Source of the DNA: Sphaerosporella brunnea
Taxonomy: Eukaryota; Ascomycota; Pezizomycetes; Pezizales; Pyronemataceae
DNA length: 64,000 nt
Assembly (NCBI GenBank): GCA_008704415.1
Contig: VXIS01000088.1
Coordinates: 82,783-146,782, forward strand
Direction: 5' to 3'
The notes under the pieces were generated by a model, which ran no database searches, was not told where the DNA came from, and was given only the letters and a program-made list of their open reading frames with translations. This document shows positions 1-64,000 of this stretch, piece after piece; the first letter of the stretch is position 1; each line of letters opens with the position of its first letter. Position numbers and translations under genes: made by a program.

Positions 1-1115
1 CCCAGAGCTCCTGGATGGGAGAAACGTAGACACCCTCGCCCCGGCCACCGTTGGCACCCAGACCTAGGAGATCATAACACCACCAGGCTCTGTTCCGTCC
101 GGTAGTCTTGCCCAATCCCACAGCTGACAGACAGTTGCGGACACAGGCCCGCACGTCCTGAACCAGCATGGAGTTCTTACCTCGCCAGCTGCTAGTACGT
201 GTGTGCCCAATAAGCAAGTTGAGGACCTCGATCTTAGCCGGAGCGTCTGCGATGATGCCCCTCGACAACTGAGTCAAATATGCCTTGGTAGCGGCATGAA
301 CGGAAGAGTTCTCAGTTGCATGCAAACCGGCAATGCAAGACATGTTGATGATGCAACGAAGCTCCCACTGGACACCGTCGTTTTTGGCAGCGAGTAGGCT
401 GGTGCTCTCGTCTGGCATCGGTGGAAAGAAGCCCGTCTGACTAGGACGACGCTGGATGGGGTGTGACAGAAGGTGATTGGTTAGGAGCGTCGGGAAGGCA
501 ATGTTGGTGGCTAAGGAGTTCGAGATGTCGTCTTCAGTCAATCGACAGAATGGCACAGAGCTATGTTGGTTTGCGACGTTATTGATAAGCAGCGTGATTG
601 GGCCCACTATATTGATGAGGTTATGGGCGAACAAGTGCGGGAACGAGGTGGGGTGAGAGGTGTCCTGCACGGTGACTCGAATGTCAATGTTCGGATGGCG
701 GCTTCGTAGCAATTCCGCCAGGGTATCGAGCTTGTCAGGATTACGACCGTGGAGAATCAAGTTCCACTGTGTGTGTCAGTTGGAGCTGAAGTGAGAGGAA
801 GTATAGGTATGTAAGGATTACTTCACGCCTCGCCAGCTCCTCAGCGATAGCTCTGCCGATGCCCTGCGAGGCACCAGTGATCAAGGCATAAGCTTGAGGG
901 GAATGATATTCAGCCTCGAGGACGGTCGACGGGTGCAAGAGCCACCTGTGGATGAAGCGGGGCAGCTCGAGGAGGGAGGCCAACAGCTGTACAACGACGT
1001 AGATGGTAACGAAGGGGATGGCCAGCACCCAAAGCAATGCGCATCCAAAGAAGGTGGAAAGTGTAGAGACCACGGCCATAAAACGCGAGGGCGGCGGGGA
1101 TTTGGTGGGAGGCAT
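1..1115 (-). CDS. Short-chain dehydrogenase/reductase, membrane-anchored (partial, runs off left edge)
   Basis: The start is taken at the ATG read from 1115 and the gene leaves the window at base 1. Exon 1 is 1115-822, the intron is 821-767 (55 nt), and exon 2 runs 766-1. Residues about 13-45 form a long hydrophobic segment, so the protein is probably anchored in the ER or another membrane. A Rossmann nucleotide-binding motif GASQGIG follows at about residue 77, then LINNV, the usual NNAG position, and a catalytic-type serine in NMSCIAG. Where SDRs have YxxxK this protein reads HAATK (RC of about 290-304), so the catalytic tyrosine is replaced by histidine. The architecture resembles the 17-beta-hydroxysteroid dehydrogenase / ketoacyl reductase branch; the substrate cannot be told. 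The loss of Tyr could mean an inactive or altered enzyme. Confidence 0.8.
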
Positions 1116-2581
1116 GGCCTCGAACTGGTAGGTAATATTGTTGAAGGAATGAATAGGTGAGGGTTCTGGTAGGGAGTTTGGATTCGAAGAAGAGTCGTTG
1201 ACGGGGGTTACAACAACAAGGAGAATCGGGGGGATTGTAGAGGCATCGGGTTCTAGCAAGCCCTGGGCGGCAGTTTTGTGGGGGGAGGTTCGAGTAATTT
1301 TGCACGTCGTCGTCCGACGGGCCGTTCCTTTCTTCCTCGGTTTTCGTGTCTGGAGGGTTGCAGAAAAATTATTTCGAAGGCAGACTGAGAACTGCAAGCG
1401 GGTAAAAAACAGAAGAGTCGTATCTACCTATGTACCTAGATACATACGGCTGGGTAAGAAGTATGTAGTTAAGTTAAGCTGGGCTGCACGATGCTTTCAG
1501 CGACGGGGAGGGAGCTTAAGCATGATTGAGCTGATTGACACGCGGGAGAACGGCAGTCCCTTTTTTTTTTTTTTTTTATTTCTCGCTTCCAGACGAAATG
1601 CACTGTGGCTTGACCGCGACGGGAATGGCGTGTGAGCGCACAGCTCATCACTCACCAATCGGGTATTTGCCGTGGAGGCTTAGCACTCAGCAGGTGAGCG
1701 GGACGAATCGTCGATGACAGCATATGTTATACCTACAGTAAGCAAGTGCATACTAGGTACATATGTAGGTATGTAACCATACCGTTCGCAAACTGTCCGA
1801 TGCTGGGACTTTGCAGTTTGAGTTTGATGTGCTCTGGTCTTTCTATTCTATTCTCTATACTCTTTGTGTATGTAGGAATGCAGCACTGTCTCCACGGGCC
1901 ACAGCAGTTAAGGCCCTGTTCGGCAACCACCGTGGTTTTGGAGTTGCCATACAAAATAACGCGAGTTGTGGTATTCGAGTTGCAGGGAGCGAAAGCCCCC
2001 GCCAGAACAGCGACGACCTCCAAATACCCGCCCAGAACAATTTCTGGACGCTCGAACGACTCCTTGCTGTAGGCGCAAATGATTCCTTTTTCTCTGATCA
2101 ACCCCTGGACGAGAGTTTCCTCCATAATGTTGCTCGCTCTACCTGGGAGCCGCTGATAGCTTGGGAGTTTTGTTTGAGAAGAGGCGGCCATCGTGACGGG
2201 GGTGTTGGAAATGCGAGATGAGAGATGAGTGGAGGGTCGGAGGAGTTATGGTCTGGTTGCCGAACACTGCACCAAAACTACAAGTTGACAAGTTGCATGA
2301 AGTTCACGGTTTCGCAACACCTGGCAGCTTTGGCCATGGACTGCTTCTTCGGCCACCATGCGGATGCTCCTTCGGAGACCTTGCTGGCGGCGTTGATGGT
2401 GGCTATGTCTGGCGTTTCCACTTCGGGCTTGGCGTGACAGATCTGCAGAGCGACCTCGAGTTTCAGATTTGTGTCACCGTGCAAGCATACACAATGAGAG
2501 CAAATTTCCTATGTCGGCCTGTTTAACGCGGTTTGCTGTCTTTTTGCTTTCGCCGCTTTTGTTGTGGTGCGATGTAGAATA
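1116..2581. other. Intergenic region, no gene seen
   Basis: This stretch lies upstream of the SDR gene. It holds a T-run near 1560-1577 and TAC/TAGGTA-rich short tracts around 1421-1447 and 1745-1775. Open frames on both strands overlap each other and show no recognisable domain or credible splicing. I see no RNA gene. Confidence 0.5.
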
Positions 2582-3153
2582 CAGTAGAACCTCGCTATAA
2601 GAATATCTCGGGACCGGGGGCGTAGTCTTATGGCGGGTTTTCTTACATAGAGGTTGGCTTGGCGTACGAGTGATGACCGGGAAGGAGAACGCTCGCTCAC
2701 ACGGACGATGCACCATATGGGTACCAGAATATGGACGTCTACTTTTCATTTTAGGCAAATAATATGCCTTTTCATTTTAATGATGGTCGGGGATCAATAA
2801 AGCTCCAAATACCCCACCGATTATGGCCTCCACATAATCGCGGCTCACATGCTAGCACTCGCATCCACCGGAATCAGGCGCAAAACAAGCGACAAGAGGA
2901 AACAACTTTTACGGCGCATAATATGCCCAATTTTAGGCATCTTTTATTGGGGGTATTCAACTACAACTACCTATTATGCTATCGCTAATCGGCGACCCCT
3001 ATGGTGCCGTTTTCAGCCAAATTAATGAATACCCCTAATATTCTAATAAAAAATATATTCTTATTTCCCATACAAAACCGTCGGGACCGGGGCCACGCAG
3101 TCTTATACAAAGGTTATTCTTATAAGGGGTATTCTTATAGAGAGGTCCTACTG
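2582..3153. mobile_element. Pogo/Fot-type non-autonomous DNA transposon (MITE), 572 bp
   Basis: Terminal inverted repeats start CAGTAGAACCTCGCTATAAG on the left; the reverse complement of the right end reads CAGTAGGACCTCTCTATAAG. The element is flanked by TA on both sides (2580-2581 and 3154-3155). Subterminal GGACCGGGG blocks and a shared 'AGTCTTAT' motif occur inside both ends in inverted orientation. There is no transposase frame. TA duplication and CAGT-like termini are typical of Tc1/mariner/pogo (Fot1) elements. The ends have drifted, so this is an older copy. Confidence 0.85.
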
Positions 3154-3484
3154 TACTCTCGTTCTAAATCCTTGCGGGAAGCCACCCACTTAAGTCGGAG
3201 ATGCCTCTTGCTAGCAGAACATCAATGACATCACTTCCTCCCCTTCTTCTTCTTCTTCGTGACGGATGTTGAGGCAGCAAACACACCCCTTATCAGTACC
3301 CTGGGCTTGGGTTCTTTCAACGCAAAGCATTCCTTCCTTTCCTTTACACTTCACTCCTCGGTGAACTGAACGACGCGCAGCAAGATAGCGAACAGCGAAC
3401 AGCGACAACGGCGGTAAACCCAGAAATCTAAGTGAGTGCTCTAGCCGAACAATTAACCGGAGACTGGCTGACGATGTATAACAG

Positions 3485-4034
3485 ATGTCTGCACTTCTCG
3501 CCAGTCGTCGTGCGATGGGAATCAAGCTCTCTCTCCGCAGCTTCTATCAGCGCAGGACATTCGGGACTACTCCAGTGAGTTTCTAATCCTAACTACTGCT
3601 CAGATTTCAGCTAACTGTGAGACCTGTTAGAAACGCAACGTCGAGGAGGGCCGTTCCGATAACGATCATCATGGTGGTCCGTCCCTCACTACAGCCGGAT
3701 TTACTGCTGGTATTTCCTATGTTCCTTGGAACCGTTTTAGTCAACTTGACAAGGTGGGATCGCAAATTAGTGGTTGGATATCCTGCTGACATCTTGTTAG
3801 GATGTCGACGTCATCTGAATAAAGGTAGATAGACTCGATATGAGTCTGAAAGAAGTTAAGACGGAGATAAAGAATATCGGCAACAAGATGGACAGTTGGA
3901 TCGCTTGCTGTACCTGGTCTTGTCAGTCTCGTCGCAGAAGGGGGGTTCGAGTACTACGTCATGGAAAAGAAGAAGCAGAAGTGCACTACGGAAAAGGAGG
4001 CATAAAGGTTTGGAGACCACTATCGGAAGGGTGA
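3485..4034 (+). CDS. Small hypothetical protein, possibly mitochondrial
   Basis: I do not recognise the family. The start ATG at 3485 follows a pyrimidine-rich leader. Exon 1 (3485-3574) encodes an Arg/Ser-rich N-terminus without acidic residues, ending RRTFGTTP, which looks like a mitochondrial presequence. The intron has GTGAGT and a CTAAC branch before the acceptor at 3630. Exon 2 (3631-3753) encodes a hydrophilic HHGG segment and then a short G/W-containing stretch. If intron 2 is 3754-3824, exon 3 continues in frame into a charged helical segment (VDRLDMSLKEVKTEIKNIGN) and stops at 4034. An alternative acceptor at 3800 would end the protein after five more residues. The last exon is the weakest part. 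Confidence 0.4.
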
Positions 4035-4629
4035 AGAGGAGCCATATGATTGGACGGTATGGGACTAATTGAAAATTATACAGGTTTCCTATTTACAGCC
4101 TGGCTTCCAGCGGGGGTTTTAGTTCCATACAGGCGGGTTGCATTGAAGAAGGCGTTTTGATGGATTGCGTTGCTTTGTACACTAGATGTCTTCACCTGGA
4201 CAGGTAATTGACTCGTTGTTTTACGAGAACCATCATAAGATGGAGATTTAAAAAGGGTTAAAACGGAAAAGATCGTGAGTTTTCTCAAGTTTGAATTAAA
4301 ATTCGCCCATCATTGAGATTCATTTGATGGAAACGAGTCAACAGCCATGTGGCGTGCAGTCATTAGTACAGCGCCACTTAATGTAGAGCTGTGCAGTCGC
4401 TTCGCTCCAAAATCCGACGGTCAGAAATTCAGGGTTGAGCCTCCAGAAAACGCCACCGGAAAACGCCACACCAACTGCCTTATATAGGGATAGATAGATG
4501 GGCCACGCCTGCTATCACTCACCCCACCCCCCGCTCCTTCACCTCCAGAGCTATCTTGACATTTCACGTCACCTGCCAAGTGGCTTCCTTATCTTGCAAG
4601 CGTTGTTATAGCCATCGGCGTCATACATC
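4035..4629. promoter_or_regulatory. Intergenic / upstream region of the prenylcysteine oxidase gene
   Basis: No gene seen. A TATA-like 'tatatagg' lies at about 4482-4489, roughly 145 bp upstream of the ATG at 4630, followed by a pyrimidine-rich leader. This is consistent with a core promoter and 5' UTR, but only by inspection. Confidence 0.3.
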
Positions 4630-6463
4630 ATGGCGTTCTCTCGCCGAATCACGACCGTAGTTCTAGTGCTCTTGTTTGCTTTGACCTTGTTGAGCTCGGC
4701 CGAAGCCTCACTCTTCGACACCATCCGTCAGAAACTGAGCGCGTTCACAACACCAGCTGTTGAGGTGGCCACAGCCGCGCCCGAGAGCGTTGTGCAAAAG
4801 CCGAAGCACGAGGGAAAACGCGTCGCCATCATCGGTACGTTCCTCTCGTCACGCTAGGACGCTCTTGAATGGACAACGCTGATTCAGTGTCTGTACAGGA
4901 GCTGGATCTGCCGGATCTTCGTCTGCTTACTATCTTCGACGTTTCCTTGCGAATTCGACCGTCGACAAACTGCCACTCGATATCACGGTTTATGAGAAGC
5001 ACTCATATGTGGGAGGTCGCTCGACTACCGTGAATGCTTACGATGATCCCACCGTCCCCATCGAGCTCGGAGCCAGCATCTTCGTCGCTGTGAACTACAA
5101 CCTCGTCAACGCTGCCAACGAGCTTGGGTTGACTGTCTCTTCAGCGTCCGCCAAGCGGCCCCGCATTGAAGAGGAGAGTGACATCCTTGGTGTCTTCGAT
5201 GGCAAGGAGCTGTTGTTCACATACCCCGAGGGCAAATGGTGGTCTTTAGCGAAGCTAATTTACCGCTACGGTCCTATGGCACCGTACCGGACGAAGAAGC
5301 TCACCGAAGAGACTGTTGGAAAATTCCTCCAAATGTACAAGCCCCCTCACTTCCCTTTCACGTCGCTTTCAGAGGCTGTCGAGGCCATTGGCCTCCTTCC
5401 GGCGACTGGAACTACTGGTCAACAGTTTTTGGAGCAGAATGGCATCGTTGGTGATTTCGCTCAGGAGTTGATTCAGGCATCAACTCGTGTAAACTACGGT
5501 CAGAATCTTGGTCTCATTCACGGTCTTGAGACTATGGTGTGCATGGCTGCCGAAGGTGCTATGAGCGTAGATGGCGGTAACTGGCGGATTTTCCGTGGTA
5601 TGGTCGACGCCAGTAACGTCGAACTGAGACTTCAGACTTCAGTTACCTCTCTATCAAAGGATGAGGATGGACAGTGGGTTGTGTCCTCCAAGGCAGACGG
5701 AGGGGCTGCCACCAGTGAGGTTTACGACTCAGTCATCATTGCTGGACCCTTGCAGTTCTCCAACATCGCCATCAATGCCGAACTCGACAAAACGCCCGAC
5801 GTCATTCCCTTTGTCACTCTCCACGTCACTCTGTTTTCCTCTCCCTTGCGCCTTGACCCCGTCTTCTTCGGGCTCAAGGCAGGCCAACCTGTTCCCCAGG
5901 CGATCTTAACCACTCTCAACGAGACTGAGCGCTCTGACCCGGCAATTGTGCGCGGAGAAGGCAAGCACGCAGTCGGAAACTCAGGCTTCTTCTCGGTTTC
6001 GACTCTCCGCAGTGTTGTGCGGCCTCTTCCCGACGGAAGCGAGGGCGGAAAGATCGAGTACGTCTACAAGGTCTTTTCCCCTGAACGCTTCAGCGACGAG
6101 AAGATCGGGGAACTTCTGGGTGTCAAGGTAGTCGATAAGAGTGCAACAATCACCTGGATGCACAGGCACGTGTGGAAATCGTACCCGTACGAGTACCCTC
6201 GCGTCACATTCGAGGAATCGAAGCTGGCAGAGGGACTGTGGTACACCGGCGGCATTGAAGCGTTTATCTCCACGATGGAGACGAGCAGCTTGATGGGCAT
6301 GAATGTGGCCCAGTTGATGGTGAACGAGTGGGCGGAAGAGAAGCAGAAGGAGGAAGAAGCAAAGCACATTGCAGAGGAGCAGAAGAAGCTAGCGAAGCAG
6401 CTAATGGTGGCGCAGACGGAGTCGGATCAGGAGAAGATTACAGCTATTGGTGATGAACTGTGA
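4630..6463 (+). CDS. Prenylcysteine oxidase/lyase-like FAD protein
   Basis: Exon 1 is 4630-4834, the intron 4835-4898 (64 nt) and exon 2 4899-6463, giving 589 residues. The N-terminus has a signal peptide (Arg-Arg followed by a Val/Leu core, ending near SSAEA, about residue 26), so the protein enters the secretory or vacuolar route. The dinucleotide-binding motif GAGSAG, at about residues 69-74, is rebuilt exactly across the splice. It is followed by YEKHSYVGGRSTTV, the second FAD-contact strand typical of the family. The family oxidises the thioether of farnesyl- or geranylgeranyl-cysteine during turnover of prenylated proteins. The C-terminal ~50 residues are a Lys/Glu-rich coiled coil, an extension of unknown role. 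Confidence in the family is high; activity is inferred. Confidence 0.88.
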
Positions 6464-9400
6464 TTGCTTATCTCGGTTTTGGATGTGATCTTTAATGCCC
6501 CCCTGACGTTATGTTATGGCCTATTTTTTTTATGGGATAAAAAAGGACGGTTTGATGTCCGCGTTGATGTTTTTGGCACTGATATCCGGTAACGGCTTTT
6601 GTTTTTTATTTTATTTTATTTTATTTTCTCATGGATATCTCTACGTATACACACTTAACATATGCGGCGAGTTGGTGGCTGGGAATTGGATGGTCTTGGA
6701 GCTATTTACACATCTACGGTCTGGCCGTGACTTACGCGTCCTCGACGTGAGTGATTCATGATGATGTGACAGGTAAGAAGTATGTACCCATGCATGAGAT
6801 ATGTAAGCTGCCCTGTGAGCGGTGGGTAGGCGGCGTTAAACAAGATTTGTAGAGCCAGCAAGGTTTGATCAGTTTTACTTCTATCAATAGCGTGGGGTTT
6901 TGTTTGGTTGCGGAAGATTGGATATTGATGGCCCACGCATGCCCTACTGACATACATATCCCGGGGAGGATTCCGGGGAGGCAAATATATGTTGGCTGTA
7001 CATGTATGTACAATACTAAGTGTCAGCCCTGTTCAACTGGGTTGATGATAGGTACATATTCGGGTATGTAGGGCGTGAACGTGATTAATATAATACAGAT
7101 GTTATAATTATCCTTCAATAAAGCTCATGCATGCGGAGATCTTTGGCAATTGTGGGGTTGGGTTTTTGCGGACCGCGGTGCATGCAGTGCCGTTGTGCTG
7201 ACGTCGACATCGACTGGATGGGTGACCGGTACTGGGTGCTCCACACTCTAGAGGTGTTGTATGCATGGCCATATGGCTGCGACGTCTACATCCCGCATAT
7301 GCCGGTTTGTGGAGCTTTTTTTTCCCAAGAAGCAACGAAGACATACATCTGCTGCTGCTGCCAAGAGCTTGATATTGGAGGTCCATGATATCCGGGGCTA
7401 CATATGTGTAGCCCCTCCCTGGCAGAACGTATGAAAGGGGTATGTATTATATTGCAAACCCCGCAACCGGCGGTGAACAGACGAAAACAATCGGGTTTTG
7501 CTGCAGTAGTGTTGGAGTCGTTGGGTCGAGGTACAGGGGCCTTGCGATTGTGACGTGAGCTGTCGCTCAGATCTGGGGCACCCGGGCCCGAGTCTTTGTT
7601 CATAGCAAGAGTTGGATCTGGCTATGATCTCAAATCTACTTTTTCGGGATCATCAACCTGTGGGGTATCGATATATCAGAATGAATAAATATATATAGCA
7701 GCAACAAAGCATCCAAGCAAAATATTCTGACTAACAGACATTTCGAGCCGAAAAAAGAAAGCCTGCAAAATTAGCTGGAAAGAATAGTAAATTACTGGAT
7801 CCAGAAAGCCCCGTCTCACTTGTCCCGCGGCTTTTTTTTTGTTTCTATGCCTGCCCTGACCAACTACATCTAATCCATCCACTCGTCAGAGAAGAAGTCG
7901 GCGGTTTCGGGAACCCCCGTTCGATACATTCAAATGTAGTTCGTGGGGAGAAATAGAGTTCGGAATACCACGTAACTAACTGCTGCTGGTGGTCCGGCAC
8001 TTGGCTCAGAACGGCACTTGCGGAGGAGCGGGAAACAAGTGTGGTGGCCGCAAATGAACGCTCATTCTGCCTGGGGTAGGGGGAAGAGTTTTCACAAATT
8101 AATGGAGATTAGTAGGTTCTGTGTTGCTTGAAGGATTGGTTGGATATTTTGGAGGTGGTTTACTGCCCCTGACCGAAGACGGGAGCAGCCGTTGAAAGAA
8201 AACCCTCAATTAGTTGGCAGACTGAACCACAGATCTTATTGATAGTGGATAGTTATCAGTTTAGTCATTCCACCTTGATGGCTGGTTTGTTTCTGGTCAC
8301 TTCGCCCTCTACCTCAAACGGTAGATGCCACGGAAGATCGCGGATCAATTGCTTCCCATTCTTTGTGGGGAGCCCGGGTCCCGTCGCTGTACAGTATAAT
8401 CTTATGCCACTCAGCCTCTCTTTGGCAGGCTTAGTGATCTGATACTTGAAATCCTACTGTTTCAAACCTTCACTCTCTAACTGGAAGCCGTCCCCCTTGA
8501 AATTCACATCTCGATATCAATCAATTTCAGCACCCCGAGAACGTTCTACATAGAGTACACCCGCGCACCTAAGCCACCGCAGGTCTTTTGAGCCCCTAGA
8601 AGAAGCTGACGATAGCCAGGAAAACGCGTGGGCCTCCTGTGCGTGTACTGATACCAGTTGCGCATACCGACCCTGAAGCATTGGTTATAATACAAACCAC
8701 CGAGCTGGCGTTGACCAGCTGCCGGCCGAAAAGAGACTACGGAGATCTGTCCGTTCCGTTATCTATCCAGATGAAGGGAATTCGTGGCGAGTTACCGGAA
8801 TCCCTAAATCCAACCATCAAGATAGATACAACTATCTCCATGCATTCACGAGCACTCGGACACTAGCGAACTGACAAAACCGTGACAAATCTCTGTCAAC
8901 CAGACTTTTTCCTGCCTAGGTGATTCTCCTGCAACCATCCGCGCGAGCGAGTGGGCGCACGGTTCGGTTTCTCTGGTCAGTCCAGGGGCAGCGGGGGCTG
9001 GAGGGGGCCGAAGCAACATCTTCGTCTCGGGGTAAAGTATTCGGGACCGGCCGGCCGGCGGGTATAGAAGGAGTAGAAGTAGTATAAGCCAATGTAAGCA
9101 AGTGCGCCCTTGAAAGAGGTTCGAATCAGAGCATGAAACCATAAGGAGAGTAAAGTTGTTTCCTAGCCTTGCCATCCAGGCTTCCCAAAGATCTAGTTGG
9201 CCGGGGGGCGATTCGATAGAGCCTTACGTAGAGTAACGGAGTTCTTTGCACTCCGGCTTTTTTTACACTTGTCTTGTATGCTTTCGCTCATGCAAGGCCC
9301 AAGAAAAAAAAAACAGAAAAAACGCCCAGTCGTAGCCACATAGCTAAGCCTACAGAAAACGCGTGGGGGATGGAAGGGCGACATTGCGTCAAGGGAAAAT

Positions 9401-10093
9401 CGTATCCGACATAGATATTTAGAGTAGAGGCCGTTAACGTTGGAGTCGCCTTCTGTATTCAGGTGCCATTCTGGCGGGGCCGAGACTTCGGCCTTCGATG
9501 GATGCTCTTGAGTGGTATAGATGGGCGGATGCAAACTAGGCCAACTGCTGCCCGCGGAAGGCCGATGCTGCTGCGGTCCCGCCGCAACCCTACATACTTA
9601 ACATCCCAGGCGAAGTATGTATCTATCAATAGGTAACCTTACCCAATGACAGCATCAAGCCATAGGTCCCGCAAGCGAGACTTTCACAAAGAAAATCGTC
9701 GGCAAAGTTCAGGTGACCGAGAACCTCGCGATCTCACGAGCTATGTAGTAATGCATGCGCAAGGACGGACGAAAGAAAAAAAAAAAAAAAAAAAGATGAC
9801 CTCAACTTAAGGCTGTTTCTATTTGTGGTCTTCGCAGATGGAGGGTCGTACAGGCCCAGCTCTCGGATGAATAGTCTAACCACCTTACTTTACCTTACCG
9901 ACCATCGTCGTGAAGAAATATGGTGATGGTGGTGGTAGTGGACATGTGCAACTGCCGCGCCGTGTGTCCAACCCCCGTATCATGATGGCATACCCACGGT
10001 AGCTACTATGTACCTACTTATGTAGGCAGAGCATAGTACCTCACATGGCCCCACTTTTTGGGTCTTTCCCGCTCCGTAGGGGTACTGTATAAT
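6464..10093. other. Long gene-free stretch
   Basis: About 3.6 kb with no frame that looks coding in composition or domain content on either strand. It contains several TACATAC/TAGGTA short tracts, a TTTTATTTTA run at 6603-6626, and an A-run near 9775-9794. No tRNA cloverleaf was found. A T-loop-like GGTTCGAATC at about 9117 lacks the remaining tRNA parts. Confidence 0.5.
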
Positions 10094-10298
10094 CCTGGTA
10101 ATAAGGGTAATAAGGCAGTTGTGTATGCTGGAATACATATATAGAAGGATTTGTAAGCCAAAGTGTGTGGTCGCTAGGAGACAGAAGGAGACTCGTGTCG
10201 CCGCCTCACTCTCCATCCGCTGTCTCCATATGTTTAAAGTTTCCCCATGGCTCGCCCGCAACATACAGTACACCGCGCAACTGCGTTATATTACCGGC
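10094..10298. mobile_element. MITE family E, copy 1 (~205 bp, diverged)
   Basis: The imperfect inverted ends read ..GGTAATAAGGCAGTTG on the left and CAACTGCGTTATATTACCGG on the right. The interior shares several blocks in the same order with the copy at 44160-44393 (CAGAAGGAGAC, TGTTTAAAGTTT, GCTCGC, CATACAG/TATACAG). No coding capacity. Boundaries are good to a few bases; the left end has a small internal duplication of GGTAATAA. Confidence 0.7.
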
Positions 10299-10342
10299 CA
10301 CCTAAAAGGTTCAACTATACTTCAGTAGCCCTGTGCCAGGTA

Positions 10343-10485
10343 CTCGTGGCCGGCATTTAAACCCCAAAAATGCGGGTGAGCGAGATCTCGCGATCTGGTG
10401 ATTTGGACCTCAATTTGAGCTCCTTCGAGTAGGTTTCAGCCACTTGCTGCAGGTGCATTTATTGGTTCTAAATGCCGGCCACGAG
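10343..10485. mobile_element. MITE family F, 143-bp element with TA duplication
   Basis: The left terminus CTCGTGGCCGGCATTTA is an exact inverted match to the right terminus, and both ends are flanked by TA (10341-10342 and 10486-10487). The similarity continues imperfectly for about 25 bp. There is no coding frame. It lies only about 45 bp from the preceding MITE. Confidence 0.8.
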
Positions 10486-10487
10486 TA

Positions 10488-11288
10488 GTAGTGAGCGCAA
10501 ACGAGATTTAGAAAAAGACATTATTCTACCATTAACGAACAACATAAGCCGTAAATCCGATGCCTCAAATGCCACGCCCAGATACAAAGAATCGAGATGC
10601 CGCAGATAACCAAGGAAATGCCCCGAAGCCCAAAAAACAAATGGAAAAAACTCGACAGGAACAACTCCCAAAACTAAATGCTAGCTCATCATCCGCAGCC
10701 CCACACCGCTGTATGGAAAAAAAAAAAAGCGCTAAAAATAAACACAATAAAGCTCCCGCACAACAAAACACAACAGGTCCTATCCTAAATCAGGCCCTAC
10801 CTTCCTATCCCCGCGCAATACGTGTGTGCGCGTCTCGTTCGTTCGCTGCTGCTTTCTTTCTTCCTTCGCCGAAAAGAGAATTGTTCCTTCCCTTCCTTCC
10901 CTTCCAAATGAACCCTGTTAACGTTGTGTTGAGCTATTAATAACCCCCCCCCCCCACACCAAATATGCGGTCGTCCCGAGGGATCGGGCCCCATACTGAA
11001 TCCATGCCTACCCACGCGGGGTCCATGATGATGCAAGCCCGCCATCTTTCCCTCCCAAAATACACGCAGCCTCCGTCAAGTCAAGTGAGAGAGAAGTGAT
11101 AAAACGGAAAGCCGTAAACACCGCATGCCCAAGCCCAAAGATAAAACAAAACCCGCTAAAAAAACTCCGGTGATGAAAAAGACCGAATTTCCGGTGATAA
11201 AAAATGACCGAATGCAAAAGTAGTCCCCAAATGCGAAAGCGAGAGAGAGAGTGTGTGGTAAGAAAGTCATGAAAACGTCATGAAGCAT
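10488..11288. other. Intergenic region downstream of the Zn2Cys6 gene
   Basis: No gene supported. It holds A-runs, a C-run (about 10947-10956) and CT-rich low-complexity sequence around 10850-10905. The last part is probably the 3' UTR of the convergent-side regulator gene, which ends at 11289. Confidence 0.4.
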
Positions 11289-12500
11289 TTACATGCGGTC
11301 GTACATATGGACATCGCTCCCCATGGAATCGTAAACTCTAAAGATGCTATGTTAGTCCTGAACGTTTCTGGGCAAACCAATGGCGCATGGTGTTCAAAAA
11401 CACTCACTTTCCATAATCTTTGTCCTCCCCTAAATATTGGTAAAAAGCGGCTGGTGTAACCCAGGAATTGTCACATGCAATACCGCCTGAGCCTCGGGCC
11501 TCCTGTTGGGGTTGTACCTCTTCAAGGTAGCCCTGTGTCTGCATGACTATAAACCGCTGGTCGTAAAACCTGGGCTGCGGTTGTTGTTGTTGTTGATGGT
11601 TTGTCCATTGTATCGGACCTGCAGGCATCAGATCCAAAGCGTCGCAGCCCGTCGGGGGCGTTGGCGGGTGGTTGAAGGCCGATCCGATGGCTCCAGTGGG
11701 CTGCAACAGGCCAGGGTCAATGAAAGGGGCAGAAGTTGCGGGGATAATATCGCCAGTGACGCCGGTAGCAGGCATGCCTGGATAGCCAAATTTTGTGTTT
11801 TGAGTGTTCCGCTTCTTGTGATCAGGCTCTGGTGGTTGTTGCTGTTGAGTGATCTCGTAGCCAGAATTCCAAAGTTCTCCAGCAGTGCTCTGTGGCGATG
11901 ATTGTCGAGAGCCCGGGCTATTTGGACAGGTTCTCGATGAGTCCAGCATCTGGGTATCACTGTCGTAGCTAGTGATTTCTTCGTTTGAAATTCGGTTGTC
12001 CACTTTGGCTTGTTGGCTGATGATGTAGTTCAATGCCCGCCCAGACTTCCCATTTGCAACTTTCTCCGAATTCCAGTCAACCCCCTCAATCGCAGGCAGT
12101 TTCCCACCCTGAGCCACCATAAGCTGTTTAAAGAGAATGATAGTGGCCTTCTTGAGAGTCAGATTTTCGCTTTGAAGGGCTTCGGCAACCCTGTACACAG
12201 CGGGTCAGCCGCTGCGAGATGAAGTATATGGGTGAAGGCATACGCAGGAGATATCAGCTTATGCTGAGGGGGCTTGCGATCAGTGTAAATGCACATAACA
12301 TCGGCAGAGACACATTTGGCACATTGTTCCTTGCCGTCACACTGGAAAGACCGTCAGCCACTGGACTGCACTTTGTGCATCGAAAATAGGTAGCCTACCT
12401 TTCCTTTTTTGAGACGGCAGCGGTCACAGGCCCGAGCGACCCTCTTTCGTGGAGGTTCTTTGCCCGTATTGCTGTCCTTGGTGTTCTTGGGATGCATCAT
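11289..12500 (-). CDS. Zn(II)2Cys6 fungal transcription factor
   Basis: Four exons: 12500-12399, 12341-12244, 12190-11408 and 11346-11289, giving 346 residues with phases that close exactly. The N-terminal DNA-binding cluster has spacing C-x2-C-x6-C-x5-C-x2-C-x6-C, beginning CDRCRLKKGK and completed in exon 2, so the first intron splits the zinc cluster. Basic residues (PPRKRVAR) precede it. After the cluster comes a short heptad-like segment (VAEALQSENLTLKKA), then a Gln/Pro/Ser-rich low-complexity region typical of activation domains. There is no fungal-specific middle homology domain, so it is a short member of the class. The targets cannot be inferred. The last intron (11407-11347) has a GTGAGT donor and GACTAAC branch, which is why the gene is extended beyond the apparent stop. 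Confidence 0.88.
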
Positions 12501-15500
12501 GGCCGTGATAGGGACGCAATAATTTCACGATGCGCTTCTGGGGAAGACTTTGAACGGGGAATCAAAGCGAAGGTCTCGACGTCCAATTCTTAGGAATTTT
12601 TATAAGTCGTTGAAGTGTTTTAGAATGTCCTTTTCCCAATGTTAGAAAAGGCCGATGATGTATGTTGGTGAAAAATCGCCCAAGCCCACCTTGATTGATA
12701 CTTCTTTTTTTTTTTTTTTTTTTTTTTTTTCTCGAAGCAGAGCAGATCGAGATTAACGAGCGTTTGGTAAAACGAATGGACTTCAGTAAGAAATTACTGA
12801 GGGGTTGAGGTTGTAACGAACGCGGATGGTAGGCGGAACGGAGATGGAGGGGGAAGAAGGAGATATTTCTATGAGCTGCCGTATGGCGCCACAGGAGGAC
12901 CATGACTGCTTAGAGGGTCGTGACGTCGTGACCATACCGCTTTGAGTGGCATGGGGATTTTCTATGGGTGTTACGTGCAGTGCGGCGCGCAGCGCAGTGC
13001 AGTGCAGTGCATGTGTTCCTCCTCCTCCTCCTCGTCGTCCTCCTCCTGCTTCGAAGCTTCTCCCTTGCGCCGTGCAATCCCTCAGTCCCTGAACACTTTA
13101 AGCGGCTCTTTGAAATAGTCTCTCCCTCCGGGATTCTTTATGTATTGCTTGTAGGTATGTAAGTATGTATACGGAGTACCAAGTACTTAGGTAAGTACTA
13201 AGTATCTAGAGCAAAGTACACCATGCTCTCTGCGCCATCGACAGAACCTCCTTCCGTCCTATCGGAGCCCGGGGCGGTTCCTATGCTATGTTAAGCAGCA
13301 AGCGATGGATGATGGATGAGTGGGATGGGAAGGACCACTCGCATCCCTGACACTGCACAGACTTCCCGTGTGTGGGAATTGTGGAGGCCGGCACGCCGAC
13401 TCAAACGACAGCACACTGATGTGGAGCTCCTTCGTTTCGTCCTTTCCGGGCAAACAACACCAGTACATAGTACCAGCAGGAGAGGAGACAGAACAACAGC
13501 GCGGGGTGCACGCAGCCAAGAAAGAGAAGGGTCTGGTCCTTTTTCCCCCGAATCCTGGTTGCAGGTGCAGGCAGGCAGATGGATAAATTGAAAAAGACAC
13601 ACACAAACTGCCCCCCTCGTGAGAACCGTTTCTAGCACTTCTCCGGCATGTCGAGCCGCGAACTTTCTGCGGGCTGTCAAAGACTCACTCCATTAAGGTG
13701 TTTCTCAGCTCACGGTGCATGCAGGGTTGTCTCTCAATCCCTCAAGCCTCCTTCTGCGCGCCACTATTTTCTGGCATTACACCGAAAAATCGTAGAGCAC
13801 AAATGCCCAGAAGCCTCAACAGCTTCCCTGGTGCTTCGATCATGCACGGATCCGGAACGGTGCTTGACGTTGTCAGAAGCGAGTTCCATGCGAACATGGC
13901 TGAGCAATAGCCGATAATGGTTCTCCGTTCCTTTACGTATGTTTCCATCCGTCAGCTGCCCCGATTCCAACATGATATGTAGTTAACTACCCCATATTAT
14001 TGTCATTGGCCATCGAACAGCCCCATCGCCGGCTCCATGCGCAAATGTTGAGCCCGCAGAATGTGTAGACATACATACATATGCATGCATGCTGACAGAG
14101 CCCCAGCCCCGATGCATGTATTTTGAGCCAGCCTGCCAAAATCAACAGGTACATATCCGATTGGAGCCACTGCATGCCGAATCCATCGAGCAATGCCTCC
14201 TAAAAGCCACCGCTCGCCTTGGCTGTGAATCTACTCTCTATCGGCCCAGTAACCGAGGGCTAATCAAAAAATAGCGTTCCATACAAGTTCAGACGACGAG
14301 GTATCTAGAGTACATCACATGCATTGGAGAAAAGGAGCACTGGCGGAACTTTCCATGGAGTGCAGAACTAGACTGGCTGACCTTTAGATATAATGGTACC
14401 GCCATGCCCGGTTTGTACCTGAAATTAAGCTCGAACCACATGGACTGCGGACACTACCTAGGGGGCGTATTAAGCATTCTGATCTGCGCGTTGACGTGCA
14501 GCCGCAAAAGCCACTGGTCAACTACCGGGGAGAGACACCTGCTGACCTTTAAATTGTGGATCAAAAGCATTGTTCCACTTCTCGTGCAGGTACTAATTAT
14601 AAGTCCAGCCGTCATCGACATTGGGTGGGACAACCCTGCTAATTATAAAAGGCCCGAATGTTAACGTTGTGATTACCTCATTCACGTTGTTTTATATTTC
14701 CTGCGCCTATGAGGGGGGTCTGTCATTGGAGTATCCGGAATGTCAGGTGACGGGACGCAGGAAGTCCAAAGAATTGTCAATCCCTCATGTAACACTGGAG
14801 ATGCGAATGATAGTCAGTGACGGGTCACTCAGGGCATCGAATCATCACTGTCTATCACTCGATCAAGGCCTTCCATAACCTGGTGTCTGCTGTCCTGGTA
14901 TGTTAGCTTTTGTTCGCTGGGTCCAGAATCATGAGGTGCTGTCCAGTGTGTATCATGCTTTGGTCATAGCTCCCCCGACAGCCTTCAAATTCACGGTGTT
15001 TTGAGGAAAGCTGAGGGAGACTTTGCGATTGGGTAGGGGGCTGCCAACCTCGCAGCTGGCGGCAGTGGCATCGGACCCAAAACGGTACGGAAATGTGATT
15101 GCGGAAAGGCTGCAGGGGAAATTTACGAAAGGCTGAACGATCTTGCGTGTACCTAGATAGGCAGTTGACGCATGAGATGAAGCTCTTTCCTTGCGAAGGA
15201 TTTGGAGTTTTTTTGGGTGATTGGCTGGGGGCATCGGACCGACGCTCTTGAAAGCTTAATCTGGAGTAGTAAACAGGCATGATTGAGCGTTTTTTCTGGA
15301 GCCGAATGGCTAGCTCCTTCACAAAAAGGAGCACGTAAGCTCATTGTTGTTGATTGAAGCCTGCCGTCCGCGCCCAAAGTCTTTGGGTCTGAATAATTGA
15401 GCTTATCGCTTGTTGTGAATCTCTGATCCGCGAGAAGTTGAAAAATACGGTCTTCATCTCTTGCCGCACAGCGTGCCAATTGACGTTCGTGGTTTATATA

Positions 15501-17468
15501 ATGTTGGTATCAGTCTCGGCCTTCATATCTGATGATTCCTCTAAGCCCATGACCGAAAGTAGAGTACTTGCTCCATGCTTAGAATATCGTAATTCCTTCT
15601 CTTACGCTGTAGTACCGTGCAAACAGATGTTCTGGGAACGCAAAAGCCGAGACAGTTGCCTTATCTTTGAATTGACTGTGAGATAGTTAATACGTAAACT
15701 AATGTGAGGAGAAGGGAAGGCTTTGCTGTGGTGATGGTTGAGTTGTGCTCGACAGGGATGCCGAGGCGGAGTTGATAAGCAGACATCAGCCGCATGATTG
15801 TAGACAGATCCAATGTGGTGACAGACGTGGTGGGGGAGGTTTGGCTTCGTTTGTGCGTCTGAAACAAATTTATGGCGTATATCCGCATAAATTGAGGCTT
15901 CAACCATTGTTTTGGTGGGTGTGAGCGGAGAAAGCGGCGAGCTAGCGGCCATATGATGGCGGGCATCAACCTTAAATCGCCTTGCAGTGTGAAAGCCGGA
16001 TGTCAACTTTTCATCACATTAAAGGACACAAGATCCTGGCAGTGGTCAACCCTCAGAGGCCGGCGCCGTGACAGCTACCTAGTAAAAATAAGCATCAATT
16101 GCAACATCATAGGAGCTGGACCTGCCGGCCAGAAGGTTGAACAGACGCGCCGTTGCCAAGAGTCCAAGACACTAGCCTTCCCGCCGTCCCTAGTATCCAC
16201 GTGCTCGCTTCGCTTAACTGGGCTGCACACCCCGCTCATAGCGCGTCAATCAGCCAGCCCATGAGTATGTCTCCACAGAAAAACTACTTGCTGAAAAGGC
16301 CATAGGGAAATAAAAGCCCCATGAGAGACTTGCAAGCTTGTCGAAGACGCTGAAGCCGGCATCGATATTGCAGCTTATAATCAAACCTCCTGCTCATGAC
16401 TCCGTGGTTGATGACTCCTAAAGCAAAGGGAAAATGTCAATTTATCGTCACAGAGAGGCATGCTTTAGCGTTCTCCTGTTGAGGGCAAGGCATGCCATTG
16501 TGCAAGACCCATCTATGCTTGGGATGAAATTGAAGCAAATCAAGCTATAGGTAGCTGACGAGGGTGGCAACTATTCACAACCATCTGAGAGAACACTCAG
16601 AAGACGAGTGGAGTAAGATTCTGCCTTGTGAGTGCTCCGGTACATTGAGGAGATAGAGAAAGATGTCGGATATATATGAAACAGCGTCCGGCCTACCATA
16701 TATCTACCTCTAGGCAGGTAGGTATTTGATTCTGTCAACTGGATATCGGAAAAATAGGTTCGAGGGGATCACGAGCACCCATTTGATGAAGCGAAAGCCG
16801 TCAATTGCACCGCTCTGATGACTGTGTGGTTTGTTATTTCAACCAGCGTAATCCACATGATCAGGCCTATGTCCAAATACATGGCGTGTGCGCTCAAAAG
16901 TCGAAGCGACGTTTGGTGATCGTCGCATCATCACCAAAACAAGCAAAATACAAGAAGCTCGTCACTGATCGTTTTCGTTGAGGCCTGTTCCGCGTTTTGT
17001 TGAATGACGGGTTTCGCCGGAATCGGGAAATCGCATGATCACGCAGGAGACATTGCAGAAAAGGCGAGCCGCCCAAGCAGAGCATCGAACTCCACATCTC
17101 CAACGTTTTCTTTCTCTTGGCCGTGCAACACATACACAGTCGCATCGCACTTCATTGCAACCATCCTTGTCGCGTCGTACGACAAGGCTGTTATCGATAT
17201 ATCTCAACCCCGCCTCGAGCTTCAAGCGTCGTTGCTGCAACACTCTCCATTCGCTGCTCCCACAACAAGCGACCATTACGCTCGCATATCTCGCCACCTC
17301 CTAACTGCCATCATCGTTGAATAATCTTGCTTCAAGTTCACCGACCGCCAACGCCAAGCTGCCCATTTCGCCGTTGCAGCTCGGAATACCCAGCGGAGCG
17401 CGATAAGCTGCTCAGCTCGCAATCAGGACCTCTGAGCAAACAAACCACCGACTGCAAACACGCCCAGG
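12501..17468. other. ~5-kb gene-free region
   Basis: I see no supportable gene here on either strand. Contents noted are a T26 run at 12705-12730, GCAGT/GCGCA short repeats at 12977-13012, a CTC/CTG-rich tract at 13018-13050, and TAAGTAC/TATGTA tracts at 13153-13205. The final ~400 bp (from about 17080) is pyrimidine-rich with many CAAC triplets and is the likely promoter and 5' UTR of SDS23. Confidence 0.5.
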
Positions 17469-19251
17469 ATGTCGTCAGACGCCCCTCGCCAAAACCGCCA
17501 GTCGTCGCCGGCCACCTATGGAGCGCCACCAAGCTTGTCTTCCCGGCCCAGCACCGGTAGTCTCCGAGGCGCGCCCCCGCCGTCCCCACGCTCGCCGTCC
17601 CGACATCCTTCTACGCTCCATACCTCCATGGCAGATCTATTGTCGACGCCTCCATTGCCGAAGCAAGAAGGAGCTGTTCCGAGAGACTGGCGAACCGTTA
17701 CTGCTGGAGAGCTAGTCGACCATCAGGTGCTTCGCTATGTGGAGCTTGACACTCCCGTCGAAACTGCATGCCAGGTACTATCTGTGCCTTTGTTTTGTTG
17801 TAATATCTAGTCACGCGCGCTTCGTAAAGCTCAATGCAGTCGTGATATCTGCTCTTCATGACTGGGCCATCGGGCGTAGAGGCTTGAGCTAATATTTTCA
17901 CTGTAGATTCTGATTGACTACGGACTGTCATCTCTCCCTATTCGCACAGCTCCCAACGACGAGAGTGTATGCGGGACCTTCGACTACACAGATCTAAATG
18001 CCTTTTTGCTACTAATCATGGGGCTTTACCAACCAGATGAAGACGAGGATTTATCTTCGTTCGAGGAGCTTGCAAAGAAAGCTCGTGCTGGAGGTTCAAT
18101 TCCGGTGAAGTTGGTAAAAGATCTTGGAAAGAAGGGTCCTTTCGTCACTGTGCCGGAATCTGCCCATTTGACAAAGGTCGTCGAAACCCTCGGCAGCGGT
18201 GTCCATCGCATTGCGGTAGTGAGGGAGGGAACAAACAAGGTGATCGGGATTATAAGTCAACTGCGTTTAATTCGCTTCTTCTGGGAATATGGAAGATGTT
18301 TCTCTAGCATCGAAGCACTCTATCCGTGTAGCTTGCGGGAGCTCAACATTGGCTCTAACTCCGTCATCTCTATAAAGTAATTCCCTCTGGCTCACTTTCG
18401 ATTTCCAGTCTGTTAGCACGCAGCCACGAAATCTTTCACAGGGTCTGCTGCATGATCAGTTTCATTGCTAACTAAGAACAGTGGAGACAGGATAGTGCTT
18501 GATGCGCTTGAGTTGATGAACACGGAGGGGGTTTCATCATTAGCTGTGGTTGATAATCAGCACAATGTCATTGGGAACATATCAACAGCTGATGTCAAGG
18601 TACGCATAATGCAATGCGAGTGAGCCCCATGCTGATAGGTCGTTGTTCTAGTACCTCACGAGGTCCAGTTCTATCCCGCTATTAAAGACAACATGCTTCC
18701 ATTTCCTCACGGTTGTTCTGACCGATAGAGGACTGACCGATGGCAAAGATTCGTACCCGGTGTTCCATGTCAATCCGCAGTCCTCTTTGGCCCACACGGT
18801 TGCAAAGATCGTGGCAACGCAAGCACACAGGTGCATATTTCTCGACTCTAATCCCACTATTACCCTTGACTGATCTATCCTTAGGATGTGGATTGTGGAG
18901 ACGTCTAGCCCTGCATCGAGCGCTCCTCCAACTCCAACCATTTCTCCAGCGGTTCCGGCCTCAAGCACACTGCCTCCGCATCATCCTTCAGCCTTTTCTC
19001 CTCCTGGGAATACCGGCCTACTGCCAGGAATGAGAATGGGTGGCAGATTAACCGGAGTTGTTTCGCTTACCGACATTCTGCATCTCATCGCTAGAAGTGC
19101 CGGACTGGCCCCCGAAGATCCAAATGAAGCAAGACGCCAGCGGCGCCGTAGCTCGTCCAGTTCGATGAGGGCGAGCTTCGATCAAGGTAGAAGCTCAATT
19201 GACCTTCGTGAGCTGCGAGAACACCGTGGATCCATCGAAATTCGCAGGTGA
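17469..19251 (+). CDS. SDS23: SDS23/Moc1-like CBS-domain regulator
   Basis: Five exons: 17469-17774, 17907-18376, 18482-18599, 18652-18830 and 18885-19251, giving 479 residues. The N-terminus is Ser/Pro-rich and disordered. Then come 'RDWRTVTAGELVD' and a series of CBS-type repeats, with segments such as HRIAVVREGTNKVIGIISQL and VSSLAVVDNQHNVIGNISTA showing the typical beta-alpha-beta ending in a G-I/N-I-S strand. The C-terminal part is Pro/Ser-rich, contains a further CBS-like end (GVVSLTDILHLIAR), and closes with a Ser/Arg-rich tail. The family (S. pombe sds23/moc1, yeast SDS23/24) links nutrient and stress signals to the cell cycle and inhibits PP2A-type phosphatase. Length and layout fit the family. 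All four introns have AG acceptors and consistent phases. Confidence 0.9.
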
Positions 19252-19497
19252 TATGTTCACTCTGGCTATGTTTCGACATTTGCAATGCTTGCAGGCTGTC
19301 GTATATGAGATTGGCTCGACTGTTGTTCCCTTTGTAATATTACTGTTTTCTGCTGGGCTCGTGGTACATGCGCTCGTTGCTGGAGATCACAGGTTTTTTT
19401 TGAACGAACACGCAGTTTGCTTGCATCTTCTTGTTGATGTTTCTTTTACTGGAAATTAACTATAGCGATAAGCAATAAGAGAGAATCATCGGGTGAC

Positions 19498-19919
19498 TGT
19501 TGCGGCCCGGAGGGCCTTGTAGAGCGGAGCGGGGTAGAGTGCTGGCGAGCGGCGTGGAGTGCTGAGTAGTGAGGCGGGGAGGGTTTACCTCCCCGAACGT
19601 TCTGGTGGACAATAGCATCTTCTTCTTCTTCTGACTGCCGCCTTCTCTGATCGTTAGTGGACTCTACTGCATCCTCATCGTCGTCCGTACGTCAACAGTG
19701 ACACTGTTGGAAACTGGCTTTCTAGGCAAGGATAAGGACGAGTGAGATGGTGTGATTAGGGTTTAGGATATCACCGAGTGATATACAATGAAGCTATAAG
19801 ATGTATAAGACGCAGCTAGATCAGCCTGTAAGATAGTAATAATACAATTGCCTTTCCCATCACCATCCTACCACCACTTCGGCTAAGCCTCAACACCTAC
19901 ACGTCAACCACTTTCAACA
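19498..19919. mobile_element. Possible solo LTR (copia-like), 422 bp
   Basis: The segment begins TGTTGCGGCC and ends TTTCAACA, giving the 5'-TGTTG...CAACA-3' ends usual for LTRs. The interior is non-coding, with a 'TGATATACAATGAAG' patch and a late TAATAATACAATTGCC patch like LTR transcription regions. Flanks are GTGAC and GACAC, which do not make a clean 5-bp duplication, and no partner LTR is in the window. The rest of the 19252-20013 gap holds nothing else. Confidence 0.4.
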
Positions 19920-20013
19920 GACACTATATGAATGCCAAGAACTCTGGTGAAACGTCAAAAGTTCCTTTAGCGCTTCAGCAAGCACCAAACTACACGAGAC
20001 ACCACGAGACACC

Positions 20014-21164
20014 ATGATCATTCGGAGAGCACTGATACGAGGGAGTCTGTAGCCCTTTTGCCAACTATGCGCGGGAAGCCATGCTGAGTGACTCAACTTC
20101 TAGGTCGATTGATGCAGTCCCCCCTGCGGTCCTTCGTTCGCGGTCTGGGGACCCACCCTCAATCGGACCTTTCCCAAGGAAAGCACCTTCCGGAGCACTC
20201 TCAGACTCCCGGAAACCCCGAAAACGGTTTCAAGAAGCGGCCCATTGACGAAGGAAACCCAATGACGCTGAAAGATGAATTTGAAATGTTGCAGAAATTC
20301 AGTATGTTTGCCTCCCCAACATCCCCGAGCCGGCGCGATCAAGCCACTCTTCCCGGACATCTGCTTACCTTTCTTCTCTCCTTCCTGCAGGAAAGTCAAC
20401 CGGAACTCTAGGAACCCGCATAGCGCCTCACTACAAGCCGCACGCGGCGGCCGCTCACCCGCCTGCCCCGCAGGACATCACGCTTGAGCTCCTCCTCGCG
20501 GCCGGCGCGCACCTGGGCCACTCCACGTCGCTGTGGAACCCCGGAAACCAGCGCTACATCTTCGGTATCCGTCAAGGCATCCACATCATTTCTCTCGAGC
20601 AGACGGCGGCGCACTTGCGGCGCGCGGCAAAGGTTGTCGAGGGCGTCGCCCGCAACGGTGGTCTCGTGCTGTTCGTTGGAAGCCGTCAGGGTCAGGACAG
20701 ATGCGTTGTTGAGGCTGCCAAGAGGGCTGGTGGCTGCCATCTGTTCGAGAAGTGGGTGCCCGGAACTATCACAAATGGTTCTAGAATCGTCGGTGCCGGT
20801 GCGGTCATCGAGAAGGATTTTTCCGACAGGGAAAATCCTAAAGGCCCCATTGAAAATGCGGATCCTATCAGGCCTGATCTGGTCGTGTGTTTGAACCCGC
20901 TGGAGAATTATATCATGCTCCACGAGTGCGCGAGCACTAATATTCCTACTATTGGTGTCATTGATACCGATGCCGACCCTACCTGGGTCACCTATCCCAT
21001 TCCCGCGAATGATGACAGGTGAGTTTTCCGTGTGCGCTTTTGGTTTCGATGACTAATTGTATCGATTCAGTTTGCGGTGCACACAGTTGATTGCTGGTAT
21101 CCTCGGACGTGCAGCTGAAGCCGGCCGGTTGGCCAGGATTGCAAAAGCAGAAACGCAGTTGTAG
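20014..21164 (+). CDS. MRP4: Mitochondrial small-subunit ribosomal protein uS2m
   Basis: Exons 20014-20044, 20104-20301, 20391-21018 and 21071-21164 give 316 residues. The first 11 codons (MIIRRALIRGS) plus the next Arg-rich segment make a mitochondrial targeting sequence. The core shows the uS2 family signature: LLLAAGAHLGHSTSLWNP, the RYIFGIRQGIHIISLEQT strand-helix, LFVGSRQGQD, the PDLVVCLNP segment and a NIPTIGVIDTDADPTWVTYP block. It belongs to the mitoribosomal small subunit. The short first exon relies on a GTCTGT donor, which is slightly unusual. Without it, translation could start at the in-frame ATG at 20114, inside the targeting peptide. It is convergent with the YMC1-like gene, about 190 bp apart. 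Confidence 0.9.
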
Positions 21165-21351
21165 ATACCTGGGGCGTAGAGGGCATGAATTTTAGGAACC
21201 TTGTATTTATAGAAAGAAACAGATGTCACGCTCGGTATAGATATCCGGGCTTTTTCTTGTATTACTGCTCTCCTTTCTCCAAAATACAAGTCTATAACAA
21301 AGCCATTGGGTATTTTCCCCTCAATCCTGCCGTTTGCGGCGCTTGCTTGAT

Positions 21352-22621
21352 CTAATTGATCAACCTCATGGTGGTTTCGACGCTGTTTGATGGTCAGAAA
21401 TCGTTGGACCTAGAAAGTGAAGAATTGCAAGTGAGGGCATGCATACACAAAGAATGTACCTGCCGATACAGGCATAGCCCTCATGAGGGTCGGCGTCAAC
21501 CCGCGCCAGAAGCCCATCAGCCCTTCCTGAGCCCAGACTTTCTTGGTGCAATCGATGGCACCCTTGTACTGCTGCTTCCCGGGTTTGAAGCCATCGGTTT
21601 GCAGCTTACTCTTGATCACATCGAAGGGATAACTGGCAAGCCACAATGCCTCACCGGCGAGTCCTCCGTACAAGGCGATCTTCCACGAGGGGATGTCCTC
21701 ACGCTTGGTGTGCTTCATGGTTTGCTTCATCAGATACTCGAACGTCAGGAACCACACACCGTACGCTTGCGCCTCACGCAGAAGCGTAACGCCAGTTCCG
21801 CGGTACAGTCCATTGCCCACACCCGCCACCGAGATCAGCTTCTTGATGCAGTCCAGCGGGCCGTTGTAGAGGGCGTTAGCGCCGTGAGGTTGTGTTTGCA
21901 GCCGGATACGGACATGTTCGATCGGGGAGGAGAGAACGGCTGTGAAGGATACAAAATTAGACATCTCACCTCCTCGCGCAAACATAGAATCTACTCTAGG
22001 GTTCATGGAGAGCCGCACTGTTTGCGATTCCGGCGGCCGCGCCGGCAAGGTAGTATTGACCGTAGGTCAAGTCCGTGCGCTCTGGGTTGTGTTTCTTGTT
22101 GTGGGTCTCGAAACGGCGGCGGGCTTCATGAAATGCGCCGAATTGCACGGATACGCAGGCACCGATTCCGATCAGAGGCGTCAAAGTTCCCTACACGTCA
22201 CGCCAAATGGGTAAGATTGCCGGTCGGCCGATTTGGGTTTGGAGGGGGGGACGGTTTTATAGTGCTGGATTTTTTTTTTTTTTTTTTTTTTTTTTACTTC
22301 TTTGCTTTCCGCACCTTGTAGAATGCCAAAGGACCCTCGTTCTTGTAGATTTTCTTTGCGGCGTCGAACGCATTGGTATAATGTGAGGTGGTTTGCAATC
22401 GGACCTTGATGATGTCTACGTCGGCAACGAGTGAAGTTAGAAACGCAGGACAACGACACGCGTTCGGCGGGAGAAGGAGAAAACTTGCCGAATGGCTGGC
22501 CTATGGAATGAATGTTAGCTTGCTATTTCAGTGGTGGCCGTCGAATGCTCGAGATACGCATGTTACCAATTAGCACCTGAGCTACACCTCCCGCCGCCCC
22601 CGCGAAAAGATCCTTCAACAT
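21352..22621 (-). CDS. YMC1: Mitochondrial carrier, YMC1-type (organic acid / amino-acid-linked carrier)
   Basis: Six exons: 22621-22567, 22500-22489, 22415-22315, 22190-22019, 21939-21447 and 21382-21352, giving 287 residues. Three mitochondrial-carrier repeats are visible, with PF/PI-D/E signatures QPFDIIKVRLQ, SPIEHVRIRLQ and YPFDVIKSKLQ. The blocks GTLTPLIGIGACVSVQFG and SPIEHVRIRLQTQ match the YMC1/YMC2 branch, often annotated as carnitine/acylcarnitine carriers. It sits in the inner mitochondrial membrane. Exon 2 is a 12-nt microexon (GCCAGCCATTCG). The intron after it starts GC, not GT (GCAAGT...CTAAC...TAG), and only this splicing restores the first signature. The third intron contains a T26 tract. 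The C-terminus VVETTMRLIN requires the last small exon. Confidence 0.9.
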
Positions 22622-24080
22622 TCGCCCGGCGCCTGCATCGTCACTTCCCATTTTTTGATACGGCCGATTGCACACACGTCACGGTCTGCGCAGATGCGAT
22701 TGGGTCGTCGGTGGGAGACTGGGGAACAAAAGTGGAAGCGATAAGCCTGTTGGGTGTTCAGCAAACTGTAGAAAGAGGACACCGGACGGTTGCATGTCAA
22801 GCGACGGGCATAGTACAGGAAAAGCTGATACAATTTCTTAATGATACATAAGAAAGACTGATTTGCCGGAAGCAGCAAGTATGCTGTTTGCATTGTGGCG
22901 TTCTGGCGCAATTTTTTTGCACTTTTTTTTTTTTTTTTTTAAAAAAAAACAAAAAAAAAACAAACAGACGTGGTCTGCAACAAAAACACCTTCCCAAGCG
23001 AGAAAAAAACAGTGCTCCGGACACTTGGTTACCCGGCTGTGGCTGGCACCACACCAAAATTTGCGGGGTGCGACACTTGCAAGCAGCACCCCCGCAATGC
23101 AGCGCTGCACTGCCGTTCAGGGAGGTAATAGTTTTCATGGGTAGTGGTCTCCAAGGCTCTTTTCATTTCGTACCGTCTCTTCTTTCATTTTTTGTACCAA
23201 GTACACTGCCCGGGCGCTCGGCCTTTTTTTTTTATTTTTGGTGGGGCGTGAGCCGGGTAGCAAGGTGTTCGGATCATTGTATTTTGGTCTAGCAGAGCCT
23301 CACTGTCTGGCTTCTGTGGGAAGGTTTGCTTTCGCCTACTAGTAAGGCGGGCTGGGATAAGGGAAACGTTCTATCTTCACCTGATCACGCGTCTCAGCAT
23401 GCTTGCTTTGCATGCCGGTGCAATCGCTGCCGAGCAGGTTTTTCGGGAGAACTAGGTGGCTGTTTGTTGTTCTGGCATTCAGCAGGCAATCAATCGGAGG
23501 AAGGAGGGACAGCAAAGATGCACCAGGAATTCTGTCGTCCAGGTGGCGGCGCGTTGCTGTTGCTGCTGCTCAGGACGCGTCCCCCCCACTTTGCTGTTGC
23601 GGGGTATTGGATCGGCAGAGCACACGCACGCGCCCTGCCAAAATCTGGAATTTGAGGAGCGCAAACTGCTAGGAAACCCCCTCCAAAAAAGCCGGGGAAA
23701 TTCAGAAAAAAATCCAGAACAAAGTGTAGACGTGTCTGACGAGCCCTGCGATCTGGTTGGAGAGCCCTACCGACAGGGGTGGCGTCGGCAAGCGACGATC
23801 TTTCGCTTCTAGAAACGCGGGCAACGTCCATCGCCAAATCGCCAAATCGCCAAATCGCAAAACTTTATTTGCTTTGCAGCAAACGACCCCTACCGACCCG
23901 AGCCTTTCGTCCTTTCGCAAAAGGACTATATTAAGCCGCGATTTTCTCCTCTTCCCTTCCTTCTTTCATCCTTGACTTTTAACCTCCAACCCCAAACCAT
24001 CACCACTTCTCCAAGTTCTTCAGCCACTTTTCGACGACAAACCTCTACTTCATCTAACTTTCATCAACAAGTCAACTGCC
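22622..24080. promoter_or_regulatory. Divergent intergenic region between the carrier and Argonaute genes
   Basis: About 1.46 kb, no gene seen. It carries a T/A homopolymer block (about 22923-22975), a short CGCCAAAT tandem repeat at 23829-23860, and a CT/CAAC-rich segment from about 23940 that is the probable transcription start and 5' UTR region of Argonaute. Confidence 0.5.
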
Positions 24081-27000
24081 ATGGCTAGTAAGTTGTTCAC
24101 TCCCCATCATGTTCATGTTTGATTTCATCGAGCACATTCCATCATATACACCATCATTATCATTCATTCCTTCATCCCACTATGTCATGATGTTTCATGA
24201 CATGCATACCCTTTATTCATCGCATACATTCATGCATCTTCATCGCATACACATACCCGGTCATCATCCTACACCTTGATGACATCTTACCTTTATATCT
24301 TTATCTTTACACATACCTTCATGCATCTTCGTCCATCATACACATGCCTTCATCATATACCGTCAACGATTGTATATACTTCAATCACATCCCTTCATGA
24401 CATACATCTATCATGCACATCTGTCACCTGAATGTATTGATCATGCCTTCCTTCATCACACACTTCCATTCTCTACTTCACTTCACTCGCTTCTTCTACC
24501 GGGGCTGACATTCTTTTCTCCCATAGCCCGTGGCGGTAAGGCCATGTACAAGTCCGAGTCCGACTATGTTGTTGGGGACTTTCCCCACATCACCGATTGG
24601 ACCATCCCTAAGCGTCCTGGATTCGGAACTAAGGGAGCTGTTGCCAAAGTTGCGGTCAACGCTTACCCTGTGACCAAGTTCCCCACCAGTGCTATCTATC
24701 AGTACGATGTAAGTTTATATCCACTGACCATTTGTCGTCGTGTGCTAAATATTTTGCCAGTGTAACATTGGCGTGGACGGTTCCAAGAGGGCTTTGATCA
24801 ACAAGCTTTGGAACCACCCCAAGCTCCGGGAGAAGTTCGGCAAGGCCAACAGTACCGTCATTTTTGATGGATCCAAGTTGGCTTGGTCCGTTGTTGAAAT
24901 GCCATTTGGTGACCAGTTGACCATGATGATCGACTTGGATGAAGGCAAGTTTATCCTTGCTTTTTGTAAGTACTAATGCTAACATGATGATAGACGACGG
25001 TCGTACTCGGAGGGGCCCTGCTCGTGACAACAAGCACCGTATTGTCATCCGCAAGTCTGGCACTGTCCCAATGCAGATCTTGGATGCATACTTGTGTGGC
25101 AAGACCGACTACGACAAGAGCAGCATACTGGCTGGAATCAACTTCCTGGATCATCTCATCCGTGAGACACCTGCCAAGAGGTTTGTTGCCATCAAGCGTT
25201 CGTTCTTCCAGAGACAGGGCCACCGTCTCCTTGAAGGTGGTGTGGAAGCTTGGAAGGGAATCTTTCAGAGCATTCGTGCTGCTCATGGTGGTCGTCTGAT
25301 CATGAACGTTGACGTTGCGACGTCTTGTTTCTGGGCCGAAGGGTCTCTGATGCAGTTGGCTGTCAGCCTTACCAGGCTGCGTAAGTACCCTGTACAATTG
25401 ACATTGTCAACAATTGCTAACCACTTTGTGTTGCAGAGAGCGTTGAGCAGATGGTCAGCCAGATTACGAAGGACGGTCCTAAGGGCAAGATCATGAGGGA
25501 ACTGCGTCGCCTGAAGAAGGTCCAGTTCTTCTGCATGCACCGCGCTCGCGATACGGACGGTTCTCCCAAGAGAATCTACACTGTTGAGGGCTACGAAGAA
25601 AAGAGCGCCCGAGATACGCAGTTCGAGCTTCGTCGTCGTCAGGAAAATGGAGAATACAGTGTCAAGTTAGTATCCGTCGCTCAGTACTACAAGGATACGT
25701 ACAACTTGCACCTGAAGTATCCTGGACTGCCTTTGGTTCGCACGAGAAAGAAGGGCGAGTTCTATCCTATGGAGCTCTGCTTTGTCGCTCCGGCCCAGCG
25801 CTATCCATTCAAGTTGAACGATAGGCAGACTGCGGATATGATCAAATTCACTGTTCAGCGCCCGAAGGAACGCGAGAACATGATCAAGACGAACGTTCTC
25901 CAGTTGGCCTGGGACAAGGATCCTCTTCTTCGCGACTATGGTCTGGAGGTTAATACCAACATGTTCAGGACTGAAGCTCGCGTTTTGCCGACTCCTCAGA
26001 TCGCCTACGGACCTGGTTCTCAGGACCAGAAGTTTGCCCCCAAAGATGGTCGCTGGGATCTGAGAGGCAAGAAGTTTGCGTCCTGGGGTCCAATTGCCCC
26101 TGGAAACAACGGAGGATTGAAGTGTTGGGGTGTAATGGTCTTTGGATCTCCTCGTAGCATCCCTGAGACTGGTGTCAAGGCCTTCTTCAGGGAGATGATC
26201 AAGGCAATTGGTCAGCACGGTGGTCATGTTGTGATGAAGGTATGAATCTACACAGTTCCTATACTTTTGAACAATACGCTAATAACTTTCATAGGACCCT
26301 CCCATCATGTACGCTGATGCGACCAAGGCTGTTGGTACCAACCTTTTCGAGCTGTACAAGAAGGCTGGGAACAAAATAAACATGAAGCCTCAGATCCTTT
26401 TCGTGATCCTGACTCAGAAGTCGGCCCAGCCATATAACGATATCAAGGCGTACTGTGATATCCAGTTGGGTACTCCCTCGCAGTGTAAGTCTTTCCCATT
26501 GACTATCCTCGACTCTGCAACTGACGCAATTATCTAGGCATGCAATCCAAGCATGTTGAGCAGGCCAAGGCTCAGTACTGCTCCAACATCTGCATGAAGA
26601 TTAATGCGAAGATGGGAGGATACTCTTGCGATCTGGTTTCAACCTTCCACCCTCTGGCCAAGGGTCCTCCTACCATGATCCTCGGTGCGGATGTGTCTCA
26701 TGCCTCGCCCATGAACCCTACTGGATCCTATGCTTCAATGGTTGGATCGATAAACGAGCAGGCTACCCGTTTTGCCGCTATTGCCAACACCAACGGCACT
26801 AGATCGGAAATGATCTCGGGTCAGAACGTCTTCAAGTTCTTGATGACTCTTCTGAGAGCGTTCCACGCGAACACGAAAAAGAAGCCTCACCGTATCCTCT
26901 ATTTCCGTGATGGTGTCTCTGAGGGAGATTACGAGAAGGTGGTGAGGATTGAGCTGGAGGCCATCAAGGAGGCTTGTCACAAGATGGACTCTACTTTCAA

Positions 27001-27493
27001 GCCGAAGTTCACTGTTGTGGTTTGCTCCAAGCGCCATCACTTTAGGTTCTTCCCTGTCGACCGAATTGCCATGGACCGTAACAACAACCCCGTCCCCGGT
27101 ACGATTGTCGAGAAGGACATCACCTCGGTTGACCAGTGGGACTTCTACTTGAACTCTCACAACGCTATCCAAGGCACTTCTCGCCCTGTTCACTATCAGG
27201 TCATCTTTGATGAGAACAGGATCCCTCCGGATGCGCTGCAGGCGTTCATCTACAACACCTGCTACACCTACATTAGGGCTACTTGTTCAGTCTCTTTGGT
27301 CCCGGCGACCTACTATGCCCACGTTGCTTCCGCTAGGGCTCGTTGCCACGAGATTGATACTGAAGACCACGTCTCGAGCTATTCTCCAGATGATCCTCGT
27401 GAGTTGGTTAGGCGTGAGGCTCTTGCTCAAGGCAAGATTCCTGCTTTGCGCCCTCTCCACAAGGACATGCAGCAGAAGATGTGGTTCGTCTAA
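24081..27493 (+). CDS. Argonaute (slicer-type, RNA silencing effector)
   Basis: Seven exons: 24081-24087, 24527-24708, 24761-24944, 24994-25380, 25437-26239, 26295-26484 and 26538-27493, giving 902 residues. The order is N-terminal domain, linker 1, PAZ (about residues 250-400), linker 2, MID (NMKPQILFVILTQKS; PYNDIKAYCD near residues 555-570) and PIWI. All four slicer residues are visible: Asp in GADVSHASP, the Glu finger in RSEMISGQN, Asp in YFRDGVSEG and His in YYAHVASARAR. The C-terminus MWFV is a typical Argonaute end. The protein binds small RNAs in the cytoplasm for quelling/MSUD-type silencing; I cannot place it in the QDE-2 or SMS-2 branch from memory. Exon 1 is only 7 nt and is followed by a 439-nt CAT-rich intron. 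The intron at 24945-24993 is GC-AG. Confidence 0.95.
24088..24526 (+). other. Long first intron of Argonaute, CATTCAT/CATACA-rich
   Basis: This intron is about eight times longer than the others in the window (439 nt). It consists largely of irregular repeats of ATTCATC, CATACA and CATGCA on the coding strand. It begins GTAAGT and ends CCCATAG. Such a long 5' intron behind a 7-nt coding exon may carry regulatory sequence; that is inference. Confidence 0.6.
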
Positions 27494-28053
27494 GAGCCAG
27501 GGTAAAATGGGGTGAAGGGATTTCTTTTTCTTCTGTGTTCGCTGGGAAATGGTGTTTGTGATTTCTTTGTGCCTTCTACATAGTGGTGTTTTTCTTTTGG
27601 GCATCAAATGGGATCTTGAGATGAACAATCCAATCCGTGTAATTGTGAATCCAATCAGTTCAATTGTGACACTTGTAGATAGTAACCAGGGTACATGAAG
27701 AGCGCCATCCATGGCATCGATTGATCGCTGCAACCAAAAAAAGCTCGCTAACTACATTCAGGCTGTTTATAGCCCATCCATTAAGCAAAAAGACAATAGC
27801 TAGAACACATGCGGAAAATCGATGGCTGTGATATGACTAGCAGTGTAGAACGGGTATAGTTAGGTGAGGCAATGACGGAGCAAAGAAGTGCCGAAGAATC
27901 ATGACACCATGACGCTGCAAGAACTGGTTGTGAGGGTAAAGGAGCCAGCGAGGCACAATCAAAAAGGAAGAACATCCCATCCATAAAAGGTAAAAAGAAA
28001 AAAAGGAGACAAGAAAAAAAGGAAAAGAAATTAACGACCCGTACTTCTAACTT
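27494..28053. other. Convergent intergenic region (3' UTRs of Argonaute and the CaM kinase)
   Basis: No gene seen. T-rich sequence follows the Argonaute stop, and AAAAGGAAAAG-type A-rich sequence lies before 28050, downstream of the kinase stop on the other strand. This fits two convergent 3' ends. Confidence 0.4.
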
Positions 28054-29335
<1,282 letters not shown>

Positions 29336-30380
29336 CTTCAAAGCGATTCGATGTGGAGGTGGGGCGGGGTTGAGAAGGATGGAGCTTTGACTCGCGCGCA
29401 CAGGGGAGTTAATGTGGAAAACGACGGCTCGGTAACGAGCGAGTGTGAAGAGCGCAAGGGATGGAGCTGCTATGTACTGTGGTGTGAGAGAGTGTGCGAT
29501 CCGGAGAAGCGTTGGCTTCTTTGGAGGGCCGAGTTGTTAGAGTCGGCGGTGGTGGTGGATGATGAGTGAGGTAAGGTGAGGGGAGGTTCATCCGCTTATA
29601 TACTCTATATCAGCTGGCCCGTCGCTCCGAAGTCCAATCAATGGATACGACGCTCAGCCTTGTTCATGCCTCTCAACTACGCTATACTATCGCGACTTTC
29701 TTTTGCGCGTACGTACCTCCCGGCTGGTTCTATTTTTGGGTTGCCGCGTGAGATGAGCTTGCCAGGTAAGTCCATTCTTCGGCTGCTTGTGACGGTTTCT
29801 CAGGGTGTATGGTTACTCTCGAAATACTCGCCCTGGATGTTCCCGATGTACAGAATCTGCGGTTAAGCAATCACAAGCGGAACTGACCTTTAATTGTGAC
29901 ACGTGAGCGAGTGATAATGCGTGAACGGTCGACAGGCCAGTACCCTCGAGAATTCGAGTTGAATTGCTTGATGCACTTGGTTTGTGCATACTTGTAGTTA
30001 TAGTGAGAACGTGTGCATATTGAGTGGCCGTAAGCCAGATATCGATATTCTCACTCCTTGTACTTGTGACTGATATCTCGGGGACCCTCCCGGATTAGTT
30101 ACACTCTAACTCATGAACTATTTAATCGAGTGATGCTAAGTGAACGACTGACAGCAGATGGCGTCGTCTTCGAACGACCAGCAAAATTCTCCAAGAGAAA
30201 GTGTGTATTCGTTCGTAGTAAGGATGCACCGCAGCGTTGAGCTTGCTTGATATATCAGGTACAAACACATCACAAGAATGCAAAAATCCCAAAATCCATG
30301 AAAGAAAACACCGCGCATCAAAACCTTGACGCGAATGAAAATGAAAATGAAAATGAAAATGACAATGAAAATGAAGATGG

Positions 30381-30411
<31 letters not shown>

Positions 30412-30546
30412 ACATGTTGTGAGTTGAAGCACTTTTTCTAATGTAAATCCCGTTTTTGTAACCCCGAAAAAATCCCACGCCAGCCAAAGAACCCTAATTA
30501 TACAAAGGAAATTGAAGTGAAAAGATGCAAGATGTTAGGAGGAAAT
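29336..30546. other. Intergenic region upstream of the CaM kinase
   Basis: No gene seen. It contains an ATGAAA hexamer repeat at about 30334-30380, directly followed by an A29 tract (30381-30409). The right end is the 3' UTR side of the SHMT gene. Confidence 0.45.
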
Positions 30547-32344
30547 TTAGATAGGCAGAGGGAAGGTGGAGGCCCACTCGGCGATCTCCTTCTTGAGGAC
30601 CTGAACCTCAGGGACACCCTGGGTGACCTTGGCCTTGAAGTCCTTGAGCTTGTTGGCCTCCTTAGGAAGCTCGCTCTGGATCTTCAAGCACAGGTTGATG
30701 CAGGTGTCAATGTAGCCGGCAACACGGCGGAAGTCGTCTTCACCGAAACCACGGGTGGTAGCGGCAGGAGTACCAATACGGATACCGCAGGGGGTGAGGG
30801 CACTCTTGTCGCCAGGGATGGCGTTCTTGTTGCAAGAAATGTTGGCAGCCTCGAGAACAGCCTCGACACGGGCACCGTCGAGCCCCTTGTCGCGGAGGTT
30901 GAGCAGAACCATGTGCGAGTCGGTACCGTCGGATACGAGCTTGTAGCCCAGGCGCTTGAACTCGATTTCGAGAGCCTTGGCATTGGCAACAACCTGCTGC
31001 TGGTACTGCTTGAACTCGGGAGTCATGGTCTGCTTCAGAGCCACGGAGAGGGCAGTGATGGTGTGGTTGTGGGGTCCACCCTGGTGACCGGGGAAGACGC
31101 TGTTTGCAAGTCAGCAAACATTGCAGCTAAAAATGCATGATGGAGAAAGCGGTCAAAAGATTCAAGATCAGAAGGAAGGCAACGGAAAATATCTACACGG
31201 AGTTTTGCGCATTCGGTAGAAATGATTTACATCCGAAAATGTTTCATCATGTGAATCGTAGACAAAGTGTAACGCTGAACAGGGAATTGTCTTCACATAC
31301 CTGAAGTTGATCGGGTTCTCAAGATCGTACATGGTCTTGTTGCCCTTGGCATCGACCTTGCGGACACCACGGCGGAAGAAGATCATGGCGCCACGGGGTC
31401 CACGGAGGGACTTGTGGGTGGTAGTGGTGACAATGTCAGCGTACTCGAAGGGGCTCTTGATAACACCAGCGGCGACCAGGCCGGAAATGTGGGCCATGTC
31501 GACCATGAGGTAGGCACCAACGGAGTCGGCAATCTCGCGCATGCGCTTGTAGTCGATCTCACGGCAATAGGCGGAGGTACCGGCAACAAGGACCTTGGGA
31601 CGATAAAGGATGGCGTTCTTGGCCAGGGTATCGTAGTCAATGATGCCGGTCTCCTCGTTGACGCGGTAAGGCATGGTCTCAAAGTAAGTAGAGACGGCAG
31701 AGATCCTAATTGCTAGTCAGGAAAGGCCAATCGAGGCACTTTCTGGGGATTGAACTGACTTCTTCTGGGGAGTCTGGTACCCGTGAGACAAGTGACCACC
31801 GTGGGGCAGGTCAAGACCCATCAGGCGCTCGTGAGGGCGCATGATGGCCTGGTAGACCTGGAGGTTGGCAGGAGATCCAGAGAGGCACTGGACGTTGACA
31901 CCCCACTTGTCGGGAGTGACACCGAAAGCGGCGAGAGCACGCTCCTGGCACAGAGTCTCGACAGCGTCGATGTGCTCGTTACCACCGTAGTAACGAGCGC
32001 CGGGGTATCCCTCAGAGTACTTGTTGGACATGACAGATCCGAGTGCGTCGTACACGGAGCGAGAGGTGATGTTCTCGGAGGCGATCAGAGGAATGTTCTC
32101 CCGTTGACGCTTGATCTCGCGTTGCTGTGCTGCGATTAACAATGGTCGTGGAGGAGGACGCTGGTTTTTCCTTGAAGGATCTAATTTTTAAAAAAATAAA
32201 ACATACCACGAGCTCATAGATCTCCGGGTCAGACTCCTGCAGAGACTTCTCAAGCATCTACATGCCGTGAGTCAATCAGTTCGCACCAACAAAGAATATG
32301 AGCAAACCGACTTCCTTGTGGGACTGGGGGAGAGCGTAAGTCAT
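30547..32344 (-). CDS. Serine hydroxymethyltransferase, cytosolic type
   Basis: The start [11 protein letters not shown] is at 32344. There are five exons, with introns near 32311-32258, 32210-32133, 31760-31706 and 31304-31101; the last is about 200 nt. The enzyme interconverts serine and glycine with tetrahydrofolate and uses PLP. Visible signatures: [14 protein letters not shown], the [18 protein letters not shown] block, the [11 protein letters not shown] strand, [14 protein letters not shown], and the PLP-lysine motif [15 protein letters not shown]. Near the end are [15 protein letters not shown] and [11 protein letters not shown]. No mitochondrial presequence is present, so the cytosolic isoform (yeast SHM2, Neurospora 'for') is most likely. 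Length is about 470 residues, normal for the family. The third-codon GC/C bias in the exons suggests high expression. Confidence 0.95.
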
Positions 32345-32850
32345 TGTTGCGGATTGTTGCAGGTGAATTGATTGATACAAGCAACGGAAGGGTATAAGAT
32401 GTGGGGGGTGGGAAAGAAGGGGAGGGACAGGTTCTCAGATGAGGGGAGTCTCGGGGCAGAGTTTTTGTAGTGTCGATGGCGGGGTCCCACAACAAGAGCT
32501 CAAAAAAGTTTTTCTCTCGCCTAGCTCAGATCCTGGGCTCCCCGCTGACTCCGCTCCGATGGTACTGTCTACCGGCGGGGCAGCGACAGATACATTGTAC
32601 TAGTCAAGTCCGCAGAATTTTGCAGTGATTGATCAGCTGGATAACGGCCCCACACGCTTCCGTCAACAGCCATCACTCGGGGCGCTTGCGGGCAAAGTTC
32701 CAGACCAAAAGACCGCCACAAAGAGGCCAAGCACTGCAAACGGCAAGCCGGGCAGACAAACATTGAGGTCAAGGGGGACATGCAGAGAATCCGCGAGCTG
32801 CATCAAATAGCCACAATGACATTGCTCATGCCATCCAGTAATACTGCATA
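32345..32850. promoter_or_regulatory. Upstream region of SHMT
   Basis: No gene. The 150 bp before the ATG is purine-rich on the plus strand, so pyrimidine-rich on the coding strand, as usual for a highly expressed fungal promoter. Beyond about 32560 I see nothing before the MITE at 32851. Confidence 0.35.
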
Positions 32851-32962
32851 AACTCGCAAGCAAGAGACTGGGCTAAGTCACTGCGCCATGTAGGCTTAGT
32901 GACTTTGCCACATGGCGCAGTGACTTAGCCAGTGACGTAGCCCAGTCTCTTGCTTGCGAGTT
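32851..32962. mobile_element. MITE family A, copy 1 (112-bp palindrome)
   Basis: The ends AACTCGCAAGCAAGAGACTG are an exact inverted pair, with TA on both sides (32849-32850 and 32963-32964). Inside, a second palindrome is built on GTCACTG/CAGTGAC and CGCCATGT. About 75 bp of the centre are identical to the copy at 46321-46436. The whole unit would fold into a long hairpin as RNA or extruded DNA. The right TA is also the left TA of the next element. Confidence 0.9.
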
Positions 32963-32964
32963 TA

Positions 32965-33175
32965 CTATCGCGTGGCCCCCAATGTCGTTTTTTCCCCAGT
33001 GTCGCGCTGAAAAGTACGCCGGCTGGCTCAGAAATACGCATGGCAACGGGCAACGTTTCTGAGTGGTGGTTGCTACGCGAGGTCCCCGCCAAAGCTGCCC
33101 GCGTATTTCTCAGCCAGCCAGCGTACTTTTCAGCGCGACACTGGGGAGAAAACGACATTGGGGGCCACGCGATAG
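32965..33175. mobile_element. MITE family B, copy 1 (211 bp, 75-bp arms)
   Basis: The arms 32965-33039 and 33101-33175 are inverted with only a few mismatches and start CTATCGCGTGGCC. TA flanks both ends (32963-32964 and 33176-33177). A second copy lies at 37844-38061. No coding capacity. It abuts MITE A with a single TA between them. Confidence 0.92.
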
Positions 33176-33177
33176 TA

Positions 33178-33708
33178 TGCGGTAAGCCTCAATTGAGTAA
33201 ATTTTGATTCAATTGGCGATCTGCCCGTTAGTGTCAGAGACCCCCCTAGGTGATACATAAAAGTACAAATTTTTTCGCCTAAACCCCTGTTTTTGGCTGT
33301 TTTACACCAAAAATGCCCCATATTCGAGCAATAACTCCACCACATCACAGCGGGAAATTTTGGTTGGGCATTGAAGTGATAGACAAATCCATAGAATCTC
33401 AATAATTGTGGTGACATTGTGAAAATCGGGCGTTGTGGTGGAGTGAGGAGCTGGATTCGTCACGTCCCCATACAAAATCTCGTGTTTTCGAGCTCCCAAC
33501 CACCTCCCAGCTCATTGCACCTTCAGATTTTGAAAAATTTGAGCGCCCTTTCAGGAGGAAAAATTTCAGATAATTTCCAAGCTCGTCCTCAAAGGCTGAG
33601 TTTTTAGAACCAGAGGAAGGTGTTTGGGTAGCTACTTTGGCTGTAAAACGGCAAAGTAACGAATCTTTTTGTCCCTTGACTGTGATATGTTCCAAAAGTA
33701 CCCCGCCC

Positions 33709-33741
<33 letters not shown>

Positions 33742-33886
33742 GCTGAAAAAGAGGACAAGAAAACAGAAAAAAAGAAAAAAAAGAAAAACACAATAAATAA
33801 TAATTGGAAAGACATGCCTCCCCTCCCGACAAAATTCGTAACGCCGTGTATCTATGGAAAACGAGCTCCTCGAACAATTGCACATA
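33178..33886. other. AT-rich non-coding stretch downstream of VPS4
   Basis: About 700 bp with no gene. It has an A31 tract at 33710-33740 followed by AAAAGAAAAA sequence that leads into the VPS4 3' end. The part at 33230-33620 has an unusual even composition and could be an old repeat, but I could find no inverted ends or second copy in the window. Confidence 0.4.
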
Positions 33887-35309
<1,423 letters not shown>

Positions 35310-35687
35310 CGTGCCGGGTGTCTTGTCGGTGGTAGTGAGAAGAGTTGTGTGGGTATATCAAGTGTCGCGAGGTAGATCTTTTCTGGGGAATGCGGGGCGG
35401 GTGTTCTAGCTCGACGTGGGCGCGAAATCTGGCCGATGATGTAAGTCCAAAGCCTACGTGAAAGAGAAAACGAGACCCCGAGTGAAGGAAGCTGTGAACA
35501 TACCCCAAATGAGTGTCTGGACGTGAAGCAGTAGCGCTGATCGCAGTAAGAAGAAAGAGCAACAGAAAGAAGACCAGTTGTTGCTTTGCTGGGTGCGCTT
35601 CTTGGCGTTTAGAGACCAACTGTGCAACCACCCCACGTCTACCCACCCCGCCGCGTGCCATCATATTCATTACCATCCGATCTCGCT
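35310..35687. promoter_or_regulatory. Shared promoter region of VPS4 and prefoldin subunit 6
   Basis: 378 bp between two divergent start codons with no gene. Such a short spacing implies overlapping or bidirectional promoters. I see no clear TATA box. Confidence 0.45.
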
Positions 35688-36237
35688 ATGGCTGACTCCC
35701 AGAAGCTCTTGCAGAGCCTAACAGATGAGTTCCAGAACCTACAGAAAGGTTTCTTCCATTTCGCTGTTGCTTGGAGTCGCCCTGACTTTTGGCAGACCTG
35801 AGCTCGGCCGTCGAGGCACGACAGAAACTCGAATCGCAGCTTCAGGAGAACAAGTCCGTACAGAAGGTATAGCGCACCACGTGTCCACATATCGAGAACC
35901 CATTTGTCTGATGTGGCGGCGCTACAGGAATTCGCGAGTTTGGAAGATGATGCGAAGATTTACAAACTTGTTGGCCCGGTGCTGTTGAAGCAGGACAGGG
36001 CGGAGGCTGTCATGAACGTTGACAAGCGTCTGGAATTCATCGAGTCCGAGATGTGCGTTCCGGTGAAGTTCCTTGGCGGAGTGTTGAGAGCGCTGGTTGA
36101 CATTTGCTTGGGACAGAAAACGAATAGAAGGACAGATCACCGAGATTGGAAACAAGCAGGAAAAGAAGAAGATGGAGATCATGCAGTTGCAGACGCAGCT
36201 GGAGCAGGCCGCCAAAGCGGCGGCAGCGCAGGAGTAG
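35688..36237 (+). CDS. YKE2: Prefoldin subunit 6
   Basis: Four exons: 35688-35748, 35796-35866, 35928-36052 and 36117-36237, giving 125 residues, normal for a beta-type prefoldin subunit. An N-terminal coiled coil (SQKLLQSLTDEFQNLQKDL...) and a C-terminal coiled coil (IKRIEGQITEIGNKQEKKKM...) flank the central hairpin containing YKLVGPVLLKQDRAEA. This is the usual two-helix tentacle plus beta-hairpin of prefoldin. The hexamer delivers unfolded actin and tubulin to the chaperonin CCT in the cytosol. Three short introns in a 378-nt coding sequence are noteworthy; each restores the frame exactly. Confidence 0.92.
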
Positions 36238-36379
36238 CAATGTACAACAATAGACATACCAAAAGCTCTTCTACACAGCAAGATCACGATTTCCATAAAC
36301 TTAGTAAGACAGCTCATGGTATCCCTCGCAATTGCAGGCTATTGTACAGACAGGCGAGTATGACAAACTTTTGGCCCGC

Positions 36380-37487
36380 TCATGCCGCCTCCTCGTGCTT
36401 TTTCTTTTTCTTCTTCTCCCCGTCCTTATCCGTCTTATGCCACTTCTTTTTCCTCTGATGATCCTTCCTCCGCAGGGGGCTTCTCCGGCTTGTCCACATC
36501 CATGGCATCCAGTGTTTTCACTAGCCAGCTGGCCCGCGGGCTCATAGAAGCCCGGCTGGCTGATAGGTAGAGCACTACTGAGGCTTGAAGGGGCGGCGTT
36601 CTAGTAGTGGTAAGCGCACGATGATACATCTTCACACGAAATCACTCGCTTAGTTCACGTCTGCTTCATTTTTCGACCCTCAGCTGACTACTAAAGAGCG
36701 CCAGCCGCTAAGGCTGTGGCATTTAGCTATTGACAACCTCCCATGACCTCGTCCTCTGCATCGCCGACCGCCCCGAAAGGCTTATAACGCATTCGCAATC
36801 CCTCGGGCTGAAGCCGAACAGGCTGTGCCTCGGGAATCTGATCTTTCGAGATCTTCCTCCGCTTGGGTAAGCTCTCCACCATGCGGAACGCCTTCTCTAT
36901 TGACTGCCCAACTGTACTTCAATCAGCAATACACCCTCTCGATCCCAGCCTGTGATGAATATACCTGCTCTGTACACCCCCTTCGAGTCCGGGAACATAA
37001 TTTTAACACTCCCGTCCAGAGCCTCCGTGTCCTCGTTCAAGCAGAAACTCCGTCCCTTGATTTCCATTACAGGATTACCTTCGGCGACATCAACAGGTGA
37101 AAAAGCAGGCAACCTCGAGATCGGCGCATTGGCAGGCGCAGTGATGAACCACAACTGCTTCCCCTTCAAGTTCGCAGCGGAGAACGGGTTTGAGTCTCGC
37201 AGTGAATCCGCCGCTGACAGTGCCGTGAAGTTTTGCGGGGGCTGGTATCGGTATGTAACATCTCTGAGCATGCACACACAATCAGTACAGTGCCCACTCG
37301 CTATTGGAATTCGTTAATACCTTGGCTGCTGCTCCTCGACTTCGCTGTCGCTCCCGCTCTCATCTGAGTCTGAAACCACCTCAGCCGAAAGCTTGGATGT
37401 TGTTTTGGAGGGCGTGGGCTGCGCGGCAGCGGGGGTGGATTTTGATGGTTTCGCCATTTGTTTGGTGGAGTTTGCTTTCTCAACCAT
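36380..37487 (-). CDS. RPA34: RNA polymerase I subunit RPA34 (A34.5-like), 3' end frame-disrupted
   Basis: The start MVEKANSTKQ is at 37487. An acidic Ser/Asp/Glu N-terminal tail is followed, after an intron at about 37319-37265, by the dimerisation beta-domain (DVTYRYQPPQNFTAL, LKGKQLWFITAPANAPIS, NPVMEIKGRSF). A second intron at about 36953-36900 leads to VGQSIEKAFRMVESLPKRRK and GLRMRYKPFG. The family partners A49 to form the TFIIE/F-like module of Pol I in the nucleolus. The frame as written stops at 36727-36729. A third intron (about 36737-36521) would join VMG to VKTLDAMDVDKPEKPP. That frame passes into a Lys-rich tail (KWHKTDKDGEKKKKKKHEEA, stop at 36380-36382) only if the T5 run at 36447-36451 had four bases. 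The tail is typical of the family, so a one-base indel is likely. Confidence 0.82.
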
Positions 37488-37578
37488 GGTTGGTTCGGGT
37501 TGCGACGCTTTAGAGTGGGGAGGAACTGGCTGAGCTTGTTGGCGTCCGCGCACAACGCGAAAAAAAGTTTATGGTTAC

Positions 37579-37841
37579 TCACGCGGCCGGAATCATTGAA
37601 CATCACGTGCCGCACAGGGTTGGGGTTATATTTTTCACGTGTGTGGGGTTGCGGCGGAGCCAGGCCACAACGGCTGATTTTTGGAGGGCTTATTTTCGCG
37701 TATCCTACTACATCAATTTGAATCAAATCGGTCGCGCCGTTGTTGAGATAATGGGGGGGGTATCGAGCGGGGTGCTTTCGGGTAGAAAATATAACCCCAA
37801 CCCTGCGGGCACGTGATGTGCGATGATTCCGGCCGCGTGAG
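37579..37841. mobile_element. MITE family C, 263 bp
   Basis: Inverted arms of about 55-58 bp start CTCACGCGGCCGGAATCAT. The reverse complement of the right end begins CTCACGCGGCCGGAATCAT as well. TA flanks both ends (37577-37578 and 37842-37843). CACGTG occurs three times (37605, 37636 and 37810). The element starts only about 90 bp upstream of the RPA34 start codon. No coding capacity. Confidence 0.9.
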
Positions 37842-37843
37842 TA

Positions 37844-38061
37844 CTATCGCGTTGCCACCTACCAGGTATGTCGTCTTTTCACCTATGTCGCGCTGAAAAG
37901 TACGCTGGCTGGCTCAGAAATACGCATGGCAACGGGCGGCCTTGCGGGGTGGTGGTTGCGGCGCCAGATCCTCGCCAGAGCTGCCCGCGTATTTCTGAGC
38001 CAGCCAGCGTACTTTTCAGCGCGACATTGGTGAAAAGACGACATAGGCGGCAACGCGATAG
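37844..38061. mobile_element. MITE family B, copy 2 (218 bp)
   Basis: The CTATCGCG ends and TA flanks (37842-37843 and 38062-38063) are like copy 1 at 32965. Long parts of the arms are near-identical to copy 1 (GTCGCGCTGAAAAGTACGC, GGCTGGCTCAGAAATACGC). It follows MITE C with just one TA between, so the two elements fill most of the RPA34-DBP8 intergenic region. Confidence 0.92.
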
Positions 38062-38333
38062 TACATACCAAGTATGTGAGGGATTGAACGCGTCGTCGGA
38101 GTGAGAACATGCGCATATTTCCTCTTCTCTGCTCACCAACACAACCGGGCAGAAACAGTAAATAGGGCCGAGTGCCCAAATCCAATTGCTCGCAAACCAA
38201 CTCCACGCTGTGTTCTTTCGTCTCCACTGAGTTTGGAGCGGCTCTGCTCGTCACGGCAATCCCCGTCAAAAATTTATACATTCCCTCTATTCGTTGCGCC
38301 GCTACGCCGTTCCCCACCACCACCTACGCCAAC

Positions 38334-39724
38334 ATGATGACGACGTCTGCCTCCTTCTCTAGCCTCAACATCGACAAATGGCTAGTCGACTCCCTATCCG
38401 CCATGGCGATCCGGAAGCCAACACCTATCCAGGCCGCCTGTATTCCCCCCATTCTCGCCGGCAAAGACTGCATCGGTGGCTCCCGTACCGGTTCCGGAAA
38501 AACTGTCGCCTTTGCGGTTCCTATACTCCAGCAATGGGCTAAAGACCCGTTTGGTGTTTTTGCGGTTGTGTTGACACCTACCAGGTATGGGATGAGAAGA
38601 AGGAGGAGAGGAATGTACTGACGGTTAATGCGGTTTTTAGAGAACTTGCGATACAGATCGCGGAACAGTTTACAGCTCTCGGTGCCCCGCAGAATCTTAA
38701 GATCTGTCTCCTCATCGGAGGCGTAGATATGCGTACCCAAGCGTTGTCACTGGGAACCCGTCCACACGTAGTTATTGCAACCCCGGGACGGATGGCGGAT
38801 CACATCCACTCTTCGGGCGAGGACACGATCTGCGGACTCCGGCGGGCAAAAATAGTAGTACTCGACGAAGCGGACCGAATGCTTTCCGAAACATTTGCGC
38901 AGGATCTGGGGGATTGCTTGGAAGTGCTCCCGAAAGCCGGGAAGGATGGGAGGCAAACGCTACTGTTCACGGCCACGATGACGGAGGAGGTAAAGATGCT
39001 CAAGGAACTTGAGGGCCGGGAAGGAAGAAGGGAATGTTTTGTCTGCGAAGTCGAGACGGATAAAGTCGCCATACCCCCCACGTTAGATCAGCGGTATTTA
39101 CTTCTGAACTCGTTCACCAGAGAGGCTTATCTTCATACCCTGCTATCTACCCCCGGGAATGAGAATAAGAGCACTATCGTCTTTACAAATAGGACAGAAA
39201 CGGCGAATTTGCTCACGCACATCCTGAGGCAGCTGGGACATCGTGTCACGGCGCTGCATAGTCAGCTGGCTCAGAGCGATCGGATTGATTCGCTTGGAAG
39301 GTTCCGTGCCGAGGCGGCGAGGATCTTGGTGGCTACGGATGTCGCGAGTAGAGGTTTGGATATTCCCGTCGTGGAACTGGTCGTCAACTACGATGTCCCC
39401 CGCGACCCAGATGATTACATCCACCGAGTGGGACGCACAGCTCGTGCAGGGAAGGCGGGTGAGGCGATCACGTTCGTATCAGAGAGGGATGTGGCATTGG
39501 CGGAAAACATCGAGACACGCATAGGGACCAAGTTGGAGAAGTATGTGGACGAACCTGGTGTCAGTCTGGAAGGAAGGGTCGTCAGGGAAACGTTACAGCT
39601 CGTTAGCGAGAAGAAACGAGTTGCCAAAATGGATATTGATGAGGGAAGGAATGAAATGGGGAAGAGAAAGAGGAAGCTAGTCGAGAAGGCCAACAAGAGG
39701 AAGAAGGCCGTTAGAGGGGAATGA
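38334..39724 (+). CDS. DBP8: DEAD-box RNA helicase DBP8
   Basis: Exons 38334-38584 and 38641-39724 give 444 residues. Helicase motifs in order: Q motif [14 protein letters not shown], Walker [15 protein letters not shown] (rebuilt across the splice), TPGR, DEAD in [15 protein letters not shown] in place of [25 protein letters not shown] and [10 protein letters not shown]. The C-terminus is a Lys/Arg-rich tail ([20 protein letters not shown]) fitting nucleolar location. DBP8 works with Esf2 in early processing of the 18S rRNA precursor and 40S subunit assembly. It is divergent from RPA34, another ribosome-synthesis gene. The start chosen is the first of two tandem ATGs (MMTTSASF). Confidence 0.93.
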
Positions 39725-39965
39725 ACGTAATGGATTGCATTGGGCGTATGGCGTCGAAAAGTGCTTTCTTTCTTTTTCATGGACTTGGGATTGTACATAC
39801 TCCTGAATACCCACCCCCTTGCGGGGTACTACGTCTACTACATGGAGCTGCTCGTGGTTTGAATATATGGCAACTCCTCAACTACGCTGTGGAAATAGTT
39901 TTCGATTGGCCCATGGGTGAAATCACAATACATCACTCGATAACCTCCCAGCGACGCAGTGTACA
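39725..39965. other. Downstream region of DBP8
   Basis: No gene seen. This is the 3' side of DBP8 leading into a decayed LINE fragment. Confidence 0.35.
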
Positions 39966-40255
39966 TCATTAAAGAAGCCTACGACGCAGAACTTTTCGGC
40001 ATCGCAGCCGGCCTCGAACTTACCGGCAACTCCCCACAGGTAGCTCTGCCGGCATAGTTCGCATATTCACCGACGCACAGGCGGCCCTCAAGAGGCTACG
40101 AGACAATACGCCGACAATGGCTACTGCCGAGGATTGCTAACGCCGAGACTACGCTCCTGGCCGCAGGATGGAGGACCGAGTTCTGGTCCTAGGACACAAA
40201 GACGTCCTCGGCAACAAACTCGCCGACCGCCGAGCGAAGGAAGCCGCCGAAGGCC
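39966..40255 (+). pseudogene. Decayed RNase H domain of a LINE (non-LTR) retrotransposon
   Basis: Broken frames contain RNase H motifs in the right order: IKEAYDAELFGIAAGLEL (the acidic strand/helix), VRIFTDAQAALKRLRD (the D-x-Q-A-A-L motif) and LGHKDVLGNKLADRRAKEA (the GHxxxxGNxxAD...AKxA end motif). A stop codon and frame changes separate them. This is the C-terminal RNase H of Tad-type fungal LINEs. There is no reverse transcriptase nearby, so it is a short relic. The flanks up to 40618 hold nothing else that I recognise. Confidence 0.65.
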
Positions 40256-40618
40256 GCGGTGACGGGACTTGGCCTGCAAGGCCTCATATGTATTGACTCT
40301 CATACTATATATATCTCTTTTGTCTCATTTCTCCTATGTGGAACGACCTTCTTCTTCTTATTTACTTTCTGCTCTCCTTCTCAGGCACGCCCGTCTGTGG
40401 ATCCATGAGACCTAAGGGTAGCCTGCATACTAGCCTGTTGATTATGCTTGTTCACTCCCAGCATTGCGAGCTCTACCAGGCCATATCCCTCAGCCAAAAC
40501 GACTTATCCAGCCATCTAAGTGTCTGCCCTTAAAACAAAAAAGGCCCAAAAAGAACGCCCGAACCAACTGCCAACAACGCCCCAAAAATGAAGGTATATC
40601 CCCCGGTGGGGGCCACCC

Positions 40619-42042
40619 TCACCAATACTCATCATCCTCAGAACCCATCCCGTCGTCATCATCCGAGTCATCCGAGTCATCCACATCATCCTCTTCTTCC
40701 TCGTCGTCCTCATCCGCTGTGGCCAACAGAAGACTCACAAAGCGGCCGCAGCACCCGACTTCCTCCAAGCTCTGCACGATCTCTCTTTGCAACAATAGTT
40801 GCTCAGCCGCAGGCGTCCATAGATTGCCCAAATCGTCCACGTCTATTTGAGCCAGTCTAGCCATGGCCGGATCCGTCGGTTTGCTATCAAGACTGAATCT
40901 GCGGTTACGTTCCGCATCGATCTTTCGGACATATTTTTCGAATGCGTGTCGACGACGGCTATATCCTTGAGTGCAATATAACCGTGCCACCTCTTTCATT
41001 CCGCCAAACACCAGTACCTTCGCGAATGCCTGATTGCATGGACGAAATGCGTTCCAGCGACCCAAGGTACCAAACACCGGCCAGGATGGCGGCGTAAAGC
41101 GCCGGAATAGCAGGTGAAGCAGTAGGTGATACATCTGATAGATCGCCAGCAACATACTGTCTGGATACTGTGCAAGGATGTTTGATTGCAACTTTAGACC
41201 TTCGTCAGCTGATAGCGAACATAATGGGTGCAGCGCGGCGCGGCCGAACCGCTGCAGCTTTGCGGCCTGGTAGGTCTCGAAGAAATGGAACAGTACAAAG
41301 ACTAGCGGTGTCATCCCCCGTCGTAATCGGCGAAGTGTTCGCGCTTTCAGCTCCGCATCCATGTTCTTTCGCTGCCGTCGCCCGATCATCTCCTTAGATA
41401 CCTGCTCTGCAAGCTGGTAGGATAGGTTGGTTGCGATGCGCTGCTTCGCTGCCAGCTCTATAACATATTGCAGTGTGGGTGTTTTCTTTGAGGGCGGAAA
41501 CAGGCGCACGATGAAGGTGGGCACACATGTGCGGATGTACGAGTTGACCAGATAGTTCTCGTGTACTACGGTAAGGTGACGGAATTGACGATTTGTTTTG
41601 CGGATGTTCAAAAGATCGTGCAGCGAAATCAGGTTCAAAATCTGAAGTTGAAGCTCGACGGGAAGATTGAAGAAACGTTGGCCTGGCGTTGGTCCATTTG
41701 AACTTGACAGGTCTATTGTTAGCACCACACCGCGCTATGTATGAATGTAGAGTGACAGGGAGAAAAGAGGGCAGACAAAAAAGCAACAAAGACCAACCTG
41801 CTGTCTCCATGAGCTGCACGCCGCTTTGAGGGCTTGAATATACTCAAAGTTTGTTGAGCGAGGAGGGCTAGTCCGGCATGAAACTTCGCTGACCGAGAAA
41901 GCGTTCTTTTCGCGGGTAAATGGACTTGAATTGTGGTTGTTGATTCCATCGCTTTCTCATTTGCGGTGGGTGAGAGCAAAGTTGTTGCAGCAGTCTCAGC
42001 CGTCCGGCCCGAGTTCGGGATATGTGTCGCAATCGTGGCCAT
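40619..42042 (-). CDS. F-box protein
   Basis: Exon 1 is 42042-41798 and exon 2 is 41702-40619. The join uses a GTTGGT donor, a GCTAAC branch and the acceptor ending at 41703, and yields 442 residues. The F-box sits just after the splice: FFNLPVELQLQILNLISLHD followed by LLNIRKTNRQFR. This would bind Skp1 in an SCF ubiquitin ligase. The rest of the protein is helical, with no recognised substrate-binding repeats. The C-terminus is a very acidic Asp/Glu/Ser tail ending DDEYW. The N-terminal exon is Thr/Ala-rich, of low complexity, and less certain; a shorter protein could start at a later Met. Confidence 0.8.
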
Positions 42043-43420
42043 CAAGACAGCAGTATTGCGAGTGGCGCTCTTCTCGGCGATATTGGTACAGCTTCGGCTT
42101 GGTAGGCGTTCGACGTGAGCGGTGGATCTGTCACGCTGGCAGTTGGAGGAGGGGAGTTGTCGGTATTATAAGAAGAGACCAGCCCCGAATGAGTGGGGAT
42201 AGGGTGGAGATGAATTGCGATCAGGGACGTAAGAGGATAGGGCTGTTTTTTATTTTTTATTTTCTGAGAAGAAATGCACTTTCTGGGGGGGAGGGGGTGT
42301 GCGGAAAAGTGTCTCGGAGGAAAGAACTCGAATAATGTAAAAACATAGTTACCAGCTAACCGTTTCAAGATGTGGCAGGATCCAACCTTTGGTGACTAAA
42401 AAACAGATTGGGCTTGGTATCGGTGCTGGGCTTGGGCGAAAGGTCCAATCATCTGGCCTTATCGGGCTTGGTTTGCCTTTAACGCAAACTGGTGTAGCGG
42501 TTCTCTCGTGCCCTCTGCACTTTGACAAAAACTCGATTGGGTAAAGCGTCTCTTAGTCATTTGTGTGTTGCCGTGGTTGCCCCTCATGCAAGGTGTCTCC
42601 TGCACATAGTAGTAGTAATAATAATAATAATAATAATATAACATGTATCTGTAATAGGTACCTAATCTACCTACTGTATGAAAAACCCCTGTGCGATTAC
42701 CACCATACCGCATGGGCTTTCCTTCTGTAATGCTGGCCCATTTGGGGAAATACCATAGTTAATGGGCTATTGATGAGGCATTGATGGGCGGGCACTGAAC
42801 AAACTGCCAGTGGGTGGCCATTCTCTCCAGTTCTGTAGAGCGAGGGCATGCAGCCACCCATTCACTTGCGTTCTGCAAGAACACAACACCTCGAAGTTTC
42901 GGCATCCCCTTCTCCGGCAGCCATTTCATGACGAAAGGCAAAAAATCGCGTTGACTAAGCCACTAAAAAAAGGCGATTCGCTACATACATGTACTCCACC
43001 CCTAAAGGCAACGTCTTTGCTTCATGGCATTGAATGCAACGATGCAAAAGGCGTTCGTGCGTGCGTTCAAGTTGTAAACAAATGAGCTGATTGGCTGCTC
43101 CAGGCTTGCGGACAGACAAAGTGAGGCTGTGTCAACCCGAGTCTTCATGTCAAGCCTTTCCAACGAACGCACGACGGAGCAAACCCTCTCTTTTTTGAGA
43201 GGCGTTGCACTCACTCACTGCGCACTAAAAGCACGCACGCACGAGAACCTCGATACTGGGGTTAGGATGTGAATATCGTCGCGAGCAAGGGTCAGAGGCC
43301 GCACCAGCGGCTGAGTGAGTACTGAAGCAATGCGGCTCTAACTCTTGGAATAGAGAAAGATGTTCAAGTTGTCACTTGCCCGGTTGGAGTCCTGAATCCT
43401 TATTCATCGGCATTCCGGAA
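42043..43420. other. Intergenic region upstream of the F-box gene
   Basis: No gene supported. It holds a trinucleotide microsatellite (AGT/AAT)n at about 42607-42636, GC- and AT-skewed non-coding sequence, and the left boundary of the tandem repeat region. Confidence 0.45.
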
Positions 43421-45108
43421 CTTCAGAGAACATCTGAGCATGGCGAAGCTTCCCATGCTCTGAAGTTTACTTCAGGGGGTACTTGAGGCAGGGTAACTCA
43501 TCATGGATATCACTCGGCATTGTTCTTCAAAAGGGACTTTTCCCAGTTACCCCACGCCTTCTATATATGGCGAGAATCGTGAATTGGAAGTGCTGGCACT
43601 GGCTGGCTTCTGCAGGTATCTAAATCATTCTCTATTGCTCTCTCCTACGGGAACCAGAAATACAGCGATCACCAGTTATCGATCGGTCCTCTGTCAATTG
43701 TTTATCGTTTGCCAGTTGGCCACCCACTGGCAACTCGGCGCCTAGCGTACTGAAAGGAGCAATGAGAGTGCTGCACGCGAGCCAGTGAGATGCTTGGGGA
43801 TGGAAAGTCTCTTCACCTCCAGACATCACCCCGCTGATTCAGAAACCCTGTAGTTTTCTAATTGTCGCTACCATACCTAAGTAGGTGAATTGCCCAGGAC
43901 AGATCGCTGAGTGATCACTGGTGAGAGAACACGGTGCTGCACCGACGCTGGGCTCAGGCTAAGTGACAGCGACCTTGAAATTCAAGGGGGCATCAATGAG
44001 GATTCGATGAACGAATGCAGAACAAGCGCGGTTGTAGTATGCAGCGCTGCTCGCGGAGCGTCTCTACTCTGGAGTAGGTAATTCAACGATTTTGCACTCA
44101 CTCTGCGGCCAGAAGACGGAATATCTTATTTAGCAGCTCCTCAGCTCATACCGTATTGTCCCGGTAATAACGCAGTTGCGTGGCCTGAAAATTACGCTGG
44201 GAATAGATCGAAGTACCCGTTTTTGGAAGAAAATCGAAGTCTAGTATCTATACGGTCATGAAAGCCAAAAGTGCCCGGGCGCTGGTAGGCAGAAGGAGAC
44301 ACGTTGTGCCGTCTCCGTCTGTTTAAAGTTTGTTCAAAACTCGCTCGCACTATATACAGCACGCTTTTACTGAGCAACTGCGTTATTACCGGGCTGCTCG
44401 TACTCTGGAAGACACAACTTCAGAGAAAGTCTGAGCGTGAGCGAAGCTGCTAGTCAGAGAAGTTTGGGGGGTTATGCACGTGATTTGAGGCAGGTAACTC
44501 AAATGGTATCACTCGGCGTCGGCGGGGTCAGCTTCGTCACGGCCCGTCTCAGTGGTTCTTTTCCTAGTTAACTACCCCAAAGCTTCTATGCATATGGCGA
44601 GGGTCGTGTGGTGGTGATTTGAAGTACTGGTATATTCTACGTACCAGTTGGCTTCTGCAGCTAACTCATTCTCTATCGCAGCTACGCTGTCTCCTACGGA
44701 GACCAGTAGTCCAGCGATCACCCATCGGTCCTCTGCGAATTGTTTTTTGTTTGCCTGCACCGGCAACCCAGCCGTTGAGGGTGCTGCGCGCGACGGCAGC
44801 GAGCCAATGATCGAGGATGGATCGATGAATGATCGTTGGTGAGAGGTGAGACCTTCCCTAGACTGGCGATCGGACAGGTGGAGGTGCTGCGCCGACGCAG
44901 GGCTAAGTGGCAGTGAGCTTGGGGTTGAGCGGCGACTCGAAGGCGGCCATCAATGCGGATTCGACTGTTGTAATATGCAGAGATGTTCGCTGGCGATATG
45001 CGACTCTAGTTTATTCAAAGATTTGCATTCACCTTGCGGCCAGAGACCTGAATATCTTGTTTTGCAGTTACCTATTTCCCCTCAGCTCATACGTACTGGA
45101 AGCCAGAA
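43421..45108. repeat. Diverged direct tandem repeat, two units of ~0.7 kb (one interrupted by a MITE), plus a start of a third
   Basis: Unit 1 (43421-44417) and unit 2 (44418-45108) both start at CTTCAGAGAA..TCTGAGC and share many blocks in the same order: GAGGCAGG.TAACTCA, TATCACTCGGC, TTCTATGCATATGGCGAG-like, TTGGCTTCTGCAG, TCATTCTCTATCGC, TCTCCTACGG, CGGTCCTCTG, GCGGCCAGA and CTCAGCTCATA. A third start (CTTCAGAGAAAGTCTGAGC) is at 45109 but soon loses similarity. Unit 1 is longer because of the 234-bp MITE at 44160-44393. There is no coding frame in common, and the origin is unknown. Confidence 0.8.
44160..44393. mobile_element. MITE family E, copy 2 (234 bp)
   Basis: 20-bp perfect inverted ends (CCCGGTAATAACGCAGTTGC). 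It lies inside tandem unit 1, and the matching place in unit 2 (near 45090-45100) lacks it, which gives an empty-site comparison. It shares internal blocks with the copy at 10094-10298. No clean short target duplication is visible. Confidence 0.85.
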
Positions 45109-46003
45109 CTTCAGAGAAAGTCTGAGCGATGGCGAAGCTCCTGTAGGCTGAGTTCGGCTCGGGAGAGGCATCCCGTTCGAGATGGATGGATGTTGTTGGT
45201 GCTTGGGAAGGATTGACTAGTATCATGTGATGAAGGTTGTTGAGACATCGTGTCTCGGCGGGCATCAGGTTTTGTGGATTTGAGGCAAGGAAGTGGCCTT
45301 GCGGGGCGGTGGCTTATGTAAAGTTGTGCCCCCGCCCGCCCTCGCCCACCCGCGCCCACCCGCTATACGAATTTCTAGATCCTCTATCTCCCAGAATCCC
45401 ATCCAACATTTCAACTACATACCTTTGCAGGGGAGGTGTGTTTTTGAAAATCGTCATATGGCCATTCTGTGGCTCTTTCCCAGACGTTGTTATACCATGC
45501 TCAGGCAGAAGAAAGGGTGATATAGTAGGTTTTCTAGAATAGTGGTTGTCGCGGAAAGGATATCTCGTGGTAAACACCATGATTAATTAGAAAAGGTGTT
45601 TACCCAAAAACTGTGTTTGGATGAAAACCTCTGTCCCCAAATAATCCTTATATAATGGTTATAAAATGGTTAGACATATGCTAATGTTGGTGCAAAGTCG
45701 AGTGACATCACGTGTTTCTGCGATTCATCAGCCATGATGTTGAGTTTTTCAATCTGTAATATCTCTGTCACGAGTAGGCTTCCGGCTTCGGCATCATCAC
45801 CACATCTCCCGGTTACTTTTCGGTGTTGAGTCTACTGATGGTGTCGCATCTGTTTTGGAGTTTGCGGGAGGCGAGGCAACAGTCGGGTGCATGATGATGA
45901 GATGGAGATGACTAGTCCCTGGCGGTTATCGTCGCCTCCGCGGAGTTGGATGCCCGCTGTGCGGCGAGGATGCGGCGAGGTGCGGCATAAGCTTTCCACC
46001 GTA

Positions 46004-46313
46004 TCCCTCGCGGTTTCGAAAGTGCCCAATACAACTACGTTGCGCTTGTGTTTTTAGTGCCTAAATTTTATTGGTTGTTACAACCTCATGTATGAGTGAC
46101 GCTCCGTGACTCTACCAATTCTACTCTGATTGACATGATTTTTGCTTTGCCAAACTCGCGTTGAATGACCTTTTTGCGCGGAGTGTTTTTGAATTTTGGG
46201 ACTGGGGGAATCGCTGGGTGCGCGAATGCTTTTGATATCACTTGATTGCTTCTTTGGGAATAGCAGTGCCAAGCCTCTTTTTAGCGCAACGTATTGGGCA
46301 CTACTGCGAGGGA
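46004..46313. mobile_element. MITE family D, ~310 bp
   Basis: Imperfect inverted ends: the left reads TCCCTCGCGG..AGTGCCCAATAC..GTTGCGCT; the right (reverse complement) reads TCCCTCGCAG.AGTGCCCAATAC.GTTGCGCT with small gaps. TA flanks both ends (46002-46003 and 46314-46315). It is nested in element X and lies at most a few bases from the next MITE. Confidence 0.65.
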
Positions 46314-46320
46314 TACCGTA

Positions 46321-46436
46321 AAAACTCGAGAGCAAGAGAATGGGCTAAGTCACTGCGCCATGTAGGCTTAGTGACTTTGCCACATGGCGCAGTGACTTAG
46401 CCAGTGACGTAGCCCATTCTCTTGCTGTCGAGTTTT
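46321..46436. mobile_element. MITE family A, copy 2 (~116 bp)
   Basis: The ends AAAACTCGAGAGCAAGAG pair with the right end; TA at 46319-46320 and 46437-46438. About 75 bp of the centre are identical to copy 1 at 32851-32962. The flanks CCGTA / TACGG are themselves palindromic, so an outer boundary at 46316-46441 is also possible. Confidence 0.88.
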
Positions 46437-46813
46437 TACGGTAATGGTCATAATGGTTAGTAGCAAAATAGTTGTGTTGCTCATTAACCATCACCCACCC
46501 TTATACGGGAGAGAGGGTTTTGGTTTAAAGAGCATTATGTTGACCGTTTTGTGGCCGAAATGTTGATAGCAAAATCACGATTATATAATGGCCACATGAC
46601 GATTTTCAAAAACACCCCTCCCCTGCTAAGGTATGTATGTAACTATGGTGGCGGGATCCTGTAACCTGCCCTCGGGGTCCACTTCTCTTGCTGATCAACT
46701 AAACCTATTTCAGCAAAATCAAGTGATAGACTGTGTATCCACTCGTGGGAAAAGAGGCGGGGTGCTTCACTAGAAATCACTCGTGATCCCAAAACAGGAA
46801 AGTGTACCGCATA

Positions 46814-46894
46814 AACAAGAGACTGGGCTAAGTCACTGCGCCATGTAGGCTTAGTGACACATGAGAAATCACTTGCCCCAGTCTGAAAGAAGTT
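46814..46894. mobile_element. MITE family A, copy 3 (internally deleted, ~81 bp)
   Basis: The left half (CAAGAGACTGGGCTAAGTCA through CTTAGTGAC) is identical to copy 1 after a small deletion near the end. The right half is reduced and diverged (CCCAGTCTGAAAG). TA flanks at 46812-46813 and 46895-46896. Confidence 0.7.
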
Positions 46895-48999
46895 TAGTAG
46901 GTTCACTCCAACCCTGAACCCCTAACCCTCCGAAAAATTCCCGCTTGAAACACCCGCTACTGCTCCTTACCCTTCCATCTATTGCTACTTATCTACGCAT
47001 CTAGAGAGCGCTTTTGCGTTATTTTTTGGTGTTTCCAACGGCGATGGGAGGGATTCCGCCACCATTAGGTAGTAGAGCTAATTAGTAAGAAGATGTAATA
47101 ATTACTAATAGTCTGACGATGTTCAAACTTTGAGGGTATCGTACGCCCGACGCCTCACCGACTATCACTCAGGAATCCGAGATACTCTCACAGCTTCATA
47201 TCGTGCTCGTGTAAAATAGCTTTAGACTAGAGGACGTTAACGGGTTTGCGGACAAGTGTAGGAGCATGCCATTGATCACGAGACGACGCAAGTGCTGAAC
47301 CATCGAAACGGCCGGCTCTTGCGGGCTACCAAGAACCCTTCATACTCCGGTGTAACACCACTCTGTTTCCGTCTTGTTAACGTTGCTACGCAGGGCTAGA
47401 ATTGCGTGCTGTATGGGCCCTCAAGCTGTTTATTCAGCTTTACAAGCGTAGCGAGCTCATCTCGGGCGAAGTCGTGCCGAAAACCATTTCGAGATCATAC
47501 ATAGCACATAGTAAACTCGTAGATACAGCAGCATCAAATCGTAGGCAGCTCGAGCGGCGTTGCTAGTGATGCGAGGCGATGCTGGTGTAGGTGATGGCAC
47601 TGTGCAATATCACCGAGAATTCGCCAATCACCAGCCCTCACACGACAGCGCCCCGCACCGGTACTAGTACAGTGCCGCCTGTCTACGTACTCTGCACACT
47701 TCTCATAGATGCCGAGTGGGAACATGTATGTATGTACATACACGTGGCGGGTACCATGCTGCTGATCCGTCATGTGCGATCACCGCGTTTCGTTGGCTAT
47801 CCCGTTCCATATCTTATCGATCGCAGCAGAAGTATAGTATCACACACACCCCTCTCGCTGCGCGTGCTTATCGATTGGTTCGCGGGGGTTCACTGTCGCG
47901 TGTCTCTCGCCTGGACTCTCTGCATCAGGGATCGCTGTCCCGACGATCCGACACGAAAGCGGCAGTAGCGCTGCATCAGGGAACAGCCCCGCGCCGCCTA
48001 TTGGCTGGCGCTGGGCTCGGCAGTTTTGGTGTGATTATGTCGTCTCTGGGGAGGAAGCAAACGCCACGGAACCTTCTATCGATGTTCTTTTACAGGCACG
48101 GAAGGGGAGGGGGGCTTGATACGCGATTGTCGCAGAGCTGAAACTATGTACGGCGAAGGGGGAGCGGTGGAGAGCGCGCTCTCTCTGTTTGTTTACGTAG
48201 GAGAGAGATATCGCTGCGGTGGGCGAGGGGGCAACGAGGAGATAAGCTGAGGAGGAGGAGGAGGAGAAGGAGGAGGAGGAGGAGGCATGAACATGAGGAG
48301 GCCAACCCCCATTTCATTTCAAACTAAGTACTTTGTTCAACCCCCTCCCCCCGTCACTGCAAACAACCTAACCCTTCCGATCGCGAACTCCTCACCTCTT
48401 ACTCACTTCACTCACTTACACTCACTCCACCTCACTTCTCCTCTTCCTCCTCACCGCCGCCCCTCGACCCCGTTCCCCCGTCGACCCTCTGTTGCAACCA
48501 TGCGCTTGCCACGGGTATCGTTCTGAAGCCGCGGTTGGTATGCATTGAATTGATTGCATGTCAAATTGATTGATCTTCCCTATCGCCGAACAGGAGCAAT
48601 TGGCATCTAGACCAACTCCTCCAGCTGCAGATCAAAACGGGCGCCATAGGAACTCGCAAACCCGATCAGAGACAAACCCTCCGGCTACGAGTTTCCGACA
48701 TACTCGTTCCATTTTCTTGTCCTCCCATCCCATTCAAACTTGTCGCCCGCCACCGCGCATCGAAGGGTTCATATCCGCTTTATCGCCAGCTCAGCTCGCA
48801 ACCGAGAAAAGGAAAAATAAAATAAAATAAATCCTGCCTCCCCAGAGCAGCAGCAGCACAAAAAAAAAAAACAAAAAAACGCAGCAGCCGAAGCACATAA
48901 CCGGGGTCGCGTCAAAACAAGTTCCCGGCTCGTCGCTCTGTACGTGGGGCTGCATAAGGCGTACAGCGTACATACATAATAACAGTGTCCTAAACAGCC
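46895..48999. other. Intergenic region upstream of LST7
   Basis: No gene seen over about 2.1 kb. It holds a GGA/GGAGAA purine tract at about 48250-48286 and a CACTCAC/CTCC-rich leader (48390-48480) that looks like a transcription start region. The ATG at 48499 opens only an eight-codon frame ending at a stop and could be an upstream ORF of LST7. Confidence 0.4.
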
Positions 49000-50458
49000 A
49001 TGGATTTCATCGTGAGGACCAACCAACCGCTCTGTTTGACAGTTTTGTAGGGCTTTTGAATGGTCGCGCTAACCACTGATCTTTGGCTTGCATATGCAGA
49101 CTGGTCTTGCCCACTGGTGCGAATTACACGGACCTACTTCCATTCTTTGCACGCAGGTGATTCCACCATCATGCGGCGAATGTTACCCCCCGCGCACGAC
49201 GCTCATACGATCACCAAGTACGCCGCACCTCTCAGGCGGCCCCACGCCGCCACAATCTTCTCACGGCCACGGGAGACCTAATACTACCTCGAACACTCCA
49301 ATAAGCAGCCCAACACCGCGACCGAGCACTGCGGTGCATCTCGGCCATCAGTTTGGCGGCAACGTGGCGTCTCCTCGTCTTCCATCGCCGTCTGAAACGC
49401 CCCCAGCATCACCTAGAAGCCCGGTATTGGGTCCTTCATCGTCTGGGGCTGGTAGCGCACCTGAAGCATGTAGGAATTGCACAATCACTCTCCCAAAGAA
49501 GCTCGAAGAGGAAAGGAGCAATGCCGGGTCCAGCGACAGGGGTGTATCTCCGCCTGGGAGGCCAATACGCACAACCGAGACTCTGGTTGTCGGTGGCGTC
49601 TCCCCGACGAGTGTAGATGAAAGAACTGGGCGGGGTCAGAAAACATCATCCCCACAGATTCAACCTCAATTCAACTCGGCGACTCAATCGCTCACTACCC
49701 ACACCCACACGGTGACATACCTCTCCAGTCGATCGCCGGCGCTGGCTTCACGATACTCGCAGGTCCGACAGGCATGTATCCGGTCGCTTTCCTGTGAGCT
49801 GGTGCCTGCGCAGACGGGACCCATTCTGTTTGGCGACCAACAAACAGGATATACGATTGCTGTGGTGTTTAAATTGTCGGACAGCAAGTCGCGGGGGGGA
49901 AGGAGAACTTACGCACTATTGTGCATGTCAATGAATCAGAAAGCGCTCATGCAGTCGTGGAACCTCATATCACAGGTGTTCCAGACGTTGGTCCTCGAGA
50001 TTCAGCGTGCTGCAGTTGACAAGGCCGCTAAAGATGCACAGACGTCCACGCCCACGGAGACGTCGCTGTCGTCTGTCGGTTCGCGCGGACCAGAAAGCTT
50101 CCTGCGGAGACGTACGCCAGGCGATGGATCGGCCGCGCGAAGTTTAGCTGATCTGGTTGGTAACGATCAATTCTTCGTTAACCTGCATTCCGCATTTGTG
50201 CGCCTACTGGCGACTCTCTCCAAAATATATGGCTATGGGTCAGCAACGCAGGAGCTCACCGCCGATATGATCCCTCTCACGATTGGTTCAGCTGCAGCCT
50301 CGGATGGAAGAAGTCGGGCGGGCAGCGTCAGCTCCAATTTGGAGGATCGTGATAAGAAGCAACTTCCCAAGCCGTCACCGAGCGCGCCCGCGTCAGAGAC
50401 TACTAATATCGACCCCACGACGTCTAGCACCACCAAGCAGGAGCCCCCCGCCATCTGA
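49000..50458 (+). CDS. LST7: Folliculin/LST7 family protein
   Basis: Exon 1 is only MDFI (49000-49011); the intron is 49012-49099 and exon 2 is 49100-50458, giving 456 residues. The joined N-terminus MDFITGLAHWCELHGPTSIL is the conserved start of folliculin. It is followed by a Cys pair (SCGEC), a long Pro/Ser-rich insert (about 50-220) and then the longin core with RQACIRSLSCELVP, GPILFGDQQTGYT, the DSKSRGGRRTYALLC strand and an AARSLADLVGNDQFF helix. LST7 with Lst4 (FNIP) is a GTPase-activating complex for Rag GTPases at the vacuole and controls TORC1 and Gap1 sorting. The C-terminal DENN part of animal folliculin is not present in this frame; fungal members are often short. An open Ser/Thr/Ala-rich frame continues to 50681 in another phase and may be a further exon. 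Confidence 0.85.
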
Positions 50459-52541
50459 TATTGTTCGGGCGTCCACCCCGCTTCCGCGCCCAGCAAATGC
50501 AGGCGTCCCCGCTGTTGCCGCCAGCGAAGCACCAGCATCTGCAGCAGTAACGCCATCTGCTGTTCCGACGACATCCACGACAACCAAGAACACGCAATCT
50601 ACCACTACCGTTGCAGCTTCGGCAGTCCGAGAAGAAGAGCAGGGCAATCTCGAGTCGAGAAGGCAGGTTGCAGTCGGGTAATCAAACTTCTCTTAACCAT
50701 TAATCGGCGCACATCGTTTGGGTCATGCATACATACTTCGTAAAAATGGTCGATTTGTTATCTGCATCACAGCCGCATCACGAATCTGGTCTGTTTCACG
50801 AACCCTGCGGAAGTTTTCCCTATTTCACTATTTTCCCTTAATTGTTTGCTTTCCTGCGGGAGTTTGTGAGCCAGCTTTGGGAATTCTTTTTTTTCTGCAT
50901 CTTGGTTTCTCATGCAAGCCTCCCTGCTTTCCATAGTTTTGTTTGCTCCCACGACGTTATCAGTCTGCCTACACATCTATTTCGAACCGCACAACTATTC
51001 TTATGTGCAATTGGTTACCAGCACTCACTTTATCCTGGAAGCAGGTGGGAGGCATTGCCTCTTCCATTTTATTTTTTTCGTTTTTCGTTTTTCTTTTTTC
51101 TTTCCTTCCATTTTTTTTCCTTTTTGTACGCGGGTTTATGGGGGCCATTCATCTTTATTGTACTGGCTTAGATAGATGGTATCAATTGGTCATACACCTC
51201 GGCGTACTTATCGGATTTTTAGGGTTTCTTTCTGTCCAGCCGCGTTCTTTCTTCTGTTCTAGGTTGTTCGAAGTTTGTGGATGTGTGGATACGTGTTTGT
51301 TCTTTCTTTCTCTTGCTCAGGTGAGCTCCATCTTACCGAGCTGCTTGCTGCCTCCTGCTATGTTGAGCTTTCTGGATAGTGGAATCGGGATGCTGGCTCA
51401 TGATCTGGGGGAGTGTCACCAGTTTGTGTGAGTGAGTAGCAACAAATAATGAGCGAGTAGGTTGAAGCCCGCGCGCGTTTTCTAGAATAGATTGGGATAT
51501 TGATTACTATAGTTGGAAGAGACTTCCGTGTGTTTTCGAAAGGTAGTGTTCCTTGTTTTCTTTCTCTCTCTTTCTCTTTCTTTGTTTCCTCTAATTCATG
51601 ATATCGATGTTGGTGGTGGTGATTTTGGGTTTGTGTTGTGTGCATGGGCCGTAATGGTTGGTCATACAGCTTGCTTCTACGGACGGATAACGATGAGTGG
51701 AGAAGAAGGTTGGAGGGCGGCGCGAGAGATAGAGATGTGCAATAGATAGCACAGATGCGTGTGGGTCAGTTCAGTTTTCTTGGGAGGCGGAGCAAGAGGC
51801 CCTACATAGGGAAGGTTCCTGGACGCAAGCGGTGCGCAGCGCAGCGCAGCGCAGCGCAGCGCAGCGCAGGAAGGCAGGGACAGCACGTACGGCGAAATAA
51901 ATAATAGCTGAAGAAGCGGGTGCATAAACCGGAAGGCCGTCGAAGATAGAGGGCTATCTTTGAGGGGACCGCACCGGGGAGGAGGGAAGGAGTTGCGCGC
52001 ATATTTTTGTTATTTCTTTTTTTGTCATTTGGAGACTTCGCCAGATGCTGGCAACTGCTGATATATCGCACCCCCTTCAACCGCCTCTCACAACGTCCGA
52101 GTGCATTTGCTGGTCCCTGCCGGACGGCCCCCAAAATTCCCGATCGCAACCCTCAACCTCGATCGCGACTCGCGTGGTATGTGATATATCCCTCCGCATG
52201 CAAAAGAAAAAGGTCAGTGACCTGGAACTGATGCGGGCCGTCTGAAGATGTTAGGGATGCCTGGTTGGCGAGAGAAGTTGATCCACCTATAACGAGGGAG
52301 ACGCGGGCACCGTGAGTGAGGGAGGAGAGACGTTGGCTGTTGTTGGCAGGTTCATCAATAGAAAGTTTGGGGATACACACGGATTGTCGGTGACGCTGGA
52401 TGCTGACGTTTTTGCCTTCTTCCCCACCCACTCGCTCGCTCACTTCCTCCCCACTTTCTTCTGGTTTGAGAATGTTGAGCAACTTTAGAGTGCCGTGATG
52501 TCCGCGTCCTTGTCCTCTGACCCCTCCGGATTCGTTTCGGG

Positions 52542-52578
<37 letters not shown>

Positions 52579-53594
52579 GGGGGGGGGAGTTGGGACGTTT
52601 GCAGAGAGAGAGATGTTCGTTCGTTTAACGTTAACGTTGCTGGCCACTTTTGTTTGGAGGTTTGGAGACAGAAGCGACGTGGACTCAAACACGGCCTCCT
52701 TCACCTACTCCTCCTCTCCAAATTGCGGCCCCTCTCCCCAAGAACAACGAAAAGAGATGTTGCTGGCGAGCTGAGAATTCGGGAACGGATGAGTGAACTT
52801 CCTCGCACGGTCGCAATGGGGGGGGGGGGTAGGTTTGTCGCAATTTATGATTGAGATGAATCCGAACCGTATGGCTTCCTCTCCTCACTCGCTCTCACGG
52901 GGGGCACGGTTTTCGTTTTGTTGCACCTGCTTCTGGGCCACCGGCTATCGATTCCTCGTGGTCTCAATTCCTGAGTTTTGCCACTATCTGTCTGATTCTA
53001 TCAAGTCCTGTCGCGAGCGACGTCTCCAGCCATCGGAGATTCATGCGCGAGATCGGGGTTTGCGAAGAATGCCGATCTTCGGGGACGTTCGAGATGAGAC
53101 CCCATTGGGCCTGGGTGGTGACGCGGGGTTCGTCGATGGCCGCACACTTGCCAGATCACCGGCCACGTCCTGAGAGGCACTGCTGACGGCGCTACGCTCG
53201 AAACTCCACGCAACCGACAACAACCACCCCATAATCCGGGCAGGCAGGCAGCTGGGACCTGTTTCACGTCCACGAGCCATCGGTCGATTATGTCCTGGAC
53301 CCGTTGCGAGCATCTCCAGGCGTCGGGCGGATCTCTGGCACCTTTCTGGAGGGGACGCGTCCATGAGTCTTGGGATAGTACACACTATACTTATAATTGC
53401 CTTTGCTTGTCAAGCAACATAGCTGCCATAGCAGCTTCCACGAAGACGTGGTCGCGACAGTTGACGGGTTTGCCGCTTGCACGCACACATGTTCGCTTTT
53501 TGTTTTCCACGCTTACCTCATTTGATAGCGTACCGGTTCCTGCAGTCATCCGCTGGTTGACAAGATCTGTGGTTTTGACAGTTCTGCCCTGGTT

Positions 53595-53632
<38 letters not shown>

Positions 53633-54925
53633 TCGTTGCCCATGACGATATCGATGTCACTGGTAGACACTTCCAGTTACTGCCACCTACATTAAGTACT
53701 AGAGTGCATTCCTCGTGGGTAATTTAGCAGAAAACGGCCAGCAAGGCTCGCGAAATAAGGGTCCGCCCGCTGATCTTGCCCGTATGTGGTGATCGCTTGG
53801 GGCTCACCCTCCGGAAAATAGCACGCTTCAGGGTCCTTGTCCTACCACGCATTGCACACTCGGGAGTCGGGAGTGGGACTCGGGGAGGCGACGGGCATAC
53901 AAGGCTGTGATCGGCCTCAGCCCTTCCTAGCTGGCTTACCAAGCTACTCGACAAAGATCGATGTTGACTTAGCTCACCTCACCTCACTGAACGTCCCTGT
54001 CCGATCCCCAACCCCAGCTTGGCATCGACGCGATCTCAACGCCCATCGGCAAAGAAAGAAAGAAACCATCAGTCCGGCCCACACCCCCCCCCCCCCCCAA
54101 AAAAAAAAAATCGTGCCCGCCAGAAACTGAAGCACAATGGCAGTCCACCTCGGCGGCAAAAACAGGATCAATGGCAAAGCCGCAAATCACATTGAATTGC
54201 TGCCACCAGGCTGTCAGCCCGCCCGCGGAACAGTACCTCCCTCCCCCCCCCTCACACCACCACCCCCACACTACCACCCCCACATTCTCCTCCTATCCAC
54301 TATATTCCAGCATATCCTGTGTGTCCACCTGAAATCCAAACCCAAAGAGCTGAATCAGTATAGAAATTTATACCGAAATAGCCCTCTGCGTCCTGACCTC
54401 GGGACCCGTGGCCTTAAGAGCTCGAGCTGCTGATTCTTGACCGATCCCGACATCCCCACCCGTCCATAGCACTGCAGCTGGAGCACGTCCATGCTTTACC
54501 TATATCGTCCCTGACATTCGTCAAAACTTGGAAAACACTCCCTTGCTATCACACACTGCTGCTCGAAAAACCCGCCTCTTCCACTTCAAGTCCCTATCAG
54601 CTTTCCCTAACCCCCTCGATCCTCAGTAACTTCACACCCCCCACCCCTATCGTGCCTCACTTTCCTGCGGCGAACTACTCGCAAAAAAACACGGCTTTTG
54701 TCCATCGTCGAGGCCGAAAATATTAAAAAAAAAAAAAAGAAAAAAAGAGGAAAAAAAGAAAAGAGGTCGGAAAGGGTATTCAGTGCTACTGCCTGTCCCT
54801 GCCTACACAGCAAAAGTTAGCCGCGTCCGACGCCGTCCCGCCCACTTACAAGGTGAGGGCCTCACTTTCACCGCGGGCGGCCCGCCAGCCACGTCCTAAA
54901 TCGGACACTCCAACTTCAGCTGGTC
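50459..54925. promoter_or_regulatory. ~4.5-kb region between LST7 and frq (3' UTR, low-complexity tracts, probable frq promoter and long 5' UTR)
   Basis: No coding gene supported. Contents are T-rich sequence 50880-51340, a GCAGC pentamer repeat at about 51826-51870, T33 directly followed by G10 (52545-52587), T36 (53596-53631), and C15-A12 (54084-54110). GATC-containing sites cluster near 53956, 54001, 54030 and 54617. Long leaders and large promoters are known for frq genes in other fungi. I see no small upstream frame that I would defend as coding. Confidence 0.45.
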
Positions 54926-57900
54926 ATGACCAGCCTTCCTAGAACGTCCACCGGGTCGTCATCTTTTCACAACACCACCTTCGGCGGCAATCGCATTTTA
55001 CCCATAATGTCTGCCCCGCAACCCCCTCCTCAGACGTCGCCCCCGGCCATGGAATATCAGGATGACCACCAGCCCGCCCGGTCCGAGGGCAACCATCGTC
55101 GCAGACCGCCGGAGGAATCGACATCCTTAGTCCAACATCATCAGCAACATGGTCCTATGGATATCAAGGAGCCGCCCCATCTTGCCCACGGAGGCCACAA
55201 TCAATCTCGACGGGATGGGAGCTCTGGTGACAGCGGTATGGGGGTAGACTCGCCGGCCGAGAGCCATGGATATATGGGCCAGTTTATGGGACAGGGCGCC
55301 GGTGCGGCCGCACAACACCCGCTGATGCCTTTGGACTCGTCCGGTGGAAGTGGTGATTCGTCTGGTGCTGAGGGGAAGGCGGCGGAAGTAAGTTCCGGAG
55401 GCTCTGGCGGCAGCAGACTGACCAGAAAGAGTACGGCGGAAGACTGGTTCAACGCCTTCAATCGCGATGTCCGAGGCAACCAAAGTTATGACAGTATGTG
55501 ATGACTTCTTTCTCAGCAAGGTCGGATTTTCGTCGCTGTACAAAAATCTTACATCTGGTTTAGATGACTCTCCATATTATATGCCCAGCCAGCACCGGAA
55601 GAAGCACCAGCAAGGAGCCCGCCATCCACGGCCACCGAAGTCTCATCATGGAGGATTTCCGGACAGGAACACCCAGCCGGGTTACAGAGGAGGCCAAACC
55701 CGAGTTTTTGATAGCACAGAGGAGAGCAACAGCGACAGCTTCCGAAGTGTCATCGATGACTTGACTATCAAAAGTATGGTTCCCGCCGTGCTTCGTTTTG
55801 TAAAAAAAAAATCATTGTCGTCGATGTGAGTTGATCGTTGACATATCTCGCAGATCAGAAGTTGAAGAAGCGACTGCGAAAACTCGAAGGACTTCATGCA
55901 CAACATGTGACCCATTCGGAAAGACTTTTTGAACTCCGAGTGCATGATCTGCCAGAGTACGCCAACCGTGAGTTAGGGGTCCTCGTGTGCTGACATATCC
56001 CCAGGGACAAAAAGGCAGAACTCGAACGGATACTGCAATCCTTTACATCGTCAATCGAGAACGGGCGGACCGCTCGAGATGCTGCCACTCAAGGGAATGA
56101 GTTCGCGTCTGGAAATCGATCCAGCGCCCTCGACTCTGGATATGCCTCTGTTTCGCGTTCTGGAAACGATTCGTCGGCGCCGTCCAGTGGACAGGGTAGG
56201 GATATGCGCCGAGACGATAGCGGCAAGATGTGGCCTTCCTCGAGTAACACATCCGAAGCGGCGAAAATGAAACTCGTTGTTCGGCGGTTGGAACAGTTGT
56301 TCACGGGCGGGGTTCAGGGCGCCAGCGCCGATCGGCGTATTACGCAGCAGCAGCAAGACGTCTCAGACCTTGCCAAGGCAGAAGACAACGAAGCAAAGTT
56401 ACTTGCAGGCGGCCAGATTGACGTCGAGGGTACCCGCGAAGCATCACTAATGTCGCCGCCTAGTAACCCATCGATCCCATCGATCGACTCAGACTCTAAA
56501 GAGTCGCTTTTGACAATTGATGAACCGGAACAGCGGCCTACCCGACCAATCGATTTAGACCCATCGAGGGAACAGGTAGCTGAGGACAACATCGAATATC
56601 TCACACACATGACTGAATCGAGTTCGAAAGGACCTGGAATGGGCACTGGCTGGATGTATCTAAACTTAATCATCAACTTAGCTCAACTCCACACTATCAA
56701 TGTTACGCCTCCGTTCGTCAAGAAAGCCATTTCCGTCGTTAGCAGCAAGCTAGAGCTATCTCCCGACGGGAAGATGGTTCGCTGGCGGGGTGATGATTCC
56801 CCGGGGTACGACAGCACCATGACTAGCAGCATGGGGGATGACGGTAGCAGCGAGCAAAGTCCAACAAAAGCCGGTGGCGGGTCTGGACCATCGGGTAATG
56901 AAATGAATCCCGTCCAATCTGACGGTTCGGACCAACGATTTCATTATAAACCTATGTTTGCTCGATCGCAATCTTTTGATGACGATTCATCTAGCTTTGC
57001 CACAAGCAGCGACACGGACCCCGACGCGCCGCGAAGAAGTAATTCCGGAGAATCGAGGGGCTCGAGTGGGCGGAGAGATACCGGGCCGATTATCTTTTAT
57101 AAAGGAGGAGGATTCTGCACAGACTTGAGTTCCCAGCCCCTGAGAGAGGATGAAGAATGGAGCATGCAGGTACAGCCACAATATGCGTATGTCCGAGCAA
57201 CAACTCGGCCACTCGGCGCAGCCGCCCGACAGCCGCCTGCCCCAAGTACGAAAGACGACAGCCCTCTGTTCCGAGAAGATTCGACAATCCCCCAGGAAGA
57301 AGATGTGATGGAAATCGACCCGGATGACGCAAGCCTTATCGAGTTCTCACCCAAGTTCACAGCCACTTCTCCCACAAATAGCCCACCAGCTCCGATCGAG
57401 TTCGAGGCTTCGGGAATAGGTGGAGTCCTCCCGGCTGACAATTTCGCCATCAATTGCCAGACTAGACATTACCTACTCCCCGATCACCATGGTCGCCTTC
57501 CAGTGACTCGCTCAAGAGGACTGAAGACCCGTTTGCACAAACGGATCTTGCACCGCATCCCTAAGGCATCCATTGATGCTTTCCACGAGCAGGACAACAT
57601 CACTGATTCTTCCGCCTCCGAGTCCTCTTCGGGGGCCTCCACATCTGCGGAAAATAAGCCTGTGCAGCCGGTGTCCAGGCCGTCGATCAAGCGTCCGCTG
57701 AGACACGAGCTCTATTCCGCAAGCACCCAGATACTCCCGCCGTCGAAGCTCCCTCCTGCCTCCTACATCTTTGCGTCCCCCAGTGACGAGTCGTCATCCT
57801 CCAACGGCGAAACCGACGATGACGCGCCACGTTCCTCTGGCTCGGAGGGCTACTTCTTCCACCACACCACGCTTGATTCCTATGTTTACCGCACCTCCTC

Positions 57901-58249
57901 CGGCGAGGAAAGCGTAGCGCCTGGCGGATTTGAGCGCTCTCCATCTTCCGCCGCTACGGCTGGCGACGGCAGTCGCGACTCCAGCGTGTTCTCCGGTCCA
58001 GAGGCTCCGAGCGGATCGGCCGAGGAGGAAACCTACGAGAACCCGCTTTCGATGGATAGCGAGCAGTCTAGCAGCGTGGGTAGTGGAGAGCAAAGACGGC
58101 AGGACCCGTCGCTGGACATGGAGCGTCCGAACCTTAAGCGGTCCCGTGGGTCAGTCATCAGTTCGGCGAGCAATCACCAAACGAGAAAGAGTGCCCGCAT
58201 AATGAGCAGTAACTTACAAAATAGCAGCACGGGAAGCGACGAGTCTTGA
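54926..58249 (+). CDS. frq: FREQUENCY (FRQ) circadian clock protein
   Basis: Four exons: 54926-55493, 55564-55773, 55854-55956 and 56005-58249, giving 1041 residues (Neurospora FRQ is 989). Landmarks in order: DNDSPYYM across the first splice; SFRSVIDDLTIKNQKLKKRL, the start of the dimerising coiled coil (about 245-290); LFELRVHDLPEDKKAELE; DSGYASVSRSG; KMKLVVRRLEQLFTG (about 383-398), the region needed for casein kinase 1 contact; and GWMYLNLIINLAQLHTINVT (about 510-530). Long Ser/Asp/Glu/Pro-rich PEST-like stretches fill the rest and are expected phosphorylation targets. A basic segment (LKTRLHKRILHRI) and RKSAR near the end may be nuclear signals. FRQ with FRH and CK1 represses the White Collar complex. 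The third intron must start at 55957 (GTACGC), not at the more obvious GTGAGT at 55968, to hold frame. Confidence 0.93.
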
Positions 58250-59752
58250 TTTCGTTTTCTAGCGGCTTGTAGTGTGGAGTATCTTGCCTCTCTGGGGACG
58301 TCACATCCTTACTCCAATCTGATGAAGCTATTCCACTTTCCTGAACTCATCATCTATTTCCCTTCCCTTCGGCGTTGTTGGAGCGAAGCGAAGCGTTCGT
58401 TGTGCGTTTGAGTTCGGGGCGAACCTCCCCCCTCCCCCCCCCTCCCCCCCAATTTCTCCTTTTTTTTTCTCTCTATTTTGCTTTTTGGTTGCGGTAGCAT
58501 TTCCAGCGCGTTCGCTTTTTGGATTCATTGTTGGAAAGTGATGCGGTGATATGGTGATTGATTTGTCTGTAAGATGATCTTCAACCCTTCTCTTCATTCA
58601 TTCTCGCAATCTAGGGTCTTATTCTTGTTTCCTTTTATATCCCATGGTTAGTTTGCTCGGCAGTTCTTCATCTCTCGTATCCCGGCGTTATGCGTGCTGT
58701 CTCTTTTTTTCCTCGGGTATTTTTGGGGTGGAGGCTTTTTTCTTGGTGTATTCGGGCCGGCTAATATTAAGCTTTTTTTTTTTTTGCGCGCAACATTTCA
58801 ATTCTGGCTGGAGCAGTCTTTTTCTTTTTTGCACCTGTATAGAAGGTCCTGACTTAGGAATTTATCGGGACGCGCGGAGAATTGAAATTGACAAAGTTTC
58901 AAACAACTTTTTGTGACGTTGCTTTTTTTTGGGGTTTTGGCTGTGGTGCGGAGAAGTGCTGGTCGTTGCTCAGGAGTAGGGTTCTGGTAGTGACGCGGGC
59001 ATGGATTGTCACTCACTGACGTCTGCCCCCCAGCGTCTGGATGACGTCTTTGACGTGGCTGGCGGAACACCGCTAAAGTTAGTCCTAGTCCATACTGTAA
59101 CTGTGGTACTCACCCGCATTGGCTGCAGCATCCGCGTGAGCGGTGGCGTTGACCGCGGCTATCGGGATAGTGATGTGGCCTGGGCTACTGTAGCTGAGAT
59201 GAATTGGGAGACGTGGAGGATACGACGAGGGTTTTGGGTACCTGGTGCTATACGATAGTATGGCAAATTGCTTTTGTGGATAGAGTTGATAAGATAAGAT
59301 GACCCCGGGTTTTCGTTTGCAGACGTCCATTGCGCCGAGTGAAACACAGGCTTCTGCATTAAGCCCCATGGCGGGAGATAGCGCTGCAAAGCCTGGCCGC
59401 CGCTCATCTATGAAGATTGCGGGATCCCCTATTAACCTTCGGAAACGAGCAGAAAATTCAGGATTCGTTCCTTTCTCGTGTCGACAACTGGTGGAAACAC
59501 CATACTCCTAATTTCATCGCCGGCCCACTTGCGTCCTCAATCACGATGGACCCGACCCGTGAATTGTTACAAGAAGAGCTTGCAATATTACAAAATCGGA
59601 GTCCAGTTTCTCGAACCGAATAAATAATTATTGAGTGCACGAAGATTGCGTTAGGGGAGATATCCAGCCAGGCTTTTTGCCAAGAATTAATTAACACTTA
59701 TGGCTATATTAAAATCTTGAAAGAACGTGCGGCGATTGCAGTCAGGATGCTT
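58250..59752. other. Region downstream of frq
   Basis: Probably the frq 3' UTR at first: T-rich, with TTTTTTTTTT runs and a C-rich block at 58428-58450. From 59299 to 59623 two overlapping plus frames read protein-like (SPINLRKRAE and then FLSRVDNWWKHHTPNFIAG in another frame) and could be a decayed gene, but I do not recognise them. The LINE fragment begins at 59753. Confidence 0.35.
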
Positions 59753-60765
59753 TGTTTGTAATCATGTTTATTATCCGTACTCGATCGCGAACAATTATGA
59801 CAGACCCCCCACCCTTCCAACCCTTATCCTGTCCGCCCCCTTATTGATGTTATCTCATGGGTCAACTGCGGCCACCCAACTACCAGAAAGGAAAAGCATA
59901 ATAGAGGAGAGAAAGGAAAGAAAACAGGCCCGTAACAACATAAAAAGCCGTGGCCACCGGGGCCAGGTAACCCTTCCCCATCGGACCCCTCACCAGACTC
60001 AGACTCAGACGATGAATCATCCTCCTCCGCCACGGACTGCCCAACCTCTGTATCCTGCAGAAATGGCAGGATATGCGGGGTGGCCTTTTCCTCCAGAAAC
60101 AACTCCGTTATTGACCGCCATCTCCAGCCACGGTGCTTCCATCCAAGCCCTTTCTCCACAGAGCAAGCGAATCTGTGGAAGCCAACGGTCGCATTCCTTA
60201 AAAAGGTGCTTCCTTGTCTGCCGCTTGCCAGAGGGGCAAAACCAGCACTCGTCGGAATCCCTCCTACGGAGTTTCTTCTTGAGATATGGTGCCGTGATTG
60301 CATGCCCGATAAGAAGCTGGTAATACCGGGATGCAAGCGCCTTTCTCTCTTTCTTGAGGGCTGGTCGAAAACCAGCCTTCTTCCGTAGGACGTACGAAGC
60401 GCGGAGGTTCGTGCTCTGCTGGATCCACTCCCTGGGACCATGACTGCGGGCCTCCGAGTCCATGCGCTTTAGGTGGGCCAAACCGGCCTGCCGTGGAAGC
60501 GCCTCGCTGGGTGCTCTGGTCGGGGACGATGCCGCGTCCTTGGCCATCATATCCGCCATCTCGTTACCTTCCACGCCGGCGTGTCCAGGTACCCACCGTA
60601 GTGTGAGGGAACATCCGCGGTCCGTCAGCTCACGGCTTCACTTGATGATGCGGCGGGCCATCCACTGGCCGGAGCCAATAGAGTCGTCCTTGGATCGTTC
60701 CCGTGCTGCCTGGGCGCCGGCAAAGATGGTGTACGCCTGGTCACTCTCCGAGTGCTGATTAAAAC
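59753..60765 (-). mobile_element. 5'-truncated LINE (non-LTR, Tad-like) with 15-bp target duplication
   Basis: It is flanked by GCAGTCAGGATGCTT (59738-59752) and GCAGTCAGGATACTT (60766-60780), a 14/15 match. On the minus strand it encodes the end of a LINE second ORF: the RNase H closing motif LRWVPGHAGVEGNEMADMMA, then a helical segment, then a C-x2-C...H...C zinc-binding end (ECWFCPSGKRQTRKHLFKEC), stop near 60017. A 3' UTR of about 260 bp follows. A stop codon (RIIK*SREL) and loss of the RNase H acidic residues at the 5' side show decay. Reverse transcriptase and endonuclease are missing through 5' truncation. Confidence 0.85.
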
Positions 60766-60780
60766 GCAGTCAGGATACTT

Positions 60781-61177
60781 ATCGCAGAACACGGGCTTCC
60801 CCAAGAAGTCCATAATGACAATTATGATTTGAATAACATCCCAACACGAGTGGGCGGCCCGCTTGGCGGAATTGGCGTGTTTGGAGGGGTTCACGAGGCT
60901 TCCAGGGAAGAATATCGGTGGGCTGTGGACAGACCATATTGACTTGTTGGGGTGTGTTTTCGATTCCGGGGCAGAAAAGTTCAGACATTTCAACCTGGAG
61001 GACTCGACTTCCACCTAGGCACTGGCTTTTGAATGTCCGGACATCGATTGGCGTCGGGTGCCTGCACACTCAGAACTTACTCCTATTCAGACCGTAACAT
61101 AACTTAGCAGTCCTGACTATAGCTCCCGGGCTTAATATCAGCACAACTTCCGGGAAGTGGTTCAGTTCATGGAGGTA
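60781..61177. other. Short non-coding stretch between LINE and element X
   Basis: No gene recognised. The overlapping minus frames have no known domain. It is the target sequence into which the LINE inserted. Confidence 0.35.
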
Positions 61178-61449
61178 CCTACCTATCTTAGCAGGGGGCG
61201 GCCGTTTTTAAAAAGCGTCATATGACCACTATGTGACCCTTTTCCAGACGGTAAAGCTTACATGACTGTTACGTCATGCTCAGGTAGAAGAAATGGTGAT
61301 GTAATGGGCTTTCTAGAAAGATGGTCGCCACAAAAAGGATATCCAGTGGTAAACACTATGACCGATCAGAAACTAGTGTTTGCTCAAAAACCATGTTTTT
61401 CAAAAAACCCTTGCTCATCAAATAATCCTTATATAATGGTTATATATAA

Positions 61450-62582
61450 GGGCAAAGGTCTAGTATACCACCCAAAAACCCTTGAAAAGAGCAGGATACC
61501 ACCAAATTTCATGATTGTCCAGGATACCACAACCCCGCGTGAGAGTACGTGACAAACAACAACCTCCGCTGGCGTCTGAACGTGAACCTTCTACACCGCT
61601 CTCCACCACCCCGCGCGCGACCCCCCGCCCAGTCACTACTACCTCCGTTGCCGTCTCGGCGACGCTTCAGGCGACTACCTACCCCGTCAACCGCTCGATC
61701 TGCGACGACGACAACTCCGCGTGCAACGTCAATGGAAACTCCGCGTGCAACGTCAATGGAACAGCCGGACACTGCGGACACCAGTGGTGTTCTTAGTGTT
61801 GTTGTGCAGAGCAAAGCGCTGCAGGAGGGCGAGCTGTTCAGCCCGTTTCAGGACTTTAAGGAGAGAATACACTCCTGGGCAGCAGTTGCGGGCTTCGCTG
61901 TGCGCTTTGAACGGTCGGACCGGCTGAGTAGCAGCACCCAAGCGCAGGTTACCCAGATCCATGACAAAGCCAGTTTCTTCGTAGACCTGGAGAAACTTAG
62001 CTGTACGTGCTACCGATTTCAAGAACATTAAGTGCCCTGTGGACATAAAGTTTCTGTTATGCATCGCTTGAATTTAGCTCCCGTGGACTTTATGCCTTCA
62101 TATCTTCGTCTGACAACAGTTTTCTCGGCGTATCAATCGATGTGCGCTTACTAGCGCAGGGAAACGACGCGGCGGCAAACGCAGTATCTGACTCCGATTC
62201 TGGTACAGATACTGACTCCAGCTCTTCTTCGGATCTCAGCGATCATCCCTGGACCGCTGTAAACCACCACTGACTAAAGTCCCTCGTGGACGTCCCAAGA
62301 AAAAGTGTATGCGCAAGGACGAAGCGCATAGACGACGGAATAAGCGTGACGTGCCAAACCGCGCCCCGCGGCGATGTGGAATTTGTGGTGGAGCGGATGG
62401 GCATAAGGCGCGTACTTGTACTCGCCCTCATGTGTAGCTAGCACAGATATTTGAATGAAGGGAATAAAACCAATGTTGGTCACGTACTCCCACGCGAGGC
62501 TGTGGTATACTGGACAATAACAAAATTTGGTGGTATCCTGCTCTTTTCGAGGCTTTTTGGGTGGTATACTAGACATTTGCCC
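61450..62582 (+). mobile_element. Mutator-like element (MULE), 1133 bp, internally deleted
   Basis: Inverted ends of about 85 bp start GGGCAAAGGTCTAGTATACC on the left; the right end, reverse complemented, starts GGGCAAATGTCTAGTATACC. The 9-bp direct duplication TATATATAA is exact on both sides (61441-61449 and 62583-62591). Nine-base duplications with long TIRs are the hallmark of Mutator/MULE. The matching place in element X copy 1 (around 45655-45665) is uninterrupted. It carries a broken transposase derivative, described separately. Confidence 0.92.
61826..62437 (+). pseudogene. Remnant MULE transposase (FAR1-like N-terminus, SWIM zinc finger, zinc knuckle; catalytic core lost)
   Basis: LFSPFQDFKERIHSWAAVAG resembles the FAR1-type DNA-binding start of MULE transposases. 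About 25 residues later the frame is already in the C-terminal SWIM finger, which reads CTCYRFQEH, then a stop codon, then VPCGHK (C-x-C...C-x-H). Farther down, after more stops, RRCGICGGADGHKARTC gives a CCHC zinc knuckle. The DDE transposase core that normally lies between the FAR1 and SWIM parts is absent, so the element can move only with help from another copy. Confidence 0.75.
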
Positions 62583-62698
62583 TATATATAAACCAAAGTT
62601 AGGAGCAAACTAGAGTGACATAGCGTGTTCTGCGAGTGACATCAGGTGTTTCAGCAATCCATCAGCCATCGCAGCGATGGTGTTGAGTTTATCAATAA

Positions 62699-62979
62699 TG
62701 TAACGGGACAGGCGCGAGGAAACGTCCAAGGTACGTAGCTTTTGAGGCAAGGACCGGAGGCAGGAGGACAAGGACAAGAGGCAGAAGAAGACGAGACAAG
62801 ACAAGGTGGTTCAAGGTTACTAGGTTCGCTAGTATACAAGACGTTCTGTAAAGAAGAGAAGAAGAAAAGAAACAAAAACAAGTGAAACCTCGCTATTTAT
62901 GCTTTCCCGTCACGTGACCGCGCGTCACGTGACACCCTAACCCTAGCGCCAAGCCACCCCTTAACCTTGAGCCGTGACA
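62699..62979 (-). repeat. 3' LTR of the gypsy element
   Basis: It starts TGTCACGGCTCAAGG next to the purine tract and ends CCCGTTACA. It has two CACGTG-containing TCACGTGAC motifs (about 62911-62934), an AAATAGCG patch as a possible TATA-like site, and CT-rich sequence after it. The 5' LTR is outside the window. Confidence 0.85.
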
Positions 62980-63014
62980 GTATCCCCCTCTTATGGCTGA
63001 GCTCCGACGAAGCT

Positions 63015-64000
63015 TCAGCTGTCATCTGGGAGTGGTCCGGGCTTGTGTGGGTACAATTCGTGGAAGCGGTCGATAGCTTCAAGGCCATTGATTCCTTCCG
63101 CCGCCTCCCATTCCGGTGGGTCGTAGCCGGTCCACTTTACCAGATATTTGAGGCGTCCCCTTACCAAGCGGGAATCCAGAATGGCATCGACGGACCATTC
63201 TTTTTCGCCTTCGACAACAACAGGGAGAGGGGGTGGAATGATCTGTCCAGGGAGGGGGTCGGAAGATGCCGGGTTTAGGAGCGAGACCGGAAAGGTGCGA
63301 TGGTTCTTCATGGTGTTGGGGATGTCCAATTCATAGGCATGGGTACCGACGGCTCGAACCACTCGGTAAGGGCCCAGGTGCTTGTTTTCGAGTTTCCTAG
63401 ATGGTCGTTCCGTGCGCAAGTTCCTAGAGTCCAGCCAGACGAGGTCGTTCTCTTTGAACACAGGGGCGGGGGCTCGGGACCGATCGGCGGCTTCAGTATA
63501 TCTGGCTTGGGCGTACTTCATCTCGGCTCGTAGAACGTCGTGGATGTGTGACATCCGCTCGGCCACCAGCTGCGCGTCGACCTGTTCGGGGTTGTCGGTT
63601 TGAATGTCTAGCTCAAAGGAGCACTTAGGGTTACGGCCATAGACGGCGAAGAAAGGAGACAGTGACGTAGTCTCGTAAGCCTGGTTATTGGCTGCGAATT
63701 CGGCCAGGGGGAGATACTTCTTCCAATCGTTCTGCAGGTATGATACGTAGGCGCGGAGACACTGCTCCGTGACGGCATTGATCCGTTCTGTCTGACCATC
63801 GGTCTGCGGGTGGAAGGCGGTGCTTGGAGCAGTCTCAATCCCAAGACAGGAAGCAAGGTGTTTCCAGAAGTTAGAAACGAATTGGGGGCCTCGGTCGGAG
63901 ATGAGAACGTCGGGGAGGCCATGGTGCTTGAAGACGTTTTCAATAAATAGCTGAGCGAATCCTTCTGCGTCGATGGTTGTAAGACAGGGAATCAGGTGGC
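63015..64000 (-). CDS. Gypsy polyprotein C-terminus: integrase core, GPY/F-like region and chromodomain (partial)
   Basis: The frame is open from the right edge to the stop at 63015-63017. Integrase signatures: LISDRGPQFVSNFWKHLA (second catalytic Asp region), AFHPQTDGQTERINAVTEQ (with the catalytic Glu) and PLAEFAANN. Then comes the C-terminal GPY-type module (KLENKHLGPYRVVRAVG..YELDIPNT), followed by a chromodomain (EWSVDAILDSRLVRGRLKYL, VKWTGYDPPEWEAAEGI). The chromodomain is the defining mark of chromoviruses and guides integration to modified chromatin. Upstream protease, reverse transcriptase and RNase H lie outside the window. Confidence 0.93.
   Translation of the reverse strand, partial: HLIPCLTTIDAEGFAQLFIENVFKHHGLPDVLISDRGPQFVSNFWKHLASCLGIETAPSTAFHPQTDGQTERINAVTEQCLRAYVSYLQNDWKKYLPLAEFAANNQAYETTSLSPFFAVYGRNPKCSFELDIQTDNPEQVDAQLVAERMSHIHDVLRAEMKYAQARYTEAADRSRAPAPVFKENDLVWLDSRNLRTERPSRKLENKHLGPYRVVRAVGTHAYELDIPNTMKNHRTFPVSLLNPASSDPLPGQIIPPPLPVVVEGEKEWSVDAILDSRLVRGRLKYLVKWTGYDPPEWEAAEGINGLEAIDRFHELYPHKPGPLPDDS

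What the first reader, a model, noticed from the sequence alone, without database searches (positions are those of the whole stretch)
32849..33177. Two unrelated palindromic MITEs joined end to end through one shared TA
MITE A (32851-32962) ends at the TA 32963-32964, and that same TA is the left flank of MITE B (32965-33175). Each element has its own TA at the far side. Insertion of B exactly at the TA duplication of A is the simplest reading. For a TA-targeting transposase a random hit on this one TA is unlikely, and it is repeated elsewhere in the window.
Basis: partly seen in the sequence, partly recalled or inferred. Interest (0 to 1): 0.75.

Follow-up and report, generated by a model that had tools for sequence, protein, structure and literature searches.

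The report
Small transposon nested in another's end
In a genome that is probably a cup fungus, one small mobile DNA element has jumped into the last few bases of another, and its family sits at the ends of other such elements more often than chance would give.

Summary
Both elements are real, repeated, palindromic, TA-flanked MITEs in a 50.6-Mb genome, probably a Pezizales fungus. The end-to-end reading is wrong for this site. Family A's true ends are [TA]CCGCATAAACTC...GAGTTTATGCGG[TA]; in the window A's last 5 bp and TA lie beyond B (33178-33184). B (32965-33175) is nested in A's right terminal inverted repeat, at a TA 7 bp from A's end counted with its flanking TA. Uninterrupted A ends are abundant. 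A second A copy (C608) carries a B of another subfamily at the mirror-image TA of the other TIR, so the pair is not one composite.

Placement is not random: 12 of 34 long-flank B copies have their target TA within 10 bp of an inverted-repeat element's outer end, against 1.4% of window TAs and 3.1% of TAs in the same loci; a further 8 copies gave none. A Tc1/mariner-like element sits 3 bp inside a B end. By a second, BLAST-based measure A and B abut repeats equally often, so a B-specific preference is unproven. Nested MITEs are known; whether targeting or tolerance causes the bias is open.

The parts
32842..32843 (.). left TA target-site duplication of MITE A
   Evidence: sequence; most of the A copies laid out show [TA]CCGCAT at this place
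32844..32962 (.). MITE A, main part (CTGCATAAACTC...GCGAGTT), interrupted by B shortly before its right end
   Evidence: empty-site form is 130 bp with its two TAs
32963..32964 (.). TA internal to A's right TIR = left copy of B's target-site duplication
32965..33175 (.). MITE B, 211 bp, TIR CTATCGCGTGGCCCCC..., 77-nt arms counted with the TAs (96% complementary)
   Evidence: 100% identical to L002 and 99.5% to L003-L006
33176..33177 (.). right copy of B's TA target-site duplication
33178..33182 (.). last 5 bp of MITE A (TGCGG), cut off by B
   Evidence: same sequence follows GAGTTTA in uninterrupted A copies
33183..33184 (.). right TA target-site duplication of MITE A
37576..37843 (.). MITE C with its TAs (TACTCACGCGG...CCGCGTGAGTA), a separate family, 54 first-look candidates in the genome (40 scored)
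37844..38061 (.). second B copy (GTTGCCAC subfamily), joined to the true end of C through the single TA 37842-37843
   Evidence: 17 of 40 scored places, this one included, match C over its whole length 1-268
46314..46443 (.). intact A-variant (A', TACCGTAAAAACTCG...) with no B, an uninterrupted relative in the same window

Best explanation
A and B are non-autonomous cut-and-paste elements (MITEs) that duplicate a TA. A inserted first, in the spacer between the SHMT gene and the VPS4-type AAA gene. Later a young B copy inserted at the TA 7 bp inside A's right TIR (counted with A's flanking TA), leaving A's last 5 bp on the far side (shown by sequence and by paralogous uninterrupted copies). B repeatedly lands in or at the outer few bp of other TA-flanked inverted-repeat elements. 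Probably this is because such termini hold several TAs and lie in DNA where insertions are tolerated, with perhaps some added preference of the transposase for such sites (inferred; the share of each is not resolved).
For: True A ends and the missing A tail beyond B. Joined flanks align across the site to an uninterrupted A copy, L044 (95.7%, 138 bp); the uninterrupted end GCGAGTTTATGCGGTA has 194+206 hits at <=2 mismatches against 25+17 for the reversed pattern. The exact junction GCGAGTTTACTATCGC occurs at 2 places, window and C608, in opposite TIRs and with different B subfamilies. 12 of 34 long-flank B copies have the TA within 10 bp of an inverted-repeat outer end, against 38 of 2645 window TAs and 105 of 3433 TAs in the B loci; binomial 2e-10 against the latter, 3e-9 with the 0 of 8 further copies added. 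B in family A: 4 of 53, or 6 with A'-ended elements, expected 0.05 for 200 copies of A and 0.11 for an assumed 500. Of 14 B copies inside or at such elements 11 are terminal, 4.35 expected from where the TAs lie, p 3e-4. A 2.34-kb Tc1/mariner-like element (587-aa frame, DDE_3) sits at the inner TA, 3 bp from the end, of a B copy on C33.
Against: Nothing found speaks against the nesting. Against a preference special to B: a repeat match ends within 4 bp of the target TA for 20 of 53 B sites and 9 of 25 A sites, no difference (Fisher 1.0; both counts contain some self-locus and neighbour artefacts). Of the A copies judged by the inverted-repeat test 2 of 23 are positive, one of the two being the B copy itself; B against A is p 0.03 (12/34) or 0.11 (12/42) with 2/23, and 0.009 or 0.02 with 1/23. 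The 34 long-flank copies partly come from a query that held A, which favours A neighbours; of 22 copies with an exact B terminus, 20 were testable and 5 of them are terminal hits (my tally). The 8 further copies gave none; 11 copies kept flanks too short to show longer neighbours. One of the 11 terminal hits (L017) is a weak 20-bp inverted repeat without TA ends. B's transposase was not found.
Confidence: 0.9

Rival explanations
1. End-to-end join: A ends at TA 32963-32964 and B used A's target-site duplication.
For: The 112-bp core of A ending in TA is what the window shows left of B. True end-to-end joins do exist elsewhere: C|TA|B in this window, A'|TA|B in L024, A|TA|B in L066.
Against: 43 of 58 sides of the 29 A copies laid out continue exactly TATGCGGTA, 6 more with one change, and that sequence stands on the far side of B.
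Confidence: 0.03
2. A+B moves as one composite element.
For: The same junction at a second place, C608.
Against: Opposite TIRs; B copies only 86.1% identical beside A copies 98% identical; different outer flanks; the closest relatives of each nested B include copies not beside A.
Confidence: 0.03
3. No targeting: B inserts at any TA, and MITE clusters arise because insertions survive only in gene-free, repeat-rich spacers, where MITE ends also happen to be rich in TA.
For: Ends of the 11 families listed carry 1-4 TAs in the first 20 bp; TAs elsewhere in the B loci are already twice as often at inverted-repeat ends as window TAs; at 40 non-MITE targets only a G/C next to the TA is favoured (0.72 against 0.50) and no palindrome is seen; by BLAST, A and B abut repeats equally often, 9/25 and 20/53.
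Against: Excess of about 12-fold over TAs of the same loci for the 34 long-flank copies, 9-fold with the 8 further copies; 6 hits in A/A'-ended elements against 0.05-0.11 expected; terminal bias inside hit elements beyond their TA distribution.
Confidence: 0.5

Closest known systems
Stowaway-like / Tc1-mariner MITEs with nested and clustered insertions (carrot DcSto, PMC3695323, passages seen; Jiang & Wessler 2001 on maize and rice, known only through that citation, not held)
   Same: short elements with TIRs, TA duplication, nested insertion of one family in another, independent insertions at or very near the same position
   Different: A and B ends are not the Stowaway consensus (recalled); fungal host; here hits concentrate within 10 bp of the ends
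Clustered pineapple Ac-mMITEs (PMC8449440, passages seen)
   Same: independent adjacent insertions of MITEs linked by TA
   Different: those lie in (TA)n microsatellites and are Mutator-related and non-nested; here single TAs inside or at MITE ends
Bacterial IS30, which targets inverted-repeat ends (recalled, no call)
   Same: element preferring terminal inverted repeats as target
   Different: different transposase class and target duplication; only an analogy

Membership tests
MITE (non-autonomous TIR element) | short, TIR-bounded, no coding capacity, many near-identical copies | tested here: met
   A 126 bp and B 211 bp between TAs; inverted arms; many copies. The window ORFs of 80 aa or more that overlap B are 85 and 95 aa
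TA-duplicating (Tc1/mariner-type) elements | TA target-site duplication | tested here: met
   TA on both sides of 51 of the 53 B copies listed (TG on one side in L096, CA in L020), and of most A copies listed
Tc1/mariner superfamily | mobilised by a Tc1/mariner DDE transposase with matching TIRs | tested here: inconclusive
   DDE_1 and DDE_3 matches are plentiful (83 and 86), but only one such locus was read (L127), and its element has unrelated TIRs
Stowaway | conserved CTCCCTCC-type TIR end (recalled) | tested here: not met
   A starts CCGCATAAAC, B starts CTATCGCG

The most novel reading that the evidence does not exclude
B's transposase actively prefers TAs at the ends of other inverted-repeat elements, for example through end-bound transposase or extruded hairpin bases, so one MITE family parasitises the termini of others. 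By splitting a TIR it should immobilise its host element.
Probability: 0.2. Interest if true: 0.6.

Novelty: new member of a known kind. Interest (0 to 1): 0.32.

Why it matters
It corrects an apparent end-to-end join to a nested insertion and gives the order of events. If the terminus bias is real targeting, the families here (A, A', B, C, D and an element with a transposase gene) offer a compact natural data set for asking how a TA-specific transposase chooses among about two million TAs (estimate), and how MITEs disable each other by splitting TIRs.

Tried and rejected
Palindromic target as the cue: no excess of complementary positions around the 40 non-MITE B targets. Composite A+B element: rejected. 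C+B as one composite: suspected because the window and C1 B copies are 98% identical and sisters in the tree; but the C1 copy of C is only 88% identical to the window's, while 6 other C copies are 97-98% identical to it, so independent insertions are likelier. On C1 the B end next to C lacks about 15 bp (sequence printed), so that junction is not between two intact ends. Autonomous partner of B: PF03184 gave 83 and PF13358 gave 86 matches. I followed only C33, where the transposase proved to belong to a different element inserted in B; other contigs holding both a match and a B terminus were not followed.

Paper searches that ran: (55 for the host). Nested and clustered MITEs are described there; I saw no description of insertion biased to the first bases of a TIR, and one search returned 0 papers. 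This is no proof of absence. These were seen as listings, except passages of PMC3695323, PMC9970103, PMC2997013 and PMC8449440.

Rows dropped: one search lists 33 candidate A copies with 3 edge hits; I dropped by eye non-A or duplicate rows and those not from the A query, leaving 23 with 2 edge hits (L038, L057), and the hit of L038 is the neighbouring B itself. The 12 of 34 accepts any inverted repeat; by the best repeat 11 are terminal and 3 interior.

Full report
What was checked. The window is part of contig C628 of an unnamed 50,565,648-bp, 640-contig genome. A VPS4-type exon of the window is 88% identical to Trichophaea hybrida and 86% to Pyronema domesticum, the best named hits, and Pfam matches SHMT, an AAA ATPase with a MIT domain and a protein kinase in four ORFs tested, so the host is very probably a Pezizales fungus. 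The finding lies between SHMT (ORFs matched at 30547-31674) and the AAA gene (34306-35133).

True boundaries. Of 30 A copies fetched with the A sequence alone, 29 were laid out. One search finds the uninterrupted end GCGAGTTTATGCGGTA 194+206 times at up to 2 mismatches, 25+17 for the reversed pattern. In the window the left end reads TA-CTGCATAAACTC from 32842, and the tail TA-TGCGG-TA stands at 33176-33184, right of B. Joining the flanks gives a 130-bp element of the usual form, which aligns across the join to the uninterrupted copy L044 (95.7%), a copy with the same CTGCA variant. B is therefore nested in A's right TIR.

Independence. The junction GCGAGTTTACTATCGC occurs exactly twice, window and C608; the other 15 listed places have 2 mismatches, against 8+12 for the reversed control, so they are at noise level. 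In C608 B lies in the left TIR of A (A in the same orientation as the window's), with a different B subfamily (86.1% to the window B; nearest relative 96.8%). The window B is 100% identical to L002 and 99.5% to four more, so it is young.

How general. 53 B copies were distinct by their flanks among the loci held. Four lie in family A: window and C608 at 7 bp, L066 at the end TA (its B is recognised by its termini only and is 402 bp long), L097 at 32 bp. Two more lie in elements with A' ends: L024 at the end TA and L029 in the interior. Chance would give 0.05 for 200 copies of A and 0.11 for an assumed 500. A pattern search lists one more possible A|TA|B end join, on C629, not read. Other hosts are D (L008 at 8 bp; L027, where A and D are joined through one TA and B sits 5 bp inside D), C, and the elements of L006, L019, L020 and L076, the last hit in its interior. 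Within 10 bp of an inverted-repeat end: 12 of 34 long-flank copies, against 38 of 2645 window TAs and 105 of 3433 TAs elsewhere in those loci; 0 of 8 in an extended set mostly of another subfamily; 11 copies not testable for longer neighbours. By the best inverted repeat, 11 of 14 such sites are terminal, 4.35 expected. L007 and L022 also have B at the same boundary of a further repeat without a detected inverted repeat.

The second window site. C (37576-37843) has 54 first-look candidates, 40 scored; 17 of the 40, the window's included, match over the whole length 1-268. C|TA|B in the window is therefore a true end-to-end join. On C1 a C copy only 88% identical to the window's also stands beside a B that is 98% identical to the window's second B, but that B lacks about 15 bp of the end next to C.

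A third layer. On C33 a B copy is itself interrupted, 3 bp from its end, by a 2.34-kb element with 73-bp perfect TIRs, TA duplications and a 587-aa open frame matching DDE_3. B's tail G-TA stands on the far side.

Controls and limits. A copies judged by the inverted-repeat test have 2 of 23 at inverted-repeat ends (rows chosen as told), one of them only because of the neighbouring B. B against A is p 0.03 or 0.11 with 2/23, and 0.009 or 0.02 with 1/23, for 12/34 and 12/42. A second measure disagrees: repeat matches ending within 4 bp of the target TA are found for 20 of 53 B sites and 9 of 25 A sites, no difference. MITE clustering is thus general in this genome, and a preference special to B is not shown. 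At 40 non-MITE targets the sequence preference is weak, G or C next to the TA.

Conclusion. Nesting is shown, and the order of events follows from it. Non-random placement of B at MITE ends is well supported against TA controls. Its cause, targeting or tolerance, is inferred and open. Nested and clustered MITEs, and independent insertions at or near the same place, are already described (PMC3695323, passages; PMC8449440, passages).

Noticed in passing
L127 (C33:69961-74460), about 233-2574: A 2.34-kb Tc1/mariner-like transposon with perfect 73-bp TIRs and an uninterrupted 587-aa DDE_3 frame, inserted 3 bp inside the end of a B MITE.
   Followed up: partly
L027 (C278): MITE A and MITE D are joined truly end to end through one TA (ATGCGG-TA-CCGTATTATC), and a B copy sits 5 bp inside D.
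   Followed up: partly
families A, A', D and the element of L076: Four MITE families share the terminal motif TACCG(C/T)A, which may mean one transposase family for all of them.
   Followed up: no
window 46805-46900: A decayed A copy (starts TACCGCATAAACAAGAG) about 360 bp from an intact A' copy (46314-46443).
   Followed up: no
L007, L022, L054, L105: A repeat starting TACACCACCGACGAGTAGCC with B at its end TA in two loci (L007, L022) and A inserted 15 bp inside it in a third (L054); no inverted repeat was detected at those B sites.
   Followed up: partly
C105/C419 and C83 (two places), C101 (two places): B or A copies with matching flanks at two places, pointing to recent segmental duplication or duplicated assembly.
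   Followed up: no
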